Part shown: one piece after another, positions 1 through 50,555 of the stretch | Layout: each line of letters starts with the position of its first letter | Position numbering within the stretch: position 1 is the first letter of the stretch | NCBI GenBank assembly: GCA_024280015.1 | Contig: JAJRQY010000155.1 | Coordinates: forward strand, 1-50,555 | DNA from: Actinomycetes bacterium | Lineage (GTDB): Bacteria; Actinomycetota; Acidimicrobiia; Acidimicrobiales; SZUA-35 | Length of the DNA stretch: 50,555 nucleotides | Direction of reading: 5' to 3' | Position numbers and translations under genes: made by a program | Notes under the pieces: model-generated | Database searches by the model: none | Seen by the model: only the letters and a program-made list of their open reading frames with translations | What the model was told of the DNA's origin: nothing

Positions 1-2
1 CT

Positions 3-101
3 ATTCGTGAGGCGCGGCGTGAGGGTCTTGTGCAGGCGCGAATCAACCGGATCGACTATCATCAAACCATCAACAGCAATTTCTCTCGGGACGCTGTGTG
101 A
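3..101 (+). CDS. C-terminal end of an unidentified protein (partial at window start)
   Basis: The third frame is open from the first bases and gives a 32-residue tail ending RDAV before TGA at 99-101. It is rich in Arg, Asn and Ile and reads like ordinary coding sequence; the second frame stops within the first nine bases and the first frame reads less naturally. The rest of the gene lies outside the window. No motif identifies the family, so no function is offered. Confidence 0.45.
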   Translation: MREARREGLVQARINRIDYHQTINSNFSRDAV

Positions 102-138
102 ATAGGTCACCGTTTGGCGACATTAACCCTGACACACC

Positions 139-585
139 TTAGTTTTCGTCTTCGTTGTTGGCACTCTTGGAACGGTTACCCAACTCGGTGGCGATCATTT
201 CCTGAATGAACGCGCCCCACTCGGTTTCGTCGATGACGATGTGGGTGACGGTGGAGGAGGGGTCGGTGGTGGCAGATTCGATCGTGGTTAGCAGGCTCGG
301 CTCGTCATCATCGGAGAGGGATTCGTACGATGTTCGGGTCAAGGTCACCGTTACCGGGCGAGGTTCAGTCAAGTTAGCTGCCGCGGAGGTGATGTCATCG
401 AGAGTCACTACCTGGGTGAGGACTGGTTCATCCGGGGATGCCTCACTAGTTGGGGTTGCTTGATCACCTATGTCGGCGCCTGTCTCGGTGGCAGCCAGTG
501 TTAGCGGAGCCTCACTGTTGCCAGTAGTGCCGCACGCTCCTAGTACAAACACGAGTGAGCTGGCCGCCGCCGCAGTTTTGATCAT
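139..585 (-). CDS. Short secreted lipoprotein, N-terminal-domain-only paralogue
   Basis: The 148-residue product starts with a lipoprotein signal peptide whose lipobox is LGAC with Cys18, so it should be anchored to the outer face of the membrane. A Thr/Ser/Glu-rich linker follows, then a short domain with TDPSSTVTHIVIDETEW. The same pattern occurs in the lipoproteins at 766-1956 (SDPSSDISFVRLDHSEV) and 42357-43460 (SDPSSSITYLSVNYSEV). Those are 396 and 367 residues long, so this one keeps only the first domain and ends in an acidic tail. It is either a decayed copy or a stand-alone short form. It is divergent from the 766 gene, and a promoter-like CCGATAG lies six bases before its ATG. Function unknown. 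Confidence 0.75.
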   Translation of the reverse strand: MIKTAAAASSLVFVLGACGTTGNSEAPLTLAATETGADIGDQATPTSEASPDEPVLTQVVTLDDITSAAANLTEPRPVTVTLTRTSYESLSDDDEPSLLTTIESATTDPSSTVTHIVIDETEWGAFIQEMIATELGNRSKSANNEDEN

Positions 586-591
586 GGTTCG

Positions 592-619
592 CTATCGGCA
601 CCAAGGTGGCAACCTGTAA
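592..619 (-). promoter_or_regulatory. Sigma-28-like promoter candidate of the short lipoprotein
   Basis: On the minus strand TTACAG (619-614) is followed after 15 bases by CCGATAG (598-592), six bases before the ATG at 585. The CCGATAG block and the 15-base spacing match the elements before the 766 and 34656 genes; the -35 half is poorer. Seen by eye only. Confidence 0.35.
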
Positions 620-730
620 CCGCTAGTGACCAGAAGCCGAGCCCGCCATCACGCAGGAACGGTTGTCGGCCGAATCGAATGGGCGATGGACAATATGGAG
701 GACCGGGAAGACTGAACGGTGAACCACGAA

Positions 731-758
731 CTCAAGCCGACGGCTCTTCGTCCGATAG
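731..758 (+). promoter_or_regulatory. Sigma-28 (FliA/WhiG)-like promoter of the 766 lipoprotein
   Basis: CTCAAG at 731-736, a 15-base spacer and CCGATAG at 752-758 lie directly before the ATG at 766. The pattern resembles the actinobacterial FliA/WhiG consensus (CTCA, then about 15-17 bases, then GCCGA). TTCGTCCGATAGTTA (747-761) recurs exactly on the minus strand upstream of the GGDEF-EAL gene. With the -10 element this close, the transcript would be nearly leaderless. Confidence 0.45.
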
Positions 759-765
759 TTAAACC

Positions 766-1956
766 ATGAGGCGGCAAAAAGGGACGGCTACATGGATAGC
801 GTTGGGCGCTTCGATATTGTTGGGCGGGTGCTCCCGAGCCAACGAGATAGTGACTACTGAACAGCCAGACACCGAACAGCCCGCCCAGGCAGAGCCAATG
901 AGTTCGGCCTCTCAGCTGCCGACTAGCCTTGAGGTAGTTGACGTCGAACCGGCCGACATTCGAGCCGCGTTTGGCCTGTTGGATGCACCAGTGTTCGCCA
1001 CGGTCCGACTCAGTGAGCGGTTCGATATTGATGGGGAGGTAGTTGAACTCCGCGAAACGGTTGTGTCCGATCCGTCCAGTGACATCAGCTTCGTCCGGCT
1101 TGACCATTCCGAGGTCGCCCAAGCCATGTTGGCTCCCCTGATGGATGTCAGCAATGTCCCGGATCGTGAAGCGCAGGAGGGTACGGAGTGGTCAGACTCG
1201 CTGGGGCCGATGCTGTGGGCGCGCGGGTTGGTTCCCCGTCAGTACACCATCCAAGATGGGGTGGCTTGGACCAAGTTTGGTGGCGAACGCCAGACTGCAC
1301 TAGCGACGCTGAACGTGTTACTGGCCGCTGAAGAGTCTCCCCTAGTGGAAGAAGTGCTCGCAACACTCGAGTCCAGTTCCGCCCCGCTAGACAAATGGGT
1401 CGGCATCAAGACCGACGACCGCCCAATCACGCAAATTCCTAGCATTGGAGGTCTCCTTGCCTACCGGAGTGTCACAACGTACGTGTCTCAGACATGGCTG
1501 CAAGCGGGGGTTGAACTTGGTGATCTTCGGATCGATCAGCAGAAGGTTGTTGGCGACAGAACCGTCGTGCAGATTTCGGACAATCTCACCACTACGCTTC
1601 AGCTTGAATTCGATCAACAGCTTCGCCTGAAGGCCATAGAGCAGGACCTGTCCCAATGGCCGAACGACTCGGGATTGTTGGGGGGACGGATTGAGATTGA
1701 TTGGGAGGTCGACCAGTCTCTGCTTGAGTTGCCGGCGGAGGAGGATCGTTTCAACGCCATTGACATGTTGGCCTCCATTGGTTTGGGGCCCGAGTGTGTT
1801 CCCGAAGGAGTGGTGACCGCGGCCGACCTGGAGGCAATACCGGAATTGACCGAGGTTCTCAATCAGGAATGCATCGACCAGAGCCCAGCGCTGCAGGCTG
1901 GCCAAGCCGCGGCGAAGAGGTTTGCCGAGGTCGAGGCCGCCATCAGCGGTGACTGA
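766..1956 (+). CDS. Secreted lipoprotein of a three-member paralogous family
   Basis: The 396-residue protein has a basic N-terminus, a hydrophobic stretch and lipobox LGGC with Cys22, so it should be lipidated and held on the outside of the membrane. After an acidic linker come two domains. The first has the SDPSSDIS motif near residue 107. The second ends in IEIDWEVDQSLLELP, closely matching FEFDWNPDLSVLELP in the lipoprotein at 42357-43460. The strand-rich C-terminal half, with a series of short hydrophobic/acidic alternations, recalls LolA/LppX-like lipoprotein folds, but that is inference. The -10-like CCGATAG ends seven bases before the ATG and there is no Shine-Dalgarno, which suggests a leaderless message. 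It converges on the GntR gene. Ligand and function unknown. Confidence 0.85.
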   Translation: MRRQKGTATWIALGASILLGGCSRANEIVTTEQPDTEQPAQAEPMSSASQLPTSLEVVDVEPADIRAAFGLLDAPVFATVRLSERFDIDGEVVELRETVVSDPSSDISFVRLDHSEVAQAMLAPLMDVSNVPDREAQEGTEWSDSLGPMLWARGLVPRQYTIQDGVAWTKFGGERQTALATLNVLLAAEESPLVEEVLATLESSSAPLDKWVGIKTDDRPITQIPSIGGLLAYRSVTTYVSQTWLQAGVELGDLRIDQQKVVGDRTVVQISDNLTTTLQLEFDQQLRLKAIEQDLSQWPNDSGLLGGRIEIDWEVDQSLLELPAEEDRFNAIDMLASIGLGPECVPEGVVTAADLEAIPELTEVLNQECIDQSPALQAGQAAAKRFAEVEAAISGD

Positions 1957-1993
1957 CTGAGGGTGGATGGTGCGGTACCGATGCGCGCAGTCG

Positions 1994-2713
1994 CTATGTG
2001 GCCGCTTTGGAGCTGAGGAGATCGGCCACATCTTGGCCGAGCTTCCTGAGGTAGGTCCTGGTGGCGTTCTCGGCTGCCTCGGCGTCCTGTTCGATCACGG
2101 CGTTGACGATCGCATGGTGGGCGGCTCGCACATAGTCGGGCGTTGGCTGGCCTTGAAATGCTGAGCGAATGTAGAAATCGCTGCGGTCCCAAAAAGACTC
2201 GGCAAGACCGGTGCTTAGTGGTGAGTTGGCCAGTTGATGGAGTTGCTTGTAACGACGACGGTTCCGGTCTCGAAGTTCAGCAGCGCGGGCGGCTGGATCA
2301 CCCGGCAGATCATCGGTGTCTGACCACTCGGCGGCAAGTCGGCCGAGGTTTTCGGCCTCAGCAGGGCTGCGCCGTATGGCTGCGAGGCGGAGGATGGCTC
2401 CTTCAGCGGCCCCGAAGACTTCATAGAAGTCGCGCACTTCTTCGGGGTTGGGAGTGGTGACCTGACACCCGACCTGAGGGACGATCTCGAGTAGGCCTTC
2501 CATGGCCAGGCGCCGGATAGCGTCGCTGACCGGGGCCCGACTGACTGACAGGACTTTGCTGACGCTCTCCGCAGAGAGCCGATCGCCCGGTTCGAGGCCA
2601 CCATCAAGCAGTAGCCCTTTGAGATAGGTGTAGGCCCAGACGTTGAGTCGGACCCCGCCAAGGCCCGACTTGGGCGATGGTTTAGGCAGAGCGACTTTGC
2701 TCCGAGTAGTCAT
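1994..2713 (-). CDS. GntR-family transcriptional regulator, FCD (FadR-like) type
   Basis: The N-terminal winged helix runs over about residues 25-85 and includes LSAESVSKVLSVSRAPVSDA, the usual GntR recognition segment. It is followed by an all-helical FCD ligand-binding domain (to about residue 230, ending near LRKLGQDVADLL). Such proteins are usually dimeric repressors released by an organic acid or acyl-CoA. The gene is divergent from the monooxygenase/acyl-CoA synthetase operon, which is its likely target. The chosen ATG is codon 4 of the longest frame. The upstream ATG at 2722-2720 sits inside the 14-base palindrome, and TAGCAT lies seven bases before the chosen start, which would fit a leaderless message. 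The longer start at 2722 cannot be excluded. Confidence 0.9.
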   Translation of the reverse strand: MTTRSKVALPKPSPKSGLGGVRLNVWAYTYLKGLLLDGGLEPGDRLSAESVSKVLSVSRAPVSDAIRRLAMEGLLEIVPQVGCQVTTPNPEEVRDFYEVFGAAEGAILRLAAIRRSPAEAENLGRLAAEWSDTDDLPGDPAARAAELRDRNRRRYKQLHQLANSPLSTGLAESFWDRSDFYIRSAFQGQPTPDYVRAAHHAIVNAVIEQDAEAAENATRTYLRKLGQDVADLLSSKAAT

Positions 2714-2718
2714 GACTG

Positions 2719-2732
2719 GCATGCTAGCATGC
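2719..2732. promoter_or_regulatory. Palindromic operator candidate between gntR and the monooxygenase operon
   Basis: GCATGCTAGCATGC is a perfect 14-base palindrome between divergent genes. It contains TAGCAT on both strands, so a bound GntR dimer could block promoters in both directions. Family knowledge says FCD regulators bind short palindromes near their own gene; the assignment to this regulator is inference. Confidence 0.55.
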
Positions 2733-2754
2733 TACACGTGAAGGGGACTGTGAA

Positions 2755-3921
2755 ATGAACAGTGGAGCGGATGTCATCGCCAAGGCCGAGGGAATCGTCC
2801 AGGCCTTACGGGAGACGGCTATTGAGTCTGAGGAGGCCCGGAAGCTGAGCCCCAAAGCGGTCGATCTGATTCGTGATGCTGGCCTCACGCGCATTGTCAG
2901 TCCGGCCAGCCACGGTGGATATCAGCTTTCGCTCCGGGAACTGGTCGATGCTGAGCGGGTGATCGCTCATGGCTGTTCGGCCGCGTCATGGGTGTTGATG
3001 GTCACCGGTGCCCACACCTTCATCGCTGGACGGTTGCCACAACGCGGTCTGGACGACGTGTTCGGTAAGGACCCAGGCGTGCTGATACCGGGTGTGCCAT
3101 CCACTCGGCCCGGGAAGGCTCGTCGGGTCGAAGGTGGTTACGTGGTGAGTGGACGATGGCGCTTTGCTAGTGGGGCCGATCGGGGCGAATGGCTCATTGT
3201 CGGAAGTCAGGGGACCGAGGGTGGTGGTGAGGATTCGTGTCCTGATCAATTGTTCTTCGTACCCAAGGCCGAGGTGACGATTGAGGACACCTGGTTCATG
3301 CTGGGTCTGCGAGGCACCGGTTCCAACGATGTCCTTCTCGACGAGGTGTTCGTGCCCGATCATCGGTCGATTCCTGCTTTCAGGGCGATGATCGGGACGG
3401 TGCCCGGAGTCGAGACCGGGTTGTACCGGCTCCCGATCCAAGCGTCCTTGGCCGTACTCCTGCTCGGCCCCATCGTCGGCATGGCTGAGCGTCTACTGGA
3501 GTTGGTCATCGAGTAGAGCATTGACCGGATCGATGCCTACACCGGTGACAAGAAACGCCACGACCCGGGTTTGCAGGTCCGCCTGGCTGAAGCCAGTGGC
3601 GAGCTTGCTTGCGCCTGGTCCCTCGTCCTCCGAGCCTGCGACGTTCTTGAGGCGGCGAGCAGGCAGGATCCACCCATGGCTAGCAACGCCCGTGCTCAGG
3701 TCCGGTGGTACGCGACCTACGCCAACGAGCTATGCCTGCGTGCCACCAACCGCCTTCTGGCCGGGGCGGGGGCGGGAGCAGCTCATGATCGCAACCCCAT
3801 CCAGCGTCTAGTACGCGACATCAGCACCGGGGCCCGTCATGCCATGATCGATTTTGACACCGCCGCTCGTTTGCAGGGCAAGAGCTTGCTTGGCGTCGAG
3901 CTCGACGAAGCCCGAACCTGA
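2755..3921 (+). pseudogene. HsaA-like flavin-dependent monooxygenase (acyl-CoA dehydrogenase fold) interrupted by an in-frame amber codon
   Basis: Reading starts at ATG 2755 with AAGGGG eight bases upstream. The frame gives 253 residues to TAG at 3514-3516, then continues in the same frame without further stops to TGA at 3919-3921. The full 388-residue length fits HsaA-type two-component hydroxylases, which use reduced flavin to hydroxylate aromatic rings, for example in steroid breakdown. The N-terminal part has the ACAD-like helical and beta domains (ASWVLM, SGRWRFASG, LRGTGSNDV). The part after the stop has the C-terminal helical domain (SIDRIDAYTG, then helices to the end). One C-to-T change (CAG to TAG) explains the break. 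It could be a true nonsense mutation, read-through or an assembly error. The stop overlaps the next ATG by one base, so the synthetase should be translationally coupled. Confidence 0.8.
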
Positions 3922-5468
3922 TGGTCATCACTGAGCACGCAGGACTCACGCCTTCAAAGGCGGCGACGATCATGGCTGGCTCGGGTCAGGTGGTTACCTA
4001 CGCCGAACTCGAAGACCGCAGCATCCGTCTGGCCCGCCTCCTCCGTGAGTCCGGTATCGGCCGGGGCGACGTGGTGGCACTGCTGATGGAAAACAACCCC
4101 CGCTACCACGAGGTCTACTGGGCCTCCAACCGCTCGGGCATGCTGCTGTGCCCGGTCAACCGGTACCTGACGGCGCCCGAGGCCAGCCACATCATTAACG
4201 ACTCGGGAGCACGGGCTTTGATCACCTCGGTGGCCATGGCCGAGGTGGCGACTGAGGTGGCCGAGGCGACCAATGTGGCTCTCCGGCTCGCGGTTGATGG
4301 CCCGGTGGCGGGTTTCGATCGGTACGAGGATGTCATCGAGGGAGTCGACAATTCGCCCCTCGGCGACCAGCCCACTGGTGACTTCATGGGGTATTCATCG
4401 GGCACAACGGGCCGACCAAAGGGGATCCGTCGTCCCCTACCCGAGGGCCAGTTCGACCAGGTGACCCCGTTCCAGGCAATGGCTCGCGATGCTTTCGGCT
4501 TCGACGAGCGGTCGATCTATCTCTCACCAGCCCCGCTCTATCACTCTGCTCCGCTTGCTTACACCGCGACCGTGCACATCTTTGGGGGCACCAACGTTGT
4601 CATGGAACGATTCGACCCGGTCGAAACACTCCGGCTGATTGAGGAGCATCAGATCACCCACGCCCAATTTGTGCCCACCATGTTCGTGCGCATGCTCAAG
4701 CTTGATGAGTCGGTTCGACAGCAGTTCGACCTCTCGAGCCTGCAGGTAGTGATCCACGCCGCGGCACCATGCCCCATCGAGGTCAAGTACGAGATGATTG
4801 ACTGGTTCGGCCCAATTCTGTGGGAGTACTACGGCGGCACAGAACTGAATGGCCTGACCCTGTGCAATACAGCAGAATGGCTTGAGCACCCGGGAACGGT
4901 CGGCAGGCCGGTCATGGGCGAGTTGCACATCTGTGGTCCCGACGGCGGCGAGCTACCGCCCGAGGAGCCAGGGTCGATCTACTTCGAACGGGCCGAGCCG
5001 CCGTTCGAATACCACAACGACCCGGATAGGACCGAAGATGCCCGTCACCCGACCGAGCCACTTTGGACCAAGCTTGGCGACATTGGCTACGTCGATGACG
5101 ATGGCTACCTGCACCTGACCGATCGCGAGTCTTTCATGATTATCTCGGGTGGTGTCAACATCTACCCTCAGGAGATCGAGGACCGCATCATCATGCATCC
5201 CTCGGTGCAGGATGTCGCCGTAGTCGGTATCCCTCATCCCGACATGGGGGAGGAGGTGAGGGCGGTCGTGCAGCTCATAGTCGGCGTTGATCCGGGGCTC
5301 GAAGTTGAGAGCGACATTCTTGACTATGCCCGTCTGCATCTTTCTGGCTACAAGGTCCCGCGCCGTGTTGACTTCGAGAAACAGCTCCCGAGGCTCGAAA
5401 CCGGCAAGTTGTATAAGCGGCTCCTTCGGGACCGGCATTGGGGTTCCAAGACCAGCCGAATCGTGTGA
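3921..5468 (+). CDS. AMP-binding acyl-CoA synthetase (FadD-like)
   Basis: The 515-residue ANL enzyme activates a carboxylic acid with ATP to an acyl-adenylate and transfers it to CoA. Visible motifs are the P-loop YSSGTTGRPKG (residues 158-168), WEYYGGTE in the middle, the hinge GDIGYVDDDGYLHLTDR followed by SGGVNIYPQEIED, and the C-terminal LETGKLYKR with the catalytic Lys at about 496. The length is typical. The start overlaps the upstream stop (TGATG), so the gene is the second of an operon with the HsaA-like monooxygenase. The pairing and the HsaA relative suggest a steroid side-chain, aromatic or cyclic acid as substrate, but the sequence does not fix it. The GntR gene divergent from the operon is the probable regulator. 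Confidence 0.92.
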   Translation: MVITEHAGLTPSKAATIMAGSGQVVTYAELEDRSIRLARLLRESGIGRGDVVALLMENNPRYHEVYWASNRSGMLLCPVNRYLTAPEASHIINDSGARALITSVAMAEVATEVAEATNVALRLAVDGPVAGFDRYEDVIEGVDNSPLGDQPTGDFMGYSSGTTGRPKGIRRPLPEGQFDQVTPFQAMARDAFGFDERSIYLSPAPLYHSAPLAYTATVHIFGGTNVVMERFDPVETLRLIEEHQITHAQFVPTMFVRMLKLDESVRQQFDLSSLQVVIHAAAPCPIEVKYEMIDWFGPILWEYYGGTELNGLTLCNTAEWLEHPGTVGRPVMGELHICGPDGGELPPEEPGSIYFERAEPPFEYHNDPDRTEDARHPTEPLWTKLGDIGYVDDDGYLHLTDRESFMIISGGVNIYPQEIEDRIIMHPSVQDVAVVGIPHPDMGEEVRAVVQLIVGVDPGLEVESDILDYARLHLSGYKVPRRVDFEKQLPRLETGKLYKRLLRDRHWGSKTSRIV

Positions 5469-5724
5469 TCCGACAATCGATATCACTCGACGAAACTCTG
5501 GCTTCTGGCTTCCGGCTTTGAATCGCACAACGGCTCTGTGGGGCAGCCGCCACTCAAGCGCCTCTTGTGCGGTCATGGAGGTTAGGCACTTGGCCAGCAT
5601 TCGACCGAGCATCTCGTGAGCCACGACAAGTGGCCGTTCAGCGTCGGATTGACGGTGCGGTGTAGTCATCGACATGTATCTCGCGCGCATACAACGTAAT
5701 CGATCGAACTCGTCCGAACCGACC
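5469..5724. other. Gene-free stretch downstream of the acyl-CoA synthetase
   Basis: Nothing convincing is seen. A minus-strand open frame crosses it (from 5738) but runs on antisense through the synthetase gene and shows no family motif. No strong terminator hairpin was found. Confidence 0.4.
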
Positions 5725-6360
5725 TTAGCCTGCTGCACCAGACGACAGCGGCGACTCGACTCCGGTCAGCATCTCGAATGCCTCAACTCGCTCTCTCCAG
5801 GTGCTTGTCATTCGTGGCGCCGTGGTCTTGAGGTTCTGCTGAATGACGAATGCTGCGTGCTCCGTGCCTCGATCACTCCAGTCATCGCTGGTGCCATCCC
5901 AGGAGGCGAGGTCCCAACGTTTGACGTAATCGGCCTTGTCAACCTCGCTCAGGTTGACGTACACCCAGGCGTGCGCGAGTTCGTGGGGTAGCACGTACGC
6001 CAGGTCGGAGCAGATGGAGATTGCTGGGGTGGGTCCCGCGAAGCGGATTAACCCGTCGTGACCGTTGCACGGATCGGTCGCCTCATAGTACTCGATGGTG
6101 ACCATCGGCAGCTCAAGTCCAACCTCGGCGAAGCGATCGATCACGCCTTGAGCTGTAGCCGAGCGGTCTGGATCATTGTCCAGCCCCACAAGCTGCGGGC
6201 CGGTCCAGGTCGGTGAATGCGATGCCGCTGCGGTGCTCAGGCGACGGGTGGTCGACTGGGCGCCAGTTGGAGAGGCAAATCCGATTGATGGTGCGCCGGG
6301 CGCGTCCGTTGGGAACGCAATCGCCGAGAGAATGAGGGCGAGGATGATGCGCAGAGCCAT
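5725..6360 (-). CDS. Secreted zinc metalloprotease-like protein (HExxH)
   Basis: The 211-residue protein opens with a signal peptide (RIILALILSAIAF) and then a Ser/Thr-rich stretch. The catalytic signature HELAH is at residues 126-130. A second acidic residue in GTEHAAF (Glu167), 37 residues on, could be the third zinc ligand as in gluzincin-like enzymes. Two cysteines (98 and 117) just before the motif may form a disulfide, consistent with export. There is no lipobox and no second membrane segment, so it should be released or loosely wall-bound. It diverges from the giant regulator gene and shares its 160-base upstream region, which hints at common control. The closest family cannot be named by eye and the substrate is unknown. 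Confidence 0.75.
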   Translation of the reverse strand: MALRIILALILSAIAFPTDAPGAPSIGFASPTGAQSTTRRLSTAAASHSPTWTGPQLVGLDNDPDRSATAQGVIDRFAEVGLELPMVTIEYYEATDPCNGHDGLIRFAGPTPAISICSDLAYVLPHELAHAWVYVNLSEVDKADYVKRWDLASWDGTSDDWSDRGTEHAAFVIQQNLKTTAPRMTSTWRERVEAFEMLTGVESPLSSGAAG

Positions 6361-6521
6361 GCCCGCAACATCCGCCTGAGCGGTCGCAGCTAGATCGGCG
6401 CACGTTCACGATGCGTTCGCCATGGTCATCCGACAATGAGGTCCAACCTCGTTCTTCGGCATTCTCCCCGCTCTGGGAGCTAGTTTCTGACTTGCGTACG
6501 ATTTGCGAACGGTCGGCCTCA

Positions 6522-9500
6522 ATGTTCGAACCCATGGACAGAGAACCAAAACATCCTCTGGAGATCCGGCTGCTCGGCGCGGTCGAGGTCACGGCATCAC
6601 GAAGGGGATCTGAGGGAGAAACCGTGGCCATTGGGGACGTGTCCAGCGCCGTCTCTTGGCTGCCCTTCTCGCGGCTCAGCCCGATGTCGTGTCCATCGAC
6701 CGGCTTGTCGACATCACCTGGGCCGATGAGCCGCCTGCTCGGGCCGAACACAATATCCGCACCTACATCTCTCGGCTACGGACGGTCCTCGGAGCCGAAG
6801 CTACTCTGCAACAAGTCGGTGATGGCTACCGGATCACCCTCCTCGATGCCGGGTGTGATCTCGATCGTTTCGACGAACTGGTCGACGCAGCAGAGCGACT
6901 GCGGGCCGCCGGTTCAACCGCCGACGCCCTCGAAGCTGTACGCCGATCGGAAGAACTATGGCGAGGTCAGCCCTTCGGCGAGTTCGCGTTCGAGCCATGG
7001 GCCCGTGCAGATGTTGCCCGGCTCGAGGAGCGTCATCACATCGCTCGCGAGATCCATGCCGAGCTGCTCCTGCTGGTTGGTCGACCCGCCGACGCCGTCA
7101 CCCGGCTGCAGGCCCTCGTCGCCGAGCACCCCCTTCGGGAGCCACCACGAGCCCTCCTGATGCGGTCTCTTTACGCATGTGGCCGGACCGCCGAAGCACT
7201 TCGAGAGTTCGACGACTTCCGTACAGATCTTCGAGACGAGGTAGGGCTCGCTCCGTCGTCTGAACTCATCGAGCTCGACCATGCCATCGCCAACGGTGAC
7301 CTCGTCGACCACGCGGTGACAGCGAAGGTCGGCGGCTACGCACTGCACGAGCGGATCGGTGCTGGGGCGTTCGCCGTGGTACACCGGGCAACCCAGAAGG
7401 CGCTCAGTCGTGAGGTAGCCGTGAAGATCATTCGGGCCGAGCTGGCGACCCAGCCATCATTCGTTCGGAGCTTCGAGCGCGAGGCTCGAATCGTGGCTCG
7501 ACTTGAACGCGACGCGATCGTCCCCCTGTACGACTTCTGGCGCGACCCGGATCACGCTTACCTTGTCATGCGTTACCTGCCCGGCGGGTCGTTGAGCGAC
7601 CGTCTGGAAGATGGCCCACTGTCGCTCGATGAGGTCGAAGCACTGGTTGAGCGCGTCGGTTCGGCCCTCGTTGCGGCACATGAGGCCGGGGTGATCCATC
7701 GTGACGTGAAGCCTGCAAATATCTTGTTCGATGCCGACGGGCGAGCGGTGCTCGGCGACTTCGGCATCGCCGTCGAAGACAGCACATCCGGCCTTGGCTC
7801 CGAGCCTCAAGCGAGCGAGTCCTCGAATCGCTTTGCCGCTCCCGAACAGCTGCAGGACGAGCGGCCGGGCCCCTCGGTCGACGTCTACTCGCTTGGATTG
7901 GTGGTGTGGTCGGCACTCGCCGGCAGGGTTCCGTTCGCCTCCTCGTCGAGCGATGCGGTGGTAGAGCAGAAGATGGCCGGAGGTGAGGGCCTAGAGCCGA
8001 TCGGTTCGCTTCGCCCAGACCTTCCCGATGCGCTTGTGGAGGTCATCGATGCGGCCACCAATCCCGATCCGAGCCGACGACCTCCATCGATGAAGCGGCT
8101 GGTCGGTCGGATTCGAGCCGCGTCCTCCAGTCCGGTATCGGATCAAGTGGAAAACGGCCCGCAAGCGGTTCGGGAACCCGGCGTCAACCCGTATCAGGGT
8201 CTGCGTTCGTTCGACGAGGCGACATCTCGTCACTTCTATGGGCGGAGTGACCTGGTCGATGAGTTGGTCGACGCGGTGTCGCAGCCCAACGAGCGGCTGC
8301 TAACCGTTGTCGGGGCCTCCGGATCCGGCAAGTCGTCGGTGGTACGGGCCGGCCTGCTCCCCGCCCTTCGCTCAGGAGCCGTGGAGGGGTCCGAGGATTG
8401 GTTCGTCACATCGATGACGCCGGGATCCCACCCATTCGAGGCTTTGGAGACGGCAGTGCTGCGCGTGGCCGTGAATCCTCCCGGCGAACTGCTCACGCAA
8501 CTGACCAGCGGCGACCGAGGACTGATCCGATCGGTCGAGCGCCTGCTACCCGAACGCGACGGCAGCCTCCTGCTCATCATCGACCAATTCGAAGAGCTGT
8601 TCACCAGTACCGATCCAGCGACGGCCAATCGGTTCCTAGATGCCCTGTCGATCGCCTTGACTGAACCGAATGGCAGGTTGCGGGTAGTGGCTACGTTGCG
8701 GGGCGATTTCTACGATCGCCCGCTCCGCCACCTCCGCTTCGCACAACTCCTCAAGGAATCGACTGTGGCCGTCACACCCTTGTCACCCGAAGAGTTGGAG
8801 GCGGTGATCCTCCAACCTGCTCAGTCGGTGGGGGCCGACTTCGAGCCCGGTCTTGTGGCCAGGATCATGTCTGACACCGCCGATCAACCAGGAAGCCTGG
8901 CGTTGCTGGAGTACGCCCTGACCCTGGCCTTTGATCGCAGCGACGGGCGAACGATCACCGCCGCAGACTACTCCAAGATCGGAGGCCTCCAGGGTGCAAT
9001 GGTTGGCCAGGCCGAGCAACTCCACGACAGGCTCGATCCCCAAGGCCGCAACGCGTTGCGACGGGTGATGGGATCGCTGGTTTCCTTGGGAGAAGGGACC
9101 GAAGATACCCGTCGAAGGGCGCTCCGTGCCGAGCTCGGGACATCACCCGAAGTCTCCGAGGTGATCGATTTATTCAGCGCGGCTCGTCTGTTCACCCTGG
9201 ATCACGATCCGGCAACCCGCGCGCCGACCGTGGAAGTCGCGCACGAATCCCTGATCCGCTCGTGGCCCAGGGTTCGGGATTGGCTCGACGAGGACCGCGA
9301 TGGTCTTCGTCTGGAACGCCACCTGTCAGAGGCGGCCCGGGAATGGGACGCAGCCGGGCGACCTGACAGCGAGCTCTATCGGGGAGGTCGGCTCGAAGCG
9401 GCGTCGGAATGGCGAATGCGTTCGAAGAGTGAGCTTGGGCCTGGATCGGATGCGTTCCTCGAGGCGTCTGTCGCCAGGGCCGAAGCAAAGCAGCGGGCAG

Positions 9501-11806
9501 AGACCGAGCGGCTGGAGTCCGAGCAGCAATCGAATCGACGGTTGCGCCGCCTCCTTACAAGCGTCGGCGTCCTGCTGGCGTTCGCTCTGGTAGCGGGAGG
9601 CATTGCATTTCAACAGCGACGCTCGGCAAGAGAAACAGCCTACGACGCAGAGACCAGCCGACTGGTGGCGACGGCGAAGTCACTAGTCGACACCGATTCC
9701 CGGGCAGCGCTCCTGCTGGCCTTAGCAGCTCATCAGCGGGAACGGACGCCCGAAACGCTAGGCGCGCTGCAGGTGGCGTTGACCCGTTCCGGGCCTGGAT
9801 TGGCCACCCTCGGGGATGGCGTTACGTATGTCGATGTGGAGTGGCTCGACAATGGGCTCATCGTCGGGGCTCGTGCTGATGGTCTCGATCTGTTCGATCC
9901 GGCGTCGGGCGAGTTGCTTGACAGTTGGCCCCTGGGGTTCGGCGACAACGGCGAAGGCGATCGCCACCGGATGGCCGCGCTATCTGCGGGTGAGTTCGTG
10001 GTTGCTCACGACACCGTCAGGGTGTCTGTGTTCAGCGCCGACCAGCAGATCCAGGAGCAGCGCAATCTGCCGTTGGCCGAGTCTCCTGTCATAACTGTCT
10101 CCGTTGGACCAGCGGGCCAGATCGTTACCTCCACGTTGGGCGGGGTTCTGACCGCGTATCAAACGGACGGATCCGTCGGGTTCGTGAAACAATTCGATCT
10201 TCCCGCGAACATCGTCGAGCAGGCGATTCCCTTTGTCGGTTCGGAAAGTGAGTTTCTCGAGTTCTTCAGGGCGTTCCCGGTCCTGGTGGTTCCCTTCGCT
10301 GTTCCTCAGGGCATGCTCGTATCGGTCGGTTCAGAACTTCATCGGCTGGACTGGACTGGGGCGGCATTAGCCCGCCCGAGCTTTACTGCGATCGACTTCT
10401 CGGTGACCGCAGGTAGGCCGGTGCCGCCGTTTCTGACTGGCGGCGCGGTCGATGTCTTCGCTGATGGGACGAGACTGCTTGTTCTCGGGGTGAACACGCT
10501 CGTGGACCTCGACTGGAACGACGAATGGGACGATTTGCTTGTCGCCACCTCGATACCGTCGGCGTTCGGAAACGGACAAGCAAACGCCTCTGCAATCCGA
10601 GGCGTTTCAGGCGACGAGGTTCGGGTGGTCAAGAGTGACGGAGAGGTACGCACGGTCAATCTGGTGACCGGCGAAGACTCGCTGGCCGACAACGCTCCCG
10701 CAGCCGCGGCACGGATCTTGTCGGGCGCGCCGGACTCGGCGAACTATGTGTCTGTTGCCGAGTCCGGGCTTCGTGTGATCTCGCCGTTCGGTGCGACCCC
10801 GATTGCGGAGGGTCTCGATCGAGCGTCGACCTCTTCCAACTTGTCGATCTCGCCCGACGGTGATGTCGTCGCCATGGGACCGTCCGGCTATATCGCCCCT
10901 TACGACGTTCGCCAACGGACCAGCTCTGGACGCTTCGAGAAGGTTGTGCTGGGAGAAGAGGACGGCGTCTTTGTCGGGGTCGATCCCGGCAGCGCGACAC
11001 TTCGCACATTCTCTGAGGCTTCCCGAGTGGTCTTCTACTCCCTTGATGGAGGCATCACCGCGTCCTCCACGTGGGATCAATCCCCGGGTGGCAACGTCGG
11101 ACACGAGAGCCAAGATGGCCGGCTGCTCGCTGTGGGATACAACGTGCTCGAGGTCTGGGAGATCGGGGCGGATGCACCGCTCGTTACACGCTCTGCACCT
11201 GACGGCTCCTCCGGTGTTCCCTTGTCGGGGATTCGGTTCGACCCTTCAAGAAACCGTCTTCTGGCAGCGTGGGCGGATGGCCAGTCAATGCTCCTTGACA
11301 CGACCTCGTGGGAACAGATCTCCGTTCCAGCGCTTCAGATGAACGAAACCGCCGTTGGCTTCTGGAGCAGAGACGGTTCGCTCCTGGCAACTGCTTCACC
11401 CGACGGGGTTGTAACAGTCCGACGCGGCGACACCATGGAACCCATCCGGACGCTGGTCGGAAGTCTGGCATTGGGAACGGCCTACTTCGACGGCGGCTTG
11501 CTGTTCTCGACAGACAACCGTCTGCTGCTGACCAACCTGGCGGGGTCCGGGCGGCTGTGGGATATCGAGACGGGCGAGCAGATCGGCGATCCGTTCCCGA
11601 ATCTCAATGGCGTGAACCCTGGAGTCAATGTCGGGACAAATGGCCTGCAGCTAATCACGGGTACCGAGCGGGGCGCGTTGATTTGGAATCTCGACACCGA
11701 CTCGTGGCCCGGCATCGCATGCCAGGTCGTTGACTCAAACCTGAGCGAGCACGAATGGGTTCAGTGGGGGCCTCGCGACGAGCCCTACCGGGAGATCTGT
11801 CCGTAG
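6522..11806 (+). CDS. SARP/BTAD - Ser/Thr kinase - nSTAND NTPase - transmembrane - beta-propeller fusion regulator (frameshift near 6635)
   Basis: Numbered from the in-frame TTG at 6656 (1716 residues): a SARP DNA-binding and BTAD helical domain (1-210); a Ser/Thr kinase (228-485) with glycine loop GAGAFAVV, Lys257, HRDVKPANIL (348-357) and DFG (368-370); an nSTAND1-type NTPase with Walker A GASGSGKSS (553-561) and Walker B LLLIIDQFEEL; one transmembrane segment near 965-985; then a long WD40-like propeller region. The start of the SARP domain (LEIRLLGAVEV) lies upstream in another frame, beginning at ATG 6522 or 6534. Adding one G to the run at 6633-6636 joins the frames and restores VAIGGRVQRRLLAALL, the family pattern, for about 1761 residues. 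It probably senses an extracellular or envelope signal through the propeller and switches the kinase and NTPase. Direct transcription control from a membrane protein is unusual. No SD is seen. Confidence 0.85.
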
Positions 11807-12062
11807 AACAGGACCCGTGACGCTGGACCCTCAGCGGGGTTCGACGGGGGCTCGGACTCGGGGCCCTCGCCGACTCGGGGGTTGCGCCGTCGTTGTTCTC
11901 GCGTGTTGCCTCAGTTGCTACGGCTAGCCTCCCGAGTGTCCGCACCGTTACGTGCTGGAGGCCCGATGCAGAGAAAAGTCCATCAGATTGGGATAGGCAC
12001 CCGTGTGGAACAACAAGAGCCGCCACCGGGATGTTTATCCTGGTCAGCGACTCTGTTTGTGA
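11807..12062. other. Gene-free region between the giant regulator and the first att copy
   Basis: No coding frame with recognisable features was seen. The right part (about 11996-12062) is similar to sequence before the second att copy at 19981 and carries one GGCACCC motif (11996-12002) and a hairpin. It therefore belongs to the island end rather than to the core. Confidence 0.5.
12016..12054 (-). terminator. Hairpin next to att copy 1 (minus-strand terminator-like)
   Basis: Read on the minus strand, AGAGTCGC (12054-12047) can pair with GCGGCTCT (12023-12016), using one G-U pair, and is followed by a T-rich TTGTTG. It sits just 3' of the tRNA-like fragment. The same arrangement occurs at 19933-19972, so each integrated unit seems to supply a terminator to the tRNA half it replaces. 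Confidence 0.4.
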
Positions 12063-12105
12063 GTACGCCCTCCGGGACTTGAACCCGGAACCTGCGGATT
12101 AAGAG
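12063..12105 (-). repeat. att copy 1: 3' half of tRNA-Lys (distal end of the island)
   Basis: The 43 bases match 23481-23523 of the intact tRNA-Lys gene at 42 positions and stop inside the anticodon loop, after which the sequences differ. There is no 5' half here, so this is not a tRNA gene. It marks the far boundary of tRNA-targeted integration. Confidence 0.8.
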
Positions 12106-12259
12106 ATGGATCAAGCCAGTTTCGTCCCGTCCCGGATTGTGCCCAGATATAGCCTCTGAACAGGGAAAACGTGGGATCTGTTGTGTCGGTCCGTACCGGC
12201 AAATACCTGTGGATAATAGGCTCTCACGGATCTACTGTGACCACCTCGTGACCACGGGG

Positions 12260-13129
12260 CTAGTCGAGGTCACCGACGAGTTGCTCGACCATCCAGCGAT
12301 CCCCGGGGCTGCATCTCGACACGGATAGTTCGGTTGCGTCAAGGTCGGTGAGGAATGCGAACCGCCTGCGAGTCGCAAGTTCCCACCCTTCGATGTCAAC
12401 CGGCGTCGTGAGATAGCCGATGTCTTCTTCGTTGAATTCGTCTTCAGAGCGCTCACGAAGCAATTCCTCAGGTTCGAAAGGGCGATCTCCCAGCCCGTCA
12501 TCGACGACATCGTGCCATATCTTCATCACCGTCAACCTGCGGACGATTGGCTCGTTCATTGGGCCACCGCGGGCGAACCAGGCAAGGTCATAAAGGTCGC
12601 GGGCAAGACTTGCGCGGCGATACCGGGCGAGTTTTTCGGACAACACTTCCTCGACTCGCATAACCGGTATCTGGGGGATAGTGATGTCGTAGTGAGCATG
12701 AATCGGCAGCTCTATGGGGGAGAGGAGCTGCGCCTTGAGCCACGACTTCTTTGGTGAACAGTCGATTCGGGCCGGTAATTCGGGGACGTCAAAAGGAGTC
12801 TCGATGTGCAGAGTCGATCGTCGGTGCTCGTTGATTGGTTCGACTCGGAAGGCGAAGCCTCCCAACCTCGCGCCGTCAAGAGTTTCAAGGAGAAGTTCTG
12901 CAACCGGCTGATCTGTATCGGAGAAGTCCAGGTCAGTGGAGAACCGGCCGGAGCTTCCTGCTCGATACTTTCGGAGGGCGGTGCCGCCCTTGAAGACGAC
13001 TCCAAGATCGAAGATTCCAGCCTCACTGATGATGGCAAGGGCGTGGTCTTGGGCGATGTCGATGAGGGCCGGACCGCGACCGCCCTTCCTTCCTTGGTAG
13101 TGGCGGCCGAGGTGTCCTTCAGTAATCAT
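12260..13129 (-). CDS. AbiEii/AbiGii-type nucleotidyltransferase toxin (type IV TA)
   Basis: The 289-residue protein has the nucleotidyltransferase signature of AbiEii: FKGGTALRKY (residues 46-55) followed by GRFSTDLDF with Asp66 and Asp68 as metal ligands. Further on comes the helix KLARYRRASLARDLYDLAW (about 165-183) common to this family. AbiEii enzymes transfer nucleotides to RNA targets (tRNA in the related MenA toxins) and stop growth on phage infection or loss of the antitoxin. The length and all key residues look intact. Its ATG overlaps the end of the upstream AbiEi gene by four bases (ATGA), the usual coupled order. A decayed copy of part of this gene lies at 22386-22556. Confidence 0.9.
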   Translation of the reverse strand: MITEGHLGRHYQGRKGGRGPALIDIAQDHALAIISEAGIFDLGVVFKGGTALRKYRAGSSGRFSTDLDFSDTDQPVAELLLETLDGARLGGFAFRVEPINEHRRSTLHIETPFDVPELPARIDCSPKKSWLKAQLLSPIELPIHAHYDITIPQIPVMRVEEVLSEKLARYRRASLARDLYDLAWFARGGPMNEPIVRRLTVMKIWHDVVDDGLGDRPFEPEELLRERSEDEFNEEDIGYLTTPVDIEGWELATRRRFAFLTDLDATELSVSRCSPGDRWMVEQLVGDLD

Positions 13130-13914
13130 GTCTGGAAGTCGATCAGAGCTGAGTCAATCACATCGAACTGGCTGCTGTATCGACCTCGTTGCCTACGTCG
13201 GCCGAGGTAGTAAGGGCCCTGGCCAGGTGGGGCATCTGATTTGAGGGCACTGGCGAGATCGGAATTTCCTCCGCGATCCAAAAGGTATGCCAGCCTCATC
13301 CATGTTGAGCGAGGCTTGCCTGCTAGCTCTGCCCGAAGGTCATTCTCGGAAACTTCTTTGGCGGCCTGGGCTAACCAATCACCCACGTTGGGCCAGTCGT
13401 GGTAACTGGCGGGGCGATGGCTCATCGCTACAAGCAGCGTCGGCACCTGCCATATGGGAAGCCCGTTTCGGTCCTTGACGTCGAGTGCCGGAATGAAACG
13501 GACGACTCGGTACTCACTCAGAGCTGGAGGAAGTCGAAGGCCTGGAGGTGCAGAAATCACATGCCGGTTTGGCGACCGGGTAGAGAGGCCTAGAAGCCAA
13601 GCGGCAGACTCGGCTGCAAGTTCGACGGGAAGGTCGGGCCGCTTCCGGAGTGTGGCTCTTAGTTCTATGTGGGGATCCCCGGCGTCGATCGCGCCAGCTC
13701 GCGCAGCGGGTGCGAATTCCCAATAGCCACGAGTGCGCAGAGGAAGGAGCCATCCTCCATTCGTGAGTTCTTCGACCAGGTACCGAATTGTCGTCTTGGA
13801 CTCTGTGATGACTATGGCGCGCTTCAGGTCCCCGCTGCTGACAACCAGGGGTTGGTCAAGTTCGAGTTGTTCGAGTACGGCGGCGACCGCAGGGGGAATG
13901 GTTCGCACTGTCAT
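13126..13914 (-). CDS. AbiEi-type antitoxin / autorepressor
   Basis: The 262-residue protein has an N-terminal winged-helix region (about 10-70, SSGDLKRAIVITESKTTIRY), then an AbiEi-like middle segment (ELAAESAAWLLGL) and a C-terminal domain ending near the toxin start. AbiEi proteins repress their own operon and counter the toxin without a stable protein complex (type IV logic). It overlaps the toxin gene by four bases. TACACT at 13921-13916 on the minus strand lies only one base before the ATG but seven bases before the GTG of codon 3 (13908-13906), so the true start may be that GTG on a leaderless message. Confidence 0.85.
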   Translation of the reverse strand: MTVRTIPPAVAAVLEQLELDQPLVVSSGDLKRAIVITESKTTIRYLVEELTNGGWLLPLRTRGYWEFAPAARAGAIDAGDPHIELRATLRKRPDLPVELAAESAAWLLGLSTRSPNRHVISAPPGLRLPPALSEYRVVRFIPALDVKDRNGLPIWQVPTLLVAMSHRPASYHDWPNVGDWLAQAAKEVSENDLRAELAGKPRSTWMRLAYLLDRGGNSDLASALKSDAPPGQGPYYLGRRRQRGRYSSQFDVIDSALIDFQT

Positions 13915-13915
13915 T

Positions 13916-13955
13916 AGTGTACAGCAATATCTGCGGAACGCAGAAGATGCTGCGG
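13916..13955 (-). promoter_or_regulatory. Promoter and operator candidate of the abiEi-abiEii operon
   Basis: The minus strand has a TACACT -10-like element (13921-13916). Just upstream are the small palindrome CTGCG-GAA-CGCAG (13931-13943) and a second CTGCGG at 13950-13955, giving a direct repeat of CTGCGG 19 bases apart. AbiEi proteins are known to bind repeats in their own promoter; the link here is inference. Confidence 0.35.
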
Positions 13956-14132
13956 TAAATCGACAGTTGTAATGCGTCGGTGGTCACCGAGAGTAGTTCA
14001 AGTCGTAAGTCGTTCAATGAAGTCTGTCCTCATAAGGAACTGGAGAATCACAACGTCGAACCCAGCCGCGAGGTGACAACGAGTTGGCCGATGGGCTGAG
14101 TCGGCTGGTCTAGCTGTGGCCGAGTCTCGGTC
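13956..14132. other. Gene-free gap between two AbiE loci
   Basis: No credible coding frame. The minus strand can be read in frame past the TGA of the toxin relic at 14133, but it shows none of the nucleotidyltransferase motifs. The rest of that toxin is therefore gone rather than merely interrupted. Confidence 0.45.
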
Positions 14133-14219
14133 TCACACGATGAGGTGATCTCGAATGATTCCGTCATCGGGTGCGCCGAACGTGGCGGCAGCTGTTTCGA
14201 TCTCGAATCGGTCGATCAT
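14133..14219 (-). pseudogene. N-terminal relic of a second AbiEii-type toxin
   Basis: Overlapping the end of the 14216-14848 antitoxin by four bases (ATGA) is a 28-codon frame. It begins MIDRFEIETAAATFGAP, runs through IIRDHLIV and ends at TGA. That resembles the first helices of AbiEii toxins, which commonly read FEIE...RFG...RRDHLI before the catalytic GGT motif. The catalytic part is absent, so no toxin can be made here. The call rests on recall of family N-termini and on the typical antitoxin-toxin overlap. Confidence 0.5.
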
Positions 14220-14848
14220 GAATTAGCTCGACCTAACGAACCCCGGAGTCGGTGCAGTGTTTTGACTCCGCGTGTGGACATTGCAACCTGGTCAATGAGG
14301 TCCCAGTCGATTCGGTCGGCTAGCCGGTGGACCATTTCGGTGCGGGCTTCCTCGGTGAGGTTCCATGCTGGCCGGTTGCGACATAAGTCCAGTGCTGTCT
14401 GTTCGGGACTTGTGGCCCAGCCCGGCCCGAGGTCGGTCTCGATGCGCACGGTGTCCATCTTGGTCATGTCTCGTGTGACGAATCGAACTTCGCCGAGCAC
14501 GGTGTTTCGGTGACGATGTTGCTTTGGGACAGCGATATAGGCAGACCCGAGGGATCGAGGATAGCAACGGTGGGAACGGGCGGCGGAGGGCCCGATGAGA
14601 GCAACTTCGTTTGCTCCGTAGATGGCCGCAGCAATGCCAAGAGCGACGCCCTCGATAGTTGGTCGCCAGTGGGTGCCGGCGCCTCGGCGGTCTTCTGGAA
14701 TCAAGGCGTAGAAGCCTTTGGTGAGGAGCAGGACTGTTCCTTGTTCAGCTAGTCGACGTAGCTCAGCGTCGGGTCTGTCGAGTTTGAATGAGTTTGTGCG
14801 TGCGACGGTGATTTGGCGGCGGGCCAGTTGCTCAGGAATGCTTGCCAC
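14216..14848 (-). CDS. Second AbiEi-type antitoxin, now without a functional toxin
   Basis: The 210-residue protein looks like the shorter AbiEi form. It has an N-terminal winged helix (ELRRLAEQGTVLLLTKGFYAL, described here in parts: a DNA-binding turn followed by the beta wing around residues 30-50), then GVALGIAAAIYG, LIGPSAARSH, and the domain end ATSPEQTALDLC. The start is GTG at 14848-14846. TACAAT lies six bases upstream with no Shine-Dalgarno, so the message is probably leaderless. A large double palindrome at 14859-14896 abuts this promoter. The downstream toxin is only a relic (14133-14219). An orphan antitoxin may still repress its promoter or cross-protect against related toxins; that is inference. 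Confidence 0.75.
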   Translation of the reverse strand: MASIPEQLARRQITVARTNSFKLDRPDAELRRLAEQGTVLLLTKGFYALIPEDRRGAGTHWRPTIEGVALGIAAAIYGANEVALIGPSAARSHRCYPRSLGSAYIAVPKQHRHRNTVLGEVRFVTRDMTKMDTVRIETDLGPGWATSPEQTALDLCRNRPAWNLTEEARTEMVHRLADRIDWDLIDQVAMSTRGVKTLHRLRGSLGRANS

Positions 14849-14854
14849 GGACGG

Positions 14855-14896
14855 ATTGTATGCGTTAACGCGGGTCCAGAACCGCGTTAACGCATA
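14855..14896 (-). promoter_or_regulatory. Double-palindrome operator over a leaderless promoter of the second abiEi gene
   Basis: Two 15-base arms, 14859-14873 and 14882-14896, are perfect inverted repeats around an eight-base spacer. Each arm contains the ten-base palindrome GCGTTAACGC (14862-14871 and 14884-14893), so the two palindrome centres are 22 bases (two helical turns) apart. On the minus strand TACAAT (14860-14855) overlaps the end of the inner arm and is followed after six bases by the GTG start. A protein bound here would block RNA polymerase. AbiEi binding is the obvious inference. Confidence 0.75.
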
Positions 14897-15013
14897 GAAA
14901 CGTAACAGAATAGGGAAACCATAGGTACTTACATATCGGTCCTGCTGGGCTTGGTTGGGTCGTAGTCTCGGATCAGAAGCAGTAGTTGATCCGGGGTCCG
15001 GTGCAGTTCGTGG

Positions 15014-15715
15014 TCAAGTCTGGCCGAGCGAACCCGCCAACTTCTGATGCAGTTGGATGAATAGCTTCGCGTCATCGCGTGAGAAGCCAGTCGTTGTCTC
15101 CCAGTCGATGGTTGAACCGAGAGGCGACATGAAGCACGTTTCGGCAGCCACCAAGGAGCGGCGCCAATCGGCAACGGTCAAAGGTTCATTGAACCTCAGT
15201 GTCTCGCGGAGTCGGTAGCCCTGATTGAAGAGGTCTGCGACGTTCTTGAAACCCATCTCTTGAGCCAGGTCATCGGTGCAGTGCGCTGGGCCACCCCAAT
15301 CGAGAATTCCTGCTCGCAACAGGTCTCGTTCTCGCGAGGTGAGATTGATTGCGACTCGCTTACCGGCATCTTCGGTTGGCGGGACCTCAGTTATAGTTCC
15401 GCTGCCGACGATCGACCCGTACCAAACGTCGAACGTCGCCCCGACAGTCGCGTGCCGGGAAGCGAGTTCAGCCCAGAAGTGGATGGAGACGTTCGTCGCC
15501 TCTTGTGCTCGCCCCTCGTCAGCTATATCGACAATGACTCCTTCGAAGTTGGCAGCATTGTCTCCCGGTTGGATGGAGCCAAAGCAGTAATGAAAACTCT
15601 GGTCCCCAACTTGTAGTTCCGGAACTTCCATTTGGTGCTCATTGACGGCCTCATCGAGGCGGATTGCGGCCACAGCGATGTGCCCTGCTGGGCCATAGAC
15701 CACTTCCTCCGTCAT
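15014..15715 (-). CDS. Unrecognised 233-residue protein coupled to an AbiEi antitoxin
   Basis: The ATG at 15715 is preferred over the TTG at 15739 because GAAGGG lies seven bases before it. The N-terminal half reads as a beta-rich domain (PAGHIAVAAIRLDEAV, VGDQSFHYCFGSIQPG, FDVWYGSIVGSGTITEV). The C-terminal half is helical (LTSRERDLLRAGILDWGG, FIQLHQKLAGSLGQT). No nucleotidyltransferase motif, membrane segment or signal peptide is seen. The ATG overlaps the stop of a 17-codon toxin-like relic by four bases, and that relic overlaps the AbiEi stop. The gene thus sits exactly where a type IV toxin is expected. It could be a replacement toxin, a different effector or an unrelated cargo gene. The family was not recognised. 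Confidence 0.65.
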   Translation of the reverse strand: MTEEVVYGPAGHIAVAAIRLDEAVNEHQMEVPELQVGDQSFHYCFGSIQPGDNAANFEGVIVDIADEGRAQEATNVSIHFWAELASRHATVGATFDVWYGSIVGSGTITEVPPTEDAGKRVAINLTSRERDLLRAGILDWGGPAHCTDDLAQEMGFKNVADLFNQGYRLRETLRFNEPLTVADWRRSLVAAETCFMSPLGSTIDWETTTGFSRDDAKLFIQLHQKLAGSLGQT

Positions 15716-15765
15716 TGATATGCCCTTCGCTGTCGCCAATGGGCGAGGTCAGCCTCGGTGGTCAC
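15712..15765 (-). pseudogene. 17-codon N-terminal relic of an AbiEii-type toxin
   Basis: Starting at GTG 15765, which overlaps the AbiEi stop, the frame reads VTTEADLAHWRQRRAYQ and stops at TGA 15714-15712. AbiEii toxins next to this AbiEi type often begin with a similar helix containing a W followed by basic residues. What remains is too short to act, but it could serve as a coupling leader for the following gene, whose ATG overlaps this stop. Confidence 0.3.
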
Positions 15766-16565
15766 AGGTCGTGCTCAATTTCGGTATTGACAATCACATG
15801 CCAGCGGGGGTCACGCTCACCGGGGCCACTCCCAGGGGCGAGATCTCGATAGCGAGCCCCTGTCACGACTTCGTGGAGCTGGTTAGTGTTGATCTGTTGA
15901 TCAACCTCGGTGGCCATGTAGTCCAGCAAGAATCCAGTCCGTTGCACCACAGCGATCGGATAGAGCTTGGCGACATCTGACAGGACGCTCAGGTCCAGCA
16001 CCTCGTCATAGAGCAGATCACCAATGACAGTCGCCACATTCGAGAGTCCGGCCCCGTACTCGGGTGACTCAACAAGATCAAGGACCGTTACCTCTGGGGC
16101 GGAGACCCACATTCGTCCTGTCGGCACGGTGTGCCGTTGTTTGGGTTTCTCGGTGGTGCCAGAGCGTTGCAGAAACTGGATCCGGTTACGGCCGATCCTG
16201 CGTTCACGTAGTTTGGCTGGCGTGACGATCTGGAAGACCATTGACGCTTGATGCGACGCGCCGTGGATGGCGGCTGCCGACAAGAATCCCACGTAGTAGG
16301 AATGCCCGAGGTGGCCCATTAACGGGTCGATGAAGTGGCTGGCCGGGGGAGCCCCAACGCTTCGGTACTCGGGAGGGACCGGAACCCAGCCTTCCTTGGT
16401 CACCGAGATCATCTTTCCGGCTTGGCGAGACCGCTCCAAGCTTATGGGCACTGTCTCTGGGGTGATAGCAAGTAGGGCAGCGACGTCGCTGGTGGAGATG
16501 AAGTGTTGGCCGCGTCCGATCAGCCAATCGGCAAGCTCAATCGGAGCGATCTTTGTTTCGATCAT
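15762..16565 (-). CDS. Third AbiEi-type antitoxin
   Basis: The 267-residue protein from ATG 16565 is the long AbiEi form. Its winged helix is near 15-60 (STSDVAALLAITPETVPISL). The middle contains YYVGFLSAAAIHGASHQ, and the tail DPRWHVIVNTEIEHDL matches the hallmark C-terminus of this antitoxin family. The longer frame from 16631 adds residues that look non-coding. TACTCT lies seven bases before the ATG on the minus strand, again suggesting a leaderless message. The gene downstream, overlapping through a toxin relic, is not a nucleotidyltransferase but a 233-residue protein of unknown type. As an antitoxin it should repress its own promoter and neutralise or pre-empt its partner's effect. Confidence 0.8.
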   Translation of the reverse strand: MIETKIAPIELADWLIGRGQHFISTSDVAALLAITPETVPISLERSRQAGKMISVTKEGWVPVPPEYRSVGAPPASHFIDPLMGHLGHSYYVGFLSAAAIHGASHQASMVFQIVTPAKLRERRIGRNRIQFLQRSGTTEKPKQRHTVPTGRMWVSAPEVTVLDLVESPEYGAGLSNVATVIGDLLYDEVLDLSVLSDVAKLYPIAVVQRTGFLLDYMATEVDQQINTNQLHEVVTGARYRDLAPGSGPGERDPRWHVIVNTEIEHDL

Positions 16566-16829
16566 GCCGTCTAGAGTATCAAAACAGTAGCCTTGTGTCG
16601 AGGTTTGACCCTCGGGACGGCAACTACTCAAATTCGCGAGTTGATTGAGGCTGCCCGAGACACCTTGTCAGAGGAAGCCCATGTTCGCCTCATATGAGTC
16701 CTAAGTGGGCTCCGACTGATTAAGGGTTTGAGGAGGTCACGGCTCCAAGAACTATTCCGTTCAATCGCTCCGACGGCCAAAAGCACCTAACTCGGGCAGC
16801 CAATGGGGATATGTGGCTGGGACATGTCA

Positions 16830-17032
16830 TTAGTCTCGTCGGTAGTAGTGGCGGTTGACACCATCGAAAGTTGCCGCTGTTCCGGCAGCACTTGGCGAAT
16901 CGACGTCCGGAGCCACAGGGGCATGGGTCCTGGTTGCCGAGCTTCTCGATGAGTTCTTTGTCGGTGCCGACCGTGCGGTCGCCGCGTTTGACGTTGGTTT
17001 CGCTAAGGGAACCCCCGTCGACGTTTGCTCAT
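16830..17032 (-). pseudogene. Small SEC-C zinc-motif protein with two homopolymer frameshifts
   Basis: From ATG 17032 the frame reads MSKRRRG and is lost at a run of five Gs (17012-17016). One base less gives the long middle part [26 protein letters not shown] and the zinc signature [15 protein letters not shown]. At a run of three Ts (16867-16869) a second extra base hides the natural end [12 protein letters not shown] before TAA at 16832-16830. With both indels corrected the product is about 66 residues, typical of stand-alone SEC-C proteins. The CPCGSG and CC cysteines bind zinc and often accompany nucleic-acid or ribosome contacts. It is either a pseudogene or an intact gene with sequencing errors; the two cannot be separated here. 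Confidence 0.6.
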
Positions 17033-17177
17033 CGGTTCAAAAGGACTGTTCGTTGCTGTCTTGTCTGGTCATGGGACCGACCTCCTCGTGAGACTCGCGA
17101 GAGTACTATCGACACTTGACGGTGGCTAGTGATTTCTCTGACGGACCACTGCTTCTGCGGGAGGTTTCAGTCGACGC

Positions 17178-18548
17178 TTAGGCTGAAGGTAGCGCTGCGA
17201 TTCTGGCAGGTGATGGCCAGTAGCCTTTGCTCTGCGCGTACTGGGCGGCTTCGGGATGTTCATTGAATTCAAGAAGGTTTCCGACCTTCTCAACCAGTAC
17301 TTCCCGAACTTCGTTTGGCGTGGCGAAGAAGAATTCTCTCCGCAGGTTGACATGGTTGACCCTCTGGACAGCGAAGGCACGATGCAGCTCACTCTCTAGA
17401 GTCACCGCATCTTCAGAGAAGAACAGAGCGTGCACATCAAATGGGAATGGAACTGACGCGTCGCCAAGTTCTCGCACGCGATCCATTGGTTCCAGTCGTC
17501 GAGTCATCCCGATCTTGATAATTTGGCCACCAAACGCACCCTTGTTGGAGATGACATAGACGTAGCCAGCACGGACGTTCGCAGTCCGGTAGTCGTTCTG
17601 CTCGATAGCACTATTGAGATCGCCAAGTTTTTCAGCGATCTCGGCCGCACCTGCTTCATCACCTGCTGTCTGCAACGCTTCGAGGGCATTCTGGAGATGG
17701 CTGCGTTCCTTGGCTAGACGTTCACGTTCGGCTTTCAATTCTTGTTCGACCTTGCGCTCTTCGCGAAGCCGGGCTCGCTCTTCTCGTGCCGCTTCCTTCT
17801 CTTCCTGTTTCTTCATCGCGAAGTCCGAGGCGAGTTCGATCTCGCGAACACGCAGAGCGTGATACTCGGGGTTGATGCGCATCTCCATCATTGTCCCAAG
17901 CTTTGCAATAGTCGTCACTGTGCGTTCAAGGCGCTTCTTGGCGGTTACCGAATTTCCAGCCCGTAGTGACCTGACGCAAGTATCGGCCTCAGAGTTGTAC
18001 GCCCTCAACATGAGTTTCGAGAGGTCCTTGGTCATCTTGCGTCCCTTGGCCAGGGAGTTGTTGAAGGTAAACATTTCCGAGGCAAGAACGGCGCTACCTT
18101 CCTTGATCGAGGCTTTGATCTCGTCGTTCAAAGCGGCCAGCTGATCCTTGAATTGCGCCGCATTCTCTAGCGGGTGGTGATATCGGTAGATTCCTACTTC
18201 TTGAAGAATGCGCTCGTCGTCTAGGTCGACGACATCGATCGAACTGGCCCCGGCAGATTGAGTCGTTTCTGACAACTGCTGTTTCAGATCAGCCAACTCG
18301 GTCTGGAGTTGTGCAATGAGTTGGTCGCGTTGGTCTGGGGGTGTGTTAGTCGAAGCACTCTCGCTGTCCCTAGACAGTGTTGGAGCTTGGGGCGGGCGGG
18401 GTGCTTGCGGCTCAAGTGTCCAGAGTTCCCAATCTGTCGGCGCAGGTGGCCAGGTCGAGTCAGGTCTCCAGCCCTCTGGAGGCACAAATCCTTCTGGTAC
18501 CGGCCAGAGTGGCGGCGGATTGAACCGATACCCACTGGATGCGTTCAC
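17178..18548 (-). CDS. DUF4041-type coiled-coil protein with C-terminal GIY-YIG (T5orf172) nuclease domain
   Basis: The 456-residue protein begins with a Trp/Pro-rich segment (FNPPPLWPVPEG, PEGWRPDSTWPPAP; 9-43), a short coiled coil (75-98) and a DUF4041-like helical region (about 108-235). A long charged coiled coil (245-325) follows, then a GIY-YIG nuclease fold: GYVYV (328-332), KIGMT (345-349), Arg358, Glu385 in ESELH, and NLRREFF near 405. The start is GTG, overlapping the upstream gene by four bases (GTGA), so the two are co-translated. DUF4041/GIY-YIG proteins are common in phage and defence islands, and membrane-associated relatives have been reported to cut incoming phage DNA. This one has no transmembrane segment, so anchoring would need its N-terminus or its partner. 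The nuclease call is firm; the antiphage role is inference. Confidence 0.85.
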   Translation of the reverse strand: MNASSGYRFNPPPLWPVPEGFVPPEGWRPDSTWPPAPTDWELWTLEPQAPRPPQAPTLSRDSESASTNTPPDQRDQLIAQLQTELADLKQQLSETTQSAGASSIDVVDLDDERILQEVGIYRYHHPLENAAQFKDQLAALNDEIKASIKEGSAVLASEMFTFNNSLAKGRKMTKDLSKLMLRAYNSEADTCVRSLRAGNSVTAKKRLERTVTTIAKLGTMMEMRINPEYHALRVREIELASDFAMKKQEEKEAAREERARLREERKVEQELKAERERLAKERSHLQNALEALQTAGDEAGAAEIAEKLGDLNSAIEQNDYRTANVRAGYVYVISNKGAFGGQIIKIGMTRRLEPMDRVRELGDASVPFPFDVHALFFSEDAVTLESELHRAFAVQRVNHVNLRREFFFATPNEVREVLVEKVGNLLEFNEHPEAAQYAQSKGYWPSPARIAALPSA

Positions 18549-19813
18549 AGAGATCGGACTCCCTGGGACGTATCTATTCCAACGAGGCCGAACGGATCTT
18601 TGGACACCTGGGCACCCAAGTGCTTCAAGGTTGCCAACGGCACGACATTGGACAAATCGATTGCCATGAACGATTCTCGGGCCGCTGCGACAGTGATGAA
18701 TGCTATGGACTCTGGTTTCCCTGTTGCCGGGTTTGTTGCCCCGGTGGCAATCGTTAGTGAAATGGTCTGGATGATTGCTTGACGGTCGGCTTCGAAGACT
18801 TCATGAAGGCTTCGAAGTGCCACTGCGTGAACTGCCCCGGAGTATCTATCTTTCTGTGCCTTGGCGCTCAGAGTCGTAGCAGTAATCTCGTCCTTGGACT
18901 TCACGTACTTGAAAGCCTTCTCGATTGACATCGTGCTCGGAGCAGGTACCCATGCGGTAATCTCCAGCTCAGCGAGTTCGGCATCGAACCTGAACGCTGT
19001 CTCGACTTCGAAGAAGCTTGGGTAGACAGAGTTTGACAAGACGATTCCGATGTACTCGTTGACCGCCGTCTCCGTTCCGGTTGTGAGGTCGATTATGAGT
19101 TCGTCGAGTTCTTTGTTCGCTGCGCTGATCTCGGTTTCTCGTTGCTGACACTCTTGGTCATATGTCTGTTGCGCCAAGCTGAGATCGGAGATTCGTCTTG
19201 CCTCCAACGCCTTGAATTGTTCGGCCTGTTCCTGGTCGAATCTTTGATGGGCACCTGTCTGGACTTGCCACGCTTGGTGGAGTTCAGCGAAATCTGTTTG
19301 GGCTTTCGCTGTGGCCTTGGCTAAGCGTCCCTTCCCTCCGACGAGCGATCCGATGCCCTTGACCGCGTCTGGAGGTGCGTAGGTTGGCTCGGGCGGCAGT
19401 GGTCTTGGGATCGGTGGAGCTGTTGGTTGAAGGAGATCAGGTCTTGGAAAGGGCGGATGCTCCGCGGCTTGACGAAGAGAGTTGGGATCTACGTAGTCGT
19501 CAATGTCTAGTGTCGCTGAGAGTATTGAGTCGATTTCGTCGTACTCGGCGGTCAGTCCTGCGGTCCTGGACTCGGCTTCGAGGCTCCGCATCTCCTCGTA
19601 AGCGAGCTTCGCGGCCTTCTCTGCTGCCTTCTGGTCTTGAACCGCTGCCTTCTGTGCAGCCGCTCTTGCCCGGTCTGCTTGTTTTCTGGCTGTTTCCGCA
19701 TCGCGTTCGGCTGTTGCCTTTGCTTTTGCCGCTGTTCTCTGTGCTTGTTGATTGCGTTTTTCTGCTTGCTTGATCTGACGGTTCACCTCGGCCAGGAATC
19801 CACGCTTTGCCAC
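18545..19813 (-). CDS. Coiled-coil protein of unknown function, partner of the DUF4041/GIY-YIG nuclease
   Basis: The GTG at 19813 is chosen because AGGAG lies seven bases before it and upstream residues look non-coding. The 422-residue product has an Ala/Lys/Gln-rich coiled coil (about 5-80), an acidic segment (LDIDDYVDPNSL) and a Pro-rich linker (PPFPRPDLLQPTAPPIPRP). Then come a glycine patch, a second coiled coil (about 165-240) and a compact C-terminal domain (260-415; FRFDAELAELEITAWVPAP, FKYVKSKDEI, TLKHLGAQVSKDPFGL). No signal peptide, membrane segment or catalytic motif is seen. It is the first gene of a two-gene operon and overlaps the nuclease gene by four bases. A scaffold or sensor role is a guess from the coiled coils and the strict coupling. 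The family was not recognised. Confidence 0.75.
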   Translation of the reverse strand: MAKRGFLAEVNRQIKQAEKRNQQAQRTAAKAKATAERDAETARKQADRARAAAQKAAVQDQKAAEKAAKLAYEEMRSLEAESRTAGLTAEYDEIDSILSATLDIDDYVDPNSLRQAAEHPPFPRPDLLQPTAPPIPRPLPPEPTYAPPDAVKGIGSLVGGKGRLAKATAKAQTDFAELHQAWQVQTGAHQRFDQEQAEQFKALEARRISDLSLAQQTYDQECQQRETEISAANKELDELIIDLTTGTETAVNEYIGIVLSNSVYPSFFEVETAFRFDAELAELEITAWVPAPSTMSIEKAFKYVKSKDEITATTLSAKAQKDRYSGAVHAVALRSLHEVFEADRQAIIQTISLTIATGATNPATGKPESIAFITVAAARESFMAIDLSNVVPLATLKHLGAQVSKDPFGLVGIDTSQGVRSL

Positions 19814-19900
19814 CCTGCAACTCCTCGCTATTCTCGTGTCGGTAGCAAGATGATGACACGAATGCCTGATGCAGGCCCAAAACACTCTCGAATCGGCTTG

Positions 19901-19919
19901 GGCACCCGTTTTGGCACCT
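19901..19919. promoter_or_regulatory. Paired integrase arm-site-like repeats, left of att copy 2
   Basis: GGCACCC at 19901-19907 and GGCACCT at 19913-19919 are direct repeats 12 bases apart. Read on the other strand they are GGTGCC-type motifs, as seen in arm sites of some actinobacteriophage integrases. A matching pair lies right of the att copy. Confidence 0.4.
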
Positions 19920-19932
19920 GTGGGGAACAACA

Positions 19933-19972
19933 AGAGCCGCTAACGGGGACGTTTGCCCTGGTCAGCGACTCT
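19933..19972 (-). terminator. Hairpin next to att copy 2 (minus-strand terminator-like)
   Basis: AGAGTCGCTGA (19972-19962, minus strand) pairs with TTAGCGGCTCT (19943-19933) through G-U wobbles, and TTGTTG follows. Its position just 3' of a tRNA-Lys half suggests it once terminated that tRNA transcript. It closely matches the copy at 12016-12054. Confidence 0.45.
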
Positions 19973-19980
19973 GTTCGTAA

Positions 19981-20025
19981 GTACGCCCCCGGGACTTGAA
20001 CTCGGAACCTGCGGATTATGAGTCC
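19981..20025 (-). repeat. att copy 2: 3' half of tRNA-Lys between the two island units
   Basis: The 45 bases match the 3' part of the intact tRNA-Lys gene from 23481, with one C missing from a C run and two substitutions. The similarity extends left for about 55 bases into sequence shared with att copy 1. It marks the junction of two tandem integrations. Confidence 0.75.
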
Positions 20026-20128
20026 CGAAAGAAAAGTCCAGCCAGTCCTGTGCAATCCGTCTACCAGGAGTTTTGTCCGGGCAGGTGTCCAGTCAGTCCT
20101 GTGGAGTCCGGTCTAGTACGGTGAGTTT

Positions 20129-20147
20129 GGCACCCACTTAGGCACCC
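20129..20147. promoter_or_regulatory. Paired integrase arm-site-like repeats, right of att copy 2
   Basis: GGCACCC occurs at 20129-20135 and again at 20141-20147, with the same 12-base spacing as the pair at 19901-19919. The symmetry around the att copy is what suggests integrase arm sites. Confidence 0.4.
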
Positions 20148-20263
20148 GGCTCTTGGTGCTAAAGCTGAGGATGAACTGAGACTAGACGGCCTAGCGAAAT
20201 AGTGGTGACCTGGACGACGACAACCAACTACGCTTCCAATCACGAAACCAACCTAGCTAAGCT

Positions 20264-20336
20264 GTTGTCTCCGTACGAAGGCAGAAATCAGTTGTCTTCG
20301 AACGGCTACAATGATAGAGTGTCCCCGTACGACAAC
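20264..20336 (+). promoter_or_regulatory. HipB operator candidates and hipBA promoter
   Basis: GTTGTCTCCGTACG (20264-20277) and GTTGTCTTCGAACG (20291-20304) are direct repeats differing at two positions, 27 bases apart. CGTACGACAAC (20326-20336) is an inverted partial copy. TACAAT at 20306-20311 lies between them and is a good -10 candidate. HipB proteins repress their own operon at several spaced operators, so these are the natural candidates. Confidence 0.5.
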
Positions 20337-20400
20337 AGAGGCTTCCGCTCAGTAGCTGATGCTGGTGGCCTCTCACCCGCCCTGAGTCCAAGAGGACACG

Positions 20401-20667
20401 ATGCGACCGATCCAGACAAGTAGAGCGTTCGGGTCCGCGGTTAGGCGGGCCCGTAAGGACCAGGGCCTGTCTCAAGTTGAGCTTGCTGCTCTCGCCGGTG
20501 TGGGGCGGCCCTGGCTATCCGAACTCGAGACAGGAAAACGCACTGTCGAGCTGGGCCGAGCATTGTCAGTCCTGAGTGCCCTCGACGTTGCTATCACCTT
20601 CGTTCCTGTTCCCGGCCCGAATGGGTCGACTGTCGATCTCGGCCAGATCATCGACGAGGGTATCTGA
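20401..20667 (+). CDS. hipB: HipB-like helix-turn-helix antitoxin
   Basis: The 88-residue protein carries one Cro/CI-type HTH over most of its length (FGSAVRRARKDQGLSQVELA, then RPWLSELETGKR), as in HipB. HipB holds the HipA kinase inactive and represses the operon. AGAGGA lies five to ten bases before the ATG. Its TGA overlaps the hipA ATG by one base (TGATG), so the two are coupled in the usual antitoxin-first order. The length is normal for HipB. Confidence 0.9.
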   Translation: MRPIQTSRAFGSAVRRARKDQGLSQVELAALAGVGRPWLSELETGKRTVELGRALSVLSALDVAITFVPVPGPNGSTVDLGQIIDEGI

Positions 20668-21971
20668 TGGCGTCTGATGAGTTGATTGTTCTGCTCGAAG
20701 GGCAGCCGATCGGCATGATTGAACGTCTGTCAAGCAGTGCTCTTCGTCTTCGCTATAACAATGAGTACCGAGACAACCCCACAGCGACCCTGCTGTCAGT
20801 GTCGATGCCGCCAAGCCAGGAAGTGCATAGCAATGCTCGACTCACACCATGGTTGTGGGGTCTGTTGCCCGACAATGCCGATGTGCTCGCCCGCTGGGGT
20901 CGTGAGTTCGGTGTTTCGGTGGCGTCACCGTTCCCGTTACTCAGTACCCATATCGGCTATGACTGTGCCGGAGCCGTGCAATTCTGCCTGCCCGACCAAG
21001 TCGATGATTTAATTGGTCGGTCCGGCGATATCTCATGGCTCAACCAGGCCGATATCGCTTCACGATTGAGGGCGCTTCGAACGGACTCGACTAGCTGGCT
21101 CGGTCCCGGATTTACTGGCCAGTTCAGCCTCGGCGGAGCGCAAGCGAAGATTGCGCTTCACCGTGTTGATGGGGACCCTGGAGAGCGAGGAACGTGGGGG
21201 GAGCCGGTCAGCGGGTTCGCAACGACGCACATCCTTAAACCCGCGGTGGCTGGGTTTGAGGCGCAGAACATCAACGAGCACTTATGTCTTGCAGCGGCCC
21301 GAGCGCTTGGTCTGCCAGCTGCCAACACTTGGATCGAGATGTTTGAAGAGGAGAGTGCAATCGTTGTCGAGCGGTTTGACCGTTCGCGTAGGAGCGGAGC
21401 GCTGGTCAGAGTTCATCAAGAGGATCTCTGTCAGGCCCTTTCGGTTCCCCCCGTCGGTAAGTATCAGTCTGATGGGGGGCCGAGGCCTGGCCAGATTGCA
21501 GAGCTGATCAGGTCGATTATCCCTGGCCCTGATGCCGAGATCGACGTGAGGCGATTCGCTGATGCTTTGGCATTTAACTGGCTTATCGCAGGTACTGATG
21601 CCCACGCCAAGAACTATGGCTTGTTGCTCGCTGGCAGCCAGATTAGGTTGGCACCGCTGTATGACGTCGCATCGATTCTGCCTTATGACGACAGTGACGG
21701 TCATAAGGTGAAGCTGGCTATGAAAGTCGGCGATGACTACAAGTTGCGCCGGACCGATCGTCGTAGGGCGTGGGAGCAAGCAGCGGATGAACTGAAACTC
21801 GATCGTGCCCGGCTGATCACTCGTGTGCTCGACTTGGCCGAGCGCTTGCCTGCGGCGTTCGTTCAGGCAGCGACCGGTGTTGACGTTGGTGCTCTCTCGA
21901 CGGATTTGCCCGAGCGGTTGGTGGCGCTTGTGTCGCGCCGGAGCGAGCTCTGTCGGGCAGCTTTGAGCTGA
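20667..21971 (+). CDS. hipA: HipA-like serine/threonine kinase toxin
   Basis: The 434-residue protein has the N-terminal HipA subdomain (about 1-110) and the kinase core. QFSLGGAQAKIAL contains Ser154, equivalent to the autophosphorylated serine near the P-loop of E. coli HipA. GTDAHAKNYG (309-318) has the catalytic Asp311, and APLYDV has the metal-binding Asp333. HipA phosphorylates aminoacyl-tRNA synthetases, notably GltX, halting translation and producing dormancy. All active residues appear present, so the toxin should be functional. It forms an operon with hipB and lies between two att repeats, fitting a role in stabilising the island or in defence. Confidence 0.92.
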   Translation: MASDELIVLLEGQPIGMIERLSSSALRLRYNNEYRDNPTATLLSVSMPPSQEVHSNARLTPWLWGLLPDNADVLARWGREFGVSVASPFPLLSTHIGYDCAGAVQFCLPDQVDDLIGRSGDISWLNQADIASRLRALRTDSTSWLGPGFTGQFSLGGAQAKIALHRVDGDPGERGTWGEPVSGFATTHILKPAVAGFEAQNINEHLCLAAARALGLPAANTWIEMFEEESAIVVERFDRSRRSGALVRVHQEDLCQALSVPPVGKYQSDGGPRPGQIAELIRSIIPGPDAEIDVRRFADALAFNWLIAGTDAHAKNYGLLLAGSQIRLAPLYDVASILPYDDSDGHKVKLAMKVGDDYKLRRTDRRRAWEQAADELKLDRARLITRVLDLAERLPAAFVQAATGVDVGALSTDLPERLVALVSRRSELCRAALS

Positions 21972-22385
21972 TCTGCCAGTGCGGGTAGTGACATGGATCT
22001 GGGATACATGAGCCCAGGAACCGTGTCCGTTTCGGGTAAAGACTAAGACAGCCAAGGTAGGGCACGCGGTTGCTTCCAACACTTTGTGTGACGTACCTCC
22101 GTCTTGCTGCTTGCACCTTCAGTCCGTGGGGTTGTCTTCCTTTGGCAGGCTTCCGAAGGCGAGAAGCTTAGTTGTGTGTCGGAGCAGTTTCTTCGGTTTG
22201 AGCCGCTGGAGAAGGCTGTCCCTCGCTCTGAGGTAAAGTGGTCTATCACGGCATGAGATGCTGCGACGGTTGCCTCCGGGCCCTCGAATGGATCCCGCCA
22301 ATCGTGATCAGCATTCTTACAGCCATCACTCCTGCAGCGAGAACCGAGCGTAGGTAACCGCCGCTGGCGGCGGGTGAGTCTAACT
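21972..22385. other. Gene-free region between hipA and an AbiEii fragment
   Basis: Open frames here show no family motif. A GC-rich hairpin-prone stretch (CCGCCGCTGGCGGCGG, about 22358-22373) sits at the left edge of the AbiEii fragment and may mark a recombination joint. Otherwise nothing is seen. Confidence 0.4.
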
Positions 22386-22556
22386 CCAGGCAAGGTCATA
22401 GAGATCACGGGCGAGGCTCGCCCGGCGATACCGGGCGAGTTTCTCAGACAACACCTCCTCGGTCCGCATGACCGGAATCTCAGGGGTCCTGATGTCGTAA
22501 TGAGCATGAACTGGCAGATCTATGGAGGGGAGGAGTTGTGGCTTGAGCCATGACTT
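22386..22556 (-). pseudogene. Internal fragment of an AbiEii-type toxin gene
   Basis: The minus strand encodes 57 residues, from KSWLKPQLLPSIDLPVHAHY through IPVMRTEEVLSEKLARYRRA to RDLYDLAW. They align without gaps to residues in the second half of the first AbiEii toxin (12260-13129). About four of five DNA bases agree by eye. There is no start, no catalytic GGT/DLD part and no end. It is a decayed paralogue, showing that this toxin was once also present in the second island unit. Confidence 0.85.
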
Positions 22557-22680
22557 CGACTCTGCCGCCGATCGATGGAGCCTTCCCGAAGTCGCATCGT
22601 GAGCGGTGGCTGGAGATGGCCCGACTGGTGCTTGAGATGGTGGACGGAGGGGAAGAGGAGAGCGAAATCAGCTCTCCAGA
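22550..22680 (+). other. Possible 5' fragment of a small gene, cut by the transposase remnant
   Basis: From ATG 22550 the plus strand reads MTSTLPPIDGAFPKSHRERW, then a helix and an acidic stretch (EMVDGGEEESE) before entering the transposase fragment. It has the amphipathic look of a small coding region and could have been truncated when the insertion sequence arrived. The evidence is weak. Confidence 0.2.
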
Positions 22681-23192
22681 GACTCGGGACGGCAGCCGGT
22701 ATGTCGACCACAGCCAGACGCGACGACGGCTGGTGTTGCGAGACACCAGCCGTTCATTCCAGGATCTGCCCCCAACCGCTTCACCGCGGACGGAAGAGGC
22801 TTGTAATCAGACTTGCGGCGTTTGCGTGCCTGGGGATCGATCAGGCCGTGGCGGACCAGGCATCGATACACCGAAGACCGCCCCGGCAACTCACTCACCC
22901 CGTCGCGTTCGAGTTGGTGCAGGATGCGTTGCGGGCCCCAACGCACGTTCGCCCGCCACAACTCAACAATTCTGGCTTCCACCACCGCTGCCATCTGATG
23001 AGGGCATGAATCAGGGCGCGACGTTTTGTTCACCAACCCTGACATCCCGTTGGTGGCGTACTTCTTGAGCCACACATGAACAGTTTGGCGGGTGACGCCA
23101 TACCGCTTTGCTACATCGATGACGAGTGCGCCATCGAGGACTTCGTACACTGCTTTGAGTCGTTGTTCCACAAGACCGAGCTCCACCAACAT
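22668..23192 (-). pseudogene. Truncated IS481-family transposase
   Basis: From ATG 23192 the product begins with a helix-turn-helix (VIDVAKRYGVTRQTVHVWLK), then GLVNKTSRPDSCPHQM and RWGPQRILHQLERDGV, and ends YRCLVRHGLIDPQARKRRK. That is the N-terminal half of IS481-type transposases. After about residue 125 the expected DDE catalytic core (WQMD onward) is missing and unrelated sequence follows. A full protein would be about 320-350 residues. The element is dead and its other end was not found. Confidence 0.8.
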
Positions 23193-23430
23193 TGCTGACC
23201 CTCCAAACCAACCGAGAATGTTGATTTGAAGCACAACCCATCAGCTAGGTGTCCGCAAGGAACCGAGGGCGTTGTCGTCCAGGAGGCGGGACTTGTGTAA
23301 GCCAGGTACCGGAACTTGTCTCAACAATGTCGGGCACCTACCGGAGCTGCACTGTAAAACATGAACCGGCACAGCACATTGTTTCCGACGGAACCAGTGT
23401 GACCACGGGCCTGTTTTGGGCCAAAACGGC

Positions 23431-23474
23431 GAAACCCCAGGGGCCCCCGAAAAGCGGGTGTGACCTGGGGTTTC
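23431..23474 (-). terminator. Terminator downstream of tRNA-Lys
   Basis: GAAACCCCAGG (23431-23441) and CCTGGGGTTTC (23464-23474) are perfect 11-base inverted repeats, with a 22-base loop that can itself pair partly. It lies directly 3' of the minus-strand tRNA. A second short inverted repeat (GTTTTGG/CCAAAAC, about 23413-23428) follows. The stem is strong, but there is no long T tract. Confidence 0.6.
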
Positions 23475-23480
23475 TTGTTC

Positions 23481-23523
23481 GTACGCCCCCCGGGACTTGA
23501 ACCCGGAACCTGCGGATTAAGAG
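23481..23523 (-). repeat. att copy 3 (inside the intact tRNA-Lys gene)
   Basis: This is the 3' half of the tRNA gene that recurs at 12063-12105 and 19981-20025. Integration at this site keeps the tRNA whole because the element supplies the same 3' half. Confidence 0.75.
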
Positions 23524-23554
23524 TCCGTCGCTCTACCAATTGAGCTAGAGGCGC
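23482..23554 (-). tRNA. tRNA-Lys (CTT), integration target
   Basis: The 73-base cloverleaf has acceptor GCGCCTC pairing with GGGGCGT through G-U pairs, and a D-arm GCTC/GAGC. The anticodon loop is CTCTTAA with anticodon CTT, and the T-arm is CCGGG-TTCAAGT-CCCGG. CCA is not encoded. The outer pair of the anticodon stem is an A-C mismatch, which may reflect exchange of the 3' half by integrating elements. Confidence 0.93.
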
Positions 23555-23648
23555 TTGTTGGAACGCAGAATACTACCGCAGATGTCTACCAGTTTCCTCT
23601 GAATTCTTCCACCTGTCCCAGGGCAAATTTGCAGCGACAGGTTCTGGG

Positions 23649-23825
23649 TTACGAGTCGTTTCGTCCCGAAACCGCTGCTGCCCTCCACGACAACACCAGA
23701 AAGGTGACCATTACTGCCAACAGGGCAAGTGCCCAGATTGGAACTCCACCCAAGATCTCGTTCTTTGGTGCAAACTGAATCGCCAAGATTCCGCCAGCTA
23801 CACCAATCATCCCGCTCGAGGACAT
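23649..23825 (-). CDS. 58-residue membrane protein
   Basis: The ATG at 23825 is preceded by AGAGG at seven to eight bases. Two hydrophobic segments are visible: MIGVAGGILAIQFAP and, after KNEILGG, VPIWALALLAVMVTFLVLSW, with the basic tail RAAAVSGRN. The likely topology is a short hairpin in the membrane. It lies outside the island between tRNA-Lys and tRNA-His. No family is recognised. It is short enough for automatic callers to miss. Confidence 0.6.
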   Translation of the reverse strand: MSSSGMIGVAGGILAIQFAPKNEILGGVPIWALALLAVMVTFLVLSWRAAAVSGRNDS

Positions 23826-23998
23826 CGCCTTACCTCTGCTTTCTTCGACTCTGAGAGCCTGTCGCCTAACAGCATTCCGCAGCCGCTGTTACCGACAGAC
23901 AGTAGCCGATGGACGACTTGTCCATCAATAAGATCGACGCTTGAATTCACGATTAGTCGCGAGCAATTTCACCCAGCATCGTGGTTCAAAAATGCAAC

Positions 23999-24024
23999 GA
24001 GGCCCGACATGGAAGTCGGGCCTC
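23999..24024 (-). terminator. Intrinsic terminator downstream of tRNA-His
   Basis: GAGGCCCGAC and GTCGGGCCTC form a perfect ten-base stem with a six-base loop. On the minus strand it is followed by TTGCATTTTT. It lies 14 bases past the 3' end of tRNA-His and is a textbook terminator. Confidence 0.85.
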
Positions 24025-24037
24025 GCACAGATTTTTT

Positions 24038-24115
24038 TGGGGTGATCGAGGGGATTCGAACCCCCGACCCTCAGGATCACAACCTGATGCTCTAACCAAC
24101 TGAGCTACGACCACC
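24038..24115 (-). tRNA. tRNA-His (GTG)
   Basis: The gene has anticodon loop TTGTGAT with GTG, acceptor stem GTGGTCG/CGATCAC, C73 and an encoded CCA (24040-24038). An extra G at position -1 (24115) pairs with C73, which is the histidine identity element. Confidence 0.95.
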
Positions 24116-24193
24116 AAGAGTCCGTGATCTTAGCGCCCTCGATCATCAATTGGCGAACAGTTTGCCGATCCGCCTCTACCATGTATTGTCATA

Positions 24194-24270
24194 GCCTTCG
24201 TAGCTCAGCTGGATAGAGCATCGGACTTCTAATCCGACGGTCACAGGTTCGAATCCTGTCGAAGGCGCCA
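24194..24270 (+). tRNA. tRNA-Arg (TCT)
   Basis: The cloverleaf has acceptor GCCTTCG/CGAAGGC, D-arm GCTC/GAGC and anticodon stem TCGGA/TCCGA. The loop CTTCTAA gives anticodon TCT, and the T-arm is ACAGG-TTCGAAT-CCTGT. CCA is encoded (24268-24270). It diverges from tRNA-His. Confidence 0.95.
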
Positions 24271-24325
24271 ATCCACTATCTCTGCTTACCTGGTTGTGTT
24301 GGCCGGGCTCCGTGATCCTTGCGAA

Positions 24326-25024
24326 TCAGTCCTCAGATCGAGAAACCTTGCTCACCGAGCAGCGAATATCGTCCTCGGCGTCTTCGGCCAGAGTCTCGGC
24401 ATCGAAGACGATTGTCTCGCCAGGAGCAACACTGTTGACCGAGGCGAACCCGGGGTCCAGTCTCCGATTGTCAGACCCAGTGAACTGGATGGTGATTGAG
24501 TATGAGTATTGCTTCGCTCCGTCATTGTTTACTTCCCCGGCCACCCGCGCCACGCGACCTTCCAGTTGACAGGTTGATCCATCGAGTGAGACCTGGCTCA
24601 GAGCTTCGGCATCTTCGGCTTCCAGCTCGGCGGTATAGGCATTGAATTCGTCGCGGCCTTCTTCGATCAAGGTCTCTGCCCTCCCAAAGAAGGTCACGGC
24701 GGAGAACAGGCAGCCACCAACCGACAGGACAATGAATCCCAATATGGCAATGAGAACAATGGTGCCAGTCCGAATGCCCTTCTTCTTCTCGTTCCCCACC
24801 GGCGCCGGGACCTGACTCATCGGACTTGGCTGGTGACTAGCCGGTGCTGGCCCAGGGGGAGACACGGCGGGCCCTCCCATTGATCGTGGCATTGTTGGCT
24901 GAGCACCTTGGCTGGATGGTCCTTGACCCGCCGGCCACCATCGTCCGTCTGGCCTCAGGCCCCAGCCCTCAGGCGCAGGACTCGGGTATTGCTTTCCATC
25001 CCAAGCCTCATACATCTCGCTCAT
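24326..25024 (-). CDS. Single-pass membrane protein with Trp/Pro-rich N-terminus
   Basis: The 232-residue protein starts with a WP-rich cytoplasmic tail (PAPEGWGLRPDGRWWPAG, similar in style to DUF2510). A Pro/Ser/Gln-rich linker and basic NEKKKGIRTG lead to one membrane segment (TIVLIAILGFIVLSVGGCLF, about 88-107). The outer domain (about 115-230) has two cysteines and a beta-rich core (CQLEGRVARVAGEVNNDG, YSYSITIQF, VAPGETIVFDAE), which recalls the FxLYD/DUF4352-like immunoglobulin folds found on actinobacterial envelope proteins. The ATG is unambiguous in the frame. The function is unknown. It is transcribed alone, toward tRNA-Arg. Confidence 0.75.
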   Translation of the reverse strand: MSEMYEAWDGKQYPSPAPEGWGLRPDGRWWPAGQGPSSQGAQPTMPRSMGGPAVSPPGPAPASHQPSPMSQVPAPVGNEKKKGIRTGTIVLIAILGFIVLSVGGCLFSAVTFFGRAETLIEEGRDEFNAYTAELEAEDAEALSQVSLDGSTCQLEGRVARVAGEVNNDGAKQYSYSITIQFTGSDNRRLDPGFASVNSVAPGETIVFDAETLAEDAEDDIRCSVSKVSRSED

Positions 25025-25397
25025 CTGCTTCCCTCTTCTTGTGTCTCGCAGATCCTAGACGAACTCCCGCTCACGGCCCAGCGATGAGAATCTATGTCCG
25101 CACATTCCAAGACATCTAGAATTCTCACGCTATGTGAAAATCGCCACACTCTGAGAGAAAAGGTTGCTTTCCTGATCGATCTTCGTAACGTATCTGTCAC
25201 GAAGAGCTTTCTCGGGGGCTGACAATCCGAGCAAACGTGCAGATAGCCAACCAGGCGCCGAGCACGAAGATCGTCACCTAGAGATCGCATCCTCCCTGAC
25301 CGGGACCGAGTGCGGTTGTGTGCCCACCGAGTGGCACCCGGTTCTTCACTTGCTTTGGCGTACCGAACGACCCGGCGCGCTGCAAGAGGTTCTAGCA
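25025..25397. other. Intergenic region between divergent envelope genes
   Basis: No gene is seen. It should hold the promoters of the membrane protein (minus) and the Rpf-like gene (plus). The only clear element is AGAGG at about 25384-25389 before the latter. A longer reading of the Rpf-like frame from 25320 adds residues without signal-peptide character. Confidence 0.45.
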
Positions 25398-26144
25398 ATG
25401 ATGAAAAAACTTTTCTCTGTCTTCGCGTGCGCGTTGACTCTCACAACAACCATCGCCATCATTGGCGCATCACCAGTCGATGCGGCCCCCGCCCACGACG
25501 ACCAGATCACTCGCCTCTACATCACCGCTTTAGGCCGCTATCCCGATGCTGAGGGACAGGACTATTGGACTCAGCGTCGGATGGGCGGAGAGACCCTCAT
25601 CGATCTCGCCCGAGAAATGATCACCTTTCCCGAAGCCCAATCCGCCACCTCCGGCGACTTCATCGTCGACGCCTATCGCAATGCTCTTGACCGACGCCCG
25701 GACCCCGCAGGCCACGCCTATTGGCTTTCCCTTGAAGATCCAGCAGCGGCCGTTGCCTATATCTCTGATTCCGAAGAGCATCGCCAGATCACCGGAACCC
25801 TGGCTCCTCCTCCTTCCGGACCCGTGGTTGGAAATCCCGCAGCCAAGGGCAATCACCCAGACGGTTGGATCGACGCTGGACATGGAGTGTTTGTACCTTC
25901 GATTCTTCTGGCCATTCGTTGGTGTGAGTCCAAGGACAGCTACACCGCCGCCAATAGGCGATCCTCAGCCCGCGGCGCGTATCAGTTCCTGACCAGTAGT
26001 TGGGCCGCCTATGGACACGCCGAGCGCTATGGCGTCAATTCTGCCGACAAGGCAACACCTGCACAACAAGATGAGGCGGCGGTCATTACCTGGCGTCAAT
26101 CGGGAACCCGTCCTTGGGCTGCCAGTCGTCACTGCTGGGGCTAG
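25398..26144 (+). CDS. Secreted DUF4214-repeat, Rpf-like transglycosylase-domain protein
   Basis: Starting at ATG 25398 (an adjacent ATG follows), with AGAGG eight bases upstream, the 248-residue protein has a signal peptide (KKLFSVFACALTLTTTIAII, then AxA cleavage near VDAA). Two DUF4214-like repeats follow (LYITALGRYPDAEGQDYW and YRNALDRRPDPAGHAYWL). After a short linker comes a resuscitation-promoting-factor-like transglycosylase domain (VFVPSILLAIRWCESKDSYT, ARGAYQFLTSSWAAYG, TPAQQDEAA). Glu in CES is the expected catalytic acid, and Cys there and in the C-terminal HCWG probably form a disulfide. It should cleave peptidoglycan glycan strands during growth or revival. DUF4214 repeats usually sit on surface-layer or exported proteins. 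Confidence 0.88.
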   Translation: MMKKLFSVFACALTLTTTIAIIGASPVDAAPAHDDQITRLYITALGRYPDAEGQDYWTQRRMGGETLIDLAREMITFPEAQSATSGDFIVDAYRNALDRRPDPAGHAYWLSLEDPAAAVAYISDSEEHRQITGTLAPPPSGPVVGNPAAKGNHPDGWIDAGHGVFVPSILLAIRWCESKDSYTAANRRSSARGAYQFLTSSWAAYGHAERYGVNSADKATPAQQDEAAVITWRQSGTRPWAASRHCWG

Positions 26145-26195
26145 CCCTCAGATCTCTACTCGCAACCTGCCCAGCGGACGTGTAACACTGCTGCC

Positions 26196-27548
26196 ATGGC
26201 TGACAATCTCGATGAACTCACCAATCAGACGGTCGAGCTTCTCCAGACCATGATCCGGAACGCCTGCGTCAACGACGGCACCCCCGAATCTGGTCAAGAA
26301 GTTCGCAGCGCCGAAACCCTGATTCACTTCCTTGAAGGAACTGGCCTCGAGATCGAGCGTTTCGAACCCACTCCAGGCCGGGTCTCCATCGTCGCCCGCA
26401 TCGACGGATCTGACCCCGACGCTCCGAGCCTGTGCCTGATGGGCCATACCGATGTCGTCCCCGTCACCCCCGATGGTTGGACTCAGGATCCCTTCGGAGG
26501 CGAGCTCATCGATGGTGAGGTCTGGGGCCGTGGAGCGGTTGACATGTTGAACGTCACCGCATCGATGGCCGTAGCTTTTCGTCACCTGGCCCGCACCGGC
26601 TTCCAACCCAAGGGCGACCTGATCTTCTTTGCTGTTGCCGACGAAGAATCGGGTAGCGCCCACGGTGCGAGATGGATGGCGGACAACCACGCCGACGCCA
26701 TTCGTGCTGACTACGTCCTCACTGAAAGCGGGGGAGTGCATGGCGGCAACCCCGAAGCACCAGCAATTGGTGTGCCCGTCGGTGAAAAAGGTGTTGCCTG
26801 GAGACGATTGAAAGTCACCGGTGTGCCCGGTCATGGCTCCCAACCCTTTCGTCGCAACAATGCCTTGGTCAAGGCGGCCGGAGTTATCCAGCGGCTTACC
26901 GACTATGCCCCACCGCCTAAGTTCACCGAATTGTGGCCCGAGCGAGTCCGCACCCTTAACCTGAGCGAGGAAGAAAGCTCGATACTGCTCGATCCGAACA
27001 AAATCGATGCAGTGCTCGCTCAATTGCCAAGTGCCAAGGTTGCGGCCTACTTGCATGCCTGCACCCACACCACATTCTCCTGCAATGTGGTGGACGGTGG
27101 GCCAAACATGAAGACCAATACCATTCCCGATCAGGTCAGCATCGATGTCGACGTTCGGACCCTTCCCGGCGAAACCGATGCCGAGGTACAGGCCCACCTG
27201 GATGAAGCATTGGGGGAGATGTCCAATGACGTCGAGATCCAGATCCTCATGAATGACCAGGCATCAATGAGCCCCGTCAACACGCCCCTTTGGGACAGCT
27301 TGCAAAAGGCCATGAACCGTCCATTCCCGACCGCATCATTGACACCACAGATGGGGGTCGGGTTCACTGACTCTCGAATCTTTCGAGAACTTGGGTCGGT
27401 GGCCTACGGAGCCGCCCTCCTTTCGCCGTCATTGGATGCGGCCACGTTCGGCTCACGCTTCCATGGCAATGACGAACGAATCGATGTCGAGTCGCTTCGC
27501 CTCACAACCCAGCTCTGGCTGGACGTAACCCGAGACATGCTGAGCTGA
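26196..27548 (+). CDS. M20-family metallopeptidase / amidohydrolase
   Basis: The 450-residue cytoplasmic protein has the di-zinc M20 signature: MGHTDVVPV with His84, then GRGAVDM with bridging Asp116, and ADEESGS with the general-base Glu150 and ligand Glu151. A late His lies in SRFHGNDERID. The central lid (dimerisation) domain is present from about 180. Relatives include succinyl-diaminopimelate desuccinylase, ArgE and carboxypeptidases; the longer 450-residue form is typical of the broad M20 group, and no specific substrate can be assigned. It starts 51 bases after the Rpf-like gene on the same strand and lacks a good Shine-Dalgarno. Confidence 0.9.
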   Translation: MADNLDELTNQTVELLQTMIRNACVNDGTPESGQEVRSAETLIHFLEGTGLEIERFEPTPGRVSIVARIDGSDPDAPSLCLMGHTDVVPVTPDGWTQDPFGGELIDGEVWGRGAVDMLNVTASMAVAFRHLARTGFQPKGDLIFFAVADEESGSAHGARWMADNHADAIRADYVLTESGGVHGGNPEAPAIGVPVGEKGVAWRRLKVTGVPGHGSQPFRRNNALVKAAGVIQRLTDYAPPPKFTELWPERVRTLNLSEEESSILLDPNKIDAVLAQLPSAKVAAYLHACTHTTFSCNVVDGGPNMKTNTIPDQVSIDVDVRTLPGETDAEVQAHLDEALGEMSNDVEIQILMNDQASMSPVNTPLWDSLQKAMNRPFPTASLTPQMGVGFTDSRIFRELGSVAYGAALLSPSLDAATFGSRFHGNDERIDVESLRLTTQLWLDVTRDMLS

Positions 27549-27594
27549 AGGGACAATCAAGCCGGGACCAGCAATCCTGAACAGTCCAAGCCGG

Positions 27595-28089
27595 TCAACT
27601 CGTACGTCGCCCAATAGTGTCGGCACCGAAGCGCTCGATGTCTGCGCTGAGTTTCAGCGGCGAGATACCGGGAAGATCACGTTCAGGATCCAACAACTCC
27701 AGTGGCACCGCCCACATGAGCTCAAACTCCAGTCCGTCCGGGTCCTTGCAATACAAGCTGCGGGAAACGCCATGATTGCTCGCTCCGACCAGAGCGCCAG
27801 CCTCTTTCAGCACGTCTTGTAGCTGGACCAGTTCACCAAGAGTCTGAACCTCCCAGGCCAGGTGATACAGGCCGACAGCCTTGTGCCCAGAGTTGGCGTC
27901 AACAGCATCATCACCGATGGTGAAGAATGCCAGGTCATGATCATTCATGGACTCAGCCGAACACTGCATGAAAACACCACCAGGCGATTCCGTCGTTGGC
28001 ACAAATCCCAGATATTTGGCAAAGAACTCAGCGGTTCTCTTGGCATCTCGGACATAGAGCACAGCATGATTAAGGCGAGTAATCGACAT
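27595..28089 (-). CDS. VOC-family (glyoxalase/extradiol dioxygenase-like) protein
   Basis: From ATG 28089 the 164-residue protein reads MSITRLNHAVLYV, the first beta-alpha-beta module of the vicinal oxygen chelate fold with a metal-binding His. The second module starts at GLYHLAWEV (second His) and ends with YCKDPDGLEFELMW (Glu ligand). Three ligands are therefore present, fitting an active metal enzyme. The longer GTG-initiated frame (28128) adds 13 residues that do not fit the fold. Family members act as glyoxalases, dioxygenases or resistance proteins; the substrate is unknown. It converges with the M20 gene and is divergent from hisC. Confidence 0.85.
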   Translation of the reverse strand: MSITRLNHAVLYVRDAKRTAEFFAKYLGFVPTTESPGGVFMQCSAESMNDHDLAFFTIGDDAVDANSGHKAVGLYHLAWEVQTLGELVQLQDVLKEAGALVGASNHGVSRSLYCKDPDGLEFELMWAVPLELLDPERDLPGISPLKLSADIERFGADTIGRRTS

Positions 28090-28205
28090 ATCACTAGCAA
28101 ACCACTGACGGCCCGTCTTTACTCCCACGACTGCTTGGTATCGGGGGCACAGGTGAACAATGAAACAGTTCAGTCCCGCGGCAAGAAAGGGCCTAGAGTC
28201 GGCTC

Positions 28206-29294
28206 ATGACCTCAATGATTGGACGTCCTCGTGCCTCGGTTGCCGAACTCCCGGCCTACAAGCCAGGCAAAGCAGCAACTGAGGCCGAACAAGAACACGG
28301 AATTGCCAACGCCATCAAGTTGGCCTCCAACGAAGGGCCATGGGGTCCGCTTCCCTCGGTTCAAGAAGCGTTGGCCACCAACAGCTTGGCCATCAATCGC
28401 TACGCCGACCCTCGCGCTGCAGACCTTCGGGCGGCCATTGGCCAATGGGTCGGAGTGGAGGCCAACCAGGTCACCGTTGGTTGCGGCTCGGTCGGCCTCA
28501 TCCAACAGCTGTTCCTCACCTATGTCGACCCGGGTGACGAGGTCCTCTACCCCTGGATCTCCTTTGAGGTCTACCCCATGTTCACCCAGCTCATGGCCGG
28601 CGTTGCCATCAACCCTGAACTGAGCGATCACGCCGTCAACCTCGACGCCGTTGTTGCTGCGGTCTCCAAGAAGACCAAGTTGATCATCTTGGCCAATCCC
28701 AACAATCCGACCGGAACGGCCTTCTCGGTACGGGCTATGGCCAAATTCTTGGGGTCTGTCCCCAGTGACATTGTTGTGGTCCTAGACGAGGCGTACCACG
28801 AGTTCATGGACCCAGCACTGGGTGACTCCATCCCTGAGCTACTGGCCCAATTCGACAACCTGGTTGTGCTCCGCACATTCTCCAAGGCCCAAGGCCTAGC
28901 CGCACTGCGAATTGGCTACGCCGTGGCTAGCGCGGCTCTCGTTGCCACCATTGATCGGACGGCCTTGCCCTTTGCCGTGAATGGCCAAGCCCAAGTCGCT
29001 GCTCTGGGATCGGTCGCCGCCCACGACGAGGTGATGGAACGAGTACAGATCATTCGAAACGAGCGTGATCGCATGGTGGCTACCCTCCGACAGCAAGGGT
29101 GGACGGTCCCGGCCTCTGAAGCCAACTTCGTGTACCTGCCCCTTGCTGAGCGAACGACCCCGGTCCACCTCGAATTAGAAAAGGCTGGCCTGGTCACCCG
29201 ACCATTCCCCGGAGTTGGCCTTCGCATCACGGTCAGCCAGCCCGAGGACAACGATCGGGTGCTTGCCGTGCTCGATGGGATCGAACCGGACTGA
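28206..29294 (+). CDS. hisC: Histidinol-phosphate aminotransferase
   Basis: The 362-residue fold-type I PLP enzyme moves an amino group from glutamate to imidazole-acetol phosphate in histidine synthesis; close relatives act on aromatic amino acids. Motifs are LASNEGPWGP near residue 40, NPNNPTG (164-170), DEAYHEF (194-200) and FSKAQGLAALRIGYA with the PLP lysine at 227. The length is typical. ATG 28206 or the ATG three codons later could be used; no strong SD is seen. It stands alone without other his genes, so an aromatic aminotransferase role remains possible. Confidence 0.88.
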   Translation: MTSMIGRPRASVAELPAYKPGKAATEAEQEHGIANAIKLASNEGPWGPLPSVQEALATNSLAINRYADPRAADLRAAIGQWVGVEANQVTVGCGSVGLIQQLFLTYVDPGDEVLYPWISFEVYPMFTQLMAGVAINPELSDHAVNLDAVVAAVSKKTKLIILANPNNPTGTAFSVRAMAKFLGSVPSDIVVVLDEAYHEFMDPALGDSIPELLAQFDNLVVLRTFSKAQGLAALRIGYAVASAALVATIDRTALPFAVNGQAQVAALGSVAAHDEVMERVQIIRNERDRMVATLRQQGWTVPASEANFVYLPLAERTTPVHLELEKAGLVTRPFPGVGLRITVSQPEDNDRVLAVLDGIEPD

Positions 29295-29302
29295 TTAACG
29301 TC

Positions 29303-29719
29303 CTAGCTGGCCAGACCAGGGTCAAGGTCATGGAGCCGCTTGATGGCGGTCACCATGATCTTGCGAGCAATGGTCGGAACCTCGTCAAGCAGGCTTGAGA
29401 ACTCCCGCCGATCCAGAACCTCACAAACAATGTCGGTCTCCGCTCGGACCGTTGCGCTTCGAGGATGACCAGCAAGAATTGACATCTCGCCAATAATGTC
29501 GCCAGGCCCAAGGGTGGCGATCAATCGCTTACCTCGGTGAACACTCGCCGTTCCTTCCAGCAAAATGAAGGCTTCGCGCCCCGGCTTTCCCTCGGTAATG
29601 AACTCCTTACCCTTCTTGATATCGACGGGTGTCATCAAGCGCTCGATCTTTTTCAGTTCGGCCTTGGAGAGGTCACTGAATAGGTGGATCTGAGCCAGGG
29701 TTTCCTGCGAGCTAGGCAT
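29303..29719 (-). CDS. Stand-alone cyclic nucleotide-binding domain protein
   Basis: The 138-residue protein is almost entirely one cNMP-binding domain: leading helices (LFSDLSKAELKKIERLM), a beta-roll (GREAFILLEGTASV), and the phosphate-binding cassette GDIIGEMSILAGHPRSATV with Glu and Arg in the positions that hold the cyclic phosphate. There is no DNA-binding helix-turn-helix, so it is not a CRP-type regulator. It may act through a partner protein. It lies nine bases past the hisC end, in the opposite direction, and 84 bases downstream of the phosphotransferase gene on the same strand. Confidence 0.88.
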   Translation of the reverse strand: MPSSQETLAQIHLFSDLSKAELKKIERLMTPVDIKKGKEFITEGKPGREAFILLEGTASVHRGKRLIATLGPGDIIGEMSILAGHPRSATVRAETDIVCEVLDRREFSSLLDEVPTIARKIMVTAIKRLHDLDPGLAS

Positions 29720-29803
29720 GAGAGAGTTCCTTCGAGCAATTGGGAAGGTCAGTATCTTCGCAGATCCTGAGCGCCGAGTGCCTGATGAGCGAGGAGTTCA
29801 GGA

Positions 29804-30877
29804 TCAGTCGACGCCAACGATTGAGCCCGACATGGCCTCTGCCCGGTCGATGGTGGTCAGCATCCGCTCATACAAGGCGGGCAAATCAACACCTTCGCTG
29901 CTCTTTTGGCCCAGTAAGTATCGAGCGTAAACACCATGCAGGATGCAGGCAGTCTTGAAGTAGTTGAAGCAACGATAGTAGGACAGGTCCGTCAGGTCAG
30001 CGCCGGTGCGATCGGCATAGCGTTTGGCCAACACTCGGTTGCCGGGGAAGCCTGGGGCTGTTGTTGCGCCTCCTGGAAGGAGACCAACATCTCCCTCTAC
30101 CTCGGCATCACCCCAACCGTTCAGTGCGTAGGCAAGATCGGCTAACGGATCGCCCAGGGTGGCGATCTCCCAATCGAGAACGGCGGTCACGTTCCCTGAC
30201 TGGTCCACCATGCAGTTATGCGGCCCGAAGTCGCCGTGCACGACGCGGGCCGGGCCCTGGGGTGGCACAGCTGAAACCAGTAGTTTGTGCAGCCGGTGGA
30301 TTCGCTCGTCGTCATAGCCTGCGCCCTCAACTGACACTGTCCATGACCCGTACCAGGTCCGCAGCTGGCGATTCACATACCCATCTGGGCGCCCAAGGTC
30401 CTCCAAGCCTATGGGCTTCGGGTCCACAGCATGGAGTGCGGCCAAGGTATCGATGAAGGAGTGAGCCATCCGGACCCGGGCTTCGTGGTCAAGCCACTCC
30501 TCAACGTCTTCGAGCTCATACATGGCTCGACCGGGCACCATGCTCATGAGGTAAAAGTCCGCACCGGTGACGCTGGTGTCGCGGCAAAAACCGAGTGCTT
30601 CGGGCACCGGCACAGCAGTATCAGCCAAGCCACTGATGACCTTGTACTCCCGACCCATGTCGTGGGCCTTCGGCAATAGCTTTCCCTCCGGCGGCCGACG
30701 AATCACCGCCCGAATGCCTTCCTGATCAACCAGAGCAAAAGTCAGGTTTGAGTGCCCGCCAGTTAGACGCGTCCAGGAGAACGGCGGAGCGAGACTAGAA
30801 ATGTGGTCCTGAATCCAGGCTTCGACTCTGGCGACATCAAACCCTGGTGTCGCCGATTCGTTAGTTTCGGGGGACAT
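29804..30877 (-). CDS. APH-family phosphotransferase, ACAD10/11 kinase-like
   Basis: The start is taken at ATG 30877 (MSPETNES); the longer frame runs antisense-like into the dehydrogenase gene. The 357-residue protein has the aminoglycoside-phosphotransferase fold: the glycine-rich LTGGHSNLTF with AVIRRPP (Lys/Arg of the N-lobe), the catalytic Brenner motif VVHGDFGPHNCMVD and the metal-binding VLDWEIATLGDP. This subgroup matches the kinase half of ACAD10/11, which phosphorylates 4-hydroxyacyl-CoA so that a partner dehydrogenase-like enzyme can eliminate the phosphate. Its start overlaps the end of the dehydrogenase gene by 17 bases, supporting a joint role. Confidence 0.88.
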   Translation of the reverse strand: MSPETNESATPGFDVARVEAWIQDHISSLAPPFSWTRLTGGHSNLTFALVDQEGIRAVIRRPPEGKLLPKAHDMGREYKVISGLADTAVPVPEALGFCRDTSVTGADFYLMSMVPGRAMYELEDVEEWLDHEARVRMAHSFIDTLAALHAVDPKPIGLEDLGRPDGYVNRQLRTWYGSWTVSVEGAGYDDERIHRLHKLLVSAVPPQGPARVVHGDFGPHNCMVDQSGNVTAVLDWEIATLGDPLADLAYALNGWGDAEVEGDVGLLPGGATTAPGFPGNRVLAKRYADRTGADLTDLSYYRCFNYFKTACILHGVYARYLLGQKSSEGVDLPALYERMLTTIDRAEAMSGSIVGVD

Positions 30878-32087
30878 CAGACCACGGGATCTTCTTGTCC
30901 ACTCGAGGTTCACCGGGCAGACCCAGAACTTGCTCACCAATAATATTGCGCATGATCTCGCTCGTCCCACCCTCGATTGAATTGGCACGAACCCGCAGGA
31001 AGGCGTGGCCAACCGATGTGTCCAAACCAGAGACAGACAAGTCTTCGGGTCTGCGGAAAGTGAAGTCATAACCGGTGAGTCCGGCCGGTCCTTGCAGCGT
31101 CACACACAGATCAGTGATTTCTTGGTTCAGCGAAGCCATAGCGAGTTTTGAGACGGACATTTCTGGACCAGGGTTTCCGGCCCGGCGGTTGTTCCCGGCA
31201 CGGATGTTGGTGAGTCTCAAGACTTCAGAACGGATCCACAAGCTCATCAGCTCATCCTTGTGAGCAGCCGTCTTGCGATACTCGGGAAGCTCATTCCAGA
31301 TGTCAACCGCGGCCGAGATGGTCCCCGAACCGCGTTTCGGCGAGCTTCCACTGCCGGCACCAATGGCGTTTCGTTCGTTCATCAGGGTGGTGAGCGACAC
31401 TCGCCAACCATCTCCCGTATCGCCAATCCGGTCACTGTCTGGAATGCGAACGTCGGTCATATAGACCTCGTTGAACTCGGCCTCACCGGTGATCTGGCGC
31501 AGAGGCCGTACCTCCACTCCCTCAGAATGCATGTCCAGCGCAAAGTAGGTCATGCCCTTGTGCTTCGGAGTGGACGGATCAGACCGGGTCACCAACATGC
31601 CCCAATCAGCCACATGAGCCAGGGTGTTCCAAACCTTCTGACCATTGACTGTCCACTCTTCGCCGTCAAGTTCGGCTTTGGCCGCCAGCCCGGCAAAGTC
31701 GGAACCAGCACCGGGCTCACTAAAGAGCTGACACCAGATCTCCTCCCCGGTAAACATTGGCCGCATGAGACGTTGCTTTTGCTCGTCGCTGCCGTGGGTG
31801 GCGATGGTGGGAGCAGCCAGGTACATGAAGAAGGTGGATGACGCAGGGGCCTTGGCCCCAGCCTCGTGGAGACGTGTGGAAATAGTTCGTTGCAGCTCCG
31901 GCCGAAGTCCGAGCCCACCGGAAAGCCGGTCCGAGTGAACCCAAGCCAGTCCGGCATCGAACTGGAACCCTCGGAATTCTGCCGTGCTCAGGGTCATTGG
32001 GTCATGCTCAGACAACAAGGAATCGATTGCGGCATTGACCGCCTTCGTTTCGTCATCGATTGCTACCTCAGAGGGCGTGTCAGTCAT
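30861..32087 (-). CDS. Acyl-CoA dehydrogenase-family protein, partner of the APH kinase
   Basis: The 408-residue flavoenzyme shows FSEPGAGSDFAGLAAKAE, NGQKVWNTLAHVADWGML (FAD-contacting middle domain) and the C-terminal GGTSEIMRNIIGEQVLGLP. The gene pair recalls animal ACAD10/11, where one polypeptide has both domains, and bacterial lvaA/lvaC-like pairs in 4-hydroxy acid (levulinate or lactone) breakdown. Activity on a 4-phosphoacyl-CoA is therefore a reasonable inference, while plain acyl-CoA oxidation is the alternative. It is the first gene of the pair. A 37-base gap separates it from the GGDEF-EAL gene upstream. Confidence 0.9.
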   Translation of the reverse strand: MTDTPSEVAIDDETKAVNAAIDSLLSEHDPMTLSTAEFRGFQFDAGLAWVHSDRLSGGLGLRPELQRTISTRLHEAGAKAPASSTFFMYLAAPTIATHGSDEQKQRLMRPMFTGEEIWCQLFSEPGAGSDFAGLAAKAELDGEEWTVNGQKVWNTLAHVADWGMLVTRSDPSTPKHKGMTYFALDMHSEGVEVRPLRQITGEAEFNEVYMTDVRIPDSDRIGDTGDGWRVSLTTLMNERNAIGAGSGSSPKRGSGTISAAVDIWNELPEYRKTAAHKDELMSLWIRSEVLRLTNIRAGNNRRAGNPGPEMSVSKLAMASLNQEITDLCVTLQGPAGLTGYDFTFRRPEDLSVSGLDTSVGHAFLRVRANSIEGGTSEIMRNIIGEQVLGLPGEPRVDKKIPWSDVPRN

Positions 32088-32124
32088 TCACAGAGTCTGG
32101 CCGAGGTTGGCTCTGCGTCAAAGC

Positions 32125-34656
32125 TCAGGCCGAGAATTCCCGCGACTGCTCAGTCAAGCCGATTCGGACCGATTCCGAAACAGGTTTGGTTCGTACCCCG
32201 GACACCCACTGGTAGAACTCGCCTAGCGGTAAGGGCTTGGCGAACAGATAACCCTGCACAACGTCACAGTTCAGCTTGGCCAGCAGCTCGAGGGTTCGAA
32301 CATCTTCGACTCCTTCGGCAACGGCTTCCAAACCGAGTTCGTGAACCAACAAGATTGTTGACTTCACGATGGCGCGAGCATCAGAGGCGGTGAGGATCTC
32401 AAAGACGAATGATTGATCGATCTTGACCTCATCGATCGGCAGCCGCTGAAGATATTGCAGGGAGGAGTAGCCGGTCCCGTAGTCATCAACCGAGATGCGA
32501 CAGCCGAGATCCCGAAAGGCCTGGAGCTGAACAATGGCCCGGTCCAGGTCAACAACCAATGAATGCTCGGTGACCTCCATGCACAATGCTCGGCCGGGTA
32601 GGTTCCGTTTAGCCAACTCCTCAGTCACGAACTGGGGGAGGCGTCGGTCGAGGACGTCCCGGCTCATCAGGTTCACCGAGATGGGCAGATCAATGCCTTG
32701 TTTGGCCAGAGCCAAGCCAGCATCAAGGCTGGAGCGGATGACCATGCGAGTGAAGGCCCCGGCTTGAGAACCATGTTCGATCAGGTCCAAAAACTCATAG
32801 GGCGGAATGGTGCCAAGCTCGGGATGGTTCCAACGGATGAGTGCTTCGGCGCCAACCAGGGTTTGACCAACGGTTGTCAGCTGAGGTTGTAAGTAGATGC
32901 ACAGCTCGCCGTTCTCTATTGCCGACTTGATGTCACCGGCAAGTCGAAGTCGGCGTGGGCTGCTGGTGTCGTACTTCGGATCATAGGCAACCCAGTTCTG
33001 CTGGGTTCGCTTCGATTCGTACATGGCGACATCGGCCCGTCGTAGCAAGTCAGCGGGTAGTCGTCCATCTTCGGGGAAACGGGCCACACCGATGGAGACG
33101 CTGACGTCAAGCGAAATGTCTTCCAACTCGACCGATGCGGACAGTTCGTCAGCCAGGTCATCCAGACGTTGAACGAGCGCGTCCTGGTCGCGAACATCAT
33201 CGAGTACCACAGCGAATTCGTCGCCACCGAGTCTGGCTACCTGGTCCGTTGATCGCACTGAGTCGGTCAGCCGCTCAGCAACTGCTTGGAGGAGGAGGTC
33301 GCCGAACTGGTGACCGAGGGTGTCGTTCACTTCCTTGAATCGGTTGAGGTCAAAGATCAGGACCGCTCCGGCGCGCTCTTCTTCGCGCAACCGATCAAAC
33401 AGGAAGTCTTCCAACGTTCCTCGGTTAGCGAGGCCTGTGAGTTCATCAAACTTGGCTCGCTGTTCCAGTTGCCGTAGCAAGCGATCAGCGGACAAGGTCG
33501 AGTCAAAAGTCGATGCCATTGAGGTGAAGAGCGCGTGCTGTTGCTCGTCAAAGACTGAGTTGACTCCCAGTCGGTCAAAGACCATGAGCAAGCCGGGCTC
33601 GGGCCCGACATTGAGAACCCCGGTCCAGAATGCGTGTGTTGCCCCGAGGTGTTTGGCCACCACGGTTTCTAGATGACGAACCGAGCGCTGGTTGGCGTCA
33701 AAGACCCCGCTGCTCCATGGCCCAAACGTCACGCCATCCCGGGGAAAGGAGCTTTCATATGGCTCATTGTCGATGATCGCTCGGATCATGATTTCATCAT
33801 TGTCGGTGACGACGGCAAGAGCGGCACCTCGGGCTAGCAGGATGCCGCTGAGTTGGCGGAGACCAGCGTCCAAACTGTCCGGCCCGTTCAGAGCGGAGGC
33901 GAACCCGTGCAAGTACTGAAGATCATGGTGTTCGCGGCTGAGCCTGCCGTGGATTCGTAGCAGATAGGCAATGCCAAGAATTGGGATGGCACCAAGCAGC
34001 ACAAGTTCTCGAGTCTGAAGCATTGCTGCTGCGAGAATGATTGAGAACGTTGCCTCAACCGAGAGGATGAGCTGGCCTCGGCCGATCTGGCGGAACAACT
34101 CAGGTCGGAACTCGCGTTCGGCCAGCATGATGATCCCTGGTACCGCCATCAAGCTGAAGAGCGCAGACAACGCATGAGCGAGGCCGATGACCAACCACTG
34201 ATGCAGATGCTGGGGGTCTGAGCCGTTCAACACGGTTCCTGCCACCACAAGGGCGAGTGAGGTCTCGGCCCAAATCAGACTCACGTTCCAAAACAGTTTG
34301 ACCGGTGACTGGCGGCGGACAGCACCGAAGGTGATAGCACTACCAATGAGCCTGGCCAGGAGGATTCCGAGCGGATTCACCCACAGCAGGCCGATCACCA
34401 GGGGAGCCGCGGTAAGACTCAGACTGTGGGTCTCTTTGCGAATTTCGATGTGCAATGAGCGAGCCTCCGCGCCAAAGAAGAGGATCGTGAGACCGATGAC
34501 TGGAAGTAGGTCGAATGCAGGTCTGCTCTCTCCGGTGCTGAAGTTTTGCAGCAGAAGGCTGCCGAAACCGAGAAGTGCGAACGCGTACAGGATGATCGGC
34601 AGGCTGGTTCGGACCCGTGCAGGCAGGCGACCGTAGAGACGGCGCGTTAAGGACAT
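32125..34656 (-). CDS. Membrane GGDEF-EAL protein (cyclic di-GMP synthase and phosphodiesterase)
   Basis: The 843-residue protein begins with a multi-helix membrane sensor (about 15-240, MASE-like) and a GAF-like segment (about 245-400). The GGDEF domain has intact ARLGGDEFAVV (about 476) and an RSTD inhibitory site exactly five residues before it. The EAL domain has EALIRW, the Asn in ISVNLMSRD, CMEVTEHSL, DDYGTGYSS, VKIDQSFV and AEGVED. Both active sites thus look complete, so it may switch between making and breaking c-di-GMP, with feedback inhibition. Such proteins control the motile-sessile choice. An upstream motif shared with a lipoprotein gene resembles a sigma-28 promoter. Confidence 0.93.
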   Translation of the reverse strand: MSLTRRLYGRLPARVRTSLPIILYAFALLGFGSLLLQNFSTGESRPAFDLLPVIGLTILFFGAEARSLHIEIRKETHSLSLTAAPLVIGLLWVNPLGILLARLIGSAITFGAVRRQSPVKLFWNVSLIWAETSLALVVAGTVLNGSDPQHLHQWLVIGLAHALSALFSLMAVPGIIMLAEREFRPELFRQIGRGQLILSVEATFSIILAAAMLQTRELVLLGAIPILGIAYLLRIHGRLSREHHDLQYLHGFASALNGPDSLDAGLRQLSGILLARGAALAVVTDNDEIMIRAIIDNEPYESSFPRDGVTFGPWSSGVFDANQRSVRHLETVVAKHLGATHAFWTGVLNVGPEPGLLMVFDRLGVNSVFDEQQHALFTSMASTFDSTLSADRLLRQLEQRAKFDELTGLANRGTLEDFLFDRLREEERAGAVLIFDLNRFKEVNDTLGHQFGDLLLQAVAERLTDSVRSTDQVARLGGDEFAVVLDDVRDQDALVQRLDDLADELSASVELEDISLDVSVSIGVARFPEDGRLPADLLRRADVAMYESKRTQQNWVAYDPKYDTSSPRRLRLAGDIKSAIENGELCIYLQPQLTTVGQTLVGAEALIRWNHPELGTIPPYEFLDLIEHGSQAGAFTRMVIRSSLDAGLALAKQGIDLPISVNLMSRDVLDRRLPQFVTEELAKRNLPGRALCMEVTEHSLVVDLDRAIVQLQAFRDLGCRISVDDYGTGYSSLQYLQRLPIDEVKIDQSFVFEILTASDARAIVKSTILLVHELGLEAVAEGVEDVRTLELLAKLNCDVVQGYLFAKPLPLGEFYQWVSGVRTKPVSESVRIGLTEQSREFSA

Positions 34657-34743
34657 TGATGCCTCAAGCCGCAGAATTGTGGTGATCGGAACCGCAGGCG
34701 GTGTGGATCCGTCATCGCAGGCACCTACTTTGCTGTCCGGTAA

Positions 34744-34771
34744 CTATCGGACGAAAGCAAGCAGGATTAAG
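34744..34771 (-). promoter_or_regulatory. Sigma-28-like promoter candidate of the GGDEF-EAL gene
   Basis: On the minus strand CTTAAT (34771-34766), a 15-base spacer and CCGATAG (34750-34744) lie 88 bases before the ATG. The block TTCGTCCGATAGTTA is identical to 747-761 before the 766 lipoprotein. It overlaps a small hairpin (GTCCG/CGGAC). Confidence 0.45.
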
Positions 34772-34828
34772 GGTCTGAGTGTGTTCTAGCGTTTGCCTTC
34801 AGGAGAAGGTTTGGCCATGTTTGAACGG

Positions 34829-37156
34829 TCAGTCTCGATGAATGGCCGACCAGATCCGTTCTGGGGTAAGCGGCATGTCGATATGAGTCACGCCGAGATG
34901 ACTGACTGCGTCAATGACTGCATTGTGCAGAGCCGGGGTGGAGCCAATGGTGCCGGATTCTCCAATCCCCTTGGCCCCCAAGGGATTTCGAAAGGTTGGT
35001 GTCTCAGTATTGCTGGATTCGAAATTGATCAGCTCGGTGGCTGAGGGGATGAGGTAGTCCATCAGATTGCTGGTGATCGGGTTGCCATCATCGTCATAGC
35101 AAACCTGCTCGAACAGTGCTTGCGCGACACCTTGGGCGATACCGCCATGCTGCTGACCCCGTACGAGCATCGGGTTGAGAATTTTGCCGCAGTCGTCTAC
35201 GGCAATGTGACGCAGGATCTCGATCTGGCCGGTTTCGGTGTCAACCTCAACGAGCGAGACATGGGACCCGAACGGATAGGTCGAGTCCTGTCCGTCAAAG
35301 TCCAGCTCGTGGGCTAGGCCCCCCTCCATGTCGGCTGGTCGACGTGACGCGTCATTGGCTGCCGACGCTAGCTCACCCCAGGTGATGGCCTTGGCCGGAA
35401 CGCCGGCGACCTGGAGGCCACTGTTTCCACTATGGCCTGCAGCCACGCTCTTCTCGATATCGCTGACGTTGGCCTCCAGTAAGTGAGCGGCCAGGAGTTT
35501 CGCTTTCTCCAGGACGGTTTTGCTGGCGACATGAACGGCTGACCCGGCAGTCTGTAGCGAACGTGATCCCATCGTTCCAGCCCCACGGGGGATGTGATCG
35601 GTGTCGGACTGGACCAGGGTGATCTTGTCCATGGGGATTCCCAACATGTCCGAAACCAGCATGGAGAACGCCGTGTCGTGACCTTGGCCATGGGCACTGG
35701 TACCAACTCGTGCCGTAGCGGTACCGTCTTCGTGGACCTCAACCGCGCCGAACTCGATGTGTAGGCCGTTTGGTGCTGTTACCTCGACATAGCTGGCGAT
35801 ACCGATTCCCAATTGTTTGGTGGAACCGCTTGCTCTCCGCTCGGTCTGGGCCTTCAGCATGTCGCTATATCCGGCAACCTCAAGTGCTTGGTCCAGAGCC
35901 TTGTCGTACTCGCCGACGTCGTAATTGGACCCACCATGGGTGGTGAGGGGAAAGTCTTCCGGCTGCAGGAAGTTTCGTCGTCGAATTTCGACTGGATCGA
36001 TACCAAGCTCATCAGCAGCGATATCGATGATGCGCTCCAGGAGTTGGGTGGCCTCTGGCCGACCGGCACCGCGATAGGCCGCCGTCGCCGTGGTGTTGGT
36101 CATGACCGAGCGTGCCCGGAAGCGCAGTTTCGGAATCTTGTACACACCCTGGCTCATGGATTGGGTGAAGACAGGCAGGAGGGCTCCGATAGCGGGATAG
36201 GAACCGGCATTGGCAATGACATCGATATCAATGCCAGTGATAATCCCGTCATTGCTGAGTCCGAGCTTGCCGTAGAGGACCATGTCTCGGCCATGGGCCA
36301 TGGCGACCATGTTTTCGCTTCGACCCTCGGTCCACTTCATCGGGCGCTGAAGCTCTAACGCTAGGGCCGCAGTAAGGATGAACTCGGTATAGGGGCCGGC
36401 CTTTGATCCAAAACCGCCACCCACGGTCGGTGCCGCGACACGCAGTGCATCGGCCTCTAGGCCAAGTTGTCCGAGCAAGGCATCGCGGACTCCAATCGGG
36501 TTCTGGCTTGGGATCCAGACCTCAAGCTTTCCGTTCATGTTGGGTAGGGCGACACAACCGTTGGTCTCCATTGGCACACCGGCCAAGCGTTGGCTGACGA
36601 CGCGCGCTTCGATAACTCGATTGGCGTCGGCCAGCGGGTCTTCGTCACCAATGGAGGTTTCGAAGATCTGGTTGCTGGCGGGAGCACCGTCAATCACATG
36701 CTCCGCGAACAGGATGGGAGCGCCATCAAGCAATGCTTGCTCGGCGTCGGTGACCACGGGCAATGGCTCATATTCGACCAGGACGGCTTCAACCGCGTCT
36801 TCGGCTTGGGCCCGAGTCTCGGCAACAACGACGGCGACGATGTCACCAACGAAGCGGACCTTGCCTTTGGCCAGTGGAGGTCGAGCCACCGCCGGTGGCC
36901 AGATGGGGAAGCCCAGAAATGGCTCCAACTCAAGGGTTTGGGCGCTGTGGACGGCGATGACTCCTGGTTGGGACCGAGCCTCAGCTAGATCAATTGATTC
37001 AATGCCGGCGTGAGCAAATGGAGAGCGAACAAAATGCACATGGCAGAGCCCATCGACGACCATGTCGTCGTAGAATTGGTCGGTTCCAAAGAGGAGAGAC
37101 GGGTCCTCCTTGCGAAGGACAGCGTTGCCGAGGATGGAGCCTTGCACGTTGGTCAT
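34829..37156 (-). CDS. Molybdopterin-binding subunit of a xanthine dehydrogenase/CODH family enzyme (form II CoxL-like)
   Basis: The 775-residue protein carries the a/b hammerhead domain (N-terminal 150 residues) and the molybdopterin domains (VGGGFGSK, SAHGQGHDTAF, and GAKGIGESGTIG with the catalytic Glu). The active-site loop reads AYRGAGR (about residue 357). That is the form II signature; true aerobic CO dehydrogenases (form I) have AYxCSFR with an S-Cu cysteine. It is therefore more likely an aldehyde or N-heterocycle hydroxylase. The usual FAD and 2Fe-2S subunits are not adjacent: neighbours are a GGDEF-EAL gene and an oxidoreductase. They must be elsewhere or the unit is unusual. Confidence 0.9.
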   Translation of the reverse strand: MTNVQGSILGNAVLRKEDPSLLFGTDQFYDDMVVDGLCHVHFVRSPFAHAGIESIDLAEARSQPGVIAVHSAQTLELEPFLGFPIWPPAVARPPLAKGKVRFVGDIVAVVVAETRAQAEDAVEAVLVEYEPLPVVTDAEQALLDGAPILFAEHVIDGAPASNQIFETSIGDEDPLADANRVIEARVVSQRLAGVPMETNGCVALPNMNGKLEVWIPSQNPIGVRDALLGQLGLEADALRVAAPTVGGGFGSKAGPYTEFILTAALALELQRPMKWTEGRSENMVAMAHGRDMVLYGKLGLSNDGIITGIDIDVIANAGSYPAIGALLPVFTQSMSQGVYKIPKLRFRARSVMTNTTATAAYRGAGRPEATQLLERIIDIAADELGIDPVEIRRRNFLQPEDFPLTTHGGSNYDVGEYDKALDQALEVAGYSDMLKAQTERRASGSTKQLGIGIASYVEVTAPNGLHIEFGAVEVHEDGTATARVGTSAHGQGHDTAFSMLVSDMLGIPMDKITLVQSDTDHIPRGAGTMGSRSLQTAGSAVHVASKTVLEKAKLLAAHLLEANVSDIEKSVAAGHSGNSGLQVAGVPAKAITWGELASAANDASRRPADMEGGLAHELDFDGQDSTYPFGSHVSLVEVDTETGQIEILRHIAVDDCGKILNPMLVRGQQHGGIAQGVAQALFEQVCYDDDGNPITSNLMDYLIPSATELINFESSNTETPTFRNPLGAKGIGESGTIGSTPALHNAVIDAVSHLGVTHIDMPLTPERIWSAIHRD

Positions 37157-37215
37157 GCCTGAGCTTAGGTGGATTCGAAGGCTCCCAAGTAGTTACTCCT
37201 TGTTGGCTGAACAAC

Positions 37216-40200
37216 TCAGTTCAGGAATGAGTCCAGGGCAGCCTTGATCTCGACCTGGTATTTTTCGATATTGCCCATCTTCACTTCGGCGAACCCACGG
37301 ATCTGGTCAGCGAGGTCGGCGATGCCGACAGCCTCGTGATAGCGCTTGGCGTCGCTAGATCCGGTCGAGAGTTCTTCGATCAGGGTGGTGATGAGATTCT
37401 CGTAGTCAACAATGAGGGCCCTCTCGGCCACTCGTTCGGCTGACCGACCGAAAGGATCAAATCGCGTGCCCCTGGCTTTCTTTGCCCTGACCAGGCCCTG
37501 AAACATTTTGCGACCGGCGACCTCGGGAATAGCGATTTTACGGTCGATCCCAACCGCTTTCATGGTCGGCGGCTCAAGCCGGTAGCTAAGTTTGGCGTTC
37601 GGTCCAAAGAGGGCTTTGGCCTGATCGGACAGATCGGAATTCAGGGCCAGTCTGGCTACCTCGTACTCATCCTTATAGGTCATGAGCTTGGACAGGTGCC
37701 GGGCCACGGTTTCGCTTAAATCGCACGAATCGCCGGCAAACTGCTTCTCAGCTTCGCGGACGTTGCTAACGAAATGAGCGTAACGCTCGGCATACCCTTG
37801 ATCTTGGAAGCCTTCCAATTGAGGAAGCCGCCAGGCCAGGGTTTCTTGAAGCTGGCTGTCACCGCCAATGCGTTCGGCCAAAGCAGCAAGGCGACCAGTC
37901 AGCATGGGTGGTCCGGCAGGCTTGTCGCCGGAGCGGGCACCACCGGAGTCCAAGGAAGCCAGCAGGGATTCGTCGGTGGCCAGGCGGCGGCCAAGCCGGA
38001 AGGCGTCCAGGTTCATCTGGACCGCAACTCCATTGAGTTCGATAGCGCGCTCGATGCTTTCACCGGTAACGGGCAGCATGCCTCGTTGATAGGCCAGGCC
38101 AACAACCATGGTGTTGGCGGCCGGTTGGGAAGCGAAGACTCGCCGAGCGATACCGGTGGCATCCAGCCAGAGATTCTCTTCTGAGCGGGTGACCTCATCA
38201 ATGCTGGAACGGAACTGGGCCAGCTCGGGGAACTTGTCGGCGGCACGACCAGCAGCCATATTGCCGGTTGGTACCAGCCCGGTGGAGACAACGGCTCGGG
38301 TTCGCTCCGGTGAGGCTCGGTCCAGGTTCTTCATCATGGTTAGGAGATCGAAGACCAAGATGGCGTCGGCTTCACCTGGCCCTACCCGGTTGGAAGACTC
38401 CGGTGAGTCGGTTGTGATTCGCAGGTTGGAGACAACGGAGCCACCCTTCTGGGCTAGCCCAGTCTGGTCCAATCCGGTCGAGTACTTGTTGTCCAGTAGG
38501 GCAGCGGTTGCGATGACCTGGTTGACAGTGACAACACCGGTTCCGCCAATACCGACCAGAAGGATGGTGCCTTCGTCGGGGATCACGGGATGTGGGGGCA
38601 AGTCGCCTTGAGGGATCTCGGCAAGGGCTACCTCGGACCCTTCTGGTCCTCTTGCCGTCATTGACGGCTTGTGATCTGCATCTTGAGGATCGACTTCGAC
38701 GGTGACGAAAGCCGGACAGTTGCCTTTCAGACAGGTGAGATCGTAGTTGCAGCTCTCTTGATGGATCTGTGTCTTGCGACCAAAGGGAGTCTGCACCGGA
38801 TGCACGCTGGCGCAGTTGGAGACTTCGCCACAATCACCACAGCCTTCACAGATCGATTCGTCAATCATCACCCGTGTCGTTGGGGTTTCGATCTTCCCTC
38901 GCTTGCGGCTGCGGCGAAGTTCGGCGGCGCAGGCCTGGTCATAGATCAAGACAGTGACGCCGGAGATGTCTCGAAGCTCGAGCTGGGCTGCATCTAACTT
39001 GTCGCGATGAACCAGGCTGGAAGTCTTAGCGAAGCTTGAACCGGATGGGTACTTCTTCGGGTCATCGGCGACGACGATTGTCTTGGCCACCCCTTCGGCC
39101 TGGAGCCAGTGTGTCAGGTTGGGAACGCTGATTTCACCGGCGGCGTCTTGGCCGCCGGTCATGGCGACTGTGCCGTTGTAGAGGATCTTGTAGGTGATGT
39201 TGGTGCCAGCCGAAACAGCTTGGCGAATGGCCAGGGACCCGGAGTGGGCCAGGGTCCCGTCTCCCAGGTTTTGGAAGCGGTGGTTGTCGGCAACGAAGGG
39301 TGCCATGCCAACCCACTGAGCGCCTTCGCCCCCCATATGGGTCACTCCAAAGACCTGGCGATCCATATTGAGTGACATGGTGTGGCAACCAATGCCACCA
39401 TGGCCTCGAGATCCGTCGGGCAAGACGGTCGAGCGATTGTGGGGACAGCCAGAGCAGAAGTAGGCGGTGCGGCTCTGGACGGCAAGGCCAGGGGAGGCGA
39501 CGGGGGCGGCGGAAGCTGCGACGACGGGAATTCGCTCACGGGTCATTCGTTCGGATCCAACAAGCGAGTTCAGGCGCTGGCGAAGTGGCCCTTGCAGATC
39601 CCCGGTTAGCAAGCCACCGTGGGAGGCAAACATCGGGCGTCCATCGGGGTCGGACTTACCGATCACCTGGGGGAGGTGTGAGGGCCCATTGCTGCTTGGA
39701 CTGTTCAGGCGTTGGTACAGCAGGTCCCGAATCTGGGTTTCGATGAAGGCGCGTTTCTCCTCCACGACAATGATTTCGTCCAAGCCGTCAGCGAATTCGA
39801 ACAAACGCGTTGGTTCCAGTGGCCAGATCATGGCTGGCTTGTACAAACGAATTCCCGCCTCGGCTAGTTCAGCGTCGCTACCGAATCCCAGGGTCTTGAG
39901 CGCGTCGCGAAGTTCGCCATAGACCGGGCCGGCACAAACAATGCCGACCTTGGCCTTTTGAGCCAGAGCCTCGTCCTCAGGCCGGATGATCCGATCGAAG
40001 CTGAAGCCTATAGCACTGTTTTGGGCAGCACTGAATGCCTTGGCTGCTTCGAGTCGGTGCCCGAACATCTCCTGCTCCAAGAAGAGTGACATTGGGGCAA
40101 TCAATGTGCTGCTCTGGCGGTGATGCCATTGTTCGCCATCGACCAGATAACTGGCAGGCTGCAAGGTGAAGCGGTCGAGATCCAGGTCGACGGTGGCGTA

Positions 40201-40890
40201 GGAATCAGCGACATTGGTGTGGAGCTTCATGGCAACCCATGCGCCACTGAACCGTGACATGGCATAACCCAGGCGGCCAAAATCCAGCACATCCTGCACA
40301 GTTGACGGGTAAAGCACTGGCATGGCCAGATCCGATAGCGCCCATTCGGAGGCGGAGGCAATGGTGGAGGACTTGCAGGCCGGGTCGTCACCAGCCACCG
40401 CGATGACACCGCCGTTGGCGTGAACCCCCGAGGTGTTGGCGTGGCGGAAGACATCGCCGGTCCGGTCAACGCCAGGTCCTTTCCCGTACCAGAGCCCCAT
40501 AACCCCATCAAACAGTGCCGTCTCTTCTAACGCTGTTTGCTGGGTCCCCCAAATAGCAGTGGCACCAAGGTCTTCGTTGACACCGCTGATGAACCGAACA
40601 TCGTTCGCTTCCAGAACCTTGCGGTCTTGGTCATAGGCCTGGTCCATGCCGCCAACCGGTGAACCGCGGTAGCCACAAATCAGGGCCGCCGTTCGCAGTC
40701 CGTTGCGTTCATCGACACGTTTCTGGTCGAGGGGAACCCGAATGATGGCCTGGATCCCCGTCATGGCGACAGTGCCTGTGGTCTCGGTTATCCGATCACT
40801 GAGCTGATAGGTCTCTCGCCGGGACCCGGAGGAGGAGGCGTCGGTTGAGGGCGGAGCGTCCGGTGAGGGAAGAGGGCTTGTTGCGGTCAC
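37216..40890 (-). CDS. Fused indolepyruvate:ferredoxin oxidoreductase family protein
   Basis: The 1224-residue single polypeptide joins the TPP-dependent alpha part and the gamma/beta part. Visible are a pyruvate-oxidoreductase N-terminal domain, a cysteine cluster (FCSGCPHNRST), the TPP site (LGDGTLAHSG and NITYKILYNGT), a ferredoxin-like 4Fe-4S region (CEGCGDCGE, then SCNYDLTCLKGNCPAF) and the C-terminal catalytic domain (GIGGTGVVTVNQV). It oxidises aryl- or branched-chain 2-oxo acids to acyl-CoA with reduction of ferredoxin. The fused form is common in aerobic proteobacteria and actinobacteria. The start is GTG 40890. It is divergent from the FMN oxidase, across a region with nested hairpins. 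Confidence 0.93.
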   Translation of the reverse strand: MTATSPLPSPDAPPSTDASSSGSRRETYQLSDRITETTGTVAMTGIQAIIRVPLDQKRVDERNGLRTAALICGYRGSPVGGMDQAYDQDRKVLEANDVRFISGVNEDLGATAIWGTQQTALEETALFDGVMGLWYGKGPGVDRTGDVFRHANTSGVHANGGVIAVAGDDPACKSSTIASASEWALSDLAMPVLYPSTVQDVLDFGRLGYAMSRFSGAWVAMKLHTNVADSYATVDLDLDRFTLQPASYLVDGEQWHHRQSSTLIAPMSLFLEQEMFGHRLEAAKAFSAAQNSAIGFSFDRIIRPEDEALAQKAKVGIVCAGPVYGELRDALKTLGFGSDAELAEAGIRLYKPAMIWPLEPTRLFEFADGLDEIIVVEEKRAFIETQIRDLLYQRLNSPSSNGPSHLPQVIGKSDPDGRPMFASHGGLLTGDLQGPLRQRLNSLVGSERMTRERIPVVAASAAPVASPGLAVQSRTAYFCSGCPHNRSTVLPDGSRGHGGIGCHTMSLNMDRQVFGVTHMGGEGAQWVGMAPFVADNHRFQNLGDGTLAHSGSLAIRQAVSAGTNITYKILYNGTVAMTGGQDAAGEISVPNLTHWLQAEGVAKTIVVADDPKKYPSGSSFAKTSSLVHRDKLDAAQLELRDISGVTVLIYDQACAAELRRSRKRGKIETPTTRVMIDESICEGCGDCGEVSNCASVHPVQTPFGRKTQIHQESCNYDLTCLKGNCPAFVTVEVDPQDADHKPSMTARGPEGSEVALAEIPQGDLPPHPVIPDEGTILLVGIGGTGVVTVNQVIATAALLDNKYSTGLDQTGLAQKGGSVVSNLRITTDSPESSNRVGPGEADAILVFDLLTMMKNLDRASPERTRAVVSTGLVPTGNMAAGRAADKFPELAQFRSSIDEVTRSEENLWLDATGIARRVFASQPAANTMVVGLAYQRGMLPVTGESIERAIELNGVAVQMNLDAFRLGRRLATDESLLASLDSGGARSGDKPAGPPMLTGRLAALAERIGGDSQLQETLAWRLPQLEGFQDQGYAERYAHFVSNVREAEKQFAGDSCDLSETVARHLSKLMTYKDEYEVARLALNSDLSDQAKALFGPNAKLSYRLEPPTMKAVGIDRKIAIPEVAGRKMFQGLVRAKKARGTRFDPFGRSAERVAERALIVDYENLITTLIEELSTGSSDAKRYHEAVGIADLADQIRGFAEVKMGNIEKYQVEIKAALDSFLN

Positions 40891-40942
40891 AACGAGACTC
40901 TAATACGAGAAGGCTCCGGCTGACGAACCTTCTCAACGAGGC

Positions 40943-40989
40943 GTGCTGGCACCGCTACGGCACGTACCAGCACGCTCTAGCGGTGCCAG
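40943..40989. promoter_or_regulatory. Nested, mutually exclusive inverted repeats between divergent genes
   Basis: CTGGCACCGCTA (40946-40957) pairs perfectly with TAGCGGTGCCAG (40978-40989). A competing pair is GTGCTGG (40943-40949) with CCAGCAC (40967-40973). The two share bases, so only one can form. The site lies between the oxidoreductase and the alpha-hydroxyacid oxidase. It could be a multi-site operator or an attenuator-like switch. No T tract follows. Confidence 0.5.
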
Positions 40990-41065
40990 TACGGAGGGTG
41001 TGGGGCTGGTTGATGGACGGATTTCGTGCGCACTCTGGCCCATGATCTAGTCTGGGAGCATGGGA

Positions 41066-42286
41066 ATGATCAACACCTTCCGCTCGGTTGTGCAGTTCAA
41101 GGAATTGGAGTTGGATCCGGTCGTTCGCCGGCTCAGTACAGCCGCTGATATTGGCGATCTGCGAGCAATTGCCAAGCGACGCTTGCCTCGCGGCGTGTTT
41201 GACTACATCGACGGTGGGGCCGAGGACGAGCACACGCTCGGTGCCAACTCCAGTGCCTTCTCCAAAATCCAATTCGAACCCCGTGTCTTGCGTGACGTCT
41301 CCGAGCTAGATACATCAACCACGCTATTCGGCACTGAGATGGCCATGCCGGTGATGATCGCTCCGACCGGCTTTGGGCGGATCGCGCAGTCACAAGGAGA
41401 ACTGGCGGTGGCGCGGGCTGCGGAACGGGCAGGCATCCCCTATGCCCTGTCGACCATGGCCACCCGGTCCATCGAAGAGGTGGCCGCGGTCTCTGATGGC
41501 CCGAAGTGGTTCCAGGTGTACACCTGGAGAGACCGGACTCTGGTGGAACAGATGGTTCGTCGAGCTGAAGCTGCAGGTTATGTCGGGCTCTACCTGACAG
41601 TTGACACCGCAGTCCTTGGCCGTCGCGAGCGTGATGTCAGGCGGGGCTACACCCTGCCACCCAAGATTGGGTTAGACACCATCATTGACGGCGCAATTCA
41701 CCCGGGATGGACGTGGGACTTCCTGAACAATGATCCCATCACCTTTGCCAACGTCGTCGGCATGCATGACATGGACGGTTCTTCTGCCGTCTCGCTAGCC
41801 GAGCACATGGCGGCCCAGTTCGACTCGTCACTTTCCTGGGACGATGTTGCCTGGCTCGCATCGATCTGGGATGGGCCAATCATTCTGAAGGGCATCCAGA
41901 CTGTGGCCGATGCCAAGCTGGCGGTCGGGGCCGGCGTGGCCGGAATTGCCTTGTCCAACCATGGAGGTCGCCAGCTGGATGGGGCCCCGACACCGATCGA
42001 GCTGGTGGAGCCAGTTGCCCAAGCCGTCGGCGGCCAGATCGTGATCATTTGTGATGGCGGTATCCGGCGCGGGAGTGACGTGGTGAAGGCGCTGGCCCTT
42101 GGCGCCGATGCCGTCTCGATTGGACGTCCGTACCTGTATGGCTTGGCTGCTGGTGGTGAGCGGGGAGTTGACCATGTGCTCAACTTCTTCATGCAGGGAA
42201 TCCGCCGAACCATGGCCTTGTCCGGGGTTCGCACCATTGACGAGATCAATGGTGACCTGGTGAAATGGAAGTCTTCGGGTTCCTAG
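41066..42286 (+). CDS. FMN-dependent alpha-hydroxy-acid oxidase / lactate dehydrogenase family
   Basis: The ATG at 41066 has GGGAG seven bases upstream, a better fit than the ATG at 41060. The product of about 406 residues is a TIM-barrel FMN enzyme. The N-terminal RGVFDYIDGGAEDE, PVMIAPTGFGRIAQ, FQVYTWRDR, LTVDTAVLGRRERD and the catalytic ALSNHGGRQLDGAP (His near residue 300) are all present, as is the FMN phosphate site GADAVSIGRPYLYG. It oxidises an L-2-hydroxy acid to the 2-oxo acid. Lactate is the commonest substrate, but mandelate or glycolate types and the mycofactocin-associated MftD are relatives. No mycofactocin genes are seen in the window. Confidence 0.9.
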   Translation: MINTFRSVVQFKELELDPVVRRLSTAADIGDLRAIAKRRLPRGVFDYIDGGAEDEHTLGANSSAFSKIQFEPRVLRDVSELDTSTTLFGTEMAMPVMIAPTGFGRIAQSQGELAVARAAERAGIPYALSTMATRSIEEVAAVSDGPKWFQVYTWRDRTLVEQMVRRAEAAGYVGLYLTVDTAVLGRRERDVRRGYTLPPKIGLDTIIDGAIHPGWTWDFLNNDPITFANVVGMHDMDGSSAVSLAEHMAAQFDSSLSWDDVAWLASIWDGPIILKGIQTVADAKLAVGAGVAGIALSNHGGRQLDGAPTPIELVEPVAQAVGGQIVIICDGGIRRGSDVVKALALGADAVSIGRPYLYGLAAGGERGVDHVLNFFMQGIRRTMALSGVRTIDEINGDLVKWKSSGS

Positions 42287-42356
42287 AGTTTGCTTGCTGG
42301 CGTTGATTTGCCGCCAGTCTTGCCTCGACAAGTCCATGCGGACTATTGGGCCGCAA

Positions 42357-43460
42357 CTATTCGTCGTCTGCGGGGATCCGCTCTCCAACCGTCGAGAACT
42401 TCTCAACTTCATCTTGACCGGTCTCGCTGCTACCTGTTTCATAAGTGGACTCGATGTCGGCCTCGGACAGTTGAAGCTCAACCGGGGGGAGTTCCAGCAC
42501 ACTGAGATCGGGGTTCCAATCGAACTCGAATCGACGGGTTCCATGTTCAATTTCGAGCGCGATGATCTTCTTGTCAGCGTTGAACTCCAGCAGGGCGAAC
42601 ACCTCCTGGTCAACTTGGGAGATCTCCGTCACGATCCGTTGCGAATCACGGGACCGTTCTATGAGCACCAAATCATCGGGGGCGACACCATCTCGAAACC
42701 CGACTGAGTAGAGAAGCGAACTGCCGGAATCGAGAGCCAGTTCCGGGCCCAGTCCAGCCGGGAAGAAACGTCCCCCATAGAAAGGCTCAGAAAACCACTT
42801 GTCGCTGAGTTCAGGTAGGTCAACAATCAGGGATTCGGAGTAGGCCAAACCCTCCAGAGCTTCTTCATTGTCGCCATAGAGCGGCCTGAGCGACTGGATC
42901 TCGGCCCGGTTAAAGGCGATCTCGTCTACTAGACGAATCCAGATGGTGTCTTGCTCGGAGCCCTGATCAACGAAGTAGTCGACCGGCAAAGACATCCCAG
43001 CGATTACGCCAGCGAAGGCGGGTGAGTAGTCCTCGGTGGTCTCATCATCAACCTGGTCTTGCCTGTCAGGTTGTTCTTCCAGCATGTCGCCCAGTGTTTG
43101 CTGGTACATAGCTGCGACCTCGGAGTAGTTCACGGATAGATAGGTGATGGAAGACGAAGGGTCTGACGTTCTGGACTCGTAGCTGACTGCGGTTTGACTG
43201 CCCTCTTGCTGTTGCATGATCAAGGTGGTCTTGACTGGTTGAGGAGTCTGTAGATCATCCAAAGCAGTCAAGAGATCATCGAGAGAGATCTCTTGGCTGA
43301 GGGCAGGTGTGGTGGAGTCAGCTTGTTCCGAGGCGAAATCGCCAGCTTGTACGTTCGTATCTTCCAAGGCCATCGCCCCAGGGGCGTCTTGGGAGGGGAG
43401 TGTGCTGCATCCGCCCAGAACTAGAACTCCAAGAACTGCCGCTGCCCAAGTATTTGCCAT
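42357..43460 (-). CDS. Secreted lipoprotein, third member of the window's paralogous family
   Basis: The 367-residue protein has lipobox LGGC with Cys18 and an acidic/Gln-rich linker. The first domain contains SDPSSSITYLSVNYSEV; the second contains FEFDWNPDLSVLELP, which mirrors IEIDWEVDQSLLELP of the 766 gene product. The C-terminus adds an acidic tail. It should sit on the outer membrane face. It is the last gene of a long minus-strand run, 56 bases after engB. An ATCAAG...GTCGATG pattern just upstream weakly resembles the promoter of its paralogues, so it may also have its own promoter. Ligand and role unknown. Confidence 0.85.
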   Translation of the reverse strand: MANTWAAAVLGVLVLGGCSTLPSQDAPGAMALEDTNVQAGDFASEQADSTTPALSQEISLDDLLTALDDLQTPQPVKTTLIMQQQEGSQTAVSYESRTSDPSSSITYLSVNYSEVAAMYQQTLGDMLEEQPDRQDQVDDETTEDYSPAFAGVIAGMSLPVDYFVDQGSEQDTIWIRLVDEIAFNRAEIQSLRPLYGDNEEALEGLAYSESLIVDLPELSDKWFSEPFYGGRFFPAGLGPELALDSGSSLLYSVGFRDGVAPDDLVLIERSRDSQRIVTEISQVDQEVFALLEFNADKKIIALEIEHGTRRFEFDWNPDLSVLELPPVELQLSEADIESTYETGSSETGQDEVEKFSTVGERIPADDE

Positions 43461-43516
43461 TCTTGTTCATCGACAAGGTTCTGGTCAGACTTGATCCAAG
43501 TCTCCCGGTCGGTGAT

Positions 43517-44095
43517 CTAGGACAACCAGCGGACAACTAGGCCTCGGAGCTTGTCGATGCCAACACCTTTCTCGGCGCTGGTCCAGATGATGTCGCCCTC
43601 CTCAAGATTGCACTTCTCGGCCACTTCGCGCTTGCGCTTGTTGCGCTTGGATGATTTGACCTTGTCGTGCTTGGTGGCAATAACGGTGTGCGGGAGGCCA
43701 CAGGCCCGAAGCCATTCCAACATCTGGATGTCCAGCTTGGTTGGGCCAACCACCCCGTCGACCAGCACCATGACCATCTTGAGGTTCTCCCGCTCAAGCA
43801 GGTAGCCCTCGATCATGGCTTGCCAACTGGCGCGCATATTGGCTGGCGCGTTGGCAAAGCCATAGCCGGGCAAGTCAACAAAGGTGCCGTGACCCTCAAT
43901 GTCAAACAGGTTGAGCAGACGCGTTCGGCCGGGAGTGTTGGAAACGTGGGCCAAACGCTTGCGTGCCCCAATGGCGTTCAACAGTGAGGACTTCCCAACA
44001 TTGGAACGTCCGACAACGGTTACTTCTGACTGGCTCGGTGGCAGCTGTGACAAGTCACTGGCTGATTGGATGAACTCCAACGGAAGGGGCGGCAT
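43517..44095 (-). CDS. engB: Ribosome-biogenesis GTPase EngB (YsxC/YihA)
   Basis: The 192-residue TrmE-Era-type GTPase has G1 GRSNVGKSS (29-37), the switch I threonine in SNTPGRTR (51-58), G3 DLPGYGFA (74-81) and G4 ATKHDK. EngB assists late assembly of the large ribosomal subunit and is usually essential. The length is typical. The gene sits between azlD (72 bases upstream) and the lipoprotein. Confidence 0.95.
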   Translation of the reverse strand: MPPLPLEFIQSASDLSQLPPSQSEVTVVGRSNVGKSSLLNAIGARKRLAHVSNTPGRTRLLNLFDIEGHGTFVDLPGYGFANAPANMRASWQAMIEGYLLERENLKMVMVLVDGVVGPTKLDIQMLEWLRACGLPHTVIATKHDKVKSSKRNKRKREVAEKCNLEEGDIIWTSAEKGVGIDKLRGLVVRWLS

Positions 44096-44167
44096 AGCGG
44101 GCCAAGACTAGCGCTGCCCCGCTCTGTCTGCGTTCTAGAGTGGCGTCCTTCTCGATAGAGCGCTGGC

Positions 44168-44485
44168 TCACATCAACCAGTCAAGGCCCCAAAAGACACT
44201 CATGCCAGCAGCAAGACCGAGGATTAGATTCTTGCTAAGCCTGGCGGTTGTTCCGCCAACACCGAGGGCAACGATCTCCGGAAGCTCGATACCAGAGACG
44301 CCCTCGCCGCCAGCAATCATGGTGACAATCAGTGCTGATAGGACGGCCGGGGCGACACTCTGCAACGTACGAACGAAACGGTCGGGTAACGGTCGATTGC
44401 CGACGAACAGGATCACGCCTGATCGGAACAGGTAGGTGGACAAGCCAACCGTCAGAATCATGGCCACGCCAGATACGACGCTCAT
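44168..44485 (-). CDS. azlD: AzlD-family branched-chain amino acid exporter subunit
   Basis: The 105-residue protein has four hydrophobic segments (AMILTVGLSTYLF, VAPAVLSALIVTMIA, ELPEIVALGVGG and LGLAAGMSVFWGLDWLM). The conserved STYLFR near the first and RTLQSVAPAVL are typical of AzlD. It is the small partner of AzlC and works with it to export branched-chain amino acids or analogues. The ATG overlaps the azlC stop by four bases (ATGA). Confidence 0.92.
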   Translation of the reverse strand: MSVVSGVAMILTVGLSTYLFRSGVILFVGNRPLPDRFVRTLQSVAPAVLSALIVTMIAGGEGVSGIELPEIVALGVGGTTARLSKNLILGLAAGMSVFWGLDWLM

Positions 44486-45276
44486 GCTTGGCTGTCTTCG
44501 GATCGAGCTGCTGGACTTCGTGCCTCAATGAGTTCGTCAGTGACAAAGGCGGCCATGATCCCAGCGGCGGCTCCAACGAGGAGCCCAAGGCGATTCGGTA
44601 GATCGAGGAACAAGATGCTGGCGCCAGCCCCAGCAACCGAAGCAACCACTGCTGACAGCTTCTGGATTGGTATAGCCACGAGTCCTGCAAACATGACGGC
44701 CACTGCCATCTCGATCTTCCAGTTGGTTGGAACCGCTGATCCAAGGAGCACACCAGCTGTTGTAACGATGAGCCAAGACGAGAAGAAGAAGAGACCAGCG
44801 GTAAGGGTGTAAATCCGAAACTGGCGGCGATCAAGATCGCTTCGAGCAGCGACCAGGGCGAAGACCTGATCGATGATGAAGAACGGTCCGACCCACCGAA
44901 ACCAACGGGGCTGATTCTGAAAACGAGGAGTAAGGCCAGCGCTGTACATGATGTGTCGGGAATTGATGACAACAGCAGTAGCAACAGCGGTCCACCAGCT
45001 GGCGACACCAGCCGACGTCACCATGGCAAGTTGTGCTGCTCCAGCAAAGACCGTGATGCTGCTCAACCACGCGATCCAAGTTGGAAGCTCCGATCGAGTC
45101 ATTGCCGCGCCAAGAATAAACCCGAACGGTATGGCGGGAATGAACAAGGGAACGGACTCACGTACTGCTCGCCTGAGGATCGGGTCCTTCAGGATGGAGC
45201 CGTGCATGGGTACGTCCAACTGCGGCACAATCGGGTTAGGTTCGGAGGTGGGCTGGGTAGACAGGAGCATCATCAT
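44482..45276 (-). CDS. azlC: AzlC-family branched-chain amino acid exporter, large subunit
   Basis: The start is one of three adjacent ATGs (45276, 45273, 45270). The longer frame runs back through the CobW gene and is not credible. The product of about 264 residues shows the AzlC pattern: PLFIPAIPFGFILGAA, ITVFAGAAQLAMV, VVINSRHIMYSAGLTP with the conserved NxRH, and FFIIDQVFALVA. Later come a membrane segment rich in Phe and LVAIPIQ. Together with AzlD it forms a bipartite exporter (LIV-E type). It starts 22 bases past the cobW stop. Confidence 0.92.
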   Translation of the reverse strand: MMMLLSTQPTSEPNPIVPQLDVPMHGSILKDPILRRAVRESVPLFIPAIPFGFILGAAMTRSELPTWIAWLSSITVFAGAAQLAMVTSAGVASWWTAVATAVVINSRHIMYSAGLTPRFQNQPRWFRWVGPFFIIDQVFALVAARSDLDRRQFRIYTLTAGLFFFSSWLIVTTAGVLLGSAVPTNWKIEMAVAVMFAGLVAIPIQKLSAVVASVAGAGASILFLDLPNRLGLLVGAAAGIMAAFVTDELIEARSPAARSEDSQA

Positions 45277-45298
45277 GGCGGAAGAATCCTGCACTCGC

Positions 45299-46267
45299 TC
45301 ACAATTTTGGTGGTGAATCTCCAAGCCACTGGCTAAGGGTTTGGTTGGCCCCGGGGTGCGCCTTGATTGACAAGATTTCGATGGTTCCAAGGATGCCGGC
45401 AGCAACCTGATTGGGCCAAACTTGAATCCGGACACGGGGACCAACCCGGTCCACCCGAAGAAGGGCCTTCTCGCCTTCGACGACTCCCTTTACTCGAGCG
45501 ACGGAGGGCGGTGCGGCCTCCAGCCAGTGCTCCAAGGCCTTCTGATCAACTGGTTGGACTAGCCGTACCCGGTTGGAAGCAATGGCAAGGGTCGCCTGTT
45601 GGTCTGAAGTTCGAGCGGACGGAGGTGAGGAGGGCGGAAAAGCCCCTATCCCAAAGACGAGGAGCTGCAGATCAGAATCAGGAGGCGCTGAGATGATCGG
45701 TGCAGGACTCAGTGATCGGATCAATGACGTTGTCGTCTCTAGATTGGACGTTGAGATGAGGTCGGTCTTGGTGACAACGACAAGGTCGGCGGTTCCAAGT
45801 TGTGTCCGAATTGTGTCCCCGATGTAGCGGTCGGCCAGCTGGTCTTCCAGTTGTTCGCCGTCGGCCATCACAATGATGGAGGCGAGCTCGAAGCCCGGCA
45901 GGTGGGCGTACTGGGCCACCGCGCCTGGCAGAGCAACCCCACTGGTCTCGATTAGCAGTTGCTGTGGGGCCGTGGCTGGGTCGGCTAGAGCGCGCTGATG
46001 GATCTGATCCAGAGTGGCGGCAAAGCCATCAGCCAGCGAGCAACAAATACAACCATTGCTGAGCTCGATGACTGAATCTGATTGGGATGAGATGAATGCG
46101 GCATCGAGATTGATGGTGCCGAAATCGTTGACTAGCACCGCAATACGAACTGGGTCCGCGTTGCCAGCTTGACTCAACAACTGGTTGATGAGGGTTGTTT
46201 TCCCGGCCCCGAGGTAGCCGCCGAGCACGGTCACCGGGATACGAAGCGGAGTTGCATTGATGGCCAC
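45299..46267 (-). CDS. CobW/COG0523 GTPase (metal chaperone family)
   Basis: From GTG 46267, nine bases after the amidohydrolase stop, the 322-residue protein has Walker A GGYLGAGKTT (16-25), NDFGTINLD (48-56), the metal-binding GCICC (72-76), ETSGVALPG and the base-specificity motif TKTD. The C-terminal CobW domain runs over about 220-315. COG0523 GTPases insert or deliver metals, commonly zinc or cobalt, to client enzymes. The neighbouring amidohydrolase is metal-dependent and is a plausible client; that is inference. The longer upstream frame overlaps the amidohydrolase gene and lacks family features. Confidence 0.9.
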   Translation of the reverse strand: MAINATPLRIPVTVLGGYLGAGKTTLINQLLSQAGNADPVRIAVLVNDFGTINLDAAFISSQSDSVIELSNGCICCSLADGFAATLDQIHQRALADPATAPQQLLIETSGVALPGAVAQYAHLPGFELASIIVMADGEQLEDQLADRYIGDTIRTQLGTADLVVVTKTDLISTSNLETTTSLIRSLSPAPIISAPPDSDLQLLVFGIGAFPPSSPPSARTSDQQATLAIASNRVRLVQPVDQKALEHWLEAAPPSVARVKGVVEGEKALLRVDRVGPRVRIQVWPNQVAAGILGTIEILSIKAHPGANQTLSQWLGDSPPKL

Positions 46268-46275
46268 TGTGTTGG

Positions 46276-47970
46276 CTAGTCGACTGGGTTTGGGCTGGTG
46301 CCTGCTCGATGGACCACTCCGGAGAGAACGGTGCCCCAAACCTTGATGTCGCGCAAAGCCATTGGTTCTACCGCCAGCGGATCCTCTTCGAGCACGGTGA
46401 AGTCGGCTCGCTTTCCCGGCTGGATCGATCCGATCTCGTCGTCCATGCGAAGCTGATAGGCCGCCCCCAGGGTTGCTGCTTGCAATGCTTCGGTCGGGGT
46501 GATGCGTTCATCAGGGCCGAGGACATGGCCAGATGAGGTGATGCGGTTCACCGCACACCACATGGTGTGCAGGGGACCAATTGGCGTGATTGGAGCATCG
46601 GAATGGAAGGATAGAGCCACGCCGGCGTCCAAAGCCGAGCGGCAGGCGTTCATGCCAGCGGCTCGGTCTTCACCTACGGTCAGGGTTCGGTGCTGGTCAC
46701 CCCAATACCAGATGTGATTGGTGAAGAGGTTGGCGTTCACCCCAAGGTTAGCCATGCGTTGGAACTGGGCTGGTGTTGTGAGCTGGGCGTGTTGGGCGGT
46801 GTGTCGATGATCGGGTCGAGGGTTTCGCAGCTGCACTTCTTGGACCGCGTCCAGGAAGACGTCCAGAGCTTCGTCGCCATTGGTATGGCAATGCACCAAC
46901 AAGCCGGCATCGTGGAAGGCGGCTAGACAGTCGGTCAAGGCATCTGGTGGGATGAGCCATAGCCCATTGGTTGCTCGCTGGTCCTGTGGATCGGGAAGAT
47001 AATGCGGCCAATTCAGTCGGGCCGTGTAGCCCTGGATTGAGCCGTCGAGCACGAGCTTCACAATCCCGAACCGAAGTAGGTCAGTGTTGCCCTTGGCCTT
47101 GGCCACGACCTTGGCGGCTGCTTCGGAGTCATTCCCCCTATAACCCCGGTAGGCGAGCACGATTCGAGCGGGAAAGTCAGGCTCGTTCGTCAGTTTCTCC
47201 CATATAGGCCAATCCTGTTCTTGAATAGTCCCGAGATCAGCAACCGTGGTCACCCCCGCGTTGCGGCACGAGGCAGCAAACTTCTGAGCCGAAACAGGAT
47301 CGCTGAAGGCACGTAATAGGATGGCAAATCCCGGCATCGCCAGTGCCATGGCCGCTGGCTCTTGCAACTCACCGGTCGGGAATCCGGTTGGGTCCTTCGG
47401 TACTCCTTCAGCGGGATGATCCGCGCCAATGTCTTGCATGTCCAGCATCTTGGTATTGACGGTGGCCAGGTGCGCACTGGCGTGGAAAACAAAGATCGGG
47501 CGGTCGACTGAAACCAGATCCAGATGCTTGCGGCTTAGTCGTTCCTCGTTGAAGTAGATCGGATCCAGGCCCCAAGCGAACAGCACATCCTCGGGGCCGC
47601 CCTCACTGCCATCAGCGACGAGTCGGGCATCCATGCGTTCATTGGCTTCGATCAGACGACTGACGACCTCCTCCAGAGACTTGCAGCCCGGCCACGTTTT
47701 GCCATCGGGATCGGTCCGGTCAAAGAACCCGACATAGGGAAAGTTCCAGACTGCTCCGGCCATGGTGTGGGCGTGGGCCTCGACGAAGCCCGGGATTAGA
47801 ACCTTGTCAGCGAAACGCTCATCGACTGTTGCTGGCCCCCATTGCTGGAGCGACTCGAGGGTACCGACACCGAGGACCCGGCCCGAGCGAACAGCAACAG
47901 CAGTGGCTTCGGGGTTCGACTGCCAGAGAGTTCGAACTAGGCGAGCAGGGTAAATTGTTGTTGAGTCCAC
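46276..47970 (-). CDS. Amidohydrolase family protein (YtcJ-like)
   Basis: GTG 47970 is chosen because AAGGTGA lies nine bases upstream; the longer frame adds a short unrelated N-terminus. The 564-residue protein has the metal-dependent hydrolase hallmarks: EAHAHT (HxH) near residue 66, HCHTNGDEALD, HTAQHAQ, the catalytic FHSDAPITPIGP and the terminal IQPGKRADFTVLEEDP. The long insertion and SDAPV-type motif fit the YtcJ group, which hydrolyses C-N bonds of unknown substrates. The CobW-type GTPase directly downstream may supply the metal. Confidence 0.9.
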   Translation of the reverse strand: MDSTTIYPARLVRTLWQSNPEATAVAVRSGRVLGVGTLESLQQWGPATVDERFADKVLIPGFVEAHAHTMAGAVWNFPYVGFFDRTDPDGKTWPGCKSLEEVVSRLIEANERMDARLVADGSEGGPEDVLFAWGLDPIYFNEERLSRKHLDLVSVDRPIFVFHASAHLATVNTKMLDMQDIGADHPAEGVPKDPTGFPTGELQEPAAMALAMPGFAILLRAFSDPVSAQKFAASCRNAGVTTVADLGTIQEQDWPIWEKLTNEPDFPARIVLAYRGYRGNDSEAAAKVVAKAKGNTDLLRFGIVKLVLDGSIQGYTARLNWPHYLPDPQDQRATNGLWLIPPDALTDCLAAFHDAGLLVHCHTNGDEALDVFLDAVQEVQLRNPRPDHRHTAQHAQLTTPAQFQRMANLGVNANLFTNHIWYWGDQHRTLTVGEDRAAGMNACRSALDAGVALSFHSDAPITPIGPLHTMWCAVNRITSSGHVLGPDERITPTEALQAATLGAAYQLRMDDEIGSIQPGKRADFTVLEEDPLAVEPMALRDIKVWGTVLSGVVHRAGTSPNPVD

Positions 47971-48058
47971 TCCGTCACCTTGGCACAGACACCAATTTCT
48001 TGCCATCTGGCTTGCTTACGATGACTTACTCAGGACGACCTGCTTGGGACACCCGGGT

Positions 48059-49297
48059 CTAGGGCTTGGCTCGTGTTTTCCGCAGTAGCGGATCGCTTAC
48101 GGCCAGCGTCTTGTCTGCGGCCTTCATGACGCCGCCGGCGATGCCCGGACTTTGGGAGTCGATTAGGTTGGCCATGACCTGGAGGGTGATTTTGGCGATG
48201 GAGTTGGTCGAAACCGAGAACCGAAGGCCAGCATTGAGAATGAGTGGGTGACCAATAAGAAAGGAGAAGCGGCGACCAAGTTTGAGGAAGCCGTCGAAGC
48301 GCTCGCCGACCTGCTGGTCATAGACCTGGGGTGCGCTCTCAACATCGGCCAGGAACAGGTTGGCAGCCAGAATGCCGCTCTCAAGCCCGTAATCAATGCC
48401 TTCGCCATTCATTGGATTGATCAGGCCAGCGGCGTCTCCGATGGCGAGCCATCCTGGGCCGTGACGCTTCTGGGTTGCCATTGGCAGACGCCAAGCCCGA
48501 GGCCGTTCCAAGTTGGGTCCGATCTCCCAGGACTCTTGCACCGAAGCGCGGTAGGTATCCAGGAGGGTGTTGAGGTTGAGTTTCTTGAACCCTTTCATGG
48601 TCGAAAGGGCACCAACACCGATATTGACGGTTCCGTCGCCAGCTGGGAACATCCAGCCGTAGCCAGGGACCGACTCACCGTTTTCGTCTTTCAGCGTGAG
48701 GCAAGCTTCGAGAAACGCATCAGCGTGGCGGGGTGACTCGACATAGCTACGAATGGCCAACCCGTATGGTTCGTTGGCGTCGCGCTCGGCCCCCAACATC
48801 TTTGCGATTGTTCCTGGTGCCCCAGCGGCAATGATCGTGAGATCAGCCTTGATTCTCCGGCCGTCGGTTTCCACCCCGATGACGCGCTGAGTGCCGTCTT
48901 CTACAACTACTCGGGGCCGAGCTTCGGTTTCATAAACAAGCTCGGCTCCTGCTTCGACCGCGGCATCCATCAGAGCAGCGTCGAGTCTGCGGCGAGGCCA
49001 CACCAGGCCGTAGTTGGGATACCGATCTGTTGTCGGCCAGTCCAGCTGCCGCTCGGTCTTGTTGGCGATCATTCGCAGACCCTGGATGAAGTGGCCGTCT
49101 GAGCACTCGATGCCGAGATCATTCAAGGCTCCAACTGCGCGTGGCGTCAGTCCGTCACCGCAGATCTTGTCCCGGCCGTATGCCCCTTTTTCGAACACGA
49201 TGACTGAGGCGCCGTTTCTTGCTGCTTGTATGGCAGCAGCGGCCCCCGCGGGGCCAGCACCAATAACGGCAATGTCGAATTTCTCTGTTCCGGACAT
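48059..49297 (-). CDS. Geranylgeranyl reductase-family FAD oxidoreductase (menaquinone or isoprenoid reductase-like)
   Basis: The 412-residue flavoprotein has the Rossmann FAD site VIGAGPAGAAAA (residues 11-22), then ICGDGLTPRAVGAL (a typical GGR segment with the Cys/Gly loop), TIIAAGAPG, and the second FAD motif GDAAGLINPMNGEGIDYG. Members saturate isoprenoid double bonds: chlorophyll side chains, archaeal lipids, or the menaquinone side chain (MenJ in mycobacteria). In an actinobacterium a MenJ-like role is likely, but no men genes are in the window. It starts 17 bases after the FKBP gene. Confidence 0.9.
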   Translation of the reverse strand: MSGTEKFDIAVIGAGPAGAAAAIQAARNGASVIVFEKGAYGRDKICGDGLTPRAVGALNDLGIECSDGHFIQGLRMIANKTERQLDWPTTDRYPNYGLVWPRRRLDAALMDAAVEAGAELVYETEARPRVVVEDGTQRVIGVETDGRRIKADLTIIAAGAPGTIAKMLGAERDANEPYGLAIRSYVESPRHADAFLEACLTLKDENGESVPGYGWMFPAGDGTVNIGVGALSTMKGFKKLNLNTLLDTYRASVQESWEIGPNLERPRAWRLPMATQKRHGPGWLAIGDAAGLINPMNGEGIDYGLESGILAANLFLADVESAPQVYDQQVGERFDGFLKLGRRFSFLIGHPLILNAGLRFSVSTNSIAKITLQVMANLIDSQSPGIAGGVMKAADKTLAVSDPLLRKTRAKP

Positions 49298-49314
49298 CAG
49301 GTAGTTCTCGTGAG

Positions 49315-49692
49315 CTAGCCGATGGAGCGGAGGTCAACCACAAAGATCAGGGTCTCGTTAGGACCAATGACACTGCCGGCACCGGCTGGCCCATAGGCCA
49401 TCTCTGGCGGAATTGTCAGCTGGCGCCGTCCGCCAACCTTCATACCGGAAACACCTTGGTCCCAGCCGGAAATTACCATGCCTGCTCCGAGTCCAAAGGA
49501 GAAGACGTCTCCCCGGTTCCATGAAGCATCGAACTCCGCTCCCGATGACCACGAAACACCGACATAGTCGACATTGACTTGTACGCCGCTTGTTGCTTCG
49601 GGCCCAGTGCCTACAACCAGGTCTTCCATGACCAATGTTGTTGGGGCGTCTCCAGCCGGGACGGTGATTTCAGGTTTGATGTTGGTATCCAC
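49315..49692 (-). CDS. FKBP-type peptidyl-prolyl isomerase
   Basis: From GTG 49692 the 125-residue protein is a single FKBP domain: VNVDYVGVSWSSGAEFDASW, then FSFGLGAGMVISGWDQGV, KVGGRRQLTIPPEMAYG and TLIFVVDLRSIG. The residues that line the active pocket (Tyr, Phe, Asp, Val-Ile, Trp, Tyr, Phe) are present. It has no signal peptide, so it should act in the cytoplasm on prolyl bonds of folding proteins. It is the first gene of the minus-strand run that continues to the lipoprotein. Confidence 0.93.
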   Translation of the reverse strand: MDTNIKPEITVPAGDAPTTLVMEDLVVGTGPEATSGVQVNVDYVGVSWSSGAEFDASWNRGDVFSFGLGAGMVISGWDQGVSGMKVGGRRQLTIPPEMAYGPAGAGSVIGPNETLIFVVDLRSIG

Positions 49693-49733
49693 CCCGTGAC
49701 GCTAGCCAGGTTCGGGCCGTTTGGATCATTTGG

Positions 49734-49762
49734 CTCAATTGCTCTTCCCAACGACCCGAAGA
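49734..49762 (+). promoter_or_regulatory. Sigma-28-like promoter candidate of the Flp pilin gene
   Basis: CTCAAT (49734-49739) is followed after 16 bases by CCGAAGA (49756-49762), about 50 bases before the pilin ATG. This fits the CTCA-N15-17-GCCGAA type described for actinobacterial FliA and resembles the elements before two lipoprotein genes and the GGDEF-EAL gene. Confidence 0.4.
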
Positions 49763-49810
49763 GACATGCAGCGATTGATGTCGCTTTGGAATTCGTCGTT
49801 AGGGAATCAC

Positions 49811-50053
49811 ATGAATGAGAAACTGGATACCAGTGAGGCCATCGACAGTGGCATCACTCTTGAACTGGAAACGTCGCCGGAAGCAGTCGTGGACCGCTCG
49901 TTGGTCAGCAAGGTCGCCGAACGCGGCGCAAGCCTTGTCGAGTACGCACTCTTGCTAGCCCTGATCGCCGTTGTATGCATCGCCGCCGTTGGAGCCCTTG
50001 GCGGGGCCACATCTGAGCCATACTCGAACCTGGCTGACTCGGGCTTTTCGTAG
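49811..50053 (+). CDS. Flp/Fap-type pilin subunit
   Basis: ATG 49811 has AGGGA about seven bases upstream; longer in-frame starts look non-coding. The 80-residue protein has an unusually long acidic leader (about 40 residues). The class III signal ERG-ASLVEYALLLALIAVV follows, with Gly at the cleavage site and the conserved Glu five residues later (the Flp pattern), then a short glycine-rich tail. A TadV-type prepilin peptidase would cut before ASLVEY. Flp pili serve tight adherence. No tad assembly genes are in the window, so assembly proteins must be encoded elsewhere. Confidence 0.88.
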   Translation: MNEKLDTSEAIDSGITLELETSPEAVVDRSLVSKVAERGASLVEYALLLALIAVVCIAAVGALGGATSEPYSNLADSGFS

Positions 50054-50058
50054 AAGCG

Positions 50059-50129
50059 AGCGGATACGGGGAATCGAACCCCGGTCAACAGGTTGGAAAC
50101 CTGTGGCTCTACCATTGAGCTACATCCGC
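50059..50129 (-). tRNA. tRNA-Gly (TCC)
   Basis: The 71-base gene has acceptor GCGGATG/TATCCGC, D-arm GCTC/GAGC, anticodon stem ACAGG/CCTGT and loop TTTCCAA with anticodon TCC. The T-arm is CCGGG-TTCGATT-CCCGG and the discriminator is U. CCA is not encoded. It converges on the pilin gene. Confidence 0.95.
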
Positions 50130-50248
50130 ATGTAAGCGGAGCAGACTAGCCACCTATTGTGATCTTTGCACTCGCGCCGGAATTGAACTACCTCGTTGAA
50201 ATTCGAGGACCTCATTGATAGCTTGAGACGCGGAGCAAAGGGGTCCTG

Positions 50249-50555
50249 ATGGTTGTTGACGAGCTCGTGCAAGCGACGCAGAAGATTCTTCGGGCGAAGG
50301 CGGTGCGAGAGTTTGAGAAGCCGGTCGAACTCGCTTCTGGTCAGAAGTCTCGCTTTTTCGTCGATGGCAAGGCCGGACTGTCCCAAGCCGACGACTTGCG
50401 CATGGCCTGTCTGACTATTGACGCCATGGTTCGCGATGCCGGAATCGAATACGACGCCGTTGGCGGCCTGACCCTTGGTGCTGACCATCTCTGTGTTGGG
50501 GTCTCCTTAGTCGGTGGGCGCTCCTGGTTTATCGTCCGGAAAGAAGCGAAGAAGC
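50249..50555 (+). CDS. pyrE: Orotate phosphoribosyltransferase, N-terminal part (runs off the window)
   Basis: ATG 50249 follows AAGGGG at about six bases. The 102 visible codons read through a helical start (ELVQATQKILRAKAV), then FELASGQ-type sequence (PVELASGQKSRFFVDGKAGL) and GGLTLGADHLCVGVSLVGG. These match the substrate-binding N-terminus of PyrE-like phosphoribosyltransferases of the actinobacterial type, which join orotate to PRPP in pyrimidine synthesis. The PRPP loop lies beyond the window, so the name rests on the N-terminal half. A minus-strand frame over the same bases is a shadow. Confidence 0.82.
   Translation, partial: MVVDELVQATQKILRAKAVREFEKPVELASGQKSRFFVDGKAGLSQADDLRMACLTIDAMVRDAGIEYDAVGGLTLGADHLCVGVSLVGGRSWFIVRKEAKK

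What the first reader, a model, noticed from the sequence alone, without database searches (positions are those of the whole stretch)
17178..19813. Two-gene operon: unknown coiled-coil protein plus DUF4041/GIY-YIG nuclease in a defence-rich island
The genes overlap by GTGA, so they are co-translated. The second has an intact GIY-YIG core (GYVYV, KIGMT, Arg358, Glu385) after DUF4041-like helices. The first (422 residues, two coiled coils, Pro-rich linker and a compact C-terminal domain) matches no family I know. Related DUF4041/GIY-YIG proteins are reported to cut incoming phage DNA at the membrane, but this one has no membrane segment and instead has a Trp/Pro-rich N-terminus and a strictly coupled partner. 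It could be a two-component variant in which the partner provides localisation or sensing.
Basis: partly seen in the sequence, partly recalled or inferred. Interest (0 to 1): 0.75.

Follow-up and report, generated by a model that had tools for sequence, protein, structure and literature searches.

The report
Two-gene SNIPE variant with dedicated partner
This is a two-gene version of the recently described bacterial anti-virus DNA-cutting enzyme SNIPE: all sampled members of one branch of that family, spread over at least six bacterial phyla, come with a second protein that resembles the front half of another DNA-cutting enzyme but lacks its cutting part, so target finding and cutting may be split between two proteins.

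Summary
The downstream gene is a SNIPE / PD-Lambda-1 nuclease (DUF4041 + GIY-YIG; PADLOC E=7e-109), with Glu385 matching catalytic E414 of E. coli SNIPE and no transmembrane segment. The upstream 422-residue protein matches, over almost its full length, the N-terminal module of Mrr-type restriction endonucleases (PADLOC mREase_IV, E=1e-31) but lacks the Mrr nuclease domain. The pair is a real unit. In a partner-anchored scan, 79 of 80 loci in at least six phyla have SNIPE directly downstream, usually with a 4-base overlap; one is an in-frame fusion. In an independent, DUF4041-anchored Actinomycetota sample, 7 of 37 SNIPE genes have the partner. These 7 form one clade (100/97) in which every sampled member has it; none of the 30 outside do. 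The partner's own tree separates SNIPE-linked from Mrr-fused forms on one branch (100/100): one change of nuclease. The W/P-rich N-terminus also occurs in 13 of 30 partnerless SNIPEs, so it is not partner-specific. I infer an obligate complex in which the partner supplies recognition or activation and SNIPE supplies cleavage. New variant of a known system; no function was tested.

The parts
18545..19813 (-). Partner gene, 422 aa, GTG start; nuclease-less homologue of the N-terminal module of Mrr-type restriction endonucleases
   Evidence: (PADLOC mREase_IV E=9.5e-32)
19529..19798 (-). Partner helix/coiled coil 1 (residues 6-95)
   Evidence: AlphaFold2 model
19079..19336 (-). Partner helix/coiled coil 2 (residues 160-245), after a Pro-rich linker
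18566..19075 (-). Partner C-terminal alpha/beta domain (residues 247-416), shared with Mrr-fused relatives; invariant P265, R334, E338, D343, G365, F382
   Evidence: no confident PDB fold
18545..18548 (-). GTGA overlap: stop TGA of partner and start GTG of SNIPE
   Evidence: 61 of 82 tabulated pairs overlap by 4 bases
17178..18548 (-). SNIPE/PD-Lambda-1-type nuclease, 456 aa
18411..18530 (-). Trp/Pro-rich N-terminal segment of SNIPE (residues 7-46)
   Evidence: also in partnerless SNIPEs and before a TM helix in another protein
17850..18017 (-). DUF4041 core (residues 178-233)
   Evidence: Pfam PF13250 E=2e-21
17295..17567 (-). GIY-YIG (T5orf172) domain, residues 328-418; Glu385 = E414 of E. 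coli SNIPE
19974..20022 (-). Copy of the tRNA-Lys 3' half, attachment-site-like, upstream of the operon
   Evidence: direct repeat family D2
12057..12105 (-). Second tRNA-Lys 3' half copy at the far end of the island segment
23481..23554 (-). Intact tRNA-Lys(CTT), presumed integration target
   Evidence: ARAGORN; repeat

Best explanation
The locus is a two-subunit SNIPE-type anti-phage nuclease. Shown by sequence: (1) the second subunit is a SNIPE nuclease with an intact GIY-YIG core and no membrane anchor; (2) the first subunit is a nuclease-less homologue of the N-terminal module of Mrr-type restriction endonucleases; (3) the two are translationally coupled, inherited together, occasionally fused, and define one SNIPE clade, separated by one change of nuclease from the Mrr-fused form of the same module. 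Inferred: the partner's coiled coils and C-terminal domain form an obligate complex with SNIPE and supply recognition and activation (of incoming phage DNA or an injection-associated protein) that the Mrr-fused relatives carry in cis. On recognition, the GIY-YIG domain held on the DUF4041 DNA-binding helices cuts the phage DNA. Without the target the complex stays inactive, which would solve the self-toxicity that an unanchored E. coli SNIPE shows.
For: SNIPE identity: PADLOC PD-Lambda-1 E=7e-109, DUF4041 + GIY-YIG, and Glu385 aligned to the catalytic E414 of the E. coli protein whose residues match the published numbering (PMC13190303). Partner homology: mREase_IV E=9.5e-32; distant relatives are single ORFs carrying Mrr_cat directly after the module with the nuclease core intact. 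Unit: 79 of 80 partner loci have SNIPE immediately downstream; 61 of 82 pairs overlap by 4 bases and there is one in-frame fusion, L077, 810 aa; distance matrices correlate at Mantel r=0.86, permutation maximum 0.11. Independently anchored sample: 7 of 37 DUF4041 loci have the partner, all 7 in one clade (100/97), 0 of 30 outside. One switch between nuclease types (100/100). Unanchored SNIPE is toxic in E. coli and DUF4041 binds DNA (PMC13190303).
Against: No function was tested, and no complex could be co-folded here. The partner's C-terminal domain has no confident solved-structure match, so 'recognition' rests on swap logic alone. PADLOC's type IV label for the Mrr relatives is an annotation, not a tested specificity. 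Solitary TM-less SNIPEs exist (30 of 37 sampled Actinomycetota loci have no partner), so a partner is not generally needed to restrain an anchor-less SNIPE.
Confidence: 0.5

Rival explanations
1. The partner is a localisation subunit: its long coiled coils tether SNIPE to the membrane or to an envelope complex, replacing the transmembrane helix, and SNIPE then cuts DNA during injection exactly as in E. coli.
For: The partnered SNIPE has no TM. Other SNIPE N-termini are thought to be diverse membrane addresses (PMC13190303). A W/P-rich segment like the one here precedes a TM helix in another actinobacterial protein.
Against: The partner has no TM segment. Its homologues are Mrr nucleases. The W/P segment, the better candidate for an address, is on SNIPE and occurs without the partner.
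Confidence: 0.22
2. The partner is an inhibitor: it holds the anchor-less, intrinsically toxic SNIPE inactive and releases it when infection is sensed, as in a toxin-antitoxin-like pair.
For: E. coli SNIPE without its TM is highly toxic (PMC13190303). The partner is translated first and tightly coupled. No sampled member of the clade lacks the partner. One orphan partner exists (L085).
Against: A natural in-frame fusion exists, which does not suit a labile dissociating antitoxin, though it allows cis-inhibition. The Mrr-fused homologues indicate a role beyond blocking SNIPE.
Confidence: 0.18
3. The two genes are separate defence genes that merely sit together in a defence region.
For: The region carries other defence and TA genes (AbiE, HipBA), and PADLOC scores the two proteins as different systems.
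Against: Strict adjacency and order in 79 of 80 loci across at least six phyla, overlap, fusion, co-divergence and 1:1 match to one SNIPE clade.
Confidence: 0.03

Closest known systems
SNIPE (PD-Lambda-1), E. coli; Saxton et al. 2026, PMC13190303
   Same: DUF4041 helices followed by a GIY-YIG domain; catalytic Glu (E414 = E385) and flanking motifs conserved.
   Different: No TM segment; W/P-rich N-terminus; encoded directly after a dedicated partner protein. In the main text of the SNIPE paper the words operon, upstream and partner lead to no such gene; its supplements could not be read.
Mrr_cat restriction endonucleases with the same N-terminal module (PADLOC mREase_IV PDLC03663; e.g. L003, L125, Agrobacterium and Methylobacterium plasmid 'restriction endonuclease')
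   Same: Two long helical segments plus the C-terminal alpha/beta domain, about 21-31% identity, invariant R334, E338, D343, G365, F382.
   Different: Those proteins carry a PD-(D/E)XK Mrr nuclease in the same chain and no SNIPE was found beside them; the partner ends where the nuclease would begin.
Solitary actinobacterial SNIPEs with DUF2510-like or W/P N-termini (L098, L100, L111, L163)
   Same: Same nuclease family, TM-less, some with the same W/P segment.
   Different: No partner; they fall outside the partnered clade.

Membership tests
SNIPE / PD-Lambda-1 | DUF4041 domain | tested here: met
   PF13250 E=2e-21, 76 bits against cut-off 27
SNIPE / PD-Lambda-1 | GIY-YIG nuclease domain with catalytic Glu | tested here: met
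   T5orf172 E=1e-13; E385 aligned to E414
SNIPE / PD-Lambda-1 | Membrane anchor (common, not universal and so not strictly defining: 66% of homologues have a predicted TM) | tested here: not met
   Max hydropathy 0.87. Not disqualifying: 34% of homologues lack a TM (PMC13190303)
SNIPE / PD-Lambda-1 | Cuts phage DNA during injection, direct defence | not testable with these tools
   Needs infection experiments
Mrr-type (putative type IV) restriction endonuclease | Shared N-terminal module | tested here: met
   mREase_IV E=9.5e-32 over residues 20-413; tree and HMM
Mrr-type (putative type IV) restriction endonuclease | Mrr_cat PD-(D/E)XK nuclease domain | tested here: not met
   No Pfam nuclease hit in the partner; protein ends at the module's end. 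So it is not itself an Mrr enzyme
Toxin-antitoxin pair | Partner neutralises a toxic second gene | not testable with these tools
   Needs expression tests

The most novel reading that the evidence does not exclude
One recognition module works with two unrelated nuclease folds: fused in cis to a PD-(D/E)XK Mrr domain in restriction enzymes, and in trans with a GIY-YIG SNIPE here. A SNIPE lineage would thereby have changed from an anchored injection-site nuclease into a two-subunit restriction-like complex whose self/non-self decision is made by the partner rather than by membrane confinement.
Probability: 0.35. Interest if true: 0.75.

Novelty: new variant of a known kind. Interest (0 to 1): 0.6.

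Why it matters
SNIPE was described as a single gene that tells self from non-self by sitting at the membrane. A widespread, single-origin clade that instead always carries a partner related to a restriction-enzyme module gives a direct test of how an unanchored SNIPE avoids cutting its own chromosome. It also shows that annotation pipelines split one system in two: PADLOC matches the two genes to different systems, one of them a 'type IV restriction enzyme' that has no nuclease domain.

Tried and rejected
W/P-rich segment as a docking peptide for the partner: first suggested by its near-invariance in partnered SNIPEs and its loss in the fusion; rejected because 13 of 30 partnerless SNIPEs carry it and two partnered ones lack it (L064, L099). 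Known fold for the partner's C-terminal domain: PDB sequence search gave only coiled-coil noise. Foldseek best E was 2.5e-3 for the whole model and 2.8e-3 for the domain alone. VIA-align best was CamS (sex pheromone precursor) at Z 7.2 and 8.1, within the range the tool gives for common arrangements; no functional inference drawn. Viral structure library: nothing below E=0.001. Partner in phages: no tblastn match, while solitary SNIPEs do occur in phage records. The search for related loci set alone is biased, because its query was built from SNIPE-linked partners; so a DUF4041-anchored sample was added.

Full report
Check of the observation. The downstream protein (456 aa) carries DUF4041 at residues 178-233 and a GIY-YIG/T5orf172 domain at 328-418 and scores as PADLOC PD-Lambda-1 at E=7e-109, the system now called SNIPE (PMC13190303). 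A protein annotated PD-lambda-1 in Escherichia phage PhiR26_1 (L116, 500 aa) carries the residues named in the SNIPE paper at the same numbers (E223, N250, L253, W257, K305, I308, T319, E414). Aligned to it, the window's Glu385 is the catalytic E414. Neither protein has a membrane-like segment.

What the partner is. Pfam and NCBIfam find nothing significant, but PADLOC's mREase_IV profile matches residues 20-413 at 9.5e-32, and only to its first 380 of 544 positions. The reason is visible in relatives. L003 from the same taxonomic family is one ORF with this module followed by Mrr_cat (Pfam E=6e-15), and so are plasmid, viral-contig and other Actinomycetota relatives, most with a recognisable Dx(n)QxKR nuclease core. 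The partner ends where that nuclease begins. In a sample of 396 Actinomycetota genomes the module appeared in 19. Two copies lay next to SNIPE and most of the others were fused to Mrr_cat (at least 11); the rest were fragments or unclear. AlphaFold2 (67 sequences, mean pLDDT 92.5) gives two long helices, a Pro-rich linker and a C-terminal alpha/beta domain; the domain alone gives pLDDT 94.9. Structure searches give no confident match. Six residues (P265, R334, E338, D343, G365, F382) are invariant across SNIPE-linked and Mrr-fused members in the alignments.

Is the pair a unit? A scan of GTDB species genomes with partner sequences kept 80 loci, in Actinomycetota, Pseudomonadota (alpha and gamma), Thermodesulfobacteriota, Verrucomicrobiota, Planctomycetota, Gemmatimonadota and others. 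In 79, SNIPE follows immediately on the same strand; L085 is an orphan partner. Of 82 tabulated pairs 61 overlap by exactly four bases and most others lie within a few bases. L077 is an in-frame partner-SNIPE fusion. Pairwise distances of 74 partner-SNIPE pairs correlate with r=0.86, against at most 0.11 in 1000 permutations. Because that scan was anchored on SNIPE-linked partners, I took a second sample anchored on DUF4041 only. Of 37 loci examined, 7 have the partner. In a tree with further relatives the partnered SNIPEs are one side of one branch (100/97), with every sampled clade member partnered and none of the 30 others. A wider tree of 100 SNIPEs gives the same result (SH-aLRT 98; 1 change against 18.5 in shuffles). 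The module's own tree separates SNIPE-linked from Mrr-fused forms on one branch (100/100). The simplest history is one change of nuclease, followed by horizontal spread of the two genes together. The direction is not proven: midpoint rooting puts the SNIPE-linked clade inside the Mrr-fused group, with weak support.

The W/P-rich N-terminus. It is nearly invariant in partnered SNIPEs and tempting as a docking element. But it occurs in 13 of 30 partnerless SNIPEs, it precedes a TM helix in an unrelated actinobacterial protein (L146), and it is missing from two partnered SNIPEs and from the fusion. I regard it as a SNIPE address of unknown target, not as the partner interface.

Surroundings. Copies of the tRNA-Lys 3' half lie at 12057-12105 and 19974-20022, and the intact tRNA-Lys(CTT) is at 23481-23554. 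So the operon sits at one end of a 7.9-kb segment bounded by attachment-like repeats. AbiE-type toxin-antitoxin genes lie in the same segment (12260-16631) and a HipBA-like pair in the next (20401-21971). The host is an uncultured actinobacterium; its family-level relative G007 is the same contig as an Acidimicrobiales MAG (same 190,676-base contig and place).

Mechanism. Shown: identity of both proteins, coupling, co-inheritance, a single change of nuclease. Inferred: an obligate complex; partner as recognition/activation subunit; DUF4041 as DNA-binding arm; GIY-YIG as cutter. The SNIPE paper shows that DUF4041 binds DNA and that an unanchored SNIPE is toxic, so an anchor-less SNIPE needs some restraint. 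The partner could provide it by gating cleavage (favoured), by localisation, or by inhibition. Solitary TM-less SNIPEs in Actinomycetota show that other solutions exist, which limits this argument.

Comparison and novelty. It is a member of the SNIPE family by both tested domain criteria, with a new obligate component. The partner is not a member of the Mrr enzymes, because the defining nuclease domain is absent. In the main text of the SNIPE paper the words operon, upstream and partner lead to no such partner gene, and only three papers in the held library mention DUF4041. The supplements were not readable, so prior notice in a supplementary table cannot be excluded. Verdict: new variant of a known kind, interest 0.6.

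Noticed in passing
window 12000-12105, 19917-20022, 23475-23554: Three tRNA-Lys(CTT) 3'-half copies, one the intact tRNA; the first two also share about 60 bases outside the tRNA part. Looks like two integrated islands in tandem at one tRNA gene.
   Followed up: partly
window 12578-12749 and 22386-22557: 172-base direct repeat at 83% identity; the first copy lies in an AbiEii gene, so the second is probably a remnant of another AbiE system.
   Followed up: no
window 12260-16631: AbiEii and three AbiEi-like proteins (12260-13129, 13126-13914, 14216-14848, 15762-16631) plus an unassigned 241-aa ORF (15014-15739): more antitoxins than toxins.
   Followed up: no
window 6656-11806: 1716-residue ORF with an AfsR/SARP-like N-terminus followed by a Ser/Thr kinase domain; scores with PD-T4-6 and MAD6 kinases but is more like a regulator.
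   Followed up: no
L100 and L125 (genome G262): A genome with a partnerless W/P-type SNIPE and, 3.5 Mb away, the Mrr-fused protein that scored highest of the Mrr-fused ones against the partner profile.
   Followed up: partly
L146 1399-2208: The same W/P-rich motif in front of a TM helix in an actinobacterial membrane protein, suggesting a general address or binding segment that Pfam did not name.
   Followed up: partly
window SNIPE residue 204 (Lys): Aligns with E223 of E. coli SNIPE, where E223K was among the mutations that raised defence against phage Bas14 (PMC13190303).
   Followed up: no
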